DNA from: Kosmotoga olearia TBF 19.5.1
Lineage (GTDB): Bacteria; Thermotogota; Thermotogae; Petrotogales; Kosmotogaceae
Direction: 5' to 3'
Length of the DNA stretch: 64,000 nt
Assembly: GCF_000023325.1 (NCBI RefSeq)
Contig: NC_012785.1
Location: 1,922,001-1,986,000 of the forward strand
The notes beneath the pieces were generated by a model. The model was given only the letters and a program-made list of their open reading frames with translations, was not told the DNA's origin and made no database searches. Below are positions 1 to 64,000 of this stretch, piece by piece. Every line of letters starts with the position of its first letter. The stretch's first letter is position 1. Both the position numbers and the translations under genes were made by a program.

Positions 1-423
1 GCCAAGGTTGTTTTTATAGGACCATGTATAGCAAAGAAATATGAAGTTACCCTTCAACCATATACCGATTATGCACTGACATATGAAGAAATTGCCTCCA
101 TATTTGCGGTTAAAGGGATAGAACCAGCAAATGTAGAAGAGGAAGAACTCAATAACGCAACTCCTTATGGAAGACTGTTTGCTACCTCTGGCGGAGTGGC
201 TGAAGCAGTTAAAAGCTTCGCAAACAAAGAGTTCGAAACAGTTGTCTGTTCAGGGTTAAAAGAGTGCATACAAACATTAGAAAAAGCAAAAAAGGGCGAA
301 GTAAAAGGATTAATTGAAGGAATGAGCTGTGAAGGTGGCTGTATTTCTGGAACAAGAGTGATGGTAAATCCTCGAATCGCAATGTCAAACCTGAAAAGGC
401 TCTTCAAAGTTGAGGAAACTTGA
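1..423 (+). CDS. [FeFe]-hydrogenase large-subunit C-terminal domain protein (5' truncated)
   Basis: The frame is open from the first base of the window, so only the last 140 residues are visible. They carry the P2-type motif GPCIAKKYE near the start, ATPYGRLFATSGG in the middle and the P3-type motif EGMSCEGGC near residue 107, which supply H-cluster cysteines in the [FeFe]-hydrogenase large-subunit C-terminal domain. The tail after the last cysteines reads ISGTRVMVNP rather than the GGGQP-like sequence of the best-known catalytic subunits. This suggests one of the less-characterised group B/C relatives, possibly sensory, rather than the main evolving enzyme. The upstream ferredoxin-like domains and the first cysteine motif lie outside the window, so catalytic competence cannot be judged. 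A terminator follows directly. Confidence 0.85.
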   Translation, partial: AKVVFIGPCIAKKYEVTLQPYTDYALTYEEIASIFAVKGIEPANVEEEELNNATPYGRLFATSGGVAEAVKSFANKEFETVVCSGLKECIQTLEKAKKGEVKGLIEGMSCEGGCISGTRVMVNPRIAMSNLKRLFKVEET

Positions 424-450
424 TTATTTTACTTTCAGGATAATTTACAA

Positions 451-490
451 AAAGGCTGGCATACTTGGCGGATGTCAGCCTTTCTATTTT
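451..490 (+). terminator. Rho-independent terminator after the hydrogenase-domain gene
   Basis: AAAGGCTGGCAT (451-462) pairs with ATGTCAGCCTTT (472-483), with one G-T pair, and is followed by a T-rich tract. It lies about 30 nt after the stop codon. Confidence 0.8.
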
Positions 491-537
491 TAAGACGAAG
501 GGTCATTTTAAAGAAATTAACGATATTATTTATGCCC

Positions 538-1122
538 CTAGTTTAGAAGTTTATATTTGTTGGAAAGAATTCTTCTCAAGGATTGTGCGTCGGAGAAGAC
601 AATCCCGTTTATACCAATAGAATTTGCAGCTTCAACGTTTTTAGGTGAATCATCGATTAAAATACATTCGGAAGGCTCAATTTTTTCTGAATCGAGAATA
701 TACTTGTAGAAGTTTATATCTGGTTTTGCGTAACCAATGACGTTAGAAGCATAAACTTTCTGAAAAATGGAATAATCGCCTCTATTAATATGCACTTTAT
801 AATGAGAATCAATAGTATTCGTCCCGAGCACCACACGGATTTTCTGTTTAAGTTCGTGAATAATATCCACAGTTTCCGGGTTTATGTTGGGTTTGAAAAA
901 GGTTACCTATAAATCTTCTTTGATTTCTTTGCCATAGTTTTTTGAGAAGCTTTTCCAAAAGTCTTCCGTGGAGAGTTTGCCTTTTTGGAGAAGCGCAAAA
1001 TTTTCTTGACCGGCAAACTTAGTGAATTCTTTTTCTTTAATACGAAGATATTTGGAGATAAAAGGAACTACGGCTGTATTGTATGCTACAACTCCACCCA
1101 TGTCAAAAATGCAAAGCTTCAT
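538..1122 (-). pseudogene. HAD-family phosphatase with one in-frame amber codon
   Basis: Two open segments (1122-910 and 906-541) lie in the same minus-strand frame and are separated only by TAG at 907-909, codon 72 of about 195. The N-terminal part has HAD motif I (FDMGGVV), the central part motif II (VLGTNTI), a lysine in YAKPDINFY (motif III) and motif IV (ILIDDSPKN). The order and spacing are those of a small HAD phosphatase. The twelve codons after the stop (VTFFKPNINPET) fit the family, so nothing but the stop codon is wrong. The motif I variant DMGGV lacks the usual second Asp, as in several YihX-like HADs. It is probably a recently inactivated gene; suppression or a sequencing error cannot be excluded. 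Start ATG 1120-1122 is preceded by an AAGGAGG-like SD. Confidence 0.75.
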
Positions 1123-1321
1123 AAAATTCCTCCTTAAAAAAATACGATCAAAAACTACCTTTGGTTATATAAAAATGTATAGGCAAGAAAACTCAAATAT
1201 ATAGCTGAAGACAGCAATATTTAACCAATAAAAATGCCTATTTGTAATGTCAAGAATGTTTTTGGCAATATAAAAATCCAGCGTTTGGAAAAATAAAAAA
1301 CCAGCACCCGGGGTAAAAAAA

Positions 1322-2044
1322 TTAAGTCTTAATACTCGAATGTTCCAATCGGTAACTCTTGCCTGCAAATACGAATAAATGGCAATGGTGAATCAATCTG
1401 TCTATTATGGCACTGGTGAGTTTCTCATCGTAGAATATCCCATTCCATTTGCTGAACTCAAGGTTCGTTGTGATTATTACGCTGTTCCTCTCATATCTTT
1501 CCGCAATCACTTGAAACAAGAGTTGCGCTCCTTCCCGGTCTAAAGGTATGTAACCCCATTCGTCGCATATGAGCAAATCTGTCTTTCTGAGTGTCTTCAA
1601 GAACCTCTTCAATGTTCCGTTGCTTTTTGCTTCCACAAGTTCATTTACCAGTGTGGCCGTTCTGTAAAATCTGACTTTCTTTTCCCGGTTACAAGCTGCG
1701 ATACCTATGGCTGTTGCCATGTGTGTTTTTCCTGTTCCTACAGGGCCATACAGTATTAGGTTCTCTTTCTTTCCCAGAAACCTCCCTTCTTGTAATTCTT
1801 CCAATGTTATACTCTTGGGTATCTGTACGTTTTCAAAACTGTAGTCTTCGAAGGTTTTCATTACCTCGAAATTCGCCTGTTTTAGATAACGATTTTTACG
1901 TGATACCCGTCTGTTTTCAATCTCCAGCTTCAGTAGTTTCACCAGGAATTCCTCGTTGGTTTCTGCCTGTATCTTTTGGTAGTTTTCCACTATACTTTTT
2001 CCCAATCTCAGTTCTTTGCAGTATTGAGCGATGAGTTCTTTCAT
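1322..2044 (-). CDS. istB: IstB-like ATPase, IS21 transposition helper
   Basis: This 240-residue protein is the AAA+ helper ATPase that regulates IS21 target choice and stimulates the IstA transposase. It shows a Walker A (GPVGTGKTHMA, near residues 100-110), a Walker B (LLICDEWGYIP), and the conserved IIDRLIHHCHL region near the C-terminus. Its length is normal for IstB. It overlaps the 3' end of istA by 4 bp, the usual translational coupling in this family. No defect is visible, so with the neighbouring istA it could still be functional even though the element's right end has been split. Confidence 0.93.
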   Translation of the reverse strand: MKELIAQYCKELRLGKSIVENYQKIQAETNEEFLVKLLKLEIENRRVSRKNRYLKQANFEVMKTFEDYSFENVQIPKSITLEELQEGRFLGKKENLILYGPVGTGKTHMATAIGIAACNREKKVRFYRTATLVNELVEAKSNGTLKRFLKTLRKTDLLICDEWGYIPLDREGAQLLFQVIAERYERNSVIITTNLEFSKWNGIFYDEKLTSAIIDRLIHHCHLFVFAGKSYRLEHSSIKT

Positions 2045-3525
2045 TTCCTTTCACCCACCAGGGCATCGTATTCTTTAAAATCGGTTGTATATGCTTGTAA
2101 TCTCGGTACTTCGTTCCCTGTTTCAAAAGGTGATGGTTCTTCCTGGATCAACCGTCGGTACGATAGGAATATCGTCTCAGCAGTGCAACGTTCACTATTC
2201 TGGCTTATCTCCAGTGCATATCTCGCGGTTTCCATATCTGTTTCACGTAGCATTTTGACCAGCAATTTCAGGCTGTTTTTCTTTTCCTGGTAATCACAGG
2301 ATTCAAAGTATTCTTGCCAAATAGGAGATAATTCCCTGTAAAATCCTGTGTATTTCAACGCACGCGGTCTTCTGCTTAATGTCTCAAGGTATGGATACCA
2401 ATTCAGAGATTGGAGGTTGTGTCCGTATAACCTGGGATGTTTTACGAGCACTTTGTAGTCTTCATCCAGTATCTCTATTTCCGATGCCCCTATCTTCAAC
2501 CACACTTCTGTTTCAGTATGTTTTGGTGACACGGAGTATCTGTTGTTTTCAAAACGAAGCATCCCATACTTGTCTGTCTTTGCTTTCTGTACCCTGGAAA
2601 TATCCAGAGGTTTTTCGTTGAGTAGGAGCATCTTTTTCTTTTCTTCTAAAAACAGTTCTTTAATGCTCTTTTCCTTTCGGTAATGGGGTCTTTCCATATC
2701 TTTCTCCGAGAGGATTAAGAGCTCTTTGTTGTAATCTTCAAGATTCTCTATCCTGGGTATGGGAACAAAGAAGTTCCGCCTGTTATATCCAACCTTGTTT
2801 TCCACATTGCCTTTTTCATTGCCACAACCAGGATTACAAAACACAGGTTCAAAACCATAATGTTGACAGAATCTGTAAAACTTCTCCGTTACCTCCCTTT
2901 CCCCTCCATCCAGAATTTTTTTCACCACGGGAGATAGGTTGTCGAACCATATACGCCGAGGAACCTTTCCAATATGTTCGAATATGTTCTTCAGCCCCTC
3001 GAGCAAACATTCAAGGTTTTCCCCTCTAAACAGTTGAAAGTATCCCCCGTTGCTGTATGGAAAAGAAAGATTCAGATAATGCAGCGTCGTTCCCTTACCC
3101 TTTTCAATGAACTCAGCCTGTCCAAAATCTGCTTGAGCTTCACCACCAGGATGGTCAAGAGGTAAATAACCTTCGTTGGAATACAATTCCTTCTTTTTCT
3201 TTCTCACATATGCTCTTACCGTACGTTCGCTGAGCGGAAAATTCGGATATTCCTCACATAGTCTCTTGTAAATCCTTCTAGCAGTATGACGTTGTTTTGC
3301 CTTTACCTTTTTATCTTCTTCCAGCCATTCATCTATTTTGGGCTTGTACGGATCGAGCTTGGAAGTCCTCTTTCTACGTTGAACATACTCGTTGAAATCA
3401 TCCATTTCGTCATATTTCTTCACCGTTCTGAAATCGTGGCCAGTTTCGTTGGCTATATTTCTTAGCGACTTCCCTTTAAATTCACGTAGATATTTGATAT
3501 GATGTACCTGGATCATTGTCAGCAC
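2041..3525 (-). CDS. istA: IstA-like transposase, IS21 family
   Basis: This 494-residue DDE transposase begins with a helix-turn-helix region (residues about 1-40, FKGKSLRNIANETGHDFRTV). An RNase H-like integrase core follows, with the first Asp in GEAQADFGQAEF, the second in RIWFDNLSPVV and the Glu in NEKGNVENKVGYNRRNFF. The C-terminal part (about 310-400) is the beta-rich domain typical of IstA. Its length is normal and there is no internal stop. It lies directly upstream of istB with a 4-bp overlap. Inward from the right terminal repeats there is about 90 bp of noncoding sequence before the ATG at 3525. Confidence 0.93.
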   Translation of the reverse strand: MLTMIQVHHIKYLREFKGKSLRNIANETGHDFRTVKKYDEMDDFNEYVQRRKRTSKLDPYKPKIDEWLEEDKKVKAKQRHTARRIYKRLCEEYPNFPLSERTVRAYVRKKKKELYSNEGYLPLDHPGGEAQADFGQAEFIEKGKGTTLHYLNLSFPYSNGGYFQLFRGENLECLLEGLKNIFEHIGKVPRRIWFDNLSPVVKKILDGGEREVTEKFYRFCQHYGFEPVFCNPGCGNEKGNVENKVGYNRRNFFVPIPRIENLEDYNKELLILSEKDMERPHYRKEKSIKELFLEEKKKMLLLNEKPLDISRVQKAKTDKYGMLRFENNRYSVSPKHTETEVWLKIGASEIEILDEDYKVLVKHPRLYGHNLQSLNWYPYLETLSRRPRALKYTGFYRELSPIWQEYFESCDYQEKKNSLKLLVKMLRETDMETARYALEISQNSERCTAETIFLSYRRLIQEEPSPFETGNEVPRLQAYTTDFKEYDALVGERK

Positions 3526-3740
3526 TCCTTTCTAACCCCCTTTAACTGTTTTGGTGTGCAATTAAAGGGTAATGGATTTTCCGGATGCTGGCAATGATCT
3601 TTTTCTTTCCCTTACCGCTGGATTTTTATCCTGCCACTTGCTGTATTTTTATGGTTCTTCCGTAAATTTACTGATTTAACCAATGAAAAAGAGTAGAATC
3701 GAAGCATGGACAAAAAACTATGATAAGGCAGATGATGTAA

Positions 3741-4172
3741 ATGCAAGAACTATTGAAAACACTGGATCCAGATTTGGTATTGGTAGAAGCTTTTATTGAC
3801 GATAAAAAAATAGAACTCCATGCGAGAAAAGAGACTTCTGAAGAGGCTTGCCCATATTGTGGCGAAAAATCGAGGGGTGTCCACTCCGTATATCATAACA
3901 ATATCTCTGATTTACCCGTTCAAGAAAAGCTATTGACAATCATACTGGAGCGGAGAGTCTTTTTTTGTAAGAATCCCGAATGTGACCATGCGCGATTCCC
4001 GGAAACACTTCCTTTTGCCACCAGGTATGGAAGAAGAACAATCAGGTTGGATGAAAAAATCAGAGAAATCGCATTGAACATGAGTGCTCGTAGTGCAAAG
4101 AAAGTTATTAACAAAGGGATAGCCAGGATTTCGGATGACACAATTTTACGGATATTAAAAAAAACAAGTTAG
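3741..4172 (+). CDS. ISL3 transposase, N-terminal (zinc-ribbon) part before a -1 frameshift
   Basis: These 143 residues are the N-terminal DNA-binding part of an ISL3 transposase: a zinc ribbon with CPYCG (residues 37-41) and CKNPECDHARFPE, followed by a helix-turn-helix segment ending at residue 142. The frame terminates at TAG 4170-4172, immediately after an 8-A run (4157-4164). A -1 slip on A_AAA_AAA (4157-4163) would enter the frame of the downstream catalytic part without losing a residue: the fused sequence reads LRILKKNKLVVNTRVKR. The product is therefore either the short form of a programmed-frameshift transposase or half of a mutated one. Confidence 0.8.
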   Translation: MQELLKTLDPDLVLVEAFIDDKKIELHARKETSEEACPYCGEKSRGVHSVYHNNISDLPVQEKLLTIILERRVFFCKNPECDHARFPETLPFATRYGRRTIRLDEKIREIALNMSARSAKKVINKGIARISDDTILRILKKTS

Positions 4173-5326
4173 TTGTAAACACCCGAGTCAAGAGAATCTG
4201 CATCGACGATTTTGCCATAAAGAAAGGCCACACATATGGGACAGTGATGGTCGATCGAGATACGTCACAGGTTGTAGATATCGTTGCCTTTCGTGATACG
4301 AAAGACGTCACCGAATGGTTGAAAGGATATCCGGATATAGAAGTGGTATCACGTGATGGTTCGATCAGCTATGCAAAAGCCATAGAAGAAGCATTTCCTC
4401 AGGCCATACAGGTTAGTAACCGATTTCATTTAGTCAAGAATCTCACCGAAGAAGCCAAAGAATACATAAAACGGACCCTACCCAGGAAAATCAAAATGAG
4501 CGGCATGACTGAATTTCCTGAAGAGAACTGCCTTGAACCGAAGAACAAATGCACTCGCCTGGAAATGTTACAAATGCAACGAGAGAAAGAGAAGAACAAA
4601 AAGGTTCAAAAGGTTAAGAAACTCTTCTTCAAACGAGGTTATTCATCTAGAAAGATAGCCATAGAATTAGGATTATCACCGAGAACAGTTTTAAAGTACA
4701 TAAAGTACGAAGGCAAAATGATTCACGGGTCAAAAGGTGCGAGCAAAAGAAGCAACCTCGATCCTTACAAGGATACCATCATTGCGATGAACCTGGACAG
4801 GGGAACAACAATGGAAATCTTCCGAACCATTTGCAAAGAAGGATACAGGGGTTCTTATTCCAACTTGAAGACATTCTTAGCAAAACACAACAAGGAATCG
4901 GGGAGAAGAAACAGAAATCCACCGACGACACCGATTCTGGAGAGGAGACATTTGATCACTCTGTTGTACAAAGATATTTCGAAACTCAAAGAAAGCGAAC
5001 AGAAAAAAGTACGAATCTATATTGAGGGTAACGGAGATCTGCAGAAGGTCTATTCAGCGATAAAGGAATTTAGACGAATCCTGGCTCAAAAAGATACCAA
5101 CAATCTTGAAAAATGGATAGAAACAACGAAGACATATTCAATTCCGGAACTCAATCACTTTGTCCACGGGATTGAAAGAGACCTGCCGGCTGTGAAGAAT
5201 GCGGCTAGACTGGACGATAACAATGGACTCATAGAAGGAATCATAAACAAGATTAAAGTGATCAAGAGAGTTATGTACGGAAGATGTTCGTTTGAACTGC
5301 TGAGGTTGAAGGTTCTTATGCTTTAG
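4163..5326 (+). CDS. ISL3 transposase, catalytic part (continues from the -1 frameshift)
   Basis: This frame runs open from the A-run slip site at 4163 to TAG at 5326; the first plausible independent start is GTG at 4244. The upstream part contains ICIDDFAIKKGHTYGTV, which holds the first catalytic Asp, so initiation at 4244 would lose it. The second Asp is in VVSRDGSISYAKAIEEAFP, followed by the ISL3 signature QVSNRFHLVKNL. An inserted helix-turn-helix (about RGYSSRKIAIELGLSPRTVLKY) is present, as in longer ISL3 transposases. The C-terminal Glu region (GLIEGIINKIKVIKRVMYGR) is intact. Together with the upstream frame the fusion would be about 530 residues. Confidence 0.8.
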   Translation, partial: NKLVVNTRVKRICIDDFAIKKGHTYGTVMVDRDTSQVVDIVAFRDTKDVTEWLKGYPDIEVVSRDGSISYAKAIEEAFPQAIQVSNRFHLVKNLTEEAKEYIKRTLPRKIKMSGMTEFPEENCLEPKNKCTRLEMLQMQREKEKNKKVQKVKKLFFKRGYSSRKIAIELGLSPRTVLKYIKYEGKMIHGSKGASKRSNLDPYKDTIIAMNLDRGTTMEIFRTICKEGYRGSYSNLKTFLAKHNKESGRRNRNPPTTPILERRHLITLLYKDISKLKESEQKKVRIYIEGNGDLQKVYSAIKEFRRILAQKDTNNLEKWIETTKTYSIPELNHFVHGIERDLPAVKNAARLDDNNGLIEGIINKIKVIKRVMYGRCSFELLRLKVLML

Positions 5327-5370
5327 TTCATAACTTTTGCGGAAGAACCATTTTTATTTTGCCATACACA

Positions 5371-5692
5371 GTCAAGAATCTTTCCAAACCAAGAATACAT
5401 ACGCTTTTATGTATAATAATACTACTACATCAGGAGAACGAAATGAGTCAATTTCTTTTGGCCCTGACGAGTCAATTTCATACCACATATACATCATCTT
5501 TTGAGAAGTTGTGCAATAAATCTGCCTTTGGTGTATTATAATTTTTTTATAAAGAGCAGCGGAAAAATAGCTATGATCATTTGGTGTTAAGCGTTTCAAC
5601 GATTATCATCAGTTTTTATTCCGCTGTTTTTTGCTTTACCAAATTGACGGAACCTTTCAGAGGAAAATGCTTGAAGACGAAGGGGTGGCTAA
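5371..5692. other. Gene-free stretch right of the IS21 element
   Basis: This stretch begins with the IS21 target duplication. A 60-codon open frame at 5359-5541 starts inside the IS21 end, has no SD and no recognisable composition, and is not called. CAGCGGA (5557-5563) and TCCGCTG (5620-5626, then six T) could close a long terminator-like hairpin. Nothing else is evident. Confidence 0.4.
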
Positions 5693-6808
5693 GTGAGGTT
5701 AGTAAAAGTTAGGTCAAGAAGGGATATAAGAAACTTTGTTAGACTTCCCTTTGAGCTTTATAAGAATACACCGCAGTGGATACCGCCGCTGAATACTATT
5801 ATAAGAAATGTTATTACAAAAGGTTCCCCGGTTATGAGTGTTGACAGAGAGTTTTTTCTTGTTATGGATGGAAGGCAGCCTGTTGCACGTCTTGGGGTGT
5901 ATATCAATAGAAATGTTATTGAACATGGCAACCGTGCAGGATCCTTCACTCTTTTTGAGAGCTACAACGATGTTTATGTAGCGGACCTGTTGTTTCATGC
6001 GGCCGACAATTGGTTCAAAGAAAGAGAAATTGTGAGGTATATCGGTACGGATTCTCCGACAAATGGAGACGATTACAAAGCCATATTGATAAGAAATTTT
6101 GACGATCCACCTTTTGTAAACGCGAACTATAACCTTCCGTATTACCAGGAACTTCTGGAAGAGATTGGCTTTAAAATGTATAAACGTTTCGCCTGTTTCA
6201 AATACGATCTAACAAAGCCCATTGACGAAAAACATGTCAGGCTGATCGAAGAAGCAAAAAAACGTTATGATTTTAGAATAGTTGCGCCTGATATGAAAAA
6301 CCTTGATAAAGTTGCCTGGGATTTGAGGTTGATAATGGAAAACTCGATTCCGGATGAATGGATCGAAGCAAGACCCCCTTCTTATGAGGAGATGCTAAGA
6401 ATTGTAGATGACATGAAGAAGTTTTCTGACCCGGAGCTCATAGCTATCGCTTATCATGGCGATGAGCCTATCGGTTTTGTCGGTAGCTCCCCTAATTATA
6501 ACGAGATCCTTAAGGAACTCAGGGGCAGGCTTTATCCTTTCGGGTGGTTGAAACTATCAAGGAAAAGAAAAAGCATAAAGACTTTCAGATTGTTTGTTGT
6601 TTTTGTTGTGAAAAACTTTCAGGGTAAGGGCGTTTCTTTTGCTATGTACTATCATGTTTTACAGAATGCCATCAGGAAAGGTTATGTCAGGGCTGAAGGT
6701 GGAAACGTTGATTTTGAAAACAAGAAAAGTTTTCAAGATGCTCTTGCTGCCGGTGGTGAACTTTACAAGGAATATGCAACTTTTGAAAAGATCATAAAAC
6801 CCGGGTGA
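5693..6808 (+). CDS. GNAT-like protein of unknown substrate
   Basis: The 371-residue protein starts at GTG 5693, with a G-rich SD about 10 nt upstream. The N-terminal half (VKVRSRRDIRNFVRLPFELYKNTPQWIPPL) resembles the conserved opening of a family usually annotated as GNAT-fold N-acetyltransferase or hypothetical protein. The C-terminal half carries a degenerate acetyl-CoA-loop-like stretch near residues 300-325 (FVVKNFQGKGVSFAMYYHVL; R/QxxGxG/A type). There is no signal peptide or membrane segment. No flanking gene suggests a pathway. The GNAT assignment is by motif resemblance only and the substrate is unknown. A perfect palindrome (AACCCGGG/CCCGGGTT, 6799-6822) overlaps the stop codon. 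Confidence 0.65.
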   Translation: MRLVKVRSRRDIRNFVRLPFELYKNTPQWIPPLNTIIRNVITKGSPVMSVDREFFLVMDGRQPVARLGVYINRNVIEHGNRAGSFTLFESYNDVYVADLLFHAADNWFKEREIVRYIGTDSPTNGDDYKAILIRNFDDPPFVNANYNLPYYQELLEEIGFKMYKRFACFKYDLTKPIDEKHVRLIEEAKKRYDFRIVAPDMKNLDKVAWDLRLIMENSIPDEWIEARPPSYEEMLRIVDDMKKFSDPELIAIAYHGDEPIGFVGSSPNYNEILKELRGRLYPFGWLKLSRKRKSIKTFRLFVVFVVKNFQGKGVSFAMYYHVLQNAIRKGYVRAEGGNVDFENKKSFQDALAAGGELYKEYATFEKIIKPG

Positions 6809-6822
6809 TAATTCCCGGGTTA
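6799..6822. repeat. Perfect palindrome overlapping the stop codon of the GNAT-like gene
   Basis: AACCCGGG and CCCGGGTT flank an 8-nt loop that includes the TGA stop. No clean T-tract follows, so it may be an mRNA 3'-end stabiliser rather than a full intrinsic terminator. Confidence 0.5.
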
Positions 6823-7116
6823 TCAATTCAGTTTATCCTGTTTGATTGAATTTATGATGATTTTAAATTTTCCAAAATATCGACGACTTTTGAAACTCCA
6901 CCGAGACTCAACGGTTTTTCACTGATTTTTTTATCATTATCGCTGTACGCTGGATTTGTCTTAAATTCTGAACGATTTATTTGATCTTTTTCCTACTTTA
7001 CTACGGAATCTACTGTTTAAGTGTACAGTGAATCATTGTACAAAACAGTTTTATTGCCCGTGATAAGGAAAATAAGATGGTTTTTGTGAATTCTCTAATG
7101 TCATCCTGGAGGAAAA
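6823..7116. other. Gene-free stretch with a possible minus-strand gene remnant
   Basis: On the minus strand, codons from about 6996 to the stop at 6852-6854 read as a plausible protein tail (SEFKTNPAYSDNDKK, then KPLSLGGVSKVVDILENLK). The frame is stopped just upstream and has no start. It may be the 3' stump of a lost gene, but it matches nothing I recognise. Confidence 0.25.
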
Positions 7117-7652
7117 GTGATTAATATCACCGATTTGCTTCAATTTGTACGCCCTTATTATGAAAGCAAAGATATCATGCACGATTTATCGCATGTTGAA
7201 AGGGTGCTCAAAACAGCGAACAGATTAGGAAAACCCATGAAGGCGAAATAGATCGCGAGGTATTGATGATAGCCGCTTATTTTCATGGGTTTATATATAA
7301 AGACGAAAAGCGGATAAGAGAATGGTTGAAAGCTGAGGGCTTATCCAACGATAAAATCGATAAAATCGTTCAAGTTGCGTGGGAATCTCAGAAGAAGGAA
7401 ATACCAGGAACCTTAGAGGGAAAAATTCTTCACGATGCCCATATGATAGAGGGTGGGAAGACGTTCCTGATAGTTAAGTCATTGATAACCGGTTCGGTGC
7501 GGGGACAAACGTTAGAGGAAACGATTGAATACATAGAGAAAAACATATTGGGAAAAGGACAATGTTATCTTACTGAGGCGAAAGAAATATATGCCGAGCA
7601 ACAGAAATTTGCCAGAGAATTCATCCGGGACTTAAAAGAGGGATTAGAGTGA
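7117..7652 (+). pseudogene. HD-domain phosphohydrolase, frameshifted
   Basis: GTG 7117 follows a strong SD (CTGGAGGA). The first frame encodes the opening of a small HD hydrolase (MHDLSHVERVLKTANRLGK) but stops at TAG 7249. The rest continues in another frame from about 7233 (THEGEIDREVLMIAAYFHGF), which is exactly the next conserved segment. One missing A in the GGAAAACCC run near 7230 would restore the protein of about 178 residues. The second metal motif reads AAYFHG where HD enzymes have FHD, so the catalytic Asp is also changed. The C-terminal part keeps LHDAHMIEGGKTF. A residual open frame starts at TTG 7263 but lacks the first histidine motif. It is probably inactive. Confidence 0.65.
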
Positions 7653-7659
7653 TTGGTTA

Positions 7660-8565
7660 TTAAATCAATCCTTCTTCTATACAGTTTTCGAAGATTTTCA
7701 CCAATTCTGCGTCGTATTTTATACCCGCTAAAGATTTAAGCTCTTCCAATGCTTTTTCCCAGCCCAAAGCATCTCTGTACGGTCGTTTGGAGGTCATAGC
7801 ATCGAAACTGTCAACAATGGCGATTATTTTGGCTTCTATAAGTATTTCGTCTCCTTTTAGGCCGTCAGGATATCCGGAACCGTCGATTCGCTCATGGTGC
7901 TGTCTTATTACCTCAGAAATACCTTCAAGAAACGTTCCCTTGACCATTTCTGCGCCATCTATCGGGTGCCTCTTAATATATTCGAATTCTTCCGGTGTCA
8001 ATTTACCGGGTTTTTTCAATATCTCATCAGGGATGTTTATTTTGCCTATATCATGAAACAAAGCTCCCATTAAGAGCCTTTCCATTTTTCCTTTGGAAAG
8101 ACCCAATTTATTTCCGAGCACATACGCAAGGTCCCTCACCCTTTTGCCATGTCCGTGGGTATAAGCATCTTTTTCTTCAACACGATGCATTATTTTTTTT
8201 AATTCAGAAATGTCCTTGCTGAGATATTTAAAAATTGGTTTTGAGGTGACATATAGAAGGGTTGTAGGTTCGAGGGTTTTTATCTCAACAGGAGAGGTTA
8301 TATTATGAGCATAAAAATAATCTCCGGACTTGAGGATTATATCATTTTTTCCTTCCTGACTACATATGAGTTTACCTTTGAGGATAAAGAAAAATTCCAA
8401 TAATTCACCGTTATTAAAAGGTTCTATAAAACTTATGGTATTTTCCTTAATCTCTTGAATGAGGATTTCAATGCCGTCTCCATGCGCGATTAACGAAAGA
8501 GATGCGCTTTTTTGTGCTACTTTTTCGATGTATTTATCTGAACTTTTTGCAAAAAAGCCAAACAT
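7660..8565 (-). CDS. Cupin-like sensor plus HD-GYP domain protein (putative cyclic-di-GMP phosphodiesterase)
   Basis: The 301-residue protein has two parts. Residues about 20-115 form a cupin-like beta-barrel (NNGELLEFFFILKGKL... ILKSGDYFYAH), a likely small-ligand sensor. Residues about 130-300 form a complete HD-GYP domain: THGHGKRVRDLA, HDIGKINIPDEIL, HP.DGAEMV, IRQHHERIDGSGYPDGLKG (the GYP motif) and AIVDSFDAMTSKRPYR. All metal ligands appear present, so cyclic dinucleotide hydrolysis is likely. There is no membrane segment; it would be cytoplasmic. It converges on the broken HD gene with only 7 nt between their stops. Confidence 0.88.
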   Translation of the reverse strand: MFGFFAKSSDKYIEKVAQKSASLSLIAHGDGIEILIQEIKENTISFIEPFNNGELLEFFFILKGKLICSQEGKNDIILKSGDYFYAHNITSPVEIKTLEPTTLLYVTSKPIFKYLSKDISELKKIMHRVEEKDAYTHGHGKRVRDLAYVLGNKLGLSKGKMERLLMGALFHDIGKINIPDEILKKPGKLTPEEFEYIKRHPIDGAEMVKGTFLEGISEVIRQHHERIDGSGYPDGLKGDEILIEAKIIAIVDSFDAMTSKRPYRDALGWEKALEELKSLAGIKYDAELVKIFENCIEEGLI

Positions 8566-8674
8566 AATTTTCCTCTCTTTTTATGTATTTGAAATATCGC
8601 AAGGTATATTAGGAGCGACTTTTATAGTAGTTTATCATATAAACATTATGTGATTGATGAACTTTTAGTACACC

Positions 8675-8705
8675 AAAAAGGCTCCGCGTAATGCGGAGCC
8701 TTTTT
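8675..8705 (-). terminator. Strong intrinsic terminator after the secreted-protein gene
   Basis: GGCTCCGC (8680-8687) and GCGGAGCC (8693-8700) form a perfect 8-bp stem with five A on the left and five T on the right, so it can act in both directions. It lies directly after the minus-strand gene ending at 8720. Confidence 0.9.
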
Positions 8706-8719
8706 AATAAGGGAGTAAG

Positions 8720-9133
8720 TTAATCATCTATAACCCTAAGAGGGTCAACTATAAAAACCTGGTTCCCAAGAACTACTTCAACAGGGTAGCATTCAACCTT
8801 TACCCCGAATATAGCAGCTGTTCTTATAACTGATTCTGATATCGCACTTGTACTGGAAACAAGAGATTGTCCAAGTTTTTGAATTGCTTTGTTGTAAGCA
8901 TCAGTCAGTTTAGCTATCAGTTCTTCATTGTCTCCAGCTGCTTCTACAGCGTTGTCGTATGCTTCGGTAATTTTGTTTGCTGCGATAATGGCCTTTTCAA
9001 TCATGGTTTCAATGGTTGCGTTTGCCTGATCAACCATACGAATCACAAGATCATAGCTGTCAGCGAAGGTTACAGAACTAAAACTGACTAACAGAGTAGC
9101 GATTGCTATAATTACGAGCAATCTCCTTTTCAT
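8720..9133 (-). CDS. Secreted small helical protein, function unknown
   Basis: With ATG at 9133 (SD GGGGTG about 6 nt upstream) the product is 137 residues. It begins with a clear signal peptide (MKRRLLVIIAIATLLVSF, cleavage probably after VTFA). The upstream frame extension to 9193 has no SD and would bury the signal sequence. The mature part is mostly amphipathic helix (residues about 25-95, rich in Ala, Glu, Asn and Lys, coiled-coil-like), with a short beta-like tail ending FIVDPLRVIDD. No cysteine pair or lipobox is apparent, so it is probably periplasmic (within the toga space). I do not recognise the family. It is monocistronic with its own terminator. Confidence 0.75.
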   Translation of the reverse strand: MKRRLLVIIAIATLLVSFSSVTFADSYDLVIRMVDQANATIETMIEKAIIAANKITEAYDNAVEAAGDNEELIAKLTDAYNKAIQKLGQSLVSSTSAISESVIRTAAIFGVKVECYPVEVVLGNQVFIVDPLRVIDD

Positions 9134-9312
9134 TTGTACACCCCCTATGATATAGTGATTAATGCAATCGTCTAAAGCAAATATACCATACATATGCTCA
9201 ATTCTTAAATGAAATAATAGTTACTGCGTATGTTTATTTTTTGTATCTAAACACTCTAATCATTAATGTAAATTTAATCATTATTTATGACTGTTTTTTG
9301 TCTTCAAAGTAT

Positions 9313-10381
9313 TAGGGTGTCACGAAAAAAAGCGGGCCTCCCAAGTTCCAATGGTGGTACCATTGAAATAGCCCAAAACAAGAAAGGAGGCCCAAATAAA
9401 TGGTACCACAAGAACTCACAAAAAGCGATATTGTAAAGATTATTGAGCAGTTAGACAAGCTTTTGCCTTCTAACTCGTTAACAAACAAGGCAGAGGTAGA
9501 AGAAAGGCTTATTCTGACAAGAGCATCTTGAAACTTTCCATTTTATTGAAGCTATGCGATGTCTCATATCGTGGGGCAAAGAACTTTTTAGAAAAGAATC
9601 CCAAATACATGGAACTCTTGGACTTGAAAAACATACCACCATTCCAGACTATATCCAGGAGAGTAAGAGAATTGCCTCTTCACAGGATAAACAAAGATGT
9701 TGTAAACCTCTTTTTGGATATAGAAGGACTTGAAAGGATTGAGTTGGTGGTGGATTCCTTTCGTGACCAAGACTTGTAAAGCCCATACAGCACAAAGACG
9801 AAGAAGGACAGGGAAATACAAAGACCCCCAATCCAGTTGGACAAAGACGACAAAAGGCTGGGAATATGGAAGAAAAGTACATATGAGTTTGGATGCACAG
9901 AACCTATTGATTCAAGATTGGATGACAACGCCAGCAGCTGTACACGATTCGACGGTGGCAAAGGCACAAATAGATTCTGGCCAGGGATATAAGTATTTCC
10001 TCGCAGACAGCGCATATGATTCGCAACAGATATACCGTTATATATTCGATTGTAGTAGCATGATACCAGTAATAGACACAAACAAAAGGAAAGGTGTATC
10101 ACTGGAAAAACAGTGTCAGGCTCGTTGGCTGGGCATTCAATTGAGGCAAATATATGCGGAGAAGTATAAAAACCGTTGGGAGATAGAGAGAACGATTAAC
10201 ATTCTACAAGAATATTTCAATCTGGAATACATTTGGTATGTGAGAAACAGGAATTATGATGCGGTATTGGGTTTGGCCATATTGGCATACAATCTTTGTG
10301 TTATGTTCAATATCTTGAACAGCCGTCCTCACAGAAAGGTGGCTGATATTATTGGCTGTTACTGATTTTTGAGACACCCTA
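9313..10381 (+). mobile_element. IS4/IS5-superfamily insertion sequence, degenerate
   Basis: Inverted ends TAGGGTGTC and GACACCCTA (complement GTGTC extended by A-rich sequence) bound about 1,069 bp. The 10-bp direct repeat TTCAAAGTAT at 9303-9312 and 10382-10391 is a perfect target duplication; a 3-bp ATT duplication with the ends one base inward is an alternative reading. Just inside the left end GGGCCTCC (9333-9340) is repeated inverted as GGAGGCCC (9386-9393) around a smaller CAATGG/CCATTG hairpin. The transposase is broken by two frameshifts. Confidence 0.85.
9400..10365 (+). pseudogene. IS4/IS5-type DDE transposase with two frameshifts
   Basis: Three frames must be joined. Frame 1 (9400-9531) begins MVPQELTKSDIVKII after the SD AAGGAGG. 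Frame 2 (about 9528-9760) continues ILLKLCDVSYRGAKNFL up to IELVVDSF, with the first catalytic Asp. Frame 3 (about 9760-10365) gives KTCKAHTAQRRRRTGKYKDP and the rest. The second Asp is in YKYFLADSAYDS and the C-terminal signature is YKNRWEIERTINILQ, matching Y-x2-R-x3-E. With one shift near 9528 and one near 9760 the full product would be about 320 residues. Two separate shifts at non-slippery sites argue for decay rather than programmed frameshifting. Confidence 0.8.
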
Positions 10382-10483
10382 TTCAAAGTATAATATTTGG
10401 CACCAGATTGAAAAGTATTAAAGTTAGCCGTAAAGCAAAAAATGTTGGATTTGTTCTGATGATTCAAAAGCAGGAGGGAAAGA

Positions 10484-11119
10484 ATGGATAATGTGTTAGG
10501 GAAAGTAGCTGCATTTGTTACCAGAAAAAATGGTAACGAAGTAGAATTATTGCTTTTTAAACACCCAACAGCAGGTATTCAGATACCTGGCGGAACGGTG
10601 GAAGCTGGTGAAGATTTCCTGGACGCAGTCATTAGAGAGACTGCTGAAGAAACAGGGCTGATCAATGTAGAGGTTAAGAACTTGATTGGTTACAAGGACG
10701 TTGTACTCCCTGAAAATGAATTTGTTGTCCTCAATAAAACGAAGGTGTATTCACGACCAGATCTTAGTAGTTTTGACTGGGCTGAATTTAGAAGGGGATT
10801 GCCTGTAACTCGCATCCGAGAAGAAAGTGGATTTACGCAGGTGCAGATAGTCCTGGAATACGGTGAGTCTCCGGAAGAAAAGTACGTAACGTACAATATT
10901 ACTGGCTGGGTTCCCACCAGTGTTTTGACAAACAAAATCAGGCGTCATTATTATCACCTGATATGTAATGAAGATACTCCCGAAACCTGGGAACATTTCT
11001 CAGATAACTATATTTTCAAATTTTTCTGGGCACCTATATCAAAATTACCTGATATTGTGTCGCCGCAGAAAGAATGGTTGAAATACGTGTTTGAGGATTT
11101 CAAATATAGCTTTGAGTGA
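10484..11119 (+). CDS. NUDIX hydrolase
   Basis: The 211-residue protein holds a complete Nudix box at about residues 36-58 (GGTVEAGEDFLDAVIRETAE, then ETGLI), in which RE..EE coordinates the metal for nucleoside-diphosphate-linked substrate cleavage. The strand before it (VAAFVTRKNGNEVELLLFKHP) is the usual Nudix opening. The remaining 140 residues are family-variable and do not reveal the substrate. ATG 10484 follows the SD GGAGGG. It is a lone gene immediately right of the degenerate IS. A weak hairpin with AAGCC/GGCTT arms at about 11126-11150 may terminate it. Confidence 0.88.
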   Translation: MDNVLGKVAAFVTRKNGNEVELLLFKHPTAGIQIPGGTVEAGEDFLDAVIRETAEETGLINVEVKNLIGYKDVVLPENEFVVLNKTKVYSRPDLSSFDWAEFRRGLPVTRIREESGFTQVQIVLEYGESPEEKYVTYNITGWVPTSVLTNKIRRHYYHLICNEDTPETWEHFSDNYIFKFFWAPISKLPDIVSPQKEWLKYVFEDFKYSFE

Positions 11120-11268
11120 TAAAAAAGCCACTCTCGCAACGGGCGGCTTCTTTATCACTGGTTTTTCCCGATGTGCTATTTACAAATTATCTATAAATGG
11201 GTGTGCAAACCATCGCAAAATGATAAACTGATTACCGCAAAGCGGTTATAAAGAAAGGACTGGATGAA

Positions 11269-12093
11269 ATGAAACAAGCAAGAGACGAACACTGGAGCTT
11301 CTTTCTGTACACGTTTTTATGGTCATGGAGTTTGTGGTTGGTTCCTGTGATCTTTGGACTTGAAACCACTGTTTCTAAATTGTTTTATGCGCTAGGTGGA
11401 ATTGCTCCATCGACTGTCGGAATTTTCATGGCTTATTCGAAAAAGGATAGAAAATACTGGAAAGATTTCTGGCACAGGATCTTTGATTTTCGCCTGATAG
11501 GTTTTGGCTGGTATTTGGTCATATTTCTGTTTGTCCCTGTGAGCAGCTTAATTGCCGTAATGATCAATTACTTTCTGACAGGAACAATACCGGAATTGAG
11601 TACCCTAAAGAGTTTTTTGGCTAATCCCATAAAGCTGATACCCTTTGCCGTTTTCATGCTTTTCTTTGGACCAATAGTGGAAGAATTAGGATGGAGAGGT
11701 TTTGCGCTTGATCATTTGGAAAAACGATATAGCTGGATTAAGTCGAGTATCATATTGGGGTCCTTTTGGGCTTTGTGGCATCTTCCCTTGTTTTTTGTCA
11801 GAGGGACTTATCAATATAACCTGATGAACGATTCATTCATTTACTTCATAGACTTTATGGTGGCCTTTTTCCCGGCGAGTGTTGTGATGGACTGGATTTA
11901 TAATAACAACGGGAGAAGTATCTTATCCGGTGTGCTGTTTCATTTTTGCATGAACTTCTTTGGTGAGGTGATCGATTTACCGAACCACATAAAACCATAT
12001 TCAACCATTGTGATGATGACAGTAGCAATAGCTATTTTGATATCGTGGAAGTCGAAGAACGAGAATAGAGATTCGAGACCTGAGATCTGGTAG
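11269..12093 (+). CDS. CPBP-family intramembrane metalloprotease (Abi/CAAX-like)
   Basis: The 274-residue protein has about seven hydrophobic segments and the motifs of CPBP glutamic intramembrane proteases: EELGWRGFALDHLEKR (EExxxR, near 143-158), SFWALWHLPLFF (FxxxH, near 169-180) and LFHFCMN (HxxxN, near 222-228). Family members process prenylated proteins or bacteriocins or act in immunity; the substrate here is unknown. ATG 11269 has the SD AAAGGA. The last codons (about 12070-12093, ...RPEIW stop) coincide with a short relic of the palindromic repeat family found elsewhere in the window (compare about 37484-37502), so the native C-terminus has probably been replaced by repeat sequence. 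Confidence 0.85.
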   Translation: MKQARDEHWSFFLYTFLWSWSLWLVPVIFGLETTVSKLFYALGGIAPSTVGIFMAYSKKDRKYWKDFWHRIFDFRLIGFGWYLVIFLFVPVSSLIAVMINYFLTGTIPELSTLKSFLANPIKLIPFAVFMLFFGPIVEELGWRGFALDHLEKRYSWIKSSIILGSFWALWHLPLFFVRGTYQYNLMNDSFIYFIDFMVAFFPASVVMDWIYNNNGRSILSGVLFHFCMNFFGEVIDLPNHIKPYSTIVMMTVAIAILISWKSKNENRDSRPEIW

Positions 12094-12548
12094 CCACTGC
12101 GCGGCGCCGAAAAATGAAGATCCCTCCAGTCTCAAGGAAATAATATAACCGTAAAAGCAGTTAAGGGGTTAAAAAGGATGAACAGGCACTTAGGTACGAT
12201 ACCATTTTTATCCGGAAATAGATGAGGTAGAAGAATGACTGAATATTACAGGATTTATCATGGAAAGCGAAGACATATCAGAAGGGTATCATCATTTTAT
12301 CGTTCGAAAATAACTGATTTACATGAAGACTGCTTCAACATAAAAACATGAGTGCCTCATCAAGAGATGCTTATTTAAACATAAATATACTATTCTGATC
12401 TTCTTGCTTTTTATTTCACCAGTTGTTAGCAAAATGGTAAAATTAGGAGTGATCGAGGATTTGCGGGGTCGAACATTATTTGATTTTAGTGAGTGGTAAA
12501 GAGTTATCTCAAGAATGTTTGAAAGATATTGCGTTTTGAAATTGTACC
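12094..12548. other. Gene-free stretch before the McrBC locus
   Basis: It starts with a relic of the palindromic repeat tail (to about 12116). A 38-codon frame at 12236-12352 and a 16-codon frame at about 12450 each have weak SD sequences but no recognisable product and are not called. TTCACC-17-TAAAAT (12415-12443) is a possible promoter for the restriction locus. Confidence 0.35.
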
Positions 12549-13643
12549 GTGATGTACATACTTGGGGGGATGAATGTGTTGGTAGAGAAGAGCAAAGTTG
12601 ATCAGCTAATTGATCTTGTTAATTCCCGCTATTTTGGATGGAAGGGTTTTGAGGATGATAGGTTCCTGGAAGAGGAACGAGATTACAAGGTTGAAACAGT
12701 AAAGAGGGCTAAAGAGTTATTAAATGAAACAGTTTTAGCTGGACTGATTGAAAGCAAGGCTTATTCGGAGTTGTTTGAGAGGATAGAAAAGATTGGCAAA
12801 GACAACAACCTGCTGTTTAATTCTATACCAACAAGCGGGGATTTAAGGTTGCTCTTCTCCACTAAAATAAACAAAGAAGCCTTTTCAAAGGAGTTTTTTA
12901 ATCTTCTGTATGGTTCCGGTTCTTCGGAAGAACGTCTGGAAAAATTCTGTAATTTTGTTGAAAAAAGCGGAGAAAAATCTTACTGGACATTTCCCACGTA
13001 TTTTCTTTTCATTGTTTACCCTGAAAGTGAGTATTTTGTAAAGCCATCGGTAGTATCCTGGTTTGCGAACTTCTTTGGATTTGCGTTTAGCAGAAAACCA
13101 GATGCAAGGAGCTACAAGCTTTTGAAAGATTACTCTTTTGAATTGATGAAGGCTCTTTCTGATTTCAATCCCAAAGATATGATAGATATACAGAGTTTTA
13201 TTTGGGTTGCGTATCGAGAAAGCATTGGCAAAATTATTCTTCCGCAGAAAAAAAAGGAATTCGGGAAGTTTTTCAACGAGTTTTTAGAAGAATATTTCAA
13301 TACTGAAAAAGGGCAAGCCCACTTCCAGGAATATGAAAGTTGCAGGAAACAGGGAAGGAAGAATTTTGAGTATGTTCTTAAAGAATGGGAGAAAGGTAAT
13401 GACATAACTGATCTCGTTTTGAAAAAACTCTTACCTTATGATCAGAATTCTGCTGAGAAGGATCCAGATGTCTGGAATCACGTAGCACCTGCGGTAAATA
13501 TCTCATTAAAAAAGAAATATGAAAGTATTGGTTGGGTTAAACCTGATGGATGGTCCAAAGTTACGGAGGTTATATTTACGTTTATCAAAGATTGTTATGA
13601 GAATCCTGATGAACTTGAAAAGATATGCGAAAGGTACGACTAG
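12549..13643 (+). pseudogene. mcrB: McrB-like restriction subunit, N-terminal segment (ends at in-frame amber)
   Basis: Translation most likely begins at GTG 12576, 6 nt after a G-rich SD; the frame itself opens at GTG 12549. The segment is a helical, lysine/glutamate-rich domain of about 350 residues without recognised motifs. It stops at TAG 13641-13643, but the same frame continues without interruption into GYSKGFQSGILSPILNALN, a conserved stretch of the N-terminal region of long McrB-like proteins. The amber therefore interrupts one gene. A single C-to-T or G-to-A change (CAG or TGG to TAG) would explain it. As it stands only the N-terminal domain would be made. Confidence 0.75.
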
Positions 13644-15209
13644 TCTGGCTATTCAAAGGGATTTCAGTCCGGAATTTTGTCCCCGATCCTGAATGCACTT
13701 AATCCGGATAAATTCCATATTATAAATAATAAACCTAGATGGGTTCTTGAATTCTTTATGGGAAAAAATCAACCCCAACCAATGAAGTATTATCCAGAGA
13801 TTAACAAGGTTATTGAACAGGTAATTGTCGAACTGTCGGGTATTTTGAGTGGGATTACTGAAGACAGAATCAGACAGGCCGACCTTTTCGATGAGTTTTG
13901 CCATTGGTTTATTTCGATAAAAAAGCACCCTCTTAAAAAACCGCAATACTGGAAAATCGCGCCAGGAGAGCAGGCCTGGGAATGGGAGAGTTGCCGTGAG
14001 AATGGTTATATTGCTATCGGTTGGGAAAAGCTTGGTGACATATCCAGAATGACAAGAAAAGAATTCAATGAAAAGGCTGAAAGATTGAGCAAAGAGATCG
14101 ATGGATACAAAAAGGTCGGGATGGAACAGGTATGGAATTTTGCGAAAGACATCAAAGAAGGGGATTATGTTATTGCAAATCTCGGGACAAAAGAAGTTCT
14201 AGGAATAGGAGTAGTGACTGGACCTTATTATTTTGTAGAAAACACACGACACGGGCATCGATTGCCCATTGACTGGATTGATACGCAGAAAAGAGAGGTA
14301 AAAAAACCTGCGTGGGTTAGAACACTGATAAAACTGGATGAAGAAGAATTCAGGGAGATTGTTGAAACCCCTCCGGGAACTTTTTCAGATGGGTTATTTA
14401 CGGAGAAAACTTTCGAACTACTCGACCAGCTGCATGAAAATCCGACTAGGGCCTTTTATCATGAAAGAAGCGGTGAATTTGATAAGTATGTAGTAGAACC
14501 TGTCAAGGAATTAATGACTACAGTTGCTTCAAAGCTTCCCAAAGAAATGAAAGAGAAGCTCGAAACGGAGAAGAGTATATTTGGAAAGATCCCAAAAAAT
14601 GATTTTGGTCGGGGTGGGGCATGGGATCATTTCTGGGGTGCTTTTTATCCCCGGGGAAGAAAAAGAATTGAATCTGCGCAGTTGTTTGTCTGGATCAATC
14701 GTGATGTGATGAGATATGGCTTTTCGATAGGCATGTATGGAGGTTCAGATGCTAAGGTTTTTACGAAAAACCTTCGAGAGAATGCTAGACAAATAATCCA
14801 TATATTCAATGAAATGAATATTTCGGATAGTCTTCTGTTTGGCGATAGGGCAGAAATAAAGGTGCTTTCTGGAGTTCATAATGCCAAGGCCGTGGATATC
14901 GAAACGTGGGTGAATGATATCAAAAATCAGCCTCTTACTGTTTGTGTGGAGATACCGAGCAATGAGGTCTTATCTTTTGCTAAAGAGAGATTGGTAGATA
15001 AAGTTACGGAATGCTTTGTAAAGCTTTATCCTCTGGTTATACTGACAATTGAAGAGAACGATCCTATGAAGGAAATTATTGAGTTTATTTCTGGTCCGGA
15101 CGAATACGAGCGGAATCCTGCGTATCCTCTTGACGAGTTAAGCGCTGAGATAGGTTTTGAAGAAAGTCTACTTGAAAGATGGATAAGAGCTATTAACCGA
15201 AAGGGGTAA
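13644..15209 (+). pseudogene. mcrB: McrB-like restriction subunit, middle segment with EVE-like domain (ends at in-frame ochre)
   Basis: It continues the frame of the preceding segment. After the conserved GILSPILNALNPDKFHIINN stretch comes an EVE/PUA-like modified-base reader domain at about 13930-14340 (QYWKIAPGEQAWEWESCREN... IAIGWEKLGDI, then GDYVIANLGTKEVLGIGVVT). A further alpha/beta domain resembling DUF2461-type proteins follows (FWGAFYPRGRKRIESAQLFV). The frame stops at TAA 15207-15209, five codons before the Walker A of the motor domain. AAG GGG TAA GCG ATA ATT TAT GGT is one substitution from the family-typical K-G-Q-A-I-I-Y-G, so CAA to TAA is the simplest explanation. Confidence 0.78.
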
Positions 15210-15950
15210 GCGATAATTTATGGTCCCCCCGGAACTGGAAAAACGTTTGTTGCCAGGAAGATTGCCCGACATCTTATCGGTGGTGGGAATGGTTTTATTA
15301 AAACGGTTCAGTTTCATCCTTCTTATTCTTATGAGGATTTTATTCAAGGTATAAGGCCAACTTCAGACGAAAACGACACACTAAAATACCCGGTTGTTCC
15401 AGGAGCGTTTATGAAGTTCTGCAAAGAAGCGAGCGAACGTGATGGAATCTGTGTCATGATAATTGATGAGATCAACCGTGCAAACCTTTCTAGAGTTTTT
15501 GGTGAATTAATGTATCTCCTTGAGTATCGAAATGAAGACATCACTTTGCCCAGTGGAGAGAGATTTAAGATACCCGAAAACGTGCGAATCATTGGTACTA
15601 TGAACACAGCTGATAGGTCTATAGCGCTCGTTGATCATGCGTTAAGAAGAAGGTTTGCTTTCTTAAGATTGTGGCCAAATTATGAGATTTTGAGGAATTT
15701 CCATGCTGGTGGAGATTTTAATCCGGAAGGTCTAATACAGGTTCTGGAGAGGTTAAACAGGAATATTGAACCACATTATCAGGTCGGGATCACATTCTTT
15801 CTTGAGGAAGGTATCAAAGACAAGATTGAAGATATCTGGTGCATGGAAATACTTCCTTATCTTGAGGAATATTTCTTTGACCAACCTGAAAAAGTGGATG
15901 AGTTCAAATGGGAAAAGGTAAAGACTGAAATTTTGGGGGAAGATAGTTGA
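15210..15950 (+). pseudogene. mcrB: McrB-like restriction subunit, AAA+ GTPase segment
   Basis: This is the same frame again, without its own start before ATG 15411. It encodes a complete McrB motor: Walker A GPPGTGKT (15222-15245), the FHPSYSYEDFIQGIRP segment, Walker B VMIIDEINRANLSRVFGEL, the McrB sensor TMNTADRSIALVDHALRRRF, and a C-terminal helical part. In McrBC systems this GTPase forms hexamers that translocate DNA and recruit McrC. Initiation at 15411 would lose Walker A. The segment overlaps mcrC by 4 nt, the usual McrBC arrangement. Joined, the three segments give about 1,130 residues; the two stops should prevent assembly of an active complex. Confidence 0.82.
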
Positions 15951-17140
15951 CAGTGAAAAACATCATCGAATTGAAGGAATACAAAAAGAAGATAGTGCCA
16001 AAAGAGGATCTACCCAACGAACTTGGAGCGTTTCTCTGGCGTGAAAATGGTAACAAAATAAACGTTGAGTTTCCGACCCTTAAGACCGCTAATAACTGGG
16101 AGCTGACTTCAAACGGGTGGGTTGGATACATTCCTTTATCACAAGAATATGGTCTCAGGTTGCTTCCGAGAGTTGAGCTTAAAAACCTTCTCCACATGCT
16201 CGAGTACGCGTATAATTTGAAATCATTTCAATTTATTGAAGGCATCCAGGATTGTGAGACTATTGAAGAGTTATATGAAAGACTGGTCAAGGTTTTTGTG
16301 AAACGTGTTATAGATCGTACAAAGAGAGGCTTGTACAGAGAATACATTCAACAAAACGATAGATTACCATATGTGAGGGGAAAATTAAATGTTCGGTCGA
16401 TGATAAAGCAGCCCTGGAAAGTAAAGCTCGATTGTGTTTATCAGGATCATACGAACGATATTGAGGAAAACCAGATAATACTCTGGACTCTTTCGAAGCT
16501 AGTCATGAGTGACAGCATAAGTGAAGGAACGAGGAATCTTGTCAGAAAAGCGTACAGATCTCTGGCAGGAACTATCAAAGTCAGGCCTTTCAAACCTTCA
16601 GAATGTATAAAAAGATTCTATAACAGATTGAACAGCGACTATCTTCCCATACATGTTCTTGCAAAGTTCTTCCTTGAAAATAGCGGTCCTGCAGTAAAGT
16701 CTGGAACCAGTAAGATGATTCCTTTTCTCGTGAATATGCCCCGGTTGTTTGAGAAGTTCATTGCCGAATGGTTGAAGAAGAATTTGAAAGGGTATATAGT
16801 ACGTGCTCAGGAGAAGGTCAATTTAGATAAAGAAAATAGCCTGAGTTTTAATATCGATCTTGTCATCTATAGTGGATTAACAGGAGAAGCCGTTGCTGTT
16901 TTGGATACGAAGTATAAAATCAATGAACGTCCTTCGGATAACGATATATCTCAGATAGCCAGTTACGCTATGACAAAGAACTGCACAAAGGCTTTTTTGA
17001 TTTATCCGATAGACATGAATCCACCGGTGAATGTTACCGTTGGAAGTGTCGCTATCAGATGTCTTACTTTCCAGCTTTCGGGAGATCTTGAAGCAAATGG
17101 CATGAGAATGGTGGATGAACTGATGAGATTTATTGAATAG
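15947..17140 (+). CDS. mcrC: McrC-like endonuclease subunit of a type IV restriction system
   Basis: The 397-residue protein starts at TTG 15947, overlapping the mcrB stop by 4 nt. The N-terminal half is the McrC DNA/McrB-binding region (YGLRLLPRVELKNLLHMLEYAY). A PD-(D/E)xK nuclease core lies near residues 300-330: IDLVIY supplies the Asp and AVLDTKYK the D-x-K pair. The length is normal and the frame is intact, unlike mcrB. With a disabled partner, McrC would have no motor to recruit it, so the system is probably silent. A terminator follows within 10 nt. Confidence 0.9.
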   Translation: MTVKNIIELKEYKKKIVPKEDLPNELGAFLWRENGNKINVEFPTLKTANNWELTSNGWVGYIPLSQEYGLRLLPRVELKNLLHMLEYAYNLKSFQFIEGIQDCETIEELYERLVKVFVKRVIDRTKRGLYREYIQQNDRLPYVRGKLNVRSMIKQPWKVKLDCVYQDHTNDIEENQIILWTLSKLVMSDSISEGTRNLVRKAYRSLAGTIKVRPFKPSECIKRFYNRLNSDYLPIHVLAKFFLENSGPAVKSGTSKMIPFLVNMPRLFEKFIAEWLKKNLKGYIVRAQEKVNLDKENSLSFNIDLVIYSGLTGEAVAVLDTKYKINERPSDNDISQIASYAMTKNCTKAFLIYPIDMNPPVNVTVGSVAIRCLTFQLSGDLEANGMRMVDELMRFIE

Positions 17141-17147
17141 AATAGTA

Positions 17148-17176
17148 AACCAGGGACAATGTCCCTGGTTTTAGTT
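17148..17176 (+). terminator. Intrinsic terminator after mcrC
   Basis: AACCAGGGAC (17148-17157) pairs perfectly with GTCCCTGGTT (17161-17170) over a 3-nt loop, followed by a T-rich run. It may also serve the converging GNAT gene. Confidence 0.85.
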
Positions 17177-17207
17177 TGTTGATTGAAGATAAAACTCAGT
17201 AGATTAA

Positions 17208-18140
17208 TCAAAACTCTTTTTTCCATGGCACAAGGAAGTTGTGATCATCTGACATGACAGAGAAATACAGGGCGTTTGCTGCCGTAGAAAAGCCGCTTAC
17301 AAAGGCAACTACTGCACCCATTCTCTTGAGTCTTCTTAATCCTTCAAGCATTACAGTTTTTCCCAGTCCACGGCGCTGGTGTTCTGGTACTGTTCCTACT
17401 GGTTCGATGTATCCAGTGCGTGTGAAATCGTCGTACCAGATGGTGCAGAATGCCGCGATTTCTCCTTCGGGAGCGACTGCTACGATATCAAGGTCGCGGC
17501 GGTAAAGAGGCTGTTTCTGGATATTATGGTACCATTCCCAGCCATCATATTTTTCATCCGGTTCATTTGGGTGAAATGCCCTCCACGACGCCCAGCTTCT
17601 CGCTGGAATCTCCTGTTCGTCTCCCAATGCGCGTATCACATAGCCCTTTGCGACCGATGCATCAGGGATGGGAATTGCCAACGATCGACGGTGCTGGCAG
17701 TCCCGAATTTCTGTTTTGGTGTAACCTCGACCCTCAAGTATTCCCTTTCGAAGATCATCGTTTTCATGAGCCCAGACGTATAGCACCTTACGACCAATTG
17801 AGCACGAGTTAGCAAGGTGCTTTTCGGCGACAGCAATCATTTCCTCTTCCATTTTTTTTGTGCGAAAAGCGGGGTGCACGTGAAGAAACGCGTCACCTCT
17901 GCCTTCTGGGTTCAGTACGGCTGCAATCTTTCCGTCTGGTGTTTCCCAGATGTATGTAACCTTTTCAACCGGATCATAGGCATCACCGTTTTCTATTACA
18001 TGCCAGCGCCAGTAATCGAGTCGTGCGACATGCCAGTTTAGCTGGCGCAGTTCGTTGAGAATGAGAGTCTGACGTAAAAAATTGCGAATACGCCAGTAAT
18101 CGTTTTCTTCCTGAAACATGCGCATGATTAGTCTTCTCAT
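17208..18140 (-). CDS. GNAT-family N-acetyltransferase, two-domain
   Basis: The 310-residue protein has two tandem GNAT-like halves. The C-terminal half is canonical, with IEPVGTVPEHQRRGLGKTVM (about residues 240-260), where the R/QxxGxG acetyl-CoA loop reads QRRGLG, then LRRLKRMGAVVAFV. The N-terminal half (IWETPDGKIAAVLNPEGRGDAFLHVHPAF) is degenerate and may only bind substrate. Its G+C content looks somewhat higher than the neighbours, which may reflect transfer. The substrate is unknown; similar proteins acetylate small molecules or antibiotics. The start at 18140 (MRRLIMRMF) lacks an obvious SD; the internal ATG at 18122 is an alternative. Confidence 0.82.
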   Translation of the reverse strand: MRRLIMRMFQEENDYWRIRNFLRQTLILNELRQLNWHVARLDYWRWHVIENGDAYDPVEKVTYIWETPDGKIAAVLNPEGRGDAFLHVHPAFRTKKMEEEMIAVAEKHLANSCSIGRKVLYVWAHENDDLRKGILEGRGYTKTEIRDCQHRRSLAIPIPDASVAKGYVIRALGDEQEIPARSWASWRAFHPNEPDEKYDGWEWYHNIQKQPLYRRDLDIVAVAPEGEIAAFCTIWYDDFTRTGYIEPVGTVPEHQRRGLGKTVMLEGLRRLKRMGAVVAFVSGFSTAANALYFSVMSDDHNFLVPWKKEF

Positions 18141-18205
18141 TGTTTTTGTCCCTTCCGCTAGTTATAACTTACATTTGTGCCTAAGTATAAAATAGGGCAG
18201 CTAAA

Positions 18206-19000
18206 TCATTTTACCTGTTTCCAGTATTTCCTTTTTATACCGTCTCTCGGTTCTTCGAATCTGGACCATTCGAATCCTTTATCCACAAGAAATCTGTGGA
18301 TTTCGTTGTCTTTATCGCCGTTGCCGGGGCAGAGAATAATCATCCCACCGGGTTTGGTTACTCGCAGCAATTCTTTGTATTCTTCTTCGGGAGTATCACC
18401 GAACACGTGGCCGCCCATCGTTACATCTGCAAACTGATCAGGGAAAGGTATTTCTTCGATTAAACCATCGACTACGTATATATTCGTAAGTCCTTTTTCT
18501 TTGGCCTTTTTTCTTAAATATGAACGTAGATTTGCAACAGGTTCGACGGCAAATACCGTTTTTGCCTTTTCAGCTGCAACGATTGTTAGCCTTCCGGTTC
18601 CGGCTCCAACGTCTATAACGGTTTTTCCGGAAAAATCGACCAATGATAACAATTCATTTGAATCCCAGTTCAAAAATGGTTGCTGGTCATATACCACCGG
18701 GTCAACAACGAATACAACCCAATCGTTTATGGCAGTTAGTACGGCTATCTCGGCCTCGCGGACCTTTGCGGGATCATTTATTGGTTCATTTTTTATGTTC
18801 TCCAATATTTTATCAACCCAATCATTGATTTGAGGGCATTTGTTTCTGAAATACCATTCCACAACAGGATTTGCTTTCAGAGCAATGGCTAATTCCCTTT
18901 TTGGTACATTCCCCCTCGGCAGCCATCTTAATTGTACTTCCTCCAGTAACAATAACGTATTAAACGATAGATCAGAAACGTCCATCCATCCAAGAGCCAT
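18206..19000 (-). CDS. Class I SAM-dependent methyltransferase
   Basis: With ATG 19000 (SD GAAGGAGG 8 nt upstream) the protein is 264 residues; the frame extends upstream to 19129 but without an SD. Residues about 30-125 are a helical N-terminal region. The Rossmann fold follows: motif I VIDVGAGTGRLTIVAAEKA, an acidic end of strand 2 (VFAVEP), motif II region (FADVTMGGHVFG) and the post-motif loop LLRVTKPGGMIILCPGN. These are the UbiE/Methyltransf_11 hallmarks. The substrate is not evident. It is a single gene, divergent from the SDR gene at 19272. Confidence 0.85.
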   Translation of the reverse strand: MALGWMDVSDLSFNTLLLLEEVQLRWLPRGNVPKRELAIALKANPVVEWYFRNKCPQINDWVDKILENIKNEPINDPAKVREAEIAVLTAINDWVVFVVDPVVYDQQPFLNWDSNELLSLVDFSGKTVIDVGAGTGRLTIVAAEKAKTVFAVEPVANLRSYLRKKAKEKGLTNIYVVDGLIEEIPFPDQFADVTMGGHVFGDTPEEEYKELLRVTKPGGMIILCPGNGDKDNEIHRFLVDKGFEWSRFEEPRDGIKRKYWKQVK

Positions 19001-19271
19001 TATTGTAACCTCCTTCAGCTTGTCATTTGGTTGTAGGATTATTAGCGAAGCCAAGGATCCCGAAGGTCGCTGCGAGGTTGCATCAGGTTGCACAGGCCAA
19101 AGGTTGCGGAACAGAGAAGAATGTACCATGAATTATCTCATATGTCAATAGAAACTCATCTGTTTGTCAAGAAAATCCAGATCTTGTTTCGCTGGGGAAT
19201 TCGTTGTTAATTTTTATGGTTTTTTTCTATATACTCTTTATAAGGGCACTTTCAAATGAAGGGGTGAGATT

Positions 19272-20042
19272 TTGAGAGCTTTAGTTACCGGAGCGTCTTC
19301 AGGGATCGGGAAGGTATTTGCGGAAGAACTTGCGAAGAGGGGATACGATCTTGTCCTTGTCGCAAGGAGAAAGGAAAGGTTAGAGAAATTGGCGCATGAC
19401 CTGTCATCTATTTACGGGGTAGCTGTTGAACCCTTTGTGGCTGATTTAACCGATTTTGATAAGCTGAGGGAACTTGTGGAGAGATTTTCAGATATAGACC
19501 TTCTCATTAACAACGCCGGGTTTGGTTTAATTTCACCGTTTGTGGAAATAGATACTGAAAAGGGATTGAAAATGGTTGATCTGAATATAAGAGCGCTTTA
19601 TTACTTAACGAAGGAATTTTCAAAGAAGATGGTAAAAAGGAATGGGAATGAAGCGGGGATAATCAACATTGCTTCTACCGCGGCATTTCAGCCAGTGCCG
19701 GGATTTGCCACTTATGCTGCCACAAAGGCTTTTGTGCTCAGTTTAACTGAAGCCTTTTCCAAAGAATTAGAAGGCAGAGTAAAGATTATGGTCGTTTGCC
19801 CCGGCCCAACAAAGACGGAATTTTTCAATGTTGCCGGCTTACCCAATATGCGTGCAAAGTTCATAATGACCCCCGAGAAAGTAGTAAAGGGATCTCTTAG
19901 AGCTTTTGAAAAGGGGAAGAGAACCTATATACCCGGTTTTTTCAATAAGCTGTTGGTTTTTCTGCAACGGTTTGTAAGCAGGGAATTAGCCTTGAATGTT
20001 GTTGCAAGGTTTTTCTATGAAAAGCCTGAGGGAGAGGTGTAA
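19272..20042 (+). CDS. Short-chain dehydrogenase/reductase
   Basis: The 256-residue protein starts at TTG 19272, 7 nt after an AAGGGGTG SD. It shows the full classical SDR set: TGASSGIG (cofactor loop, residues 6-13), LLINNAG (near 76-82), a catalytic Ser in INIASTAA, Y-x3-K in YAATKAF (near 152-158) and PGPTKTEF. Basic residues in VARRKERL after strand 2 suggest NADP(H). The C-terminal tail (KLLVFLQRFVSRELALNVVARFF) is hydrophobic and resembles the DltE/YqjQ-like SDR group. It is followed after 2 nt by a DUF5680 gene, so the two are probably co-transcribed. Confidence 0.9.
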   Translation: MRALVTGASSGIGKVFAEELAKRGYDLVLVARRKERLEKLAHDLSSIYGVAVEPFVADLTDFDKLRELVERFSDIDLLINNAGFGLISPFVEIDTEKGLKMVDLNIRALYYLTKEFSKKMVKRNGNEAGIINIASTAAFQPVPGFATYAATKAFVLSLTEAFSKELEGRVKIMVVCPGPTKTEFFNVAGLPNMRAKFIMTPEKVVKGSLRAFEKGKRTYIPGFFNKLLVFLQRFVSRELALNVVARFFYEKPEGEV

Positions 20043-20044
20043 AG

Positions 20045-20503
20045 ATGAGTGAGATTACGAAAGAATTTATACAGTTTCTCATTAGAGCCAAGCAGAATAC
20101 ATATGCGGGCGATGGGGAAGAATCAGAACCCTCAAGACCATGTTCTAAGGATTTGCATTATCAGGAGGGTGAGTTCTTATATATCGATACTTACTTAGGC
20201 AGTTTCGATTTTATAGGGGAAGAAGCAGTCTGGAAGAACGGTAGACCAATTTGGGGAATGAATTACTACGGGAGAATGTTGGTAGATGATATTCCGGAGG
20301 GGTTCATCAAATGCTTGAAGGAAGCCTTAAAGAATGTCCCTGCCTCAGCACCTTATCGTGGTCCTGAGACATTCAAATATGGAAGTTTTGAGTATTATTG
20401 TGAATGGAAAGGGAATGTCGAATGCTTTGAAGGTAATGAAAAGATATTGTTCGAAGGCAAAATCATATACAAATTGAGCTTTCATGGTGGTACTTTGAAG
20501 TAA
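20045..20503 (+). CDS. DUF5680-like protein
   Basis: The 152-residue protein begins 2 nt after the SDR stop. It opens with FIQFLIRAKQNTYAGDGEE and contains GSFDFIGEEAVWKNGRPIWGMNYYGRM, the conserved core of DUF5680. That domain often occurs at the C-terminus of XRE-type regulators but is found here alone. The remainder (PYRGPETFKYGSFEYYCEWKG) also fits. There is no signal or membrane segment. The domain's function is not established; coupling to an SDR gives no clear hint. Confidence 0.75.
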   Translation: MSEITKEFIQFLIRAKQNTYAGDGEESEPSRPCSKDLHYQEGEFLYIDTYLGSFDFIGEEAVWKNGRPIWGMNYYGRMLVDDIPEGFIKCLKEALKNVPASAPYRGPETFKYGSFEYYCEWKGNVECFEGNEKILFEGKIIYKLSFHGGTLK

Positions 20504-20585
20504 GTGTAATCTCAGGTGTCGATTCTGGAATGTCGCCAAAACTTAATCAACGGAAATCGGGTTAGATAAATCTGGAGGGAATATT

Positions 20586-21377
20586 TTGGGAAACAACACT
20601 GTTTCTTTTAGTGAAGCACTAAAGTATGTATATCGCAAAGAACCCTGCAGAGTGTTACCGAACGCACTGTGGAAAACGCTGATTAGAATAGGAGATCTGG
20701 ATTGTTCCTTTGAATTGGACGGAAATGAAGTTACAAAACTTGTAGCGAGAGAAGAAAAAAGATTGTTTGTCTTCTGGAAAAAGAACCCGGGTTTAGACGA
20801 GCTGAGCAAAAAAGAGTTGGAACGAATGGATTTCATGGTTATACATGATGAGTACTACCGGCAACTTGATGGCAGGCTTTTTTCTTATACAAAATCTTAT
20901 TTTAGGATTATCCATGATAATAAAGAAACGTACAATGTGGAATTACCGGCTGGTTTTGCCTTTGAGAATGTGAATATAGCCAGTGAAATTGAAGAGGTTT
21001 CGGAATTGATAGGAAGGTGTTATGAAGATATACATCCTGATGTTGAGACAGTCAGGAGCTGGATGAAACATCCTGTGTTCGAAAAGGATTTGTGGGTTTG
21101 GGTCATAGATAGGAAAAAGGATACACCGGTAGCTTTAGGTATTGCCGAAATAGATAAAATGATACAGGAAGGATCGCTTGAATGGATTCAGGTTTTGCCC
21201 GATTACCAGGGGAAGGGTTTAGGCAGTGCCGTCGTGTTTGAGCTGTTGAACAGACTAAAAAGCCGTGTTGCATTCACTACGGTTTCAGGAGAAGTTGGCA
21301 ACAAAACCAATCCAGAAAGGCTATACAGGAAGTGCGGGTTTTACGGAAATGATATTTGGTGGGTATTAAGAAAATGA
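20586..21377 (+). CDS. GNAT-family N-acetyltransferase
   Basis: The 263-residue protein starts at TTG 20586 behind the SD CTGGAGGG. The C-terminal part carries the acetyl-CoA binding region LEWIQVLPDYQGKGLGSAVV (near 198-217), with QGKGLG as the pyrophosphate loop, then a terminal beta/alpha unit (GNKTNPERLYRKCGFYGNDIWWVLRK). The N-terminal 120 residues are not clearly GNAT and may be an inactive first domain. The substrate is unknown. This is one of several acetyltransferase genes within 17-27.6 kb. Confidence 0.82.
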   Translation: MGNNTVSFSEALKYVYRKEPCRVLPNALWKTLIRIGDLDCSFELDGNEVTKLVAREEKRLFVFWKKNPGLDELSKKELERMDFMVIHDEYYRQLDGRLFSYTKSYFRIIHDNKETYNVELPAGFAFENVNIASEIEEVSELIGRCYEDIHPDVETVRSWMKHPVFEKDLWVWVIDRKKDTPVALGIAEIDKMIQEGSLEWIQVLPDYQGKGLGSAVVFELLNRLKSRVAFTTVSGEVGNKTNPERLYRKCGFYGNDIWWVLRK

Positions 21378-21451
21378 GGTACCAGTTTCTATTGGCGTGA
21401 AAGAAGGTGTAGTTTTTTATAGAGAAACAATGAGAGGAAAGAGGTGAGACG

Positions 21452-22132
21452 ATGAGGAAAGCTGTAAATGTGCTGTTAATACTGATCATGGGGGTGATGG
21501 TTATGGCATTTTATCCACCGGATGAAAGATTAGAAGATGCTTGTGAGGTCATTAAGGAACTTTCTTCGATGCCTGATAGCGAGGCTTTTGTTGAGCTTCT
21601 TAAACGCGCAAAAGGGATAGCGGTATTTCCTAATGTTATAAAAGCAGGATTTGTAGTTGGCGGACAATATGGTGAAGGGTTCCTGTTGAGAAAAGATTCG
21701 GAGACCGGCCAATGGTACGGGCCTTTATTCCTTAGGCTCTATAAGATGAGCTATGGGATGCAAGTGGGGGCTCAGTCGATTGGACTTGTACTGCTCATTA
21801 TGAATGATACGGGGTTTGAAGGGTTTACGAAAGACAACATCACGCTTGGCGGGAGTCTCAGTATTGCTGCCGGGCCCATTGGAAGGAATTTATCCGCGGA
21901 TGTTGATTATTCTTTGCAGACTATTCTTTCGTATTCGATATCGAAAGGATTCTTTATCGGGTTTACCGTTGAAGGTTCTGTGGTGAAGATCGATAGAAAA
22001 GCCATCGAAGAGTATTATGGTGAATACATCTCACCGAAAGCGATATTGAATGAGAAAATTGCTGATTCTTACGAAGTAAACAAGCTGTTGAAACTGATCG
22101 AGGATATTACAGGAGAAGGGCAGGCTTTATAA
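21452..22132 (+). CDS. SYLF-domain (Ysc84-like) lipid-binding protein, exported
   Basis: The 226-residue protein has an N-terminal hydrophobic signal (KAVNVLLILIMGVMVMAF) followed by the SYLF/Ysc84 domain: LKRAKGIAVFPNVIKAGFVVGGQYGEG (near 50-76), then DNITLGGSLSIAAGPIGRN and the strand GFFIGFTVEGSVVKID. Such domains bind phosphoinositide-like lipids in eukaryotes; in bacteria the role is unsettled. There is no cysteine lipobox. ATG 21452 follows GAAAGAGGTGAG. It is the last plus-strand gene before the palindrome-rich stretch, with no ordinary terminator seen, so the first repeat array may end its transcript. Confidence 0.85.
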   Translation: MRKAVNVLLILIMGVMVMAFYPPDERLEDACEVIKELSSMPDSEAFVELLKRAKGIAVFPNVIKAGFVVGGQYGEGFLLRKDSETGQWYGPLFLRLYKMSYGMQVGAQSIGLVLLIMNDTGFEGFTKDNITLGGSLSIAAGPIGRNLSADVDYSLQTILSYSISKGFFIGFTVEGSVVKIDRKAIEEYYGEYISPKAILNEKIADSYEVNKLLKLIEDITGEGQAL

Positions 22133-22145
22133 AATAAGGCCGTGG

Positions 22146-22410
22146 ATACGACCGGCTATGTCGGTGATACGAACTCGTTCAGGTAGCGAAGCGACACGAA
22201 CCGCAAGCGGTTGATATGCGCCTGAGGCGGAAGTGCTGAGCAGCGCTCAGGAGGCTCACGACGTTGACGCTCGCGAGGCTGAGGCTTGCGACGCTGTTGA
22301 CGGGTAAGCACGCTTCGCATGGGTAAGCCCGGCTGCACCGGGGGTAAGCACTCCTTTCGGAGTGGGTGAAAACTGCTTCGCAGTTGAAAAAGCAGGTCGC
22401 TTGCAGAGGC
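22146..22410 (+). repeat. Mini-hairpin array, locus A
   Basis: Successive short palindromes are separated by near-constant linkers (GGTAAG, GGTGAA). The clear run has centres at about 22315, 22335, 22356, 22378 and 22398: CACGC-TTC-GCATG, CCCGG-CTGCA-CCGGG, CACTCC-TTTC-GGAGTG, AACTGC-TTC-GCAGTT, GCAGG-TCG-CTTGC. The spacing is 20-21 nt. An irregular part upstream includes AACCGC-AA-GCGGTT (22199-22212) and CTGAGCAGCGCTCAG. It lies just after the SYLF gene. The same ordered units recur at 37256-37371 with different but still paired stems. Confidence 0.85.
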
Positions 22411-22440
22411 TGACATTCTTTAAAAATCAACGGATAACCG

Positions 22441-22792
22441 TTATTCTGGAGATGTCCTATCCAGAATCTTAACGCCCCACTGTCATTCTGGAAATGTTTA
22501 ATCCAGAATCTGGTTTTCAGTACGAGATCCTGAATCGAGTTTAGGATGACGGTTAGGGAACAAGTATCGGGTTAGCAAGGCGATAGGCCCCTATTTGTCA
22601 TTCTGGAGATGTTCTATCCAGAATCTACTCCACAGACTGTCATTCTGGAGATGTCCTATCCAGAATCTTAACCCCCACCGTCATTCTGGAAATGTTTTAT
22701 CCAGAATCTTACTCTTCGCCGTCATTCTGGAAATCTCTTATCCAGAATCTGGTTTTCAGTACGAGATCCTGAATCAAGTTCAGGATGACGGG
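22441..22792. repeat. Tandem ATTCTGGA...TCCAGAAT palindrome cluster
   Basis: Six copies of a unit of about 30 nt, most beginning with GTCATTCTGGA and ending TCCAGAATCT, lie at about 22441, 22481, 22596, 22638, 22679 and 22720. Two of them (at 22481 and 22720) are followed by a second palindrome, GAGATCCTGAATC.AGTT.AGGATGACG, at about 22522-22551 and 22762-22791. Each unit folds on itself. The two composite blocks are near-duplicates, so the cluster grew partly by block duplication. The GTCATCCTGAA...TTCAGGATGAC type is a known widespread bacterial intergenic palindrome. Confidence 0.85.
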
Positions 22793-22837
22793 TAGGGGTG
22801 TTCGGGATGACATACATACGGCCGACTTGCCTGCTCT

Positions 22838-23196
22838 ATCAACTGCGCAGCAGTTCGCAACAACCACGAAGTGGTTCGAGACAACTCCACAGGAGTTCGT
22901 GCCACCGGCGTAGCCGGTCGTAACTGCCTTGTGAGCGTCGCTCCATCAACTGTCAGCGTCTGCAAGCCTCCTGGATGTAGTCCAGCACTTCGCAGCTTAG
23001 CTGTTTTCCGCCGCAGGCGTGTGTCAACCGCGAAGCAGTTCGCAACGGGCTTACCCCCAGCGCAGCTGGGCTCACCCACGCGAAGCGTGCTAACCAGCCG
23101 CACAGCGGCCCTCTCGGTTCTCGGACTCTCGGACTCTCGATTCTTATCAGGAGTTCGTGTCAATCCCGAAGGGATTCGGAGCGCCGCGCAGCGGCT
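22838..23196 (-). repeat. Mini-hairpin array, locus B (reverse orientation)
   Basis: This is the same repeat family as locus A on the opposite strand. Hairpin centres at 22848, 22869, 22890 and 22911 are exactly 21 nt apart: AACTGC-GCA-GCAGTT, AACCAC-GAA-GTGGTT, AACTCC-ACA-GGAGTT, ACCGGC-GTA-GCCGGT. A second run has centres at 23063, 23083 and 23103: CCCAGC-GCA-GCTGGG, CACGC-GAA-GCGTG, GCCGC-ACA-GCGGC. Two more lie at 23169 and 23189. Between them is the tail sequence with repeated TCTCGGAC (23111-23140). GGCCCTCTCGGTTCTC (23107-23122) is the uninterrupted form of the site occupied by IS110 at 35718. It lies between convergent genes. Confidence 0.85.
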
Positions 23197-23203
23197 TTCT
23201 CTA

Positions 23204-24409
23204 TTAGCTTTTCAACTCTTTTTCCATAAATTTTGCGGTATCTTCGCCGAACATGTTTTTTACGGTCTTAAAGAATCCATCGGTTGTTTTTATGTTTTTT
23301 GCAAGAAGCTCCTTTAGCAGTTTTTTGAAATTATCTGATCCTATCTTTTTCTCAAGTTTATTCAGGATTACCGGGCCTTTTGCGTATAACGTCAGAAATG
23401 CTTTCTCGTCGCTTCTGCTCAAACCGTAAATTGGCGGGCAATCGGTTACGGCTTGCCTGTATTTTTCTATTTTCCTTTCAAATTCGGCATTGCCGTATTT
23501 TTCTTTATAAAGCAGTAGGGCAGAATACTCGGCGAAGGATTCGTTGAGCCAGTCTTCCCACGTGCTGCTGTCAGCTCCCATCCACCATAGATGAGAAATC
23601 TCGTGTGACAGGAATTTGAAATAGTTTTTATCGTCTACATCTTCAAGCGCTACAACCAGCAAGCCGGGTCTGCAGTACCCACCGCCTTCTGACCTTGGTG
23701 CGATAACGATGGTGAACTCTTCTACATTGGTTTTTCCAAAGTAATCAAAGCAGGTTTTTATAATAAACCCAAGATGCTTTTCTATCTTCTCCGCGATTTT
23801 TTCGCCTTCTATGGAAGCATTATAAATTTTTATGGTCATCCTCCGTTCTCGTACGATTCTCTTTTTGAAGTTTTTGGAAGCCAATATTGTACAATCATTA
23901 ACCATGTTATCTGATTCCACAATCCAGTATCCGTTTTGTTTCCTGGCTTTTTGCCCCACTACTTCGTAACCATCTTCTATATCCACCCTGATTTGAAAAG
24001 CAGCTTTTCTATTTTCTTCAGCAAGTGGGAACCATGGAGAATATAAGCTGATCTCCACCCATTCTTCGTTTATCCTGTTTACTTCATATTTTTTGAGTGT
24101 GTTGATTTTTCCGTGGTACTTAAATTGTAATTTGATCACATCACCTTTGTTTTTCTTTTTATTCAAATGGATTTTTATTTGCTTTGATTCCAGTATGAAG
24201 GGGCTCCAATTGCTTATTTCGTTGCTTACCGCGTAATCTTTTACGTCTTCTGAAGTTATCTGATCAATGTTTATGTCTTTGTATATATAAAGATTTATTT
24301 CTTCGGTTGAATCCTGCAAAACGTAATAGTCCAGGTTCAACAGCGCGTATATTTCCTTATTTTTGGGCACTATTCTTATTTTTCCTTCGTAAAAATTGGT
24401 GTTTTCCAT
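23204..24409 (-). CDS. M1-like gluzincin peptidase
   Basis: The 401-residue protein has the zinc motif HEISH (in FKFLSHEISHLWWMG, near residue 270), with the third ligand Glu about 19 residues on in WLNESFAEYSALLLY. This is the M1 aminopeptidase arrangement. The N-terminal 200 residues are beta-rich, as in the M1 N-terminal domain, with PWFPLAEENRKAAFQIRVDI resembling its end. The usual GAMEN exopeptidase motif is not visible; RSEGGGYCRPGLLVV occupies its place, so aminopeptidase activity is not assured. There is no signal peptide. ATG 24409 is preceded by GAGGGATATAA. The gene ends 8 nt from repeat locus B. Confidence 0.82.
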   Translation of the reverse strand: MENTNFYEGKIRIVPKNKEIYALLNLDYYVLQDSTEEINLYIYKDINIDQITSEDVKDYAVSNEISNWSPFILESKQIKIHLNKKKNKGDVIKLQFKYHGKINTLKKYEVNRINEEWVEISLYSPWFPLAEENRKAAFQIRVDIEDGYEVVGQKARKQNGYWIVESDNMVNDCTILASKNFKKRIVRERRMTIKIYNASIEGEKIAEKIEKHLGFIIKTCFDYFGKTNVEEFTIVIAPRSEGGGYCRPGLLVVALEDVDDKNYFKFLSHEISHLWWMGADSSTWEDWLNESFAEYSALLLYKEKYGNAEFERKIEKYRQAVTDCPPIYGLSRSDEKAFLTLYAKGPVILNKLEKKIGSDNFKKLLKELLAKNIKTTDGFFKTVKNMFGEDTAKFMEKELKS

Positions 24410-24612
24410 TTATATCCCTCGCTTGATCTTTTCAGTCTGATGTTCTGAATGTTTCAAATAGTTGATTTGTTAGTCGTATTATAACGTACCTTATTTTACG
24501 CAGTCAAATGCGCTTTGTATTGCCAGATATAGATTCGAAATGATATGAAAGTTCTTATAAAGGAAGGTCATTTGGTAGAATTGAATAAAGCGAATGAGGA
24601 GGGATAATAATC

Positions 24613-26568
24613 GTGGACAGGATTTCTTTGACTGATTTGTATCGTTATGTGAGTTTGGGAAATATAGAGTTTTTGCCGGAGGGAAAGAAATTCATCTTTG
24701 TCAGGAAAAGGATGGATAAGAAGCAAAATAAGTATTACAGTGATATCTGGATCATGGATGTTTCAGGGAGAAATCGCCGACAGCTCACATTTGGAAAATT
24801 TGATTCTTCTCCAAAAATAAGCCCGGACGGAAAACTTCTAGCATTTACTTCTAAACGTGAGAAGGATTCACAGGGTACAGAACTGTACATCCTTCCCCTT
24901 GACGGCGGTGAATCAAAGTTAGTGAAAACCATCGAAGGTGGTGTCCAATCCCTGGAGTGGATTGATAATACAAAACTCGCTTTCGTTTCAGCTGTTAGAC
25001 CTGACGGAAAAGCCCCCGAAAAAGAACCACCGGAAAAAAAGGTTTATGAAATCGAGAGGATCCCTTTCCTTGGAAACGGTGCAGGGTTTACGGATGGAAG
25101 ATATGGGCACGCTTTTTTGCTTGATATAAATTCCGGGAAATTAGAACGGCTCACCGAAGGCGAAACGCATGTAAGGGGAGTGTCACCTTCGCCAGATGGG
25201 AGAAAACTTGCGGTTGTGATGCTCGATAATCCTGAACAGAGACCTATATGGGCTTCACTGTACGTAATCGACCTAAAAACCCGTGACAGGATACGGTTGT
25301 TCAACGATAAGGTTTCGGTAATGTATGCCGAATGGAAGGATAACGATAATCTGTACGCTCTCATAACAGACTTCAAAAAGGGATTTGCTACAAACCCCAA
25401 AGTAGCGATTGCGCGAGTACCGACTAAAAGGACAAGAACCATCTTTGATGGTGATCTTTCTTTCTTCAATAGTTTAAACAGCGATGTGAGAGGCGTTGGA
25501 GGTAGGCAGATTAGAGTTCACAATGGTTCTTTATATTTCATCACCACAGACGGGCCAAAGGCTGTCATCAAGTCCGTTGACAATAAAGGCAAGCTTAGTA
25601 CTGTTCTCGATGTTAACGCCAGCATAGATTGTTTTGACATTGCGCCTGACGGGACTATTGTTTTCACGATGATGAATCCCACCTATCCTCTGGAGATTTA
25701 CAAGAGCAAAAAGGGAAAAATCAGGAAGCTTACGTCATTCAATGGCTGGATTAGAAAGTATCGGTTGTCCGAACCGGAAGGGTTTAAGGTAGAAGCATCG
25801 GATGGGAAAGTTATCGATGCATGGATAATGAAACCCGTGGAATTCGAAGAAGGAAAGAAATATCCTACTATTCTTGAGATTCACGGCGGGCCAAAGACAG
25901 CCTACGGATACGGCTTCATCCATGAATTCCAGCTGCTTGCTGCTTCCGGTTATGCCGTTCTTTTCTGTAATCCGCGGGGAAGTGACGGTTATGGTTCGGA
26001 GTTCGCCGATATACGCGGACATTACGGTGAAAGGGACTTTCAGGATATCATGGAGGTTGTGGAGTACGCTGTAAATAACTTCGATTTTGTGGACGCCGAT
26101 CGGCTTGGGGTAACAGGCGGTTCTTATGGGGGCTTCATGACCAATTGGATTGTAGGGCATACCGATATTTTCAAAGCTGCGGTAAGCCAGAGGTCAATTT
26201 CTAACTTTATATCTTTCTATGGAACCACGGATATCGGCTATTTCTTTGCTGAAGATCAAATAGGCGGCAATTTCTGGGAAAATCTCGAAGGGTACATCAG
26301 ACAATCTCCCCTTTACTATGCTCCGAATGTGGAAACACCGTTGTTGCTCATCCATTCTCTGGAAGATTACCGCTGTTGGGTACCTGAAGCCATGCAATTT
26401 TTTACTGTTCTAAGAAGGCTGGGCAAAGAAGCAAAAATGGTTCTCTTCCCGAAGGAGAACCACGAGCTTTCGAGAAGTGGGTTACCCGTTCACAGGGAAA
26501 AAAGATTGAGAGCTATATTGGATTGGTTTGAATCGCACTTGAAGGTTCGCAAGGGGGATACTGAGTGA
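24613..26568 (+). CDS. S9-family prolyl oligopeptidase / acylaminoacyl-peptidase
   Basis: The 651-residue protein starts at GTG 24613 after AGGAGGG. Residues about 1-390 form a WD40-like beta-propeller (repeated ISPDGK, SPDGRKLAVV, IAPDGTIVF). Residues about 395-645 are the alpha/beta-hydrolase: oxyanion region EIHGGPKTAYGYGF, nucleophile GGSYGGFM, catalytic Asp in LLIHSLEDYRCWV and His in FPKENHELSRSG. It cleaves short peptides in the cytoplasm; there is no signal peptide. It overlaps the next GNAT gene by 4 nt (GTGA), so the two are translationally coupled. Confidence 0.92.
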   Translation: MDRISLTDLYRYVSLGNIEFLPEGKKFIFVRKRMDKKQNKYYSDIWIMDVSGRNRRQLTFGKFDSSPKISPDGKLLAFTSKREKDSQGTELYILPLDGGESKLVKTIEGGVQSLEWIDNTKLAFVSAVRPDGKAPEKEPPEKKVYEIERIPFLGNGAGFTDGRYGHAFLLDINSGKLERLTEGETHVRGVSPSPDGRKLAVVMLDNPEQRPIWASLYVIDLKTRDRIRLFNDKVSVMYAEWKDNDNLYALITDFKKGFATNPKVAIARVPTKRTRTIFDGDLSFFNSLNSDVRGVGGRQIRVHNGSLYFITTDGPKAVIKSVDNKGKLSTVLDVNASIDCFDIAPDGTIVFTMMNPTYPLEIYKSKKGKIRKLTSFNGWIRKYRLSEPEGFKVEASDGKVIDAWIMKPVEFEEGKKYPTILEIHGGPKTAYGYGFIHEFQLLAASGYAVLFCNPRGSDGYGSEFADIRGHYGERDFQDIMEVVEYAVNNFDFVDADRLGVTGGSYGGFMTNWIVGHTDIFKAAVSQRSISNFISFYGTTDIGYFFAEDQIGGNFWENLEGYIRQSPLYYAPNVETPLLLIHSLEDYRCWVPEAMQFFTVLRRLGKEAKMVLFPKENHELSRSGLPVHREKRLRAILDWFESHLKVRKGDTE

Positions 26569-27590
26569 TAATCAGGGAAGCCAGACCGGAAGATAACGCT
26601 AAACTTCTCGAAATTGAACGCACTTCAGCTCAAGAGGGGAATGTTTGGTTTACCTCGAATCGAGAAGACTTTTTTGAAAAGATGCGCTACTTTGAAGACG
26701 GGTTCATGCTCGTAGCCGAGGATGAGAAAACAGGAGATATCATAGGTTGTGCCGGCGCTGGGTTTGCTGATTACTGGCTCGAAGGACGTAAGCAGAGAGG
26801 GGTTTATCTTTTCGGGCTAAGAACAAATCCGAAATACAGGATGAAGGTTGCGCGATGGCTGAAAGCGCTCATTGAGAAGATGGGGGATATTCTGGAAAAT
26901 TCTGAGGCAGAGTTTGGCTTTGGTTCCGTCAAAGCTGATAATATCCGCTCGATAAAAATATTGCGTCATATGAATCTTTTCGCTGCAAGGACACTGAACT
27001 TCTACGTACAGCCTGTTTTGAGAAGAGGTAAGGTAAAAGGACTGGAAATTGATAACGATCCCGAAATTTCTGAACTTCAGGAGTATTACATCAACAGTAT
27101 GGAAGACCATGATCTGGTTCCTATGGATCTGGATAGAAATTTCTTTCCCAGACTGAAAGAGCAAAAGCGTCTGAAAGTGTACCGTTATAAGAGTGCCTGG
27201 GCAGCCGTCTGGGACATTACCGGTGAATACGATGTAGCTATTACCAGATTGTCTAAGAGTTTAAGAGCATTGCAGGTTTCCGTTAGATTTCTTGCTACGC
27301 TCGTTCCTTTTGTCAGGATTCCAAAATTGAATGAATTCATACGTTCATGGCATGTTATCATCTTTGAATATCAGGATCTCAAAGATGCTAAAAAACTAGT
27401 AAAAGCCATCCACCACGATGCTTGGAATAATCGGATTCATCTTTTGAACTTTGCGGAAGATGCGGAAGTGGATCATATCAAAAAAGCCTTAGGACCTTTT
27501 ACGATAAAACTTCCCTTTGTGCTTCACACCATTGATAGAAAGCAATCGCGGAAGAATTTTAAGCCCGTTATCTGGCCACCAAGAATATGA
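26565..27590 (+). CDS. GNAT-family N-acetyltransferase
   Basis: The 341-residue protein begins at GTG 26565 inside the stop of the peptidase gene. The N-terminal GNAT half is recognisable (IIREARPEDNAKLLEIERTS; DIIGCAGAGFADYW; GLRTNPKYRMKVARWLKALI), with a weak acetyl-CoA loop (PKYRMKVA instead of R/QxxGxG/A). A second half (about 165-340) has similar secondary structure. The coupling with a peptidase suggests a role on peptides or their products, but this is only context. It is followed immediately by a strong terminator. Confidence 0.78.
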   Translation: MIIREARPEDNAKLLEIERTSAQEGNVWFTSNREDFFEKMRYFEDGFMLVAEDEKTGDIIGCAGAGFADYWLEGRKQRGVYLFGLRTNPKYRMKVARWLKALIEKMGDILENSEAEFGFGSVKADNIRSIKILRHMNLFAARTLNFYVQPVLRRGKVKGLEIDNDPEISELQEYYINSMEDHDLVPMDLDRNFFPRLKEQKRLKVYRYKSAWAAVWDITGEYDVAITRLSKSLRALQVSVRFLATLVPFVRIPKLNEFIRSWHVIIFEYQDLKDAKKLVKAIHHDAWNNRIHLLNFAEDAEVDHIKKALGPFTIKLPFVLHTIDRKQSRKNFKPVIWPPRI

Positions 27591-27595
27591 GGAAT

Positions 27596-27626
27596 AAAAA
27601 AGAGGAGCTTTAGCTCCTCTTTTTTA
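27596..27626. terminator. Bidirectional intrinsic terminator
   Basis: AGAGGAGCT (27601-27609) and AGCTCCTCT (27612-27620) form a perfect stem with A-run before and T-run after. It ends the plus-strand GNAT transcript and can also end the minus-strand tRNA-Trp transcript, whose 3' end is at 27627. Confidence 0.92.
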
Positions 27627-27702
27627 TGGCACGCCCGGAGGGAGTCGAACCCCCAGCCTACGATTTTGGAGACCGCCGCTCTGCCAGTTGAGCTACGGGC
27701 GT
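27627..27702 (-). tRNA. tRNA-Trp (CCA anticodon)
   Basis: 76 nt including an encoded 3' CCA. The acceptor stem ACGCCCG/CGGGCGT is perfect, the D-arm reads GCTCAACTGGCAGAGC, the anticodon loop CTCCAAA gives anticodon CCA, and the T-arm is GGGGGTTCGACTCCC. The anticodon stem includes two G-T pairs. Confidence 0.95.
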
Positions 27703-27714
27703 ACACTAATAGAT

Positions 27715-27743
27715 ATTATAGACGATTCATTAGAGCTTTTCAA
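27715..27743 (-). promoter_or_regulatory. Sigma-70-type promoter of tRNA-Trp
   Basis: On the minus strand TTGAAA (27738-27743), a 17-nt spacer and TATAAT (27715-27720) lie 12 nt before the tRNA 5' end. Confidence 0.8.
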
Positions 27744-27793
27744 GTAGAGAACATTACGTCCAGTTATACCATTTGTGCTTTAAATAACGAACA

Positions 27794-29080
27794 TCATTTT
27801 CTCAATCCGAATTCTGAAAGTAAGTCCCTGATTCTTCTTGGAGTCAGGCCGAACTCTTTTGATAGAAGATTCAAATCGTTTCCAAGAGACTTAAGCCGCT
27901 TTTCGAGAATTTTTTTCATGATATTCTTGTGTAAATTTTGCAGAAAATCTTTGTAGGTAATTCCGTTATTTGTGTTTTCAACTATCGCTTCTTCAGCCAG
28001 AATGCTTGTATAGGACTCAACATTGTTTTTCACACCCGAATAGAGGATGTTGTTAACCGCGAGATATTCTTCGATCATGTTTAGCAATTCTCTAATATTC
28101 CCGGGATAATCGTAGTTGAGAAATCGCTGTTTTAACTCCCGGGGTAAACTTTCAAAACGCAGTAGATAACCCTTCGACTCGAGTATCCTGTCGAATATAT
28201 AAGGAATGTCCGTCTTTCTTTCCCTTAATGGAGGAAGTTCGACCTTTATTGCGGAAAGCCTGAAACGCAGGTCATTCCTTAGAACGTTGTCTTCAGTTCT
28301 ATTTGTGGCGGTGATGAAGCGGACATCGACCTTTTTTGGCTTTGTCGAACCGATTTTGAAAAACTCGCGATTTTCGGTGACGCTCAATATTTTGGCCTGA
28401 AGATTCAAAGGCATATCTCCGATTTCATCGAGGAACAACGTTCCGGTGTTGGCCAGTTCAATCAACCCCGTCTTTTCGCTTGTAGCTCCTGTAAAAGCAC
28501 CTTTTTTGTAGCCGAAGAGCTCGCTTTCGAGTAATGTATCCGGAATTGCGGCACAGTTGAGTGAGTAGAAAGGTTTATCCCATCTGGGAGATAAATTGGC
28601 TATGGTTTCGGCTAAGAGGTTTTTTCCTGTTCCTGTTTCACCGAGTATCATGAAGCTTCCATCATAAAACATGGAGAGTATGAGCATTTTCTTTAGTTCC
28701 ACAATTTTTTCGCTTTTGCCGACTATTCTTGAGAGTTGTTTTTCAATTTTTTTCATTACATCTTCGGCTATTTGTCTTGGACTCTTATAACTTCCGATAA
28801 CGCGGTAATATCCTTTGAATTCATGAAATTCCTGCGAATAACCCTTGATCAGAAAAACTCGTATGGGGTTATTGTTGACGAGAATGATATTGGTAAAGGC
28901 ATAGAGCCAATCCTTTACTATATCCTGTAATTGTTTCGTGCCGTCTATAAACAGGATGGTAGGAATTTCTTTGCCGAGTCCAATCAGATAGTCAAAATCC
29001 ACGTCATAGAGACTATTAAAATGCTCAAAAGCACTAATTCCATCCAGTGATTCTCCAATTGTTATTGCTCTGTAATACAT
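27794..29080 (-). CDS. Sigma-54-type (GAFTGA) AAA+ transcriptional activator
   Basis: With ATG 29080 (SD TGGAGG 8-9 nt upstream) the protein is 428 residues; the frame extends to 29269 without an SD. Residues about 1-125 form a non-standard N-terminal sensor domain (RAITIGESLDGISAFEHFN... IPTILFIDGTKQ). The AAA+ core follows: Walker A GETGTGKNLLAE, the sigma-54 contact loop GAFTGA, Walker B GTLFLDEIGDMP, arginine fingers in RNDLRFRLSAIKVELPPLRER, and PGNIRELLNMIE. The C-terminal helix-turn-helix (LLSKEFGLTPRRIRDLL) is Fis-like. It activates promoters through RNA polymerase with sigma-54. No target is visible nearby; the neighbouring genes are a tRNA and ISs. Confidence 0.9.
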   Translation of the reverse strand: MYYRAITIGESLDGISAFEHFNSLYDVDFDYLIGLGKEIPTILFIDGTKQLQDIVKDWLYAFTNIILVNNNPIRVFLIKGYSQEFHEFKGYYRVIGSYKSPRQIAEDVMKKIEKQLSRIVGKSEKIVELKKMLILSMFYDGSFMILGETGTGKNLLAETIANLSPRWDKPFYSLNCAAIPDTLLESELFGYKKGAFTGATSEKTGLIELANTGTLFLDEIGDMPLNLQAKILSVTENREFFKIGSTKPKKVDVRFITATNRTEDNVLRNDLRFRLSAIKVELPPLRERKTDIPYIFDRILESKGYLLRFESLPRELKQRFLNYDYPGNIRELLNMIEEYLAVNNILYSGVKNNVESYTSILAEEAIVENTNNGITYKDFLQNLHKNIMKKILEKRLKSLGNDLNLLSKEFGLTPRRIRDLLSEFGLRK

Positions 29081-29345
29081 ATTCTTTTCCTCCATAAGGA
29101 AATTGATTTCACACAATTTATTATACAACGACTGCATGGGATTTCTTACGTTAAGTGCTAATATATCTTTTAAGTTGGTGTAGATATACAGCGGCGCCTT
29201 GCGGAAGATTTTTGAAATTCGCTTCTTAGCTGGCATAACTTTGTATGTAATTAATCGAAATGTTAACACTCCCTTCCATATCCCCCGTTACCCCCTGGTG
29301 GCTGCCACCTCCGCAGCCACTATTTTTTATGAGGCAACTCGCCCC
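29081..29345. other. Upstream region of the activator gene, with hairpin and IS relic
   Basis: A hairpin GTGGCTGC (29298-29305) / GCAGCCAC (29313-29320) followed by TATTTTTTAT could be a plus-strand terminator. From about 29322 TTTTTTATGAGGCAACTCGC matches the right end of the adjacent IS (TTTTTTTTGAAGCAATTCGC at 30692-30711 and again at 32062-32081), so it is the stump of a third, lost copy. Confidence 0.55.
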
Positions 29346-30715
29346 CGTAATGCCTCAAAAATAAATCTACTTGAAATAGGATGGATGCCTCAAAATAGAA
29401 TCTACTTGAAATTGAGAGGGACATAGTTGAGGATCCCTCCTTTCGATTTATCAATCTGGATGTTCACTAATTGTTCTTGGAAATGAGTTATTATACTCTT
29501 GAGTTTGTAAATGTCTAGGGCTTCGTGTTGTTTGCGAAGCCTGTCTTTTGTATTTTGGTCAACCCAGGGTGATTGCATGATCCTTTCGTATGGTGTAGTA
29601 GGGCGGTCGTATTTTTTGCTTACCTTGTTTCCTTTTCTAATTTTCTCAATGATTTTCTGATTTGGCTGAAAATGATTATTGTACAGATTCAGAGACGCAT
29701 ACAACTCCTTTAGTATTTGGAATTCTTCCTCTGTGTCGTATCTGTAATATCCAACGGCTCTTCTTACAACAGACCAGTTCTTTTGTTCGACATGACAATT
29801 ATCATTCTTGTTGTAACTCCGGGTTCTGGTGAATAGAAGCCCTTCATCTTCACAATAACGGTATATGTGTCTATTAATAAATTCTGATCCGTTATCTGAG
29901 TGAATACCTAATAAAGTGAAGGGAAGCGTTTTCCTCAACTGAATTATAGCTTTTAATGTCCAAATTTGCGCTTTGTTTCTTATTGGTGCCACTACACTCC
30001 AACCACTTGCTACATCTACCATGTTGAGGCTGTAGCAAAAATCACCACTTACACTCCCTCCATCATGCCCAATGAGGTCAACCTCAACAAAGCCTGGTCT
30101 TGTATCGTCCCACTCGTAATGTGTTTTTATTCGTATGTGCTTTTTCAGAAGAGTTCCGGGCTTTGTATGAGACCGTCCTTTGAGTTCCATCTTTTTCCTC
30201 TCGCTGGATAACAATCTGTCGATAGTGGAAGCACTTATATTAAGAAGCTTCCTTTTTGTTTCTTCAGTCAATGTTAGATGCCCATTGCGAACAAGATTAT
30301 CTATTACTTCACCCATCACTGCTTCGAGCCTTTTACCACACGGGAAATCCATTATCTCCCATATCCTCACGAGTTTCACGAAGACTTTGTGATCATATTT
30401 TTTCTTTCGACCCTTTTTCTGGCTGGGTGAGGTTGTCTTTCGCTTTTTTGAAGCTCCTCGTAGTAAAAACGATGCATAACTACGATTATATTTGGTAACT
30501 CGGGTGAACTCTTCTAGAATTTCGGATTTTTCCTTTTTGCGAGCTTTCCTGTACCTTTTTGAATAATCTTCCACCACATTTTTCATATCTAACCTCTTCA
30601 TCTTCTCGCCTACCTTCCCGGGTATTCGAGAAGATTATCCCTCTTTTTTGAGTAGATTTATTTTTGACGCAACGTTCCCTTTTCGAGTAGATTTTTTTTG
30701 AAGCAATTCGCCCTC
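29346..30715 (-). mobile_element. 1,370-bp insertion sequence (rve/ISNCY-like), copy 1 of 2
   Basis: The left end TGCCTCAAAAATAAATCTAC (29351-) is inverted at the right as TGCTTCAAAAAAAATCTACT (complement, ending about 30703). Each end also has a second inner copy of the TCAAAA...AATCTACT repeat about 40 bp inside. Copy 2 follows directly with the same sequence and exact 1,370-bp period. The outermost junction bases between IR and flank cannot be fixed because the copies are fused head to tail. Confidence 0.85.
29402..30601 (-). CDS. rve-type DDE transposase, IS copy 1
   Basis: The 399-residue protein has an N-terminal helix-turn-helix region (SEILEEFTRVTKYNRSYASFLL), a basic linker (KKRKTTSPSQKKGRKKKY) and an integrase-type catalytic core with the first Asp in PGFVEVDLIGHDGG, the second in LGIHSDNGSEFIN and the Glu in DNCHVEQKNWSVVRR. 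The C-terminus (KSKGGILNYVPLNFK) ends near the IS left end. It is uninterrupted and so could be active. It differs from the product of copy 2 at roughly 4-5 % of positions by eye, so the tandem arrangement is not a fresh duplication. The family is close to the ISNCY/IS481-like rve transposases; I cannot name it more exactly. Confidence 0.88.
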   Translation of the reverse strand: MKRLDMKNVVEDYSKRYRKARKKEKSEILEEFTRVTKYNRSYASFLLRGASKKRKTTSPSQKKGRKKKYDHKVFVKLVRIWEIMDFPCGKRLEAVMGEVIDNLVRNGHLTLTEETKRKLLNISASTIDRLLSSERKKMELKGRSHTKPGTLLKKHIRIKTHYEWDDTRPGFVEVDLIGHDGGSVSGDFCYSLNMVDVASGWSVVAPIRNKAQIWTLKAIIQLRKTLPFTLLGIHSDNGSEFINRHIYRYCEDEGLLFTRTRSYNKNDNCHVEQKNWSVVRRAVGYYRYDTEEEFQILKELYASLNLYNNHFQPNQKIIEKIRKGNKVSKKYDRPTTPYERIMQSPWVDQNTKDRLRKQHEALDIYKLKSIITHFQEQLVNIQIDKSKGGILNYVPLNFK

Positions 30716-32085
30716 CGTAATGCCTCAAAAATAAATCTACTTGAAATAGATTGGATGCCTCAAAATAGAATCTACTTGAAATTGAGAGGGACATAGTTGA
30801 GGATCCCTCCTTTCGATTTGTCAATCTGGATGCTCAGTAATTGCTCTTGCAAATGTGTTATTATACTCTTGAGTTTGTAAATGTCTAGGGCTTCGTGTTG
30901 TCTGCGAAGCCTGTCTTTTTTATCTTGGTCAACCCAGGGAGATCGCATGATCCTTTCGTATGGTGTAGTAGGACGGTCGTATTTCTTGCTTACCTTGTTT
31001 CCTTTTCTAATTTTCTCAACGATTTTCTGATTTGGCTGAAAATGATTATTGTACAGATTCAGCGACGCGTACAACTCCTTCAGTATTTGGAATTCTTCCT
31101 CTGTATCGTATCTGTAATATCCAACGGCTCTTCTTACAACAGACCAGTTCTTTTGTTCGACATGACAATTATCATTCTTGTTGTAACTCCGGGTTCTGGT
31201 GAATAGAAGCCCTTCATCTTCACAATAACGGTATAGGTGTCTGTTAATGAATTCTGATCCGTTATCTGAGTGAATACCTAATAAAGTGAAAGGAAGCGTT
31301 TTCCTCAACTGAATTATAGCTTTTAATGTCCAGATTTGCGCTTTGTTTCTTATTGGTGCCACTACACTCCAACCACTTGCTACATCTACCATGTTGAGGC
31401 TGTAGCAAAAATCACCACTTACACTCCCGCCATCATGCCCAACGAGATCAATCTCAACAAAGCCTGGTCTTGTATCGTCCCACTCGTAATGTGTTTTTAT
31501 TCGTATGTGCTTTTTCAGAAGAGTTCCGGGTTTTGTATGAGATCGTCCTTTGAGTTCCATCTTTTTCCTCTCGCTGGTTAACAATCTATCGATAGTGGAA
31601 GCACTTATATTAAGAAGCTTCCTCTTTGTTTCTTCAGTCAATGTTAGATGCCCATTACGAACAAGATTATCTATTACTTCGTCCATCACTGCTTCGAGCC
31701 TTTTACCACACGGAAAATCCATTATCTCCCATATCTTCACGAGTTTCACGAAGACTTTACGATCATATTTTTTCTTTCGGCCTTTTTTCTTGCTGGGTGA
31801 GGTTGTCTTTCGCTTTTTCAAGGCTCCTCGTAGTAAAAACGATGCGTAACTACGATTATACTTGGTAACTCGGGTGAATTCATCTAGAATCTCGGATTTT
31901 TCTTTTTTGCGAGCTTTTCTGTACCTTTTTGAATAATCTTCCACCACATTTTTCATATCTAACCTCTTCATCTTCTCGCCTACCTTCTTTGGTATTCGAG
32001 AAGATTATCCCTCTTTTTCGAGTAGATTTATTTTTGACGCAACGTTCCCTTTTCGAGTAGATTTTTTTTGAAGCAATTCGCCCTC
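30716..32085 (-). mobile_element. 1,370-bp insertion sequence (rve/ISNCY-like), copy 2 of 2
   Basis: This is the same element as copy 1 in the same orientation, beginning at the base after it. Its right end GAAGCAATTCGCCCTC ends at 32085, and the next base starts the TTGACA box of the asparagine-leader promoter. Confidence 0.85.
30772..31971 (-). CDS. rve-type DDE transposase, IS copy 2
   Basis: The 399-residue protein is collinear with the transposase of copy 1 and differs by conservative substitutions scattered through the length (for example FVEIDLVGHDGG against FVEVDLIGHDGG). All three catalytic residues (D in VEIDLVG, D in IHSDNGSEF, E in CHVEQKN) and the N-terminal helix-turn-helix region are kept. 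The frame is complete. Whichever copy is expressed could mobilise both, since their ends are nearly identical. Confidence 0.88.
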   Translation of the reverse strand: MKRLDMKNVVEDYSKRYRKARKKEKSEILDEFTRVTKYNRSYASFLLRGALKKRKTTSPSKKKGRKKKYDRKVFVKLVKIWEIMDFPCGKRLEAVMDEVIDNLVRNGHLTLTEETKRKLLNISASTIDRLLTSERKKMELKGRSHTKPGTLLKKHIRIKTHYEWDDTRPGFVEIDLVGHDGGSVSGDFCYSLNMVDVASGWSVVAPIRNKAQIWTLKAIIQLRKTLPFTLLGIHSDNGSEFINRHLYRYCEDEGLLFTRTRSYNKNDNCHVEQKNWSVVRRAVGYYRYDTEEEFQILKELYASLNLYNNHFQPNQKIVEKIRKGNKVSKKYDRPTTPYERIMRSPWVDQDKKDRLRRQHEALDIYKLKSIITHLQEQLLSIQIDKSKGGILNYVPLNFK

Positions 32086-32115
32086 TTGACATTTTACCTT
32101 TGATTCTGGTAATAT
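32086..32115 (+). promoter_or_regulatory. Consensus promoter of the asparagine leader/asnA unit
   Basis: TTGACA (32086-32091), an 18-nt spacer and TAATAT (32110-32115) place the transcript start near 32122, about 26 nt before the leader ATG. The -35 box abuts the IS right end. Confidence 0.85.
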
Positions 32116-32147
32116 CGGTTCAAAGAAATTCGTGAAGGAGAATTGTG

Positions 32148-32237
32148 ATGAGAGAGATTCTTATTGTAAGTATAAGTGCACAAATATTCGAAAATTCCAA
32201 TAACAATAATAATTTCAAGCGCCGGCTCCGGTGCTAA
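32148..32237 (+). CDS. Asn-rich leader peptide of a transcription attenuator
   Basis: The 29-codon ORF has SD AAGGAG (32135-32140), ATG 32148 and TAA 32235-32237. Codons 16 and 18-22 are all Asn (five AAT, one AAC): six Asn codons in a run of seven, interrupted by one Ser. The next codons (FKRRLRC) are written by the first strand of the antiterminator, so the ribosome's position controls RNA folding. With abundant Asn-tRNA the ribosome reaches the stop and covers 32221-32228; when it stalls on the Asn codons that strand is free. Amino-acid-rich leaders of this kind are known for his, trp, leu and ilv operons. The gene that follows makes asparagine, which matches the codon composition. Confidence 0.9.
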   Translation: MREILIVSISAQIFENSNNNNNFKRRLRC

Positions 32238-32265
32238 GTGCTGTTTTTGCACATAAAGAGCCGGC
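32221..32265 (+). promoter_or_regulatory. Antiterminator helix of the asnA attenuator
   Basis: GCCGGCTC (32221-32228) is perfectly complementary to GAGCCGGC (32258-32265), and GTGC (32231-32234) to GCAC (32249-32252). The right strand is also the left arm of the terminator, so the two structures exclude each other. Confidence 0.85.
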
Positions 32266-32293
32266 ACCTATTGTTGGGTGCCGGCTTTTTTTA
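32259..32293 (+). terminator. Attenuator terminator before asnA
   Basis: AGCCGGCACC (32259-32268) pairs perfectly with GGTGCCGGCT (32277-32286) and is followed by seven T. It lies between the leader stop and the asnA SD, so it can only act as a conditional terminator. Confidence 0.93.
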
Positions 32294-32319
32294 TATACAC
32301 TTAAAGGAGGCGAGGTTTA

Positions 32320-33264
32320 ATGATGAAAGGTTGTTCAGACCGTCTTGAAATGGTGAGAAGTTATTTAGTGGACGAAACTTACAGAGACGCGTTATTAGTC
32401 CAGAGCGAACTTTTGAAAGGCTTGAGGGAAACTCTTGACGCCAAAGGTTTTGTCGAAATTCTTCCTGTTATTCTCTCTCCCATTACCGATCCGCTGAACC
32501 ACGAGGTGTTTGACGCCAGTGTGGAATACTACGGCCAGAATTATGCTGTAACGAAATCTATGATACTTCACAAACAGATAAGTGTTCTTGTACACGAAAA
32601 GATATACAGCGTATCGCCGAATGTTCGTCTCGAAACAGCCGATAAGGCAGATTCAGGCCGACACCTTTTTGAATTTGTGCAGCTGGATATGGAAGTCGCC
32701 GGAGCTTCCAGGGACGAGATAATGGATGTAATGGAAGATGCAATAATCTATGCGATAAGAAATGTTTTGTCTAAATATCCATGGGTTAAAGAGAAATACC
32801 ATCCGACATTGAAAGTTCCCGCAAAACCTTTCAAAAGGATAACGGTGAAAGAAGCGGTGGAAAAGTATGGAGAAGCTTTTGAAAGTGGTCTTTCAAAGGA
32901 TATTGATGAACCTGTCTGGCTCATAGACATTCCGTTGCTCAACAGAGAATTCTACGATAAACAGGACCCGGAAAGACCGGATGTGTTGCTTGATTTTGAT
33001 CTTATATATCCTGAAGGTTTCGGTGAAGGAATATCGGGTGGAGAAAGGGAACACGAATATGAACAGATAATCAGGAGAATGAAATTAAAGGGAACGAGCC
33101 CGGAAGAATATACGGACTATCTTGAACTGGCAAAACAGGGGGTTTTAAAACCGTCTGCCGGTTGCGGGATAGGTATAGAAAGATTTACAAGGTACGTTAT
33201 GGGACTTGAACACGTGCGGCAGACGAGACTTTTCGCCAAAGTTCCGGGAGAAAGCGCACTTTAA
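32320..33264 (+). CDS. asnA: Archaeal-type asparagine synthetase (class II aaRS-like)
   Basis: The 314-residue protein is the catalytic core of an AspRS/AsnRS-like class II synthetase without the anticodon-binding domain. Motif 2 region is visible in ADKADSGRHLFEFVQLDMEV and motif 3 in AGCGIGIERFTRYVM; HEVFDASVEYYGQNYAVTKSM is the loop before motif 2. Proteins of this size and layout are the archaeal asparagine synthetases (AsnRS paralogues) that make Asn from Asp, ATP and ammonia. It differs from the E. coli AsnA lineage. ATG 32320 has SD AAAGGAGG; a second ATG follows at once. The Asn-codon attenuator upstream independently supports a role in asparagine supply. A truncated-synthetase role other than Asn synthesis is less likely. 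Confidence 0.85.
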   Translation: MMKGCSDRLEMVRSYLVDETYRDALLVQSELLKGLRETLDAKGFVEILPVILSPITDPLNHEVFDASVEYYGQNYAVTKSMILHKQISVLVHEKIYSVSPNVRLETADKADSGRHLFEFVQLDMEVAGASRDEIMDVMEDAIIYAIRNVLSKYPWVKEKYHPTLKVPAKPFKRITVKEAVEKYGEAFESGLSKDIDEPVWLIDIPLLNREFYDKQDPERPDVLLDFDLIYPEGFGEGISGGEREHEYEQIIRRMKLKGTSPEEYTDYLELAKQGVLKPSAGCGIGIERFTRYVMGLEHVRQTRLFAKVPGESAL

Positions 33265-33362
33265 TCCTGCGATGAAAAAATTTTAGGAGATTCTACGATG
33301 TTTTTTCAAAACCCTCCGGGGCTGCTATTATAGGAATGAGCCCATAGAAAGGTGGGAAAAGT

Positions 33363-34205
33363 ATGGCGCACAGAATTCTCCGGAAAAGAAAGCTAGCCCC
33401 GGGGGTTTATGAATTCTGGATAGAACATGAACAGATTTCAAAATATGCTAAGCCGGGTCAATTTCTAATTATTCGATCGAATGAAAAAGGCGAGCGAATT
33501 CCTTTAACCATTGTGGAGGCTTCAAAAAACGCTGTACGAGTCATAGTTAAATGCATAGGAAAATCCACCTACATGATGGCAATGATGAACGAAGGAGATG
33601 AATTTCTGGATGTTGTCGGCCCTCTCGGCAATCCAAGCGAAATAGATTACTATGGGCATGTAACTGTCATAGGTGGAGGTGTCGGGATAGCTCCCCTTCT
33701 TCCTATAACGAGAGCTCTTAAGAAGGCAAAAAATCGGATAACAGCGATACTTGGGGCAGCAACGGCTGAGCAATTGATCCTGAAAGATGAGTTTGAAGAA
33801 ACGGTGGATAATCTTATCCTTACGACGGATGATGGAACTTTTGGTAAGAAAGGGCTCGTAACGGAGAGACTCGAAGAATTAATAGCTTCGGGTGACAAAC
33901 CCGACATTATCTGGGCGATAGGTCCTACGGTGATGATGAAGTTTGTTTCCCTTATCGCAGCGAGAGAAAATATTCTTTGCTGGGCTTCGCTTAATCCCAT
34001 TATGGTCGATGGAACCGGAATGTGCGGAGCCTGCAGGGTGGAAGTTGACGGCCATATGAAGTTCGCGTGTGTAGATGGTCCGGAATTTGATGGAAGGAAG
34101 GTCAACTGGAACGAATTGATAAAACGCCAGCATCAATACATGGAAGAAGAAAGAAAAGCGCTTGAGGCTTTTAAGAAAAAGGCTGGTGATCTCTCATGGC
34201 TGTGA
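33363..34205 (+). CDS. nfnA: NfnA-like small subunit of NADH-dependent ferredoxin:NADP+ oxidoreductase
   Basis: The 280-residue flavoprotein has an FAD-binding beta-barrel (GQFLIIRSNEKGERIPLTI), an NAD-binding Rossmann part (VTVIGGGVGIAPLLPITRAL) and a C-terminal [2Fe-2S] motif (MVDGTGMCGACRVEV... KFACVDGPEF). It matches NfnA/SudB-type subunits. With NfnB it couples ferredoxin, NADH and NADP+ by flavin-based electron bifurcation, balancing redox in fermentative Thermotogota. It overlaps nfnB by 10 nt. ATG 33363 has the SD AAAGGTGG. TATTAT at 33328-33333 may be its -10 box. Confidence 0.9.
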   Translation: MAHRILRKRKLAPGVYEFWIEHEQISKYAKPGQFLIIRSNEKGERIPLTIVEASKNAVRVIVKCIGKSTYMMAMMNEGDEFLDVVGPLGNPSEIDYYGHVTVIGGGVGIAPLLPITRALKKAKNRITAILGAATAEQLILKDEFEETVDNLILTTDDGTFGKKGLVTERLEELIASGDKPDIIWAIGPTVMMKFVSLIAARENILCWASLNPIMVDGTGMCGACRVEVDGHMKFACVDGPEFDGRKVNWNELIKRQHQYMEEERKALEAFKKKAGDLSWL

Positions 34206-35602
34206 GCAGACCCAAGAAAGTTCCGATGCCTGAATTACCACCACACGAAAGAATAGTGTCTTTTAAAGAAGTTGCTTTAGGGTACACAGAAGAGCAGGCT
34301 GTTGTAGAAGCCCAGCGTTGCCTTCAGTGTAAAGTACCACTGTGTATTCAAGGATGCCCCGTTGGTATTGATATTCCCGGATTCATCCGAGCCATAAGCG
34401 AAAGGGATTTTGACAGTGGAATAAAGATATTAAAGGATAGCAACAGCTTACCCGCGATCACAGGGAGAGTATGTCCACAGGAAAAGCAATGTGAGGCAAA
34501 ATGCGTGCTTGGAAAGATCAAAGGGACTGAACCGGTAGCCATAGGCAGGATGGAGAGGTTTCTGGCGGATATGGATCTCAAAGCCTGCCCTAAATCGGTG
34601 CAACGGGTGAGGAAAAACAAAGGTAATGTGGCGGTTATCGGAGCGGGGCCCGCGGGACTTACCGTTGCCGGCGACCTGGCGAAACTCGGATATGAGGTAA
34701 CGGTTTTTGAGGCTTTTCACAAGGCCGGTGGAGTGCTTGTTTATGGAATCCCGGAATTCAGGCTTCCAAAAGATATAGTACAGAAGGAAGTCGAGTATGT
34801 TCAATCGCTGGGAGTCAAATTTGTTTACAATCAAATCATCGGAAGAACTATTCCTTTTGAAGAATTGAGGAATGAGTATGACGCTATATTTATAGGCATC
34901 GGTGCCGGGGCACCAAGATTCATGGGGATACCCGGTTCGAATCTCAATAACATATACTCGGCCAGTGAATTTCTGACACGTGTTAACTTAATGAGGGCAA
35001 ACCGGTTTCCTGAGTACGATACACCCGTTAAGATTTCCGATAGGGTTGCGGTTATCGGTGCAGGGAACGTCTCCATGGATGCCGCAAGGACAGCCAAAAG
35101 GCTCGGTGCAAAAGAGGTTACCATAATCTACCGCAGGAGTGAAGCCGAAATGCCTGCAAGGCTTGAAGAATATCACCATGCCCTTGAAGAAGAGATAAAA
35201 TTCTTCTGGCTAACACAACCGGTGGAATACATTGGCGACATAAACAACAATGTCAGGAAAATGAGATGTGTCAGGATGGAATTGGGATCTCCGGATGAAT
35301 CAGGTCGAAGAAGACCGATTCCCATTGAGGGATCGGAGTTCGAGATAGAGATCGATCTTGTCATAGAAGCCATAGGCCAAAAAGCCAATGCTGTTTTGAA
35401 AACAGGCTTTCCGGGATTGAAACTCAATCGTTGGGGTTATATCGATGCTGATCCCGAGACAGGTCAGACCAATCTTGAAGGCGTTTTTGCAGGAGGCGAC
35501 ATAGTAACAGGAGCCGCAACGGTTATAGAAGCCATGGGTGCGGGGAAAAAGGCTGCTAAGGCGATTGGGGAGTATCTGCTGAAAGCCAGCAAAGCTGGCT
35601 GA
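34196..35602 (+). CDS. nfnB: NfnB-like large subunit (glutamate synthase beta-like oxidoreductase)
   Basis: The 468-residue protein has the N-terminal [4Fe-4S]-binding region with two Cys sets (QRCLQCKVPLCIQGCPVGI and GRVCPQEKQCEAKCVLG), an FAD motif (VAVIGAGPAGLTVAGDLAKLGY) and an NADP motif (VAVIGAGNVSMDAARTAKRLGA), ending with EGVFAGGDIVTGAATVIEAM. It is homologous to the GltD/GltA small chain, but pairing with nfnA indicates NfnB. The last codons (35585-35602) are the first hairpin of repeat locus C, GCCAGC-AAA-GCTGGC, which encodes the terminal residues; the repeat family has therefore entered the coding end. Confidence 0.9.
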   Translation: MAVSRPKKVPMPELPPHERIVSFKEVALGYTEEQAVVEAQRCLQCKVPLCIQGCPVGIDIPGFIRAISERDFDSGIKILKDSNSLPAITGRVCPQEKQCEAKCVLGKIKGTEPVAIGRMERFLADMDLKACPKSVQRVRKNKGNVAVIGAGPAGLTVAGDLAKLGYEVTVFEAFHKAGGVLVYGIPEFRLPKDIVQKEVEYVQSLGVKFVYNQIIGRTIPFEELRNEYDAIFIGIGAGAPRFMGIPGSNLNNIYSASEFLTRVNLMRANRFPEYDTPVKISDRVAVIGAGNVSMDAARTAKRLGAKEVTIIYRRSEAEMPARLEEYHHALEEEIKFFWLTQPVEYIGDINNNVRKMRCVRMELGSPDESGRRRPIPIEGSEFEIEIDLVIEAIGQKANAVLKTGFPGLKLNRWGYIDADPETGQTNLEGVFAGGDIVTGAATVIEAMGAGKKAAKAIGEYLLKASKAG

Positions 35603-35719
35603 AGTGCTGGACTACGTCCAGGAGGCTCACGACGTTGTCAGTTGATGGAGCGATGCGAACCGCAAGCGGTTGTCACGAACTCCTGGTAAGAATCGAGAGT
35701 CCGAGAGTCCGAGAACCGA
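35585..35719 (+). repeat. Mini-hairpin array, locus C left part
   Basis: GCCAGC-AAA-GCTGGC (35585-35599, overlapping the nfnB stop) and CTGGAC-TAC-GTCCAG (35607-35621) are 22 nt apart. AACCGC-AA-GCGGTT (35658-35671) follows, then the tail with repeated GAGTCCGA, ending GAGAACCGA at 35719. The IS110 element interrupts the array here; it resumes at 37232. Confidence 0.85.
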
Positions 35720-35734
35720 TGTAGGAGTAAAATA

Positions 35735-35885
35735 AAGGAGGCAGTCAGGAGGAAGAGAGGAACAGAGAACCGATCCGCCATAAGAGCGACTGCTTCTCAC
35801 ACTCCCTCTTCCATCCTGGGAGTACTAGAGGATCAATAGTAGGATATCGGGGGAAACCCAGGAACGCTACATCGATTAACCTGTA
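35735..35885 (+). ncRNA. Candidate IS110 bridge RNA
   Basis: The noncoding leader between the left end and the transposase holds four segments that fit the bridge RNA model. GAGAACCGAT (35765-35774) equals the left target. CCCTCT (35804-35809) is complementary to AGAGGG of the right target. ATAGTAGG (35836-35843) equals the right end of the element, which is the left donor. CTACATC (35867-35873) is complementary to GATGTAG, the core plus left end, which is the right donor. AGGA.GGAAGAG (from about 35748) can pair with CTCTTCCATCCT (35805-35816) to enclose the target pair. The exact 5' and 3' limits are estimates. Confidence 0.75.
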
Positions 35886-35921
35886 CTCATTGACTGCACA
35901 ATGTTTTTTGGAGGAATCAGT

Positions 35922-37214
35922 ATGGATATTGTGGGAATTGACTGGTCGTGGAATTTTCACACCTGCTATTCTATCGAACAGGATAAGGTTTTTAAGATCA
36001 AGGATGGTATAGCGGGGTATGAGAAGTTGTTGAAGATGGTATCAGAAGACGCTGTTTTCGTCATTGAGGAAAGTTTTAATCGTTTGGGAGATTTCTTGCT
36101 ATCCAGAGGGAAAGAGGTTTATCTCCTGCCACCAAAAAGGTCAAAGGAAGCCAGAGGCTATCATTCGAACGGCGTGAAGACAGATTCAACAGATGCCAGG
36201 TGTATCGCCCTTACCTACAAAGAACACCCGGAATATTGTATCAAGGCAACACATGACGAACTCGGCATGCTTTTCAGGGAATTATTGAGGCATTACAGGT
36301 ACTATACCGACATGTCCTCAAGACTTAAGAACAAACTTCAAAACGAACTTCATAATTATTTCCCTGAATATGCTAGGGTGATGGGTAATTCTTGGACAGA
36401 TTGTGACGGGAGGATATTCCTGCTCACCATATGCCCGGATGTAACCGAACTCAGGAAGATTTCTGACAAGGAGATAAATAGACATTTCAAAGCGAATCAT
36501 CTACGCTACACATCCTCATTGAAAAGAAAGGTCAAAGAACTCAGGGAAAAAGCCATTGACTGGGGCATGTCGAAATACACCAGGGACATGATCGCGAATG
36601 TTGCCACACAACTTCTGGAAGCAAAAAGAGAGAAAAAGAAAATAACAAAAGAGATGGAGAAAGAACTACGTAAATCGAAATACAACATAATACTGACGCT
36701 CCCGGGTGTTGGAGTAGCTACAGGAATGGCATTAGTAACAGCATTTCTTACACACGAATTCAAAAATTACAGGGATTTCCAGAAGTATTGTGGAACTATG
36801 CCAATAGTATCCCAGAGTGGTAATTTTCGCATGTGCAGGATGAGGAAAAACTGTGACAAGAAACTCAGAGGCATTCTCCATATGATGGCGATAAACGCGA
36901 AGAAATGCGGAGCATGGATGAAAGGCTACTATGACAAGAAGACAAATAAAGAGGGCAAGAAACCATCTCTTGCCCTCAGAGCATTGGCGAACATCCTCGT
37001 CAAGATAGCCTTCGCCATGCTAAGAAACCTAAAAGCCTACGATGAGGAACTCTTCCTTTCCTCACGTGGGAACAAGAGTCCTCGGTTAAATTATACAACA
37101 AGAAATAGCATACCGGGGACTAAAAAAATGAAGAAAGAAAAGTTATCCCTGCCTGTCTCTGTTGCTCAAACCAACTGCCATTTGGGAACAGTTTCAGGTA
37201 GTCTGTCTCCTTGA
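35922..37214 (+). CDS. IS110-family DEDD recombinase
   Basis: The product is 430 residues from ATG 35922 (SD GGAGG 7 nt upstream); the frame opens at 35901 without an SD. The N-terminal RuvC-like DEDD domain starts MDIVGIDWSWNFHTCY (first Asp), with a Glu in AVFVIEESFNRLGDF and Asp residues in GVKTDSTDARCIAL. A coiled helical region follows (about 200-255). The C-terminal transposase_20 domain has LTLPGVGVATGMALVTAF and the serine segment MPIVSQSGNF. IS110 recombinases act with a bridge RNA that specifies target and donor. The sequence is intact, so the element may be active. Confidence 0.92.
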   Translation: MDIVGIDWSWNFHTCYSIEQDKVFKIKDGIAGYEKLLKMVSEDAVFVIEESFNRLGDFLLSRGKEVYLLPPKRSKEARGYHSNGVKTDSTDARCIALTYKEHPEYCIKATHDELGMLFRELLRHYRYYTDMSSRLKNKLQNELHNYFPEYARVMGNSWTDCDGRIFLLTICPDVTELRKISDKEINRHFKANHLRYTSSLKRKVKELREKAIDWGMSKYTRDMIANVATQLLEAKREKKKITKEMEKELRKSKYNIILTLPGVGVATGMALVTAFLTHEFKNYRDFQKYCGTMPIVSQSGNFRMCRMRKNCDKKLRGILHMMAINAKKCGAWMKGYYDKKTNKEGKKPSLALRALANILVKIAFAMLRNLKAYDEELFLSSRGNKSPRLNYTTRNSIPGTKKMKKEKLSLPVSVAQTNCHLGTVSGSLSP

Positions 37215-37231
37215 CTTGACATAGTAGGTGA

Positions 37232-37545
37232 GAGGGCCGCTGTGCGGCTGGTGAGCACGCTGCGCGTGGGTGAGCCCAGCTGCGCTGGGGGTGGGCCTGA
37301 CTACGTCAGGGGTGAGCACTCCTTCGGAGTGGGTGAAAACTGCTTCGCGGTTGAAAAAGCAGGTCGCTTGCAGACGCTGTATCTGGCTTCGCCGGGGCTA
37401 TGCTGGGCTTACGCCCAGGCTATGCGTGACTTCGTCACGGCTATGCGCAACTACGTTGCGGCTCTAAAAACGAGAACCGGTAACTGAGATCCGGTAGCCG
37501 CGTAGCGTCCATCTCGGTCTCTCGGTTTCTCGGACTCTCGTGTTT
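37232..37545 (+). repeat. Mini-hairpin array, locus C right part
   Basis: Eleven hairpins have centres at about 37242, 37262, 37282, 37303, 37324, 37345, 37365, 37389, 37410, 37432 and 37453. Examples are CCCAGC-TGC-GCTGGG, CCTGAC-TAC-GTCAGG, CACTCC-TTC-GGAGTG, CGTGAC-TTC-GTCACG and CGCAAC-TAC-GTTGCG. Linkers are GGTGAG-like in the first half and GCTATG in the second. Stem sequences differ between units, while the C-TNC-G centre and the period of about 21 nt are kept. The tail 37507-37542 repeats TCTCGG. The array ends at the 3' end of the convergent degV gene. Confidence 0.9.
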
Positions 37546-37554
37546 TGGATTCCG

Positions 37555-38430
37555 TCAATCCTTCCTCCAGTAAAGCCCGAAACCAGCGGTTCCCGGGCCT
37601 ACGTGGGTGGAGATGACTTTTCCCATGTAGGATACGTCTATCGGGGATCTGACGTTATAAATTTTCTTAAGAGCTTCTTCAAGAGGTCCGATGCCTTCTT
37701 CGTTGTCAGCGTGTACCAGTATCACGTCAACCGATGAACCCTCCGGTACTTCCTCGATGATCTTTTCTATAAGCGTCTTCTGTGCCTTTTTGCTGCCTCT
37801 GACTTTTTTGAAGGGGATCATTTCACCTGTTTTGTGATCGATGTATATTCCAACATTTATGCTTAAGAGATTTCCGACAAAGCCTTGAAATTTTGAAACC
37901 CTTCCACCTTTAACAAGATAATCGAAGTTGGAAACGTAAAATACCGCGTGAAACCTTCCTGAAGCTATTTCGTTTTCAAGGAGTTTTCCAACTTCTTCAA
38001 CGTTTTTCCCTTCGTTCAGGAGTTCACGAGCACGCATAGCGACAAGGGCGTTTACTCCACTTGCTTTTTTGGTGTCAACAACGCGTATCGGTATGTCTAT
38101 CTCTCTTGAAGCGAGGGTCGCTGAATTAAAGGTTCCTGACATGGCCGTTGAAATACAGAGTACCAGTATTTCATCGTATCCACGATTTTTGGCTTCTTGA
38201 TATATCTCAAGAAATTCTGCCGGCGAAGGTTGGGAGGATACGGGAAGTTTATCTGTCTCTCTGAGTTTTTTCCAGTATTCCTTCAAGTCTTTAAGTTCTC
38301 TGGTATCATCGTCTTCTTTATCTCCATTTGGCCATGTGATGTGAAGTGGAACTATGGAAACATCATATTTTTCAAGCCATTCTTTTGGAATATCACCTGT
38401 ACTATCTAAAAGGATTTTTACTTTTTTCAT
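37555..38430 (-). CDS. DegV family fatty-acid-binding protein
   Basis: With ATG 38430 (SD GGAGGAG 7 nt upstream) the protein is 291 residues; the upstream extension to 38451 lacks an SD. The opening KILLDSTGDIPKEWLEKYDVSIVPLHI is the DegV signature, with the lipid-contacting Ser/Thr pair in the first strand. SSQPSPAEFLEIY, ISTAMSGTFNSA and VGPGTAGFGLYW are further conserved DegV segments. DegV/FakB proteins present fatty acids to FakA kinase in Gram-positives; no fakA is visible here. It is convergent with nfnB across repeat locus C. Confidence 0.92.
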   Translation of the reverse strand: MKKVKILLDSTGDIPKEWLEKYDVSIVPLHITWPNGDKEDDDTRELKDLKEYWKKLRETDKLPVSSQPSPAEFLEIYQEAKNRGYDEILVLCISTAMSGTFNSATLASREIDIPIRVVDTKKASGVNALVAMRARELLNEGKNVEEVGKLLENEIASGRFHAVFYVSNFDYLVKGGRVSKFQGFVGNLLSINVGIYIDHKTGEMIPFKKVRGSKKAQKTLIEKIIEEVPEGSSVDVILVHADNEEGIGPLEEALKKIYNVRSPIDVSYMGKVISTHVGPGTAGFGLYWRKD

Positions 38431-38572
38431 TTTTATACTCCTCCATTCCATTTTTCATTCTTCAAAGTTGGTTTCAAAATCTATTTTAACGCTTATTTGT
38501 GATTTTTGCTAACGCACCTTGTAAAACACGGTTAATGTGAATTCATAGATACGATTCCTCATAAGAAAATAG

Positions 38573-38616
38573 CCGGTAGGGCACAACAAATACTAACATT
38601 TTTTATGCCCTACCGG
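38573..38616 (-). terminator. Terminator after the M32 carboxypeptidase gene
   Basis: CCGGTAGGGCA (38573-38583) and TGCCCTACCGG (38606-38616) form a perfect 11-bp stem around a 22-nt A/T-rich loop. On the minus strand it is followed by CTATTTTCTT. Confidence 0.75.
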
Positions 38617-38659
38617 ACAATATTTAATAATTATAACGGGCTTTGTTTCTTAAATAGAC

Positions 38660-40162
38660 TTATATCTCGTATATCTTTGTGTATTTTTCTTTTATATAGC
38701 GAATAAAATATTCGGGATTTAATTCTTCACCTGTACTGATTTTGATGAGCTCTTCAGGAAGATATTTTTTTCCATGACGATGAATGTTTTCCCGCAACCA
38801 TTCTATGAGAACAGCGACGTTTCCTTTCTCAATGTTTTTTCTGAGTTTTGGGATTTCTTCTTCGGCTTTGGCAAAGAGTTGCGCCGCGTAAAGGTTACCC
38901 AACATATAGGATGGGAAATATCCTATCATTCCATTGGCCCAATGAACATCTTGAAGGACACCTTCGGCATCATTCTGAGGTTCTATTCCAAGATATTCTT
39001 TGATCTTTTCGTTCCACGCTCTTGGGAGGTCTTTAACTTCAAGGGATTTGTTTAGCATCGCCTCTTCCAGTTCGAATCTGAGCATTATGTGGAAGTTGTA
39101 GGTAACTTCATCGGCTTCGATACGGATGAGTGAGGGTTCAACGTGGTTTATGGCACGGTAGAATCTGTCCAGCGAAACCCTTCCAAATTGTTTCGGGAAA
39201 ACCTTTTTTATTTCAGGATAGAAGAATTTGAGAAATTCGTAGCTTCGTGCGACCATATTCTCCATCATTCGGGATTGAGATTCGTGGATTCCTAGAGATA
39301 CTGCTCCATATATGGGAGTATATTTGAACTCTTCAGGAAGTCCTTGTTCGTATAGCGCGTGACCGCCTTCATGGAATGTCCCGTACAGAGACGGTTGTAG
39401 AAAGTGCGGATCATACTTTGTGGTGACTCTTACATCGCCGGCACCAAGGCTTATGGTAAATGGATGAACGGTTTCATCCAGGCGGCCGGCTTCAAAATCA
39501 TACCCGATAGCTTTGAGTGCTCTTATAGAAAGTTTTTCCTGTGCCTTTTTCCCGAATCGGCCGTATAGAATTGAAGGATCGGTTTTTCCTTTCTGTTCAA
39601 TTATTTCCCGTAGGAATGGGATGAGTTCCGCTTTCAATGTCTCTATGATTTTCTTTAGTTTTCTGGTTGTTATCCCCGGTTCATATTTATCTAATAGAGC
39701 ATCATAAGGATTTTCTTTATAACCGTAGAGTTCTGCCATTTCGCGCAACATTTCAAGGAGTTCTTCAAGATAGGGTTGGAAGCTTTTGAAATCGTTGTTT
39801 TTCTTTGCCTGTTCCCAGACGGTTTCGCTCTTTGAAGCGGTAATGGTGAATTTCTGAAAGAGTTCCGGCGGAATGGCTTTTGCTTTTTCATATTCCCGCT
39901 TTGCGATTCTGACCATTGCTTTTTCGTTTTCGTCTAAACGGTTGAAGTTATCTTCTTTTTCGAGTTCCCTGATTATTTCACCCGTTTCGTCCGATATGAA
40001 TTTTTTGAAAGCTATCGTAGAAAGGTATCCGATTGCTTCTGATCTTGTTCCGGCACTTTTTGGTGGCATGTAGGTTCTCTGGTCCCAGGCCATTGTTGCA
40101 ACGGCTGCATTAATGAGTTCCAACTCTTTAGACAATGCTTTTAGTTTTTCCAAGGCGTCCAC
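38660..40162 (-). CDS. M32 (Taq-type) metallocarboxypeptidase
   Basis: The 500-residue protein has the zinc site HEGGH (TFHEGGHALYEQGLPEEF, near residue 270) and the family motifs LGIHESQSRMMENM, HVEPSLIRIEADEVTYNFHI and DVRVTTKYD. Length and layout match thermostable M32 carboxypeptidases, which remove C-terminal residues broadly but not Pro. It is cytoplasmic, with no signal. The start is GTG 40162, 7 nt after AAGGAGGG. A TATAAT box (40267-40272 on the minus strand) precedes it. Confidence 0.95.
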   Translation of the reverse strand: MDALEKLKALSKELELINAAVATMAWDQRTYMPPKSAGTRSEAIGYLSTIAFKKFISDETGEIIRELEKEDNFNRLDENEKAMVRIAKREYEKAKAIPPELFQKFTITASKSETVWEQAKKNNDFKSFQPYLEELLEMLREMAELYGYKENPYDALLDKYEPGITTRKLKKIIETLKAELIPFLREIIEQKGKTDPSILYGRFGKKAQEKLSIRALKAIGYDFEAGRLDETVHPFTISLGAGDVRVTTKYDPHFLQPSLYGTFHEGGHALYEQGLPEEFKYTPIYGAVSLGIHESQSRMMENMVARSYEFLKFFYPEIKKVFPKQFGRVSLDRFYRAINHVEPSLIRIEADEVTYNFHIMLRFELEEAMLNKSLEVKDLPRAWNEKIKEYLGIEPQNDAEGVLQDVHWANGMIGYFPSYMLGNLYAAQLFAKAEEEIPKLRKNIEKGNVAVLIEWLRENIHRHGKKYLPEELIKISTGEELNPEYFIRYIKEKYTKIYEI

Positions 40163-40347
40163 TCATTTCCCTCCTTTGAATCATTTGATTCGGTGTGAAA
40201 AGTTTAGAAGATATGATTCGGTGTGGTGAATGATTAGGTTTTGTACAATTTAATCTACGCTCATTAATTATAGCACCTGGTTCGCTAAACCAAGCGATTA
40301 CTTACTATTCTGGCGCTTTTTAGGGATTAAGTAAGGTGTGCTTTGAG

Positions 40348-41229
40348 TCAACGTGACTTTTTTGTGGAAGCGGAGAACAAGGCCACGGAAATGAAGGTAA
40401 CTATATACGGGATCGTTAGAAGGAGTTTCGGTGAGAATGTGGTAATAACCTGGAGTACGTTAGACAGTTCTGTCGCACCTATCATGATGATGGAAGCAGT
40501 CACGACGGGAAGAGGTTTTCCACGCCCGAGAAAAACAGCAACAAGAGCTATCCATCCCCTGCCGGCAGTCATGTTGCCAACAAAGGCTCCCAGCGGGAGA
40601 GAGAGGGAAGCGCCGGCGAGCCCGAAGAAAATTCCGGCGATAGTATAAGCTATGAGACGGGTTCGTACGATATTTATTCCAGAAGCGTAAGCGGTTTCTT
40701 CGTTCATTCCCACAGCCTGAATTCTAAGCCCTATCTTGGTCTTGTGAACTAAAAAATATACGATTGGAATCGAGATTATGGCAAGGTAATTGAGGATATT
40801 CAAATTGTTGAAAATTTCTCCCAGAGGTCCGAATTTGTCCAATATTCCGAAAGAGATTTGTCCGAGTTTCGGTATATTCAAAGGAGCAATGGTTCCTTTG
40901 CTGTGAAAGATTTCGACTGATAGGAAAACGGTTAATCCGGAAGCGAATATGTTGGTTGCCAACCCGACGATGAAAAGATTGGCTTTTAGTTTTTCAGTCA
41001 GGAAGATGGTTAAAAAGCCTAAAGAAATGGCTGACGCTACTGCAGATAATGTGCCAATCAGGAGGCGTTCGGAGATATAGGTCATCATAAAGCTGAAGAA
41101 TGCGGAGAGAAGCATCATGCCCTCTATGCCTATGTTTAAGGCTCCTGATAATTCTGTAAATAGTCCTCCGAGCGCAGCAAAAAGGATAGGTGTTCCCGTG
41201 ATTATAAAACCGTGCAGAAATTCCGTCAT
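40348..41229 (-). CDS. ABC transporter permease, nucleoside/simple-sugar type (second permease)
   Basis: The 293-residue membrane protein has about 8 transmembrane helices and the BPD_transp_2 signature: LFTELSGALNIGIEGMMLLSAFFSF at the N-terminus and GRGWIALVAVFLGRGKPL near 230-250. It resembles the YufQ/NupQ partner permease for nucleosides. It overlaps the preceding permease by 4 nt (ATGA) and ends the three-gene unit. The binding protein gene usual for these systems is absent from the window. Confidence 0.88.
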   Translation of the reverse strand: MTEFLHGFIITGTPILFAALGGLFTELSGALNIGIEGMMLLSAFFSFMMTYISERLLIGTLSAVASAISLGFLTIFLTEKLKANLFIVGLATNIFASGLTVFLSVEIFHSKGTIAPLNIPKLGQISFGILDKFGPLGEIFNNLNILNYLAIISIPIVYFLVHKTKIGLRIQAVGMNEETAYASGINIVRTRLIAYTIAGIFFGLAGASLSLPLGAFVGNMTAGRGWIALVAVFLGRGKPLPVVTASIIMIGATELSNVLQVITTFSPKLLLTIPYIVTFISVALFSASTKKSR

Positions 41230-42263
41230 TTTTTCTCACGCCCTACTGTATATATTTCATAAAAGGCTCTGGCAGTTATGAAATAAAAAATTACCGATTG
41301 AACCACACGTGCAACTTCCGGTGTCAGGTCAGCTTGAAAGGAAGCTATTTGAGCTCCGGTGTCGAGATAAGCAAAGAATAAAGCTGAGGGAATGACAAGG
41401 AGAGGATTATTCCTGGCGATTAGAGAAACAGCTATGCCATTCCAGCCGTATCCTGCCGAAAACCCTCTTATTACCCTTCCCTGTATTCCTAGAACATCCA
41501 CTATTCCACCAATCCCGGCGAGTCCCCCGCTCAAAAACATTGAAATGATATAGATGCTTCCAATCTTTATTCCAAGGTATCTGGCAAATTCCGGATCTTT
41601 GCCGGTTATTCTAAGATCGTATCCCATTCTTGTATGATATATGAACCAATAAATCAATATAGCAAAAAACAGCCCTATGAAAAAGCCTGTATGGAAGTCA
41701 GAAGGTGGCATAACTTTACTCAGCATGTAGTTGTCAGGTACCTTTGGGGTAGCAGCAAGGCCGGAGTAAAAATCCTGAAAGGGTCCTTCGACGATATAGT
41801 CGATCAATATGATGATCGCATTACCAGCTAAGAGAGAGGTGATTAGTTCATTTGCTCCTCTGGAAGATTTTAGCCAACCTGAAACACCAGCTAAAAGTCC
41901 TGACACGAGGAAACTTGTAAGAAAGATCAAAGGAACTACTCCGAATGGGAAAGCCCCCCCGAGTCTGACGGCGATGAAGGTTCCTGCGAGGGCACCGAGA
42001 TAAACCTGACCTTCGACGCCGAGGTTGTATGTACCTGCTGAGAAGGCCAAGGATACCGCCAGCCCCGTAAAAATCAACGGTGTGGCACAGGCAAGCATAT
42101 TGAAAAAGAAGTACTTACTGGTAAAGGGACTTATGAAGAATGAAAATAATGATTCTGACGGGACATCGCTCGTCAGGAGTATAATTATTATTCCAGCAAT
42201 TATTGAGATTGATAGAACCGTTAAGGTGCCCAACAGGCTGGAAATTCTATCTCTTCTCTTCAA
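41226..42263 (-). CDS. ABC transporter permease, nucleoside/simple-sugar type (first permease)
   Basis: The 345-residue protein has about 9 transmembrane helices. It carries PLIFTGLAVSLAFSAGTYNLGVEGQVYLGA and GFSAGYGWNGIAVSLIARNNPL, hallmarks of the BPD_transp_2 family and similar to YufP/NupP. It starts at TTG 42263, overlapping the ATPase gene by 4 nt. With the second permease it should form the heterodimeric channel. Confidence 0.88.
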   Translation of the reverse strand: MKRRDRISSLLGTLTVLSISIIAGIIIILLTSDVPSESLFSFFISPFTSKYFFFNMLACATPLIFTGLAVSLAFSAGTYNLGVEGQVYLGALAGTFIAVRLGGAFPFGVVPLIFLTSFLVSGLLAGVSGWLKSSRGANELITSLLAGNAIIILIDYIVEGPFQDFYSGLAATPKVPDNYMLSKVMPPSDFHTGFFIGLFFAILIYWFIYHTRMGYDLRITGKDPEFARYLGIKIGSIYIISMFLSGGLAGIGGIVDVLGIQGRVIRGFSAGYGWNGIAVSLIARNNPLLVIPSALFFAYLDTGAQIASFQADLTPEVARVVQSVIFYFITARAFYEIYTVGREKK

Positions 42264-43798
42264 AATGTATCATCCTCCGGAAAATCGTTTCTTAGGCCTA
42301 ACATGTATTCGCCTATGAGTTGCTTGGTAAGGTTTGTATTTGGTTTGTTGAACACAATTTTACCTTTATACATTACGATTATTCGGTCGCTGATTTTTAA
42401 GATCTCATCGAGATCACTGGAGACGACGAGAACGAACTTTTCATTTTTTAGTTTGAGCAATTTAGAATGGACATATTGAGAAGCAGCGGTATCCAATCCC
42501 CGGGTAGGTTCTGAAACGATCAAAACGTCTGGGTTGAGTTCGAGTTCTCTTGCTATTATGATTTTCTGGATGTTTCCGCCTGAAAGGTATTTTATCGGGA
42601 GTTCAAGTTCAGTTACGTTGATCGAATAGGTTTTGATAACTTCTTTTGCCCATTCCCGGAGCTCATGGTAATTCAGTAAGAATCCTGGTTCTTCGGAGTT
42701 TCTCAGTTTGTGAGCAATCAGGTTTTCGAGTACACTGCATTGCAAGCAACTTCCCACTCTCGTTCTATCTGAAGGAATGTAAGCAATTCCCAGCTCTCTT
42801 AACTTCCTTGGGGAAAGTCCAGTGATGTTTTTCCCTTTGAAAAGTACTTTTCCGGAGGTTATTTCTGCCATTCCGAACAATGCATTAACAAACTCTTCCT
42901 GACCGTTTCCTGAAACACCGGTTAGTCCAATGAGTTCACCGGCATATCCTTCTATGGAAACATTTTTTACAACATTGCTACCGGTTCCCGGATTTTTAAC
43001 GCACAAGCCTTTTATTGAGAGAATAAGATTTTTTTCAGACTTCAACTCATGTTTCGTCTCTTTTGAAGAGGTGGTTCCTGACATGACAATGGAGATTTCC
43101 TTTTCGTTGAATTCTTTGTTATCAAATTTCCCGACAATACGTCCACGATTAAGAACGGTGATTTTGTCAGCGATTTCTTTAACTTCATTCAATTTATGAG
43201 TAACGAAAATAATAGTTTTTCCGGACGTTTTGAGTTCTCGCATGATTTTAAACAGACTTTCTACTTCTTGTTCCGTCAAAACCGCAGTTGGCTCATCGAG
43301 TATCAGAAGTTCGGCGTTTCTTACGAGAAGTTTTAGGAGCTCTACCTTTTGTTTTTCACCAACGGACAGTTGTGAGACACTGGAAAGCGGTTTGATGTCC
43401 AGATTGTACCGGCTGGAAATTTCTCTCACGATTTTTTCGGCTTTCCTACGGTCATAAATACCGAGCTTTCCAGGTTCTGTCCCCAGGAAGATGTTGTCGA
43501 CAACGGTTAAATCCTCTATCAGCATAAAATGCTGGTGCATCATCCCGATGCCATGCCTATAAGCGTCCAGCGACGACTTAAGCTGCAATTTCTTTCCTTT
43601 GAAAATTATCTCGCCTTCGTCCTTTCTTTCTAATCCAGCGATAATCTTCATTAGGGTCGTTTTCCCTGCGGCATTTTCTCCGATAACAGCGTGAATAGTC
43701 CCTTTTTTCACCTTAAGGGTGACTTTATCCAGGGCAAGGACTCCTGTGCTTTTGTAGAATTTGCTGATATTTTTTACTGTAAGTAAGGCACCTTCCAT
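42260..43798 (-). CDS. ABC transporter ATPase with two nucleotide-binding domains (nucleoside/simple-sugar type)
   Basis: With ATG 43798 (SD GGGAGAG 8 nt upstream) the protein is 512 residues; the frame opens at 43828. NBD1 has Walker A GENAAGKTTLMKI, signature LSVGEKQKVELLKLL and Walker B LLILDEPTAVLT. NBD2 has a degenerate Walker A (GVSGNGQEEFVNALFG), signature LSGGNIQKIIIAREL and VSEPTRGLD. The fused double-NBD layout with a weakened second site is that of RbsA/MglA/YufO. The operon order is ATPase, permease, permease. It begins about 110 nt after the rpoC terminator. Confidence 0.9.
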   Translation of the reverse strand: MEGALLTVKNISKFYKSTGVLALDKVTLKVKKGTIHAVIGENAAGKTTLMKIIAGLERKDEGEIIFKGKKLQLKSSLDAYRHGIGMMHQHFMLIEDLTVVDNIFLGTEPGKLGIYDRRKAEKIVREISSRYNLDIKPLSSVSQLSVGEKQKVELLKLLVRNAELLILDEPTAVLTEQEVESLFKIMRELKTSGKTIIFVTHKLNEVKEIADKITVLNRGRIVGKFDNKEFNEKEISIVMSGTTSSKETKHELKSEKNLILSIKGLCVKNPGTGSNVVKNVSIEGYAGELIGLTGVSGNGQEEFVNALFGMAEITSGKVLFKGKNITGLSPRKLRELGIAYIPSDRTRVGSCLQCSVLENLIAHKLRNSEEPGFLLNYHELREWAKEVIKTYSINVTELELPIKYLSGGNIQKIIIARELELNPDVLIVSEPTRGLDTAASQYVHSKLLKLKNEKFVLVVSSDLDEILKISDRIIVMYKGKIVFNKPNTNLTKQLIGEYMLGLRNDFPEDDTF

Positions 43799-43904
43799 AG
43801 AATTCACTCTCCCTGAATATCCTATCACATCACCCGTGCGATGATTTTTTCCAAAAACGCAAACATCGTGATATTAGAAGAATTGATAAGAATTTTTTTT
43901 GTGA

Positions 43905-43940
43905 AATAAAAAAGCGGGGAGAAAAGCTCCCCGCTTTTAG
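43905..43940 (-). terminator. Terminator of the rpoBC operon
   Basis: AAAGCGGGGAG (43911-43921) and CTCCCCGCTTT (43927-43937) form a perfect 11-bp stem. On the minus strand it continues into a T-run and lies 15 nt after the rpoC stop. Confidence 0.93.
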
Positions 43941-43954
43941 TTTTGTTGAGGTGA

Positions 43955-46900
43955 TTATCCGACATCTTTTGCTTCTTCGGTTACTTCTCTTGCTTCTTCG
44001 ATCTGGATGTTCGCGTACATATCCAGGCCTGTTCCAGCAGGTATGAGTTGCCCTACGATGACGTTTTCTTTTAAGCCGAGTAGATAGTCCACTTTTCCTT
44101 CCACAGAGGCCTCCGTGAGAACCTGCGGTGTCTGCTGGAACGATGCAGCGGATAACCAACCGTGGCTTTCGAGAGATGCCTTGGTTATTCTCAGCAGTCT
44201 GCGCCTGTATTTTATGGTTTCTTTCGGGTTTATCTGTATCGTTTTCTGTGGTATGACCAGTTCCGGGTCTATCTCTTCCAGAAGCTTCTGGTATTCGTCT
44301 TCAGTTACATCGTATATTGTTATTTCTTTGATACCCGTTTCTATTATTTTGTTCATGAGTTCTTCTGTTATGGGTTCTCCTTCAACGGCTATCTTTGTAA
44401 CGTTTCCTTCTTCATCTTCGTCTAGAATCCTTCTGGCGAGCCTTCTGCCTATTACATATTCGCGGTTTTCCTCGACCTTCTTGTTGTCTTCCAGAATTTC
44501 GCGATTTATCTTTTTGACGTCCTGCAAGCTCAGAAGATCGCCTGGCAGATAGTCCGTGCTTCCGGGATCAACGACTTCCACCATTGATAGCATCTGGCGA
44601 ATTATTAGCTCGAAGTGCTTGTCGTGTATTTCAACACCCTGCTCTGCGTAAACACGCTTGGTTTCCATGAGCAGGTACATGGCCGTTGGTATGACTCCGA
44701 GCTTTTCCATAAGTTTTCTTGGTCTTATTGTTCCTGTTGTAAGGGATTCACCTTTCAGTACCTTGTCTCCTACTTCGACCCTTGGCTTTATGACAGTGGA
44801 TAGATCATGCTCCTTTATTTTCCCTTCCAGTGTTTCGATGTAGATCTTCTTTCTGCCCTTTTCGTCTGTTGCTATATCTTTGACAATTCCTTCTTCTTCA
44901 GCGAAGAGTGCTTCAGGATCCTTGAGTTTTTTACGTGCTTCGAACAGTTCTTCAGCTCTTGGAAGACCGCGTGTTATGTCAGCACCGGTAGCGATACCGC
45001 CGGTGTGGAAAGTTCTCATTGTCAGCTGGGTTCCTGGTTCACCGATCGACTGTGCTGCAACGATTCCAACGGCCTCTCCGACATTTACGATTTCGTGGTT
45101 GGAAAGGTCCATACCGTAACACATGGCACAGACACCGTGATCGGCATCACAGGTGAGTACTGACCTTATTTTTATAACTGGCCTGACTTCAACGGATGTG
45201 AAACCGTTGTCTACAAGTTTCTTTGCCGTGACAACATCTATCTTTTCCTGGTATTTTACGAGTACCGTACCGTTCTTATCCCTGAATTTTGGTCCTACAT
45301 AGACTTTTCCAACGGCTGGATAGATGTCGAGCATTACTTCGCCAACTTCCAGTGTTTTGAGTTCGTGGAGTATGTCGCTTGTAAGCTGTGTTCCAGCTTT
45401 GAATTCTTTGTCTCCTATTTCTACATCTTCAGCCAATTCGGCGTAATAACCGAAATGCCCAACTTCGTTGAGATTTACTTTTTCTGTCTTTTTAACGGGA
45501 ATAGTTTTTCTGAAACTCGCTACGAATTTGGCGTCTTCATCGCGTATCATTGTGTCTCGGATGTATTCTTTGCCGGAAACAGGGTTTTTAAGGACTTCGT
45601 TTGTTTCGGGATCGATGACGTCTTCAGCGAGGACACGGCCGAAGATGAAGTCCTCTAGCTTTTCTATGGTCACATCGTCAGCCATCATTTCGAAGGCTTC
45701 TATACCATTGCTGGTTCCACAATCCGGGGTTGTGATGGTAACACCCTGTGCTACGTCAACCAACCTTCTTGTCAGGTATCCGGCAAAGGAGGTTCTCAAA
45801 GCTGTATCTGCTGATCCCTTTCTTGCACCGTGCGTTGAGGTGAAGAATTCAAGTTCTGTAAGTCCATCACGGAAGTTGGAGATAATAGGTACTTCGATTG
45901 TTTTACCGGATGGATCTGCCATGAGACCTCTCATACCGGCGAGCTGCTTCAGCTGGTCAATGTTACCCCTGGCCCCGGAATCAACCATCATGAAGACAGG
46001 GTTGAATGGGTATTTCTTGAATTCATCGAAGGTTTTGCGCATCAGTTCTTCTGTGGTTTTTTCCCAGATCTTTATGATTTCCTGTGATCTGTCGAGTTCG
46101 TTAAGGAACCCTTTCCGGTAAAGGTCTTCGATTTTATCAACTTTCTTTCTGGCCTCTTCTATTATCTTGTCTTTTTCCGGATAGATGACGATGTCCCTTA
46201 TGGATATCGTAAGACCACTGATGGTTGCGTAATGGAAGCCGAGTCTCATCATATCGTCGAGAAGATCGGCTGTTCTGTCTATACCGTACTCCTGGAAACA
46301 CCTGTAAATCAAGTTTTTAATAGCCTTTTTGCCAAAGGTCGTGGAGTAATCTTTCAGGTCCTCAGGGAGTATCGCATTGAATATGATCCTTCCCACGGTG
46401 GTGAGGGTCAGATCACCCTTGTTTTCGTCGAGTTTAACGAGTATGGGTTCGTGCAGCTTTATGATTCCGATATCATATGCGAGTAACGCTTCGGCCTCTG
46501 AAGAGAATTTCCAGTTTATCTTTTCAAGGGCTTTTTCCCTTACACGTCTTCTGAGCTCAACGCCATCGATTCCCTGAGATTTTAGTTCTTCCTGGTATTT
46601 GTTCAACTTCTCCTCGAAAACCTTGTATTCGTGATCAACTGTGGTGAGGTAGTACACACCAACTATGATATCTTTTCCAGGCATTGAGATGGGTTTGCCG
46701 TTAGCAGGTGATATGACGTTGTACCTGCTGAGCATAAGAAATTTCGCTTCAGCCTGCGCTGCAGCAGATAGCGGAACATGAACAGCCATCTGGTCTCCGT
46801 CAAAGTCTGCGTTGAAAGGAGCACAAACCAGCGGATGGAGCTGTATGGCGTTACCTTCAACGAGCCTGGGTATAAACGCCTGAATGGATATTCTGTGCAG

Positions 46901-48637
46901 TGTTGGGGCCCTGTTCAGCAGAACAGGGTGCCCTTTTATAACGTCTTCGAGTACTTCCCAGGCTTCGGGCATTTCCTTTTCTATGATTGTCTTCTTTAGT
47001 TTTCTTGCGGTCTTGCTTGATTCACTTCCATGAAGCAATTTACCGAGAACGAAGGGCTTAAAGAGTTCCATGGCCATTCGTTTCGGGATACCACATTCGT
47101 GGATTTTGAGATCAGGTCCGACAACGATAACCGCACGGCCGGAGTAGTCCACACGCTTACCGAGCAGGTTTCTTCTGAACCTACCTTTTTTACCCTTCAC
47201 GAGATCGGTAAGGGATTTCAACGGACGGCCGGATTTATCTGTAACTGCTTTTCCAACACGGCCGTTGTATATAAGGGAATCAACAGCTTCCTGAAGCATC
47301 CTCTTTTCATTTCTGACGATTATGTCGGGAGCACCGATACTGAGGAGCTTTGCGAGACGGTTGTTTCTGTTGATTACCCTTCTGTAAAGATCGTTCAAAT
47401 CGGTTGTAGCGAAACGTCCACCTTCAATCTGGATCATTGGCCTAAGTTCAGGTGGTATGACGGGTAACGCCTCGAGAACGATCCATTCAGGTTTGTTCCC
47501 GGATTTCAGGAAATCTTTTACGAATTTGAGCCTTCTGAGAAGTTTCAAGGCTCTAGCACTGCTCTTGGGGATACCCTTCAGCTCGTGCTCTATCTGGATC
47601 TTAAGTTCTTCAAGGTCAAGGCTTCGCAACAGCTTCTGGATAGCCAGAGCGCCGTAATCACATTCAATTTTCCCGGGATAGATTTCTTTGTATGCGTCGT
47701 ATTCGTTTTCAATTATGATGTCTCCAACTTTAAGCCCTGTTTCCTTGGAAACGTCTTCGTCTATTTTGGTTACGATAACAATCGGCCTGTCGCTTTCCGT
47801 GTCTGTTTCACTTTCGAACTTACCCGGGTAGTATTCTTCGAAGATCTTAAATTCCTTTTCAGAGAGCACCTCGTCTTCAAACAGGAACCTGTCTGCAAGG
47901 GTATCGCCCTGTCTTACTTCGTCGCCGTCCTGAACGTAAATCAAGCCACCTTCGAAGATGGGGTACTTTTTGGTTATTCCATTTTCTCCTTCAATGATAA
48001 TCCAGTTCAGTTCACGTTCAGTGTTCCCGGTGCCGTTTTCAATCTTTACTTTACCGTCGATCTCTGCGATGACAGGGCCACGTGGAGAACGGATCTTGTA
48101 ACCCTGTTCAACGTCAAAATCCCATTTCTTTGAGTATATGTCATATTCTGTCTGGTAGAGTGTTTGACCGGGGAAAAAGTCGGTTCCCTTGGGGTCTGTG
48201 ACGACGTAGAGTTTTTCAATTACGCGTTTTGAGCCGTAGTAAATGATGTTTTCAAGATCCTTTGATGGAATGTTTAAAAGCGATGCGAGAATACTTGGGG
48301 CACTCTTGAGATACCAGACGTGAACAACTGGTGCTGCGAGCTCAATATGGCCGATTCTTCTTCGTCGAGCTTCTTTGGACTCCACCCTTACACCACAGCG
48401 TTCACAAATTGTGCCCTCGTATTTTTTTCCTTTGTATTTACCGCAGGCACACTCGTAATCTTTGGTTGGCCCAAAGATCTTTTCACAGAACAAGCCATCT
48501 CTTTCAGGCTTGAAGGTTCTGTAATTTATGGTCTCAGGTTTCTTTACTTCCCCACTTGACCATGAACGTATTCTCTCCGGAGAAGCGATTTTAATCTGTA
48601 CAGTAGAGATTTTCCTGTTAAATGTACTTATAGCCAT
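43955..48637 (-). CDS. rpoC: DNA-directed RNA polymerase subunit beta'
   Basis: The 1,560-residue protein begins [26 protein letters not shown]. It has the N-terminal zinc finger ([20 protein letters not shown]), the catalytic NADFDGDQM motif ([19 protein letters not shown] region), bridge-helix and trigger-loop regions ([20 protein letters not shown] type; [16 protein letters not shown]) and the second zinc site ([13 protein letters not shown]). An insertion at about residues 150-340 ([19 protein letters not shown]... [17 protein letters not shown]) carries sandwich-barrel-hybrid-like repeats found in Thermotogota beta'. It forms the RNAP active site with beta. It is 24 nt downstream of rpoB. 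Confidence 0.98.
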
Positions 48638-48661
48638 TCTTTTCCCTCCTTGAGGGATTTT

Positions 48662-51600
48662 TTATAATTTGTCAACATCAAGTTCGTTACCGTTCTGATC
48701 GTAAACCCTTATATCCAATGCCAATCCCTGAAGTTCCTTTATGAGAACTTTGAAACTCTCCGGGATACCGGGCCCCGGAACGTTTAAGCCCTTCAGGATG
48801 GCTTTGTAAACCTCGTTTCTTCCTTTTATGTCGTCGGATTTTACTGTAAGGACCTCGTTTAGGGTGTGTGCAGCGCCATGAGCTTCAAGTGCCCAGACTT
48901 CCATTTCACCAAATCGCTGACCACCAAAGTGGGCTTTTCCTCCAAGAGGCTGCTGGTGAATCAGGGAGTATGGACCGGTGGATCTGGCATGGATCTTGTC
49001 CTTTGCTATGTGAACAAGTTTAAGCATGTACATTACACCGACAACAACAGGGTAATCGAAAGGAAGCCCACTCCTACCATCTCTAAGTAGGACTTTACCG
49101 TTCTTCTCTTTCTTGGAGTCGCCAACATCTATACCGGCAGCTTTTCTTGCTTTGTAAAGTTCTTCCATTATTTCGTCTTCTTTTGCACCGTCAAATATTG
49201 GTGTGGCGAAATATCTGTTGGTTAATTGCCCTAACCATCCGAGGTGAGTTTCAAGAACCTGTCCAACGTTCATACGTGATGGAACACCAAGAGGGGACAA
49301 AACTATCTGTACCGGTGTTCCATCTGGAAGGAACGGCATATCTTCCTTTGGTATGATGTTCGAAACAACACCTTTATTACCGTGACGTCCGGCGAGTTTA
49401 TCCCCAACATCGAGGGGTTTTCGGCAGGCGACATAGACCTTAACGAGTTTGTTCACACCGGAACCGAGTTCGGAAATCTCCTCTTTATCGAAAACCTTGA
49501 CATCAATTACTCTCCCCTCAACTCCGTGGGGGACTCTTAGTGATGTGTCTTTTACGTCTCTACCTCTGTCGCCAAAGACTGAACGGATTATCTTTTCTTC
49601 AGGTGTTGTGTCGGATTCACCCTTGGGTGTGACTTTACCGACCAATATATCTCCAGAACTCACATAGGCTCCAACCCTGACGATTCCATTTTCATCAAGA
49701 TTCTTAAGCAGTTCTTTGGAGACGTTTGGAATATCAGCTGTGATTTCTTCTGGACCAAGTTGAGTATCTCTTGCTACGGTTTCGTACATCTCTATGTGTA
49801 TGGTTGTGAAGGTTTCTTCTTCGAGTAGCTCTTGACTCACGAGTATGGCATCTTCGAAGTTGTAACCTTCCCATGGTAGGAATGCGACAAAGATGTTTTT
49901 ACCAAGAGCAAGCTCTCCCATGTCAGTGGAAGGACCATCAGCGATTGGATCACCTTTTTCGACAGTTTCACCCTGGGAGACAATAGGTCTTTGATTTATT
50001 GTGGTATCCTGGTTGGTTCTGATGAATTTGTGCAAAGTATAGACGTCCTGAATGGGTTCGCCACTTTCAGAAAGAATTGGGTTGCCATCTTCGTCGATTC
50101 TTTCGATGATGATCTTTCGCGAATCGACTTTCTTGACAATTCCCCTGTGCTTGGCCAGAACAACGTATCCAGAATCTCTAGCGGCAATAGCCTCAACTCC
50201 TGTACCAACAATAGGAGCTTCGGGTTTTATAACGGGAACGGCCTGGCGTTGCATGTTGGAACCCATCAGAGCACGGTTAGCGTCATCGTGTTCCAGGAAC
50301 GGGATAAGAGATGTCGAAACGCTGACGATTTGCTTTGGAGAAATTGCCATCAGGTCAACTTTTTCTTTTTCAACGTATTTTATTTCGCCTGCGTGCCTTA
50401 CTTCAACGACACTCTCGACAATGTTTCCGTTATCATCGACTTCGATTGTTGATTGGGCAATATTGTAAAGTTCTTCTTCGTCTGCTGCAAGATAGACTAT
50501 TTCATCTGTGACCTTACCATTTTTGACTTTCCTGTATGGAGTCAGCAAAAAGCCGTATTTATCTATTGTTGCATAGGTAGAAAGAGAAGTCATGAGACCT
50601 ATATTGGCACCTTCAGGTGTTTCTATTGGACACATTCTACCATAGTGTGAATGATGAACGTCGCGGACTTCAAATCTTGCATGTTCTCTTTTAAGGCCAC
50701 CAGGTCCGATAGCAGATAATCTTCTCTTATGAGTCAACTCCGCCAGTGGGTTGACCTGATCCATAAATTGCGACAACTGGCTGGTTGCAAAGAATTGATG
50801 CAGAGTGGTCATAAGGGTTCTAACATTAACGAGATTCTGAACGGTGACCTTATCGAATGACGTGTAAATGGTGAGCTTTTCTTCTAAAAGCTTATGTATT
50901 TTGACAAAGGCTTTTTCGAATTCATTTTGCATTAATTCGCCGACCGTTCTGACTCGTTTGTTCCCAAGATGATCTTTTGTATCCAGCAATTCTGGATGAC
51001 TTTCCAGCTGGGCCAAATGTCTGGCCGCTAGAACTATATCAAGTTCGGTCAGAACGGTAGATTCTTCGGCGTATTCAATGTCTTCTGGAACTTCAGTCTT
51101 TTTAACCTCTTTAAGGTATTCTTTATAAACTTTCCTGAGTCTGGAGTTTATCTTGTGCCTTCCAACCTCAGAAAAATCAAATCTATCAGGACTGAAGTAC
51201 AGGTTGTGGAGATAGTTCTTTGCGGCGTTGATTCTGGGGATTTCCCCGGGCCTGAGTTTTCTGAATATCTCTATGTACGCGTCTTCAGATTTAATATTCT
51301 CACCGTAAGTTCTGTGGAAAGCTTTAAGGGTACTCATTGCTATTGGCATTGGAAGTTTGATAACGTCAACATCGGATTCAGCGATTTTTTTTGCCAGAGC
51401 TTCGGTGAGCACTGCGCCTCTTTCTGCTATCAGTTCGTTTCTTGTTTTGACGTCGCTGAGGATAATGCTTCCTACGTGTTCAAGCAAAACATATTCATCG
51501 TTGGCATCTACATCATGAACGAATAGGTCAAGAAGTTCGAGGTCATCTTCGTAACCAAGCGTTTTGAGAAGAAGGAAAAGGTTCATTTTTCTTCTTCTGT

Positions 51601-52186
51601 CAATCCTTACCTGAAGTACTTTCTTATTTGGGTTCAAAAGGATTTCAAGCCAGGCACCTTTTACCGGGAGGAAATGAGCAACGAGAATTGGCAAGGAGCC
51701 TGAAGAGGCTTTTGTTGGTTCATCTACAAAGTAAACCCCCGGCGATCTAACCAGCTGGTTTACAATGACTCTTTCCGCTCCGTTGATAATGAAAGATGCG
51801 TTGTCCGTCATATAAGGAAGGTAACCGAAGAAGGCTTCTTCTTCCTTGATTTCTCCACTGTAAAGATCAGTTATTCTGACGGTGACATACAGTGGAACGG
51901 AGTAGGTAAGACCTTTGTCTTTACACTCCTGAATGTTGTACTTTGGGTTACCAATTCTTGTGCGGACGAACTCCAGTGAGAATCCCTTTTCATTCTTTCG
52001 TGAATCTGGGCGTTGAATTTGTGATTTGATAGGAGAGTACTTCTTCAAAACATCCAGAAGTCCTTCTTCAAGGAACCACTTGAAGGACTTGAGCTGAATT
52101 TCAATGAGATTGGGAATCTCAAGAGGTTCGATAACTTTCCCGAAGACCCAACGTTCTCTTTTACCAAACATGGCCTTTCTCATCAC
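48662..52186 (-). CDS. rpoB: DNA-directed RNA polymerase subunit beta
   Basis: The 1,174-residue protein has the canonical beta regions: the rifampicin cluster ([30 protein letters not shown]), [41 protein letters not shown], and the C-terminal switch/clamp segment ([41 protein letters not shown]). The rifampicin pocket residues visible are wild-type-like (Q, D, H, R, S). Length is normal for the phylum. It is separated from rplL by about 100 nt holding a hairpin. Confidence 0.98.
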
Positions 52187-52216
52187 ATCACCTCTTGTTT
52201 ATCTAAGCACACTAAA

Positions 52217-52245
52217 CCCACATCAGGCATTTCACCTGATGCGGG
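52217..52245 (-). promoter_or_regulatory. Hairpin between rplL and rpoB
   Basis: On the minus strand CCCGCATCAGG and CCTGATGTGGG (approximate arms) pair around TGAAATG, with no T-run behind. It is probably a processing site or partial attenuator that sets the ratio of ribosomal protein to polymerase expression, as known in other bacteria for this interval. Confidence 0.55.
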
Positions 52246-52290
52246 CAATTAATAATTATAATCTTTGTGTGTAAAGGCTTGATTACCTAA

Positions 52291-52677
52291 TTACTTCAGC
52301 TCTACTTCAGCACCGGCTTCTTCGAGCTGTTTCTTGATCTCTTCGGCTTCGGACTTGGATATACCTTCCTTTATAATAGCGTCAGGGGAACCAGCCTTTT
52401 CGACGAGTTCCTTGGCTTCCTTAAGTCCGAGACCGGTAATGGCTCTTACGGCTTTAATAACTGCGATCTTCTTGTCGCCGAAGGACTTAAGAACAACGTT
52501 GAACTCTGTCTTTTCCTCTTCCTGAGCTGCCTGTCCACCAGCGGCTCCGGGCATGGCAGCAACAGCAACAGGCGCGGAAGCACTAACACCGAATTCCTCT
52601 TCAAGAGCCTTAACGAGCTCTGCGAGTTCAGCAACTGTCATTTCTTTAATAGCCTGAATAAGTTCTTCCTTCGTCAT
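52291..52677 (-). CDS. rplL: Ribosomal protein bL12 (L7/L12)
   Basis: The 128-residue stalk protein has an N-terminal dimerisation region ([21 protein letters not shown]), an Ala/Gly-rich hinge ([17 protein letters not shown]) and a C-terminal factor-binding domain ([34 protein letters not shown]). Four to six copies bind L10 and recruit translational GTPases. SD GGAGGTG precedes ATG 52677. It is co-transcribed with rplJ. Confidence 0.98.
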
Positions 52678-52698
52678 TATAACACACCTCCATAAGAA

Positions 52699-53238
52699 TT
52701 ATTCTGATTTCTTATCTTTTATAGCGTTAAGCGCGTAAACAAGCTTGCTGATGATACCGTTCAGCGAGTACACGAGACCAGAAATTGGGGCGGCAAAACC
52801 ACTGACGACCATAGCAATAAGCTGCTCTCTGGACGGTAGCTGTGCCAGATCCGGAATCTTGCTTTCATCGTGGAACACTTTCTCCAGGTAGCATCCTCTC
52901 AAAACAGGGAGCTTCTTTTTCTTGGAGAAATCGTAGACGATTTTAATCGCCTCAATTGGATCGGCATCGACTATGGTAAGGATAGCTGTTGTCCCGGTAA
53001 CCTGCTCTTTCCATTCTTCTTCTTCGTAAGACGCGTTTCTCAACGCCAGTCTGATGAGCGTATTTTTGGCAACCTGATAACGGGCTTTATCTTCGAATTT
53101 TTCGTACAACTGTCCTCTGAGTTCGGAGATTGTTTGAACATCCATGCCCTTGTAATCGGTGAAGAGAATAAGGGATGCTTTGGAAAATCTATCGGTCATT
53201 TCCTGGACAAGTTGTTCCTTTTTGGCTCTTGTGAGCAT
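52699..53238 (-). CDS. rplJ: Ribosomal protein uL10
   Basis: The N-terminal domain binds 23S rRNA (TRAKKEQLVQEMTDRFSKAS, LILFTDYKGMDVQTISELRG), with KNTLIRLALRN following. The C-terminal helical spine that binds L12 dimers lies at about residues 130-179. ATG 53238 is preferred because the GTG at 53250 overlaps the SD (GGAGGTG); it gives 179 residues. It is preceded by an L10 leader and attenuator, so L10(L12)n probably represses its own operon. Confidence 0.96.
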   Translation of the reverse strand: MLTRAKKEQLVQEMTDRFSKASLILFTDYKGMDVQTISELRGQLYEKFEDKARYQVAKNTLIRLALRNASYEEEEWKEQVTGTTAILTIVDADPIEAIKIVYDFSKKKKLPVLRGCYLEKVFHDESKIPDLAQLPSREQLIAMVVSGFAAPISGLVYSLNGIISKLVYALNAIKDKKSE

Positions 53239-53261
53239 CCGCTGTTGCACCTCCTTTCAAA

Positions 53262-53283
53262 AAAAGCGGCCATTGAGGCCGCA
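53262..53283 (-). terminator. Attenuator terminator in the L10 leader
   Basis: On the minus strand GCGGCC and GGCCGC pair around TCAAT, then a run of seven T. It lies just before the rplJ SD, so it reduces transcription into rplJL-rpoBC conditionally. Confidence 0.85.
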
Positions 53284-53400
53284 GAAATATGTGAAAAATT
53301 ATTCTTTCAATCTTTTCCGCGTACCTCGGTAGGCGGTATGGAAAACCTTTAGAAACCTACTGTCTTCGGTACATATTCACTTTCACTTCTTTATTCTACC
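53284..53400 (-). promoter_or_regulatory. Ribosomal protein L10 leader
   Basis: The minus-strand RNA contains ACCGAAGACAGTAGGTTT, AAAGGTTTTCC and CCGCCTACCGAGGTACGCGG, matching the L10 leader pattern (conserved kink-turn-like GAAGACAG and the pairing GTAGG/CCTAC). L10 or L10-L12 binding is known to control such leaders. Here it is followed by the intrinsic terminator at 53262. Confidence 0.9.
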
Positions 53401-53413
53401 ACTTTTAATTCTG

Positions 53414-54109
53414 TTATTCCACTACTTTCTGGTGATCGAGCTTTATACCAGGGCCCATTGTTGGTGCAACGACCACTTTAACGATGAAGCGTCCTTTGGC
53501 GGCTGCTGGCTTCATTTTAGAGATTTGCTCGAGTGCGGATACGAGGTTTTCTTTGAGCTTTTCGCTGTCAAAGGATTTTTTGCCAATCGGGAAGTGAAGA
53601 TTCCCGGTTTTATCGTTTTTGATTTCGACTCGTCCAGCTTTGAAGGCTTTAACAGCTTCTGCGACGTCTGTTGTTACCGTTCCGGCTTTGGGGGAAGGCA
53701 TTAATCCCCTTGGACCGAGAATTCTTCCGAGCCTACCGATTTCTCTCATCATGTCAGGAGTGGCAATAGCCACATCGAAATCTGTCCATCCTTTCTGGAT
53801 TTGCTGGATGAGTTCGTCGGAACCCACAAAGTCAGCTCCTGCGGCTTTTGCTTCTTCAACCTTTTCTCCGCGTGTGAATACGAGAACTTTTACGTTTTTA
53901 CCGGTTCCGTGGGGAAGACTTATCGTACCTCTCACCTGCTGATCAGATTTGGAAGGTTCAATCCCGGTCTTTATATGAAGCTCAATTGATTCATCGAACT
54001 TTGCTGACGGCATCTGTTTCAGAAGTTCAATGGCTTCATCGATTGTATAGGCTTTTGTCCTGTCAACGAGTTTACGAGCTTCGAGATACCTTTTTGATCT
54101 TTTAGGCAT
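53414..54109 (-). CDS. rplA: Ribosomal protein uL1
   Basis: The 231-residue protein begins [21 protein letters not shown] and contains [33 protein letters not shown], the L1 signature region ([20 protein letters not shown]) and [12 protein letters not shown] at the end. It forms the L1 stalk that handles E-site tRNA release and in many bacteria represses the L11 operon. SD GGAGGG precedes ATG 54109, and it is 12 nt downstream of rplK. Confidence 0.98.
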
Positions 54110-54121
54110 ACAGATCCCTCC

Positions 54122-54547
54122 TTAGTCTACGACCTCGACGCCCATATTCCTTGCCGTACCCTCGATGATCTTCATAGCAGCTTCGAGAGTCCTGGCGTTC
54201 AAATCGGGCATCTTGATTTTGGCTATTTCTTCCACCTGAGCTTTGGTGATTTTTCCAACTTTGACTTTGTTGGGTTCACCGGAGCCCTTCTTGATGCCGG
54301 CAGCTTTCAGTATTAAGAAGCTGGCAGGTGGCGTCTTCAGTTCGAAAGTGAAGGATCTGTCAGCGTAGACGGTGATAACGGCCGGGAAAACCATTCCTGG
54401 CTTATCAGCAGTGACAGCGTTGAATTTCTTACAGAAGTCCATGATGTTAACACCGTGCTGACCCAATGCGGGACCAACAGGTGGAGCCGGTGTTGCTTTT
54501 CCGGCTTCGAGCTGCAACTTGATTTTTGCAATAATCTTCTTAGCCAT
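54122..54547 (-). CDS. rplK: Ribosomal protein uL11
   Basis: The 141-residue protein has the N-terminal [29 protein letters not shown] (thiostrepton-region proline helix) and the C-terminal rRNA-binding domain ([29 protein letters not shown]). Length and motifs are standard. It binds the GTPase-associated rRNA. ATG 54547 follows the SD AGGAGGT. It is second in line after nusG in the operon. Confidence 0.98.
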
Positions 54548-54617
54548 ATTTCACTACCTCCTGTGGTTTTAGCGGGATATTCCCTCCCACGTATTTATCG
54601 TGATGCTTCAAAATGCT

Positions 54618-55682
54618 TCAAACAATTTTTTCTATCTCTGACAGGTTTAGCATAACTGGTGTTTCACGGCCGAATATGCTGACAACGACTTTAACTTCCT
54701 GTCTTTCAGGATCAATCTCTGTGATTTTACCTACGAAGTCTTCAAAAGGTCCAGAATTTATACGAACCATTTCGTTGACTTCAAAATCAACCTCAACCTT
54801 GATTGGTCTAGTTTTTTCTTCGTATTCCTCGAGCCCAACCAATCTTAACAGCGCCTTGATCTCTTTGGGCTTTAGTTCTATGGGCTGTCCGCCATTTGAG
54901 ACGAAGTTGACAACATTAGGTGTACTCTTGACGAGATTCCACGTCTCGTCAGTCATGATCATCTCGATAAAGATATATCCCGGGTAAAGCCTTGTGCGGG
55001 TGATTTTAAAGATCTTGATCTCTTTTCTACCGGGTAGTTCAGCGATCTCTGTACGCCCATCAATCTTGGAATATATGGTTTTCGAATCGGCTATTTTCTG
55101 TCCGCGGCTGACTTTGGCGCCTTTTTTGATGATCTTCGGATCATAGCTCTTCGGATAGACCATGTAGACGTCTTCTCCGCCGTTATCTTTTTCAACTACG
55201 ATACGTTTCATCTTTTCGGTGAAGACGATTCTACCATCAAGCTCACAGAAAAAATCTCCCTGCTTCGCCAGAGGCATTCCCTGACGAATTCGTGCACCGG
55301 CCTTAATCCCTGTTTCGACTTTTGCGCTTTCAGGAATGTAATAGGTTTTAGTATAACGCCTGTCTATTGTTTCTATGAAGATCACCCGGTAATTCTTGAT
55401 CTCTTTTATTACACCGTCGTTTTTCGCTTTTGCTTCTGGCTCTCTGGCAATGGGATCACCCTTCTTGACATCCTGGTTAGATGATACAAGAAGCTCGGCG
55501 TCAGATGAGACAATATGCTTCTCCGCCGCCGCGGAGGTTCTGTCAAGCTTTACCTCTTCCGGGACAAGGATTCTGCCGAAAAGATGATCATAACCATAGG
55601 AGCGAACTTTTGCTTCCAGAGCTTCCTTAATAGAATTTTCAAGTCCGGAATAAGTTTGAATTATGTACCACTTTTTACGCAC
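54618..55682 (-). CDS. nusG: Transcription elongation factor NusG with the Thermotogota insertion
   Basis: The 354-residue protein is twice the usual NusG length. The NGN domain opens with KKWYIIQTYSGLENSIKEALEAKV and closes with LYPGYIFIEMIMTDETWNLVKSTP; between them (about residues 45-230) lies an insertion rich in beta structure (PIAREPEAKAKNDGVIKEIKN; GARIRQGMPLAKQGDFFCE). The KOW domain is at the C-terminus (FEVNEMVRINSGPFEDFVGK). An inserted domain II is known in Thermotoga NusG. It starts at GTG 55682. It links RNAP pausing to translation. Confidence 0.97.
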   Translation of the reverse strand: MRKKWYIIQTYSGLENSIKEALEAKVRSYGYDHLFGRILVPEEVKLDRTSAAAEKHIVSSDAELLVSSNQDVKKGDPIAREPEAKAKNDGVIKEIKNYRVIFIETIDRRYTKTYYIPESAKVETGIKAGARIRQGMPLAKQGDFFCELDGRIVFTEKMKRIVVEKDNGGEDVYMVYPKSYDPKIIKKGAKVSRGQKIADSKTIYSKIDGRTEIAELPGRKEIKIFKITRTRLYPGYIFIEMIMTDETWNLVKSTPNVVNFVSNGGQPIELKPKEIKALLRLVGLEEYEEKTRPIKVEVDFEVNEMVRINSGPFEDFVGKITEIDPERQEVKVVVSIFGRETPVMLNLSEIEKIV

Positions 55683-55708
55683 CAGATATCACCTTGCGGT
55701 ATTCATTA

Positions 55709-55915
55709 TTATAGGCCACCTGTGAGGAACTTAAGAAGGTCGCCTATGACATTAGTAAAAATAATATCGAGAAGTCCGAGAAAAATACCGCAGACCAAGA
55801 GAACAACCATAACAGCACCAGTTGTAGAAAGAAGCTGTTTTCTATTTGGCCAGGTTACCTTTTTGGTTTCCTGCCTAACCTCGGTGATGAATCTCCAAAA
55901 ACTCTTTTGTGCCAT
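55709..55915 (-). CDS. secE: Preprotein translocase subunit SecE
   Basis: The 68-residue protein has one transmembrane helix (TTGAVMVVLLVCGIFLGLLD) preceded by the conserved amphipathic segment RFITEVRQETKKVTWPNRKQ. This is the minimal SecE that clamps SecY. It lies between rpmG and nusG, its universal position. Confidence 0.96.
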   Translation of the reverse strand: MAQKSFWRFITEVRQETKKVTWPNRKQLLSTTGAVMVVLLVCGIFLGLLDIIFTNVIGDLLKFLTGGL

Positions 55916-55945
55916 TCAATCTCCTCCTAAGGAATGAAACGTCCA

Positions 55946-56113
55946 TTATTTGGATTCTTTGTGCAATGTGTGTTTTCTGCACCTCGGACAGTATTTTCTG
56001 CTGTCGAGCTTATACTTTTTTCTTCTGTCCTTGAAACGATAATAGTTTCTGGTACCACATTCAGTACACTTGAGTGTCACGAGTATTTTGTTGCTTTTCG
56101 TTTTCTTGGCCAT
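55946..56113 (-). CDS. rpmG: Ribosomal protein bL33
   Basis: The 55-residue protein reads MAKKTKSNKILVTLKCTECG onward, with Cys pairs CTEC and CPRC that bind zinc (the C+ form), then RKHTLHKESK. ATG 56113 follows the SD GAGGTGA. It is located between tRNA-Tyr and secE, a classic arrangement. Confidence 0.95.
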   Translation of the reverse strand: MAKKTKSNKILVTLKCTECGTRNYYRFKDRRKKYKLDSRKYCPRCRKHTLHKESK

Positions 56114-56157
56114 CGTGTCACCTCATCCGTTTTTTTATTCATATATAACATAAACAA

Positions 56158-56244
56158 TGGTGGTAAGGGGTGGGTTCGAACCACCGTAGGCGTTCCGCCA
56201 GCGGATTTACAGTCCGCCCCCTTTGACCACTCGGGCACCTTACC
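56158..56244 (-). tRNA. tRNA-Tyr (GTA anticodon)
   Basis: 87 nt with a long variable arm (class II) and encoded CCA. The acceptor GGTAAGG/CCTTACC is perfect, the anticodon stem and loop GCGGACTGTAAATCCGC gives GTA, and the T-arm is GGTGGTTCGAACCCACC. Confidence 0.95.
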
Positions 56245-56257
56245 ACCGCTAACTGTG

Positions 56258-56333
56258 TGGAGCCAACGAAGGGACTCGAACCCCCAACCTGCTGATTACA
56301 AGTCAGCCGCTCTGCCAGTTGAGCTACGTTGGC
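56258..56333 (-). tRNA. tRNA-Thr (TGT anticodon)
   Basis: 76 nt including CCA. The acceptor GCCAACG/CGTTGGC is perfect, the anticodon stem-loop GCTGACTTGTAATCAGC gives TGT, and the T-arm is GGGGGTTCGAGTCCC. It is the first gene of the rpmG-rpoC transcription unit. Confidence 0.95.
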
Positions 56334-56349
56334 TCGACACTCGGTTTTT

Positions 56350-56378
56350 ATTATAAACGGTCAATAAGAAGCTGTCAA
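56350..56378 (-). promoter_or_regulatory. Consensus promoter of the tRNA-Thr to rpoC unit
   Basis: On the minus strand TTGACA (56373-56378), a 17-nt spacer and TATAAT (56350-56355) match the sigma-70 consensus exactly and lie 16 nt before the tRNA-Thr 5' end. No other terminator is seen until the L10 leader. Confidence 0.93.
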
Positions 56379-56417
56379 GATACCAGAAAAAATTTTTGTT
56401 TCCAGTGATCAAATTAG

Positions 56418-57629
56418 TTAGTGTTCTTTGAAATAACGGTCAGTTATTCTTTTCACGATTTCATAAGCCAGTTCAGCTTTTGACATTTGGGGTAGCATTT
56501 CAAAATCTCCTGAGTCATATATTATTCCCACTTCGTTGAGTTCGGATTCAAAGCCTATGTCTTTTCTGGATATGTCGTTGAAGATGATCATATTCAACCC
56601 TTTTTTCTTGAGTTTTTCCTGTGATCTTTCAAAGACCTGTGAATCTTCGGCACTGAATCCTACGAATATTTTGCCATTAGATTTGTCAAGACTGCTCAAT
56701 ATATCCTTAGTTCTTTTGAGGTTTAGTTGTAATGGTTTATTACTCTTTTTTAGCTTCGCGCTCAAAGTTTTCTCCGGTGTGTAATCAGCGACAGCAGCAG
56801 TCATAACAAGAAGATCGGCTTTCTTTACTTCGGTTATTGTAGCTTCAGCCATTTCTGAGGCAGAAACAACGTTTATTACTTTGATCCCGTAAGGTGGTGT
56901 TAAATTCGTTGGGCCGCTTATGAGTACAAGTTCTGCTCCCATATATCTGAGAGCACGAGCTATCGCATAACCCATCTTTCCAGAAGAACGGTTGGTTATG
57001 AATCTTACTGTGTCAATGTATTCTCTTGTGGGACCCGCAGTGACAACCGCTTTCTTTCCAGAAAGGGGTTTCGGAGAAAGAAGAAATGCCAGTTCTTCAA
57101 TTATTTTGTCGTTATCTGGATAGCGGCCTTTACCGGTTTCGCCACAGGCAAGATGGCCTTCTTCCGGTTCGATGAAGTACCAGCCGTTATTTTTAAGGAT
57201 GGCGATGTTCCTTTGTGTTGTTACATTCTCGAACATCCTTGTGTTCATGGTAGGAACGAGAAGCTTTCTATTCCCGTTATATGCCAATACTGTTGACAAC
57301 AAAAGATTATCGGCTATCCCGTGAGCTATTTTTGCTAGAGTATTTGCTGTTGCTGGTGCAATGATTAAAGTATCTGCCCAACGGGAAAGCTCAGTGTGTG
57401 GAATCCATCCTTTTTCTACAGCGTTGAGATCTGTGTATACCGGACAGTTGCCGACAGCGGAAAAAACAACACCAGAGATCATTCCTTGAGCCTCTGGTGT
57501 CATAATTATTGCTAAATTTGCCCCTAATTTTCTCAGTTTACTTACAAGATCAACAGCTTTGTAGATTGCTATGCCGCTGCTTATACCTAAAAGTATGTTC
57601 TTACCTTTCAGAAATCTGCTTTCCATCAT
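56418..57629 (-). CDS. coaBC: Bifunctional phosphopantothenoylcysteine decarboxylase/phosphopantothenate-cysteine ligase
   Basis: The 403-residue fusion has an N-terminal flavin decarboxylase (GISSGIAIYKAVDLVSKLRK; PATANTLAKIAHGIADNLL; active-site VPTMNTRMFEN) and a C-terminal ligase (VVTAGPTREYIDTVRFITNRSSGKMGYAIA; KADLLVMTAAVADYTPEK). Together they convert 4'-phosphopantothenate to 4'-phosphopantetheine for CoA. It overlaps rpoZ by 4 nt. It ends the minus-strand unit; no clear terminator is seen. Confidence 0.96.
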   Translation of the reverse strand: MMESRFLKGKNILLGISSGIAIYKAVDLVSKLRKLGANLAIIMTPEAQGMISGVVFSAVGNCPVYTDLNAVEKGWIPHTELSRWADTLIIAPATANTLAKIAHGIADNLLLSTVLAYNGNRKLLVPTMNTRMFENVTTQRNIAILKNNGWYFIEPEEGHLACGETGKGRYPDNDKIIEELAFLLSPKPLSGKKAVVTAGPTREYIDTVRFITNRSSGKMGYAIARALRYMGAELVLISGPTNLTPPYGIKVINVVSASEMAEATITEVKKADLLVMTAAVADYTPEKTLSAKLKKSNKPLQLNLKRTKDILSSLDKSNGKIFVGFSAEDSQVFERSQEKLKKKGLNMIIFNDISRKDIGFESELNEVGIIYDSGDFEMLPQMSKAELAYEIVKRITDRYFKEH

Positions 57630-57865
57630 TTTACCTTTGGGACGAGGATTTTCAACATTTCTTCGTTTCTGATGACTATGCGACCCTCTTCCAATTCTTT
57701 AAGGGCAATGTTTATCTTGTCGCCGGCTTGTTTCACCATTTGGGGGTCGAGTTTTGGCCTACCAAAGTCTTTTAGACCCTCGGCTCTACGCGCAGCGGCT
57801 ATAGGGATAGCGTACTTATGCCTTATCCTTTTGAGAAGTTTGTCGTAATTAATTATCACAGACAT
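57626..57865 (-). CDS. rpoZ: RNA polymerase omega subunit
   Basis: With ATG 57865 (SD GGAGAG 8-9 nt upstream) the protein is 79 residues. [26 protein letters not shown] is the conserved omega opening that wraps the beta' C-terminus. The frame extends to GTG 57874 but that start collides with the SD. It lies between gmk and coaBC, the common order gmk-rpoZ-coaBC. Confidence 0.93.
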   Translation of the reverse strand: MSVIINYDKLLKRIRHKYAIPIAAARRAEGLKDFGRPKLDPQMVKQAGDKINIALKELEEGRIVIRNEEMLKILVPKVK

Positions 57866-58481
57866 CGTTATCACTCTCCTTAAAGAAGTCCTGTAGTCCC
57901 ATATGATCTTTTATTCTATCAACTCTCAGTTGTTCTGCTATTATTACTGCTTCAAGTTGTTTTACCGACTCGTTTAAAGTTCTGTTAACTACCAGATATT
58001 GAAAATCTGAAATGTGGGATAATTCCCACTTGGCATCTTTGAGTCTTCTTTCCCGATCTTTCTCTTTTTCAGTGCCCCGGTTGTCAAGGCGCTTTTTCAG
58101 ATCTTTGAATGATGGAGGGCATATGAATATGGTAACAGCGTCGGGAAGTTTTTTCATCACAGACAATGCACCCTGAACATCAATATCCAGGATAATGTTT
58201 ATCCCTTTTTCAATCTTTGACTCAACGAAACTTTTTGATGTTCCGTAGAGGTTACCATGGACTTCCGCCCATTCAAGAAATTCCCCACTATTTACCAGTT
58301 CCACAAATTTTTCTTTACTAACGAAAAAGTAATCTTCCCCATCAATCTCTCCAGGCCTTTTGGGGCGCGTTGTATAAGAAACAGAAAATGTAAGATTCGG
58401 GATTTTTTTTAGGACTTCTTTCAAAATTGATGTTTTTCCAGCTCCGGAAGGACCGGAGACTACATAAATTGTTCCCCTCAT
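57849..58481 (-). CDS. gmk: Guanylate kinase
   Basis: The 210-residue protein has the P-loop [15 protein letters not shown], the GMP-binding [42 protein letters not shown] and the lid arginines in [12 protein letters not shown]. It phosphorylates GMP to GDP. It overlaps remA upstream by 4 nt and rpoZ downstream by about 17 nt. Confidence 0.97.
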
Positions 58482-58777
58482 TCTTCCGTCCGTCTCTCCG
58501 CCTGTCTGATTTCTTCGAGAAGTTTCTCGATGTCCGTGAAGGTTTGCATGAAACGAGAAGCGATTGTTTCTGGTTGAATTGCGCTGAGAATAACGTGGTT
58601 ACTGTCAGTGATTACAATAGCACGAGTTTTTCTACCGTAAGTAGCGTCTATTAGCTTTCCTTCCTCTTTGGCAACCTCTTTTAGTCTTTTCAAGGGAGCT
58701 GATTCAGGGTTAACAATCGCTATAACACGATCCCCAATGATTACGTTTCCAAACCCAACATTGATAAGTCCGTACAC
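58478..58777 (-). CDS. remA: RemA/DUF370 family DNA-binding protein
   Basis: The family core [49 protein letters not shown] and [11 protein letters not shown] is complete. GTG 58777 is the better start (SD AGGAGG 7 nt upstream) and gives 99 residues; GTG 58786 overlaps the SD. In Bacillus, RemA forms rings that wrap DNA and activates matrix genes. In this phylum its role is unknown, but its place between yicC and gmk is conserved widely. Confidence 0.9.
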
Positions 58778-58789
58778 TCTCTGCACCTC

Positions 58790-59662
58790 CTACTCTATGT
58801 TTTGCACCTGTTCTCTGATTTTATTTACCAACGTACGTCCTTCGATTGAAAGAGATGTTATGGACAGTTTCTTTGATTTAGCCGCTATGGTAGAAAATTC
58901 GCGATGCATTTCCTGACAGAGGAAATCAAGTTGAATACCACATTCGCCATCTTTATCGAGAAGCTTTTCGAAGGAATCTATGTGTGAGAATAGTCTTACT
59001 ATCTCCTCAGATATATCGGCGCGTTCAGCGAGGATTACCACTTCCTGCTCCAATCTATTCTTATCAGCTTCAAAATTGAGAATTTCTTCCACTCTCTTTT
59101 TGAGCTGTTCACGATAAAATTCCAGAAATCCTTTGGATTCCTCTTTTAGAGAATTTGCTATTTGTCTCAAACTGGTGAGATAGGAGCGTATGGCTTGAGA
59201 AAGGTTTTCGCCTTCTCGTTCTTTGTCTTTGTTTAAGTCCGTCACCGCTTTTCCCAGAGCGATCTTAGCACAGTCCCATATTTTTTCCATCAACTCTGGA
59301 GAGACTTTGTACCTCAATATATCTTTCATTTTCGTCATTACATCGAGACTTATCCTGTCAGCAATTTTGAATTTATCAGCGAGTTGATTTAAAGCTCTGT
59401 AATAAGCGCTTGCCATTCCCATATCTGGTTGAATTACATCGGCCTGATCCATGAACAGAATATCTATGTATGCTTTGATTGTTCCCCTTCTGAGGTGATC
59501 TCTCAAGAATCTGGAGGCTTTGATTTCGAGTTCGGTGAATCTTCCACCTGTGTTTACATCAATGTTCAGGTGTTTAGAGTTAACGCTCTTTAATTCAACG
59601 GAACATAGTATTCCGCCTTTTTCTTCCTCTGCTCTTGCGAATCCTGTCATACTTCTAATCAT
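58790..59662 (-). CDS. YicC/YloC family endoribonuclease
   Basis: The 290-residue protein opens MIRSMTGFARAEEEKGGILC, with ELKSVNSKHLNIDV and a C-terminal DUF1732 part (EVVILAERADISEEIVRLFSHID, GIQLDFLCQEMHREFSTIAAKS), both diagnostic. YicC homologues have been reported as RNases affecting sRNA turnover. It is followed by remA after 12 nt, as in many Firmicutes and Thermotogota. Confidence 0.93.
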   Translation of the reverse strand: MIRSMTGFARAEEEKGGILCSVELKSVNSKHLNIDVNTGGRFTELEIKASRFLRDHLRRGTIKAYIDILFMDQADVIQPDMGMASAYYRALNQLADKFKIADRISLDVMTKMKDILRYKVSPELMEKIWDCAKIALGKAVTDLNKDKEREGENLSQAIRSYLTSLRQIANSLKEESKGFLEFYREQLKKRVEEILNFEADKNRLEQEVVILAERADISEEIVRLFSHIDSFEKLLDKDGECGIQLDFLCQEMHREFSTIAAKSKKLSITSLSIEGRTLVNKIREQVQNIE

Positions 59663-59717
59663 TAGATCACCTCAAAGAGAATTATATCTGACTGTGAACA
59701 ATTATACCCGTTTAGAG

Positions 59718-63199
<3,482 letters not shown>

Positions 63200-63203
<4 letters not shown>

Positions 63204-64000
63204 ACCTCTATCACCGTTACACCGTGGCCACCCTCAGAAGGGGTTCCCACTCTGAAGGTTTTAATTTTCTTTGATTTTCTTAGATAACGCCAGACGGCTT
63301 CAGCTAGTTTTCCCGTGCCCTTCCCGTGGATTATATACCCTGTTCTGAGCTCTTCGTTAAGTAACTCATTGATGAATTTATCGAGGACGAATGGAACATC
63401 TTCAGTGACCATACCGCGAATGTCAATCTCCTTTGCGGTGAATCCACGGGATCCTGAAGGGGTGTAAGAATCGCTACTTATGTCGGTCAGATTTGTGGGG
63501 GTATCAGCGTGTTCAAGTTTTTCTAGAGGGAGATCCAGAGTCAATCGGCCGGATTTTACAATTGCCCGGTTCTCATCTATATCAATTATTTCTCCTGTTA
63601 AACCTGTTTCGATTATTTTCACCGTTTCACCTGTTTTGAATTTTTTGAAGGTTTTTTCTCGACTTATTAACTTCCCGGCGTCCATTTCCTTACGAACTTT
63701 CTGGAGTTTTTTCACAGCTTCGACCTTATCTTTTTCTCTGCTGGAACGCGAGAGGTTTATTGCATTTTCGATTTCACTCATGAGTCTGGTAACTTTCTCT
63801 TCAAGTTCCTTCAACTCTTCGCTAACCTCGGCGTATCGCTTTTTCTTCAGTAGCTCGAGTTTTTTCTCATAGGTTTTTTTCAGTTCTTTGAGATTTTGTT
63901 TTTCATTTAACAGTTCCCGCTTGAGTTTTTCTACCGTAGATCTTTCCCTATGCAGTTTGGAAATGAGTTTTTCAAAATCCACAGTTTCTGAGGTAAGGTA
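63200..64000 (-). CDS. mutS2: MutS2 family protein, C-terminal part (5' end outside the window)
   Basis: The frame is open to the window edge, 267 residues. It starts with the end of the ATPase region (YLTSETVDFEKLISKL), then a long coiled coil (about residues 10-105), a KOW-like segment (FKTGETVKIIETGLTGEIID) and a C-terminal Smr nuclease domain (KEIDIRGMVTEDVPFVLDKF, TGYIIHGKGTGKLAEAV; in MutS2 the usual LDLRG is here IDIRG). MutS2 acts on recombination intermediates and, in some bacteria, on collided ribosomes. The Smr motif HGKGTG is intact. Confidence 0.93.

Follow-up and report, generated by a model that had tools for sequence, protein, structure and literature searches.

In the enterobacterial attenuators of the trp, his, leu, ilv, thr and phe operons, a leader ORF is rich in codons for the amino acid that the regulated genes make, and an antiterminator and a U-tract terminator are formed as alternatives, together with a pre-emptor hairpin. 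The element that we describe here, upstream of the asparagine synthetase gene asnA of Kosmotoga olearia TBF 19.5.1, has all of these parts. It differs from the enterobacterial attenuators in that it would sense asparagine and that its host belongs to the Thermotogota. It also differs from trp in its geometry: the 5' strand of its antiterminator is the coding end of the leader ORF and would be masked directly once a ribosome reaches the stop codon. In trp, by contrast, it is the stalled ribosome that masks a strand, namely strand 1 of a 1:2 hairpin. The T-boxes of Firmicutes likewise read tRNA charging to control genes of the same kinds, but they bind uncharged tRNA directly and have no leader ORF. 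Leader peptides without terminators precede the cys operons of Mycobacterium (PMC1262725); the element of K. olearia is distinguished from these by its terminator and belongs to what we call class 1.

Candidate leader peptides have been described across many bacteria, also outside the Proteobacteria and Actinobacteria (PMC2965389), with no mention of asparagine or Thermotoga in that paper and none of an Asn leader in PMC1262725. The initial annotation of this locus knew of no Asn leader in Thermotogota, and in the open-access literature we also found no description of one, either as an asparagine-specific leader-peptide attenuator or as any leader-peptide attenuator in this phylum. The element would therefore extend a textbook mechanism to one more amino acid. 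The mechanism is of a known kind; what appears to be new is the amino acid sensed, the host phylum and the connection with glnA and amtB-PII described below. Reportedly, candidate leader peptides in many bacteria were also surveyed by Lopatovskaya et al. 2010 (Mol Biol 44:128). The case is of further interest since it would extend attenuation to an early-branching thermophilic phylum, in which the coupling of transcription and translation must work at high temperature.

The asnA leader and its proposed mechanism

The window analysed here is a stretch of 64,000 nucleotides, positions 1922001-1986000 of a complete genome of 2,302,126 bases. Between the end of an IS30-like element (32085) and asnA (32320), its forward strand carries in this order a promoter, a Shine-Dalgarno sequence, a leader ORF, hairpins, a terminator and a further Shine-Dalgarno sequence. 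The sigma-70-type promoter (32086-32115) consists of TTGACA (32086-32091) and TAATAT (32110-32115) spaced by 18 nt; it matches the consensus at 10 of 12 positions, with a TG ahead of the second hexamer, and a TTGACA/TATAAT-like pair is found at the equivalent position in many relatives. The sequence AAGGAG (32135-32140) lies 7 nt 5' of the ATG (32148) of the 29-codon leader ORF (32148-32237, stop TAA at 32235-32237), which reads MREILIVSISAQIFENSNNNNNFKRRLRC. Its codons 16-22 (AAT TCC AAT AAC AAT AAT AAT, 32193-32213) encode NSNNNNN, that is six asparagines in seven positions. The promoter, the Shine-Dalgarno sequence of the leader and the leader ORF with its Asn codons had been named by the initial annotation and are present in the sequence as it described them. 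A cluster of codons for a single amino acid is thus found in a translatable leader ORF, and a terminator lies between this ORF and asnA.

Folding and covariation define the two alternative helices. The 5' strand of the antiterminator, GCCGGCTC (32221-32228), falls within the final leader codons, as had been noted before, and its 3' strand is GAGCCGGC (32258-32265). The intrinsic terminator (32259-32292) has a TTGT loop and a tract of seven T (32286-32292), with a folding energy of -23.8 kcal/mol and a z-score of -6.3. Antiterminator and terminator are mutually exclusive because nucleotides 32259-32265 are common to both. The seven T and the exclusivity had both been recognized in the initial annotation, which gave the stem as a perfect 10-bp helix; we find instead 12 pairs, one of them G-U (32259-32270/32275-32286). 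A further element, absent from that annotation, is the hairpin 1:2, AGCGCCG/CGGTGCT (32218-32235; strands 32218-32224 and 32229-32235), predicted by folding. Its 5' strand overlaps that of the antiterminator, with which it thus competes, and its equivalent in Petrotogaceae is a CAGCGT/ACGCTG pairing. The Shine-Dalgarno sequence of asnA, AAGGAGG (32304-32310), stands outside all helices, and the leader stop codon is 82 nt from the asnA start.

The regulated gene, asnA (32320-33264, 314 aa), was thought to encode an archaeal-type asparagine synthetase (AS-AR, class II aaRS-like), and a profile search bears this out: its product matches NF005054 (asparagine synthetase A) with 470.7 bits, above the curated cut-off of 309, and has the length expected without an anticodon-binding domain. 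The gene, assigned by profile and of predicted activity, would thus supply the very amino acid that is sensed. In the same genome, the profile search found no AsnB above cut-off and an AsnRS-sized homologue is present separately; therefore asnA looks like, and on this sequence evidence probably is, the sole source of free asparagine. GatCAB (GatB) is also present in this genome, which we count against the attenuator reading: Asn-tRNA might conceivably be formed indirectly despite the AsnRS-like gene.

We propose that the region 32086-32320 controls asnA by ribosome-mediated transcription attenuation specific for asparagine, as the initial annotation had suggested, and we give this reading a probability of about 0.9 in view of the conserved helices and Asn codons and of the fitting geometry in our folding models. 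The sequence analysis shows the elements, their conservation and covariation and the energies of the alternatives; that the ribosome stalls, that transcription terminates in vivo and that the signal is asparagine, we infer. Transcription would start near 32120, and a ribosome would follow along the leader ORF. With ample Asn-tRNA, this ribosome would reach the stop codon (32235) and mask the antiterminator 5' strand (32221-32228), so that the terminator (32259-32292) would form and transcription would end ahead of asnA. In a shortage of Asn-tRNA, it would stall at Asn codons 18-21 and leave that strand free, and it may also mask the 5' half of hairpin 1:2. The antiterminator (32221-32228/32258-32265) would then form once transcribed and pre-empt the terminator, and asnA would be made.

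The geometry was analyzed by folding the RNA with the ribosome footprint removed, the edge of the footprint being assumed to lie 16 nt past the P-site. In these conditions, the terminator alone can form when the ribosome is at the stop codon. When the A-site is placed at Asn18 or Asn20 and the RNA extends to 32266-32280, the antiterminator reaches -22.3 kcal/mol versus -16.8 kcal/mol for the hairpin 1:2 state; with a stall at the last Asn codon, the antiterminator strand is partly masked. Under the assumed footprint edge, a stalled ribosome thus spares the strand that a ribosome at the stop codon masks. On the other hand, the terminator is always favoured when the complete RNA is folded at equilibrium, which counts against the attenuator reading. 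Since the complete terminator is the most stable state, the antiterminator would have to act kinetically, as it does in other attenuators. The construct is short and amenable to reporter or in vitro tests.

Conservation in Thermotogota and competing explanations

asnA is present in 35 of the 38 genomes of the order (strong matches) and in 49 of the 103 genomes of the phylum (E <= 1e-40). The same arrangement precedes it in all 48 Thermotogota loci with enough upstream sequence, which belong to five families (f1, f2, f4, f7 and f11; the upstream sequence was too short in genomes G046 and G037, which were excluded): a short ORF, an Asn run just 5' of its stop codon, an antiterminator strand at the ORF end, and a terminator. 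The Asn runs of the relatives comprise 2-8 codons; some Mesotoga-like relatives (genus g4) have merely 2-3, which we count against the attenuator reading. As a rule, no more than about 12 nt lie between the last Asn codon and the antiterminator strand 3' of it, and this strand ends close to the stop codon. At one locus (L013), the leader lies about 600 nt upstream of asnA, with about 550 inserted bases between the terminator and the gene.

Covariation was assessed on an alignment of the f2 leaders and that of the window. The antiterminator is paired in 90.8% of cells, and a double change is seen in 15 cells (3.9 +/- 2.3 in shuffles); for the terminator, the figures are 98% of cells paired and 19 with a double change (5.2 +/- 2.6 in shuffles), the shuffle counts ignoring relatedness. 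Both signals are destroyed when the partner strand is shifted by 1-3 columns. In f1/f11, the three strands A/B/C change jointly from ATCGGTC/GGCCGAT/ATCGGCC to ACCGGTC/GGCCGGT/ACCGGCC, as two mutually exclusive helices with one common strand require. An alignment of the upstream regions of relatives had been advised as a check of the initial annotation, and it shows that the Asn codons and both alternative helices are preserved, with substitutions in the helices that compensate one another. The absence of conserved Asn codons or alternative helices in relatives was to speak against the proposal; both are present across the asnA-bearing families.

One could still wonder whether an AAT-rich low-complexity stretch came to lie beside a terminator by chance in an AT-rich genome. 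In favor of this, the pattern (AAY)5 is no commoner in the 2.3-Mb genome than its reversed control, each occurring four times; two of the four (AAY)5 sites are the window leader and its native-type relic, described below. Against it stand the arrangement in 48 of 48 orthologous loci, the covariation, and the results of a fixed detector demanding at least 4 Asn in 8 codons, a start codon and a terminator at the correct distance. This detector recovers 40 of 45 leaders of relatives, the five misses having few Asn codons, and finds nothing in 600 other windows of the 64-kb sequence or in 900 dinucleotide shuffles; its sole matches among other control windows of relatives (2 of 1283) are both on short contigs, in windows that overlap a genuine asnA leader. 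Folding gives the window leader z-scores of -5.7 to -6.8. A chance origin is refuted by these comparative data and controls, and the probability that we leave to it is practically nil. In Firmicutes, T-boxes are familiar elements upstream of genes for asparagine and aminoacyl-tRNA synthetases, and one could imagine that a T-box or a ligand-binding riboswitch controls the terminator, the Asn run being incidental. However, the space between promoter and terminator is filled by the ORF and three short helices, the Asn codons are the most constant feature of the leaders, and neither the window nor nine related loci matched any Rfam family, T-box included. A T-box or riboswitch identity was thus rejected, and we hold it to be extremely unlikely.

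Two other explanations keep the leader ORF in use and are, in our view, each very unlikely. The product of the ORF could be a small peptide that acts in its own right, in trans or through nascent-chain arrest, the terminator being the ordinary boundary of an upstream unit. Trans-acting leader peptides such as peTrpL exist (PMC7298713), and the last residues of the leaders are conserved within families (QRR, WPGSVG). These residues, however, coincide with the antiterminator strand and change with it between families, the N-terminal halves of the leaders are not conserved, and the antiterminator covaries independently; furthermore, because the promoter directly precedes the leader, such a terminator would close a transcript of only 170 nt. 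Control could also be translational, a stalled ribosome altering access to the asnA ribosome-binding site or permitting re-initiation, and little probability attaches to this either. Re-initiation from leader ORFs has been proposed for many bacteria (PMC4833913), and some Asn leaders of Aminicenantes and Bipolaricaulota (class 2, see below) are without a U-tract terminator. In the window, by contrast, the antiterminator shows covariation with a strong U-tract terminator, asnA starts 82 nt past the leader stop, and the asnA Shine-Dalgarno sequence is free of all helices.

History of the locus

The AsnA protein of the window is 66-69% identical to those of its closest Petrotogaceae relatives and about 50% identical to those of its own family, and in the tree it branches inside the Petrotogaceae clade with a support of 100/97. 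The same genome carries elsewhere, at G000:C1:791982-792082 (L051; L135 7980-8082), a second Asn leader with a terminator, of the type of its own family and ending in KDNNNNNRPGSVGYCFI before the stop; this copy belonged to the training set of the model R2 used below. It stands directly before a gene (L135 8292-10061) that is 74-75% identical to the gene found directly 3' of asnA in two genomes of sister genera (G002 and G003). An asnA remnant behind this leader was sought at that locus and none was recognised. To judge from the sequences, the orphan leader is probably a relic of a replaced asnA locus. The position of AsnA inside the Petrotogaceae and the native-type leader without asnA suggest, therefore, an apparent acquisition of asnA along with its attenuator, in place of the native pair. 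The simplest reading would be that the native asnA was lost, its leader being left behind, and that a Petrotogaceae-type asnA arrived with its own attenuator. That the attenuator travels with asnA after an apparent horizontal transfer counts in favor of the attenuator reading, as does its presence ahead of glnA and amtB-PII, described below. The locus would be an example of a native pair displaced, apparently by horizontal transfer, by another gene that brought its own attenuator, the orphan leader being what is left of it.

Two near-identical IS30-like transposase genes are located at 29402-30601 and 30772-32085 of the window, and the end of the second element abuts exactly the -35 box (32086) of the asnA promoter. 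This element may have replaced the former upstream sequence. An ORF of 437 aa at 35901-37214 resembles by eye an IS110-type transposase.

Asparagine leaders of other genes and other phyla

The initial annotation regarded the Asn leader of asnA as a single case. The element itself stands, but it is phylum-wide and in relatives also precedes genes of nitrogen assimilation. A model of the terminator structure built from the f2 leaders and the window (R1) finds, besides asnA, a second site in five species of genus g11 (E about 3e-10). At this site, a gltD ORF (TIGR01317) ending in KECNEYLISSNNNNNKQRRLKTL is followed by an attenuator, by amtB (TIGR00836) and by a gene for a PII protein. The gltD end SSNNNNNKQRRLKTL, an Asn-type attenuator and amtB/PII are found at L158 2433-5750 (G031; gltD-amtB junction at 3920-4090), L149 and L150, with model matches in G030 and G033. 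The C-terminal codons of an enzyme gene would thus serve as the leader. With a second RNA model (R2), we found Asn leaders with attenuator structures upstream of glnA (TIGR00653) in three genomes: L156 (G100), L157 (G045, Athalassotoga) and L163 (G047, whose glnA product was recognized because it closely resembles the G045 protein). The weak matches of this model (L160, L161, L164-L170) were discarded as unrelated terminators without Asn leaders.

The same searches gave leaders with runs of other amino acids: Thr upstream of thrS (L152 in G037, L153 in G036), Asp upstream of a non-discriminating aspartate-tRNA ligase (L154 in G036), and His upstream of a gene that matches HisZ weakly, with 65 bits for a cut-off of 272 (L162 in G042). 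Leader-peptide attenuation therefore looks general in these bacteria. The presence of the Asn attenuator upstream of glnA and amtB-PII also suggests that Asn-tRNA charging may report nitrogen status, which would link it to ammonia assimilation. An interesting and, in our opinion, rather likely hypothesis would thus be that the Thermotogota use Asn-tRNA charging as a nitrogen-status signal, with the Asn attenuator on asnA throughout, on glnA in members of at least two families and on amtB-PII behind gltBD in one genus, where the leader is the C-terminal end of the GltD reading frame, this attenuator being one of several (His, Thr, Asp) of the leader-peptide type in the phylum. A short ORF ending in MNMYWYIFGRDRPICRLV, with a terminator, lies upstream of a gene for an ABC-type substrate-binding protein in G003 (L159 308-394).

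Outside the Thermotogota, we surveyed the best 80 AS-AR loci of a GTDB scan. Among these, the class 1 leader recurs at two Caldisericum loci, which group with Mesoaciditogales in the tree; an Asn run with a terminator is also found at L147 (one member of the Acidobacteriota/Aminicenantes sample). Other AS-AR genes are preceded by what we call class 2 leaders, whose stop codon lies in or next to a strong hairpin and which have no intrinsic terminator (L064, L088, L090, L104, L106, L108, L115, L123, L128, L131 and L144-L146, as well as L063, L070 and L077). Leaders ending in NNNNVPF occur in Aminicenantes, in an Acidobacteriota MAG and in a Clostridiales MAG; their stop lies within a CGTCCCC/GGGGACG hairpin, with no terminator. 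The Asn-containing end is more divergent in Bipolaricaulota and in a Neomarinimicrobiota MAG (NNPFFCVHNPNASF), where it lies next to a hairpin. None of 30 archaeal loci passed the test for class 2. One may guess that class 2 acts through Rho-dependent or translational control. Like the Mycobacterium cys leaders (PMC1262725), class 2 leaders have codons for the sensed amino acid close to the stop and are without an intrinsic terminator; they differ from them in that this amino acid would be Asn instead of Cys and that their stop codon lies within or beside a conserved hairpin.
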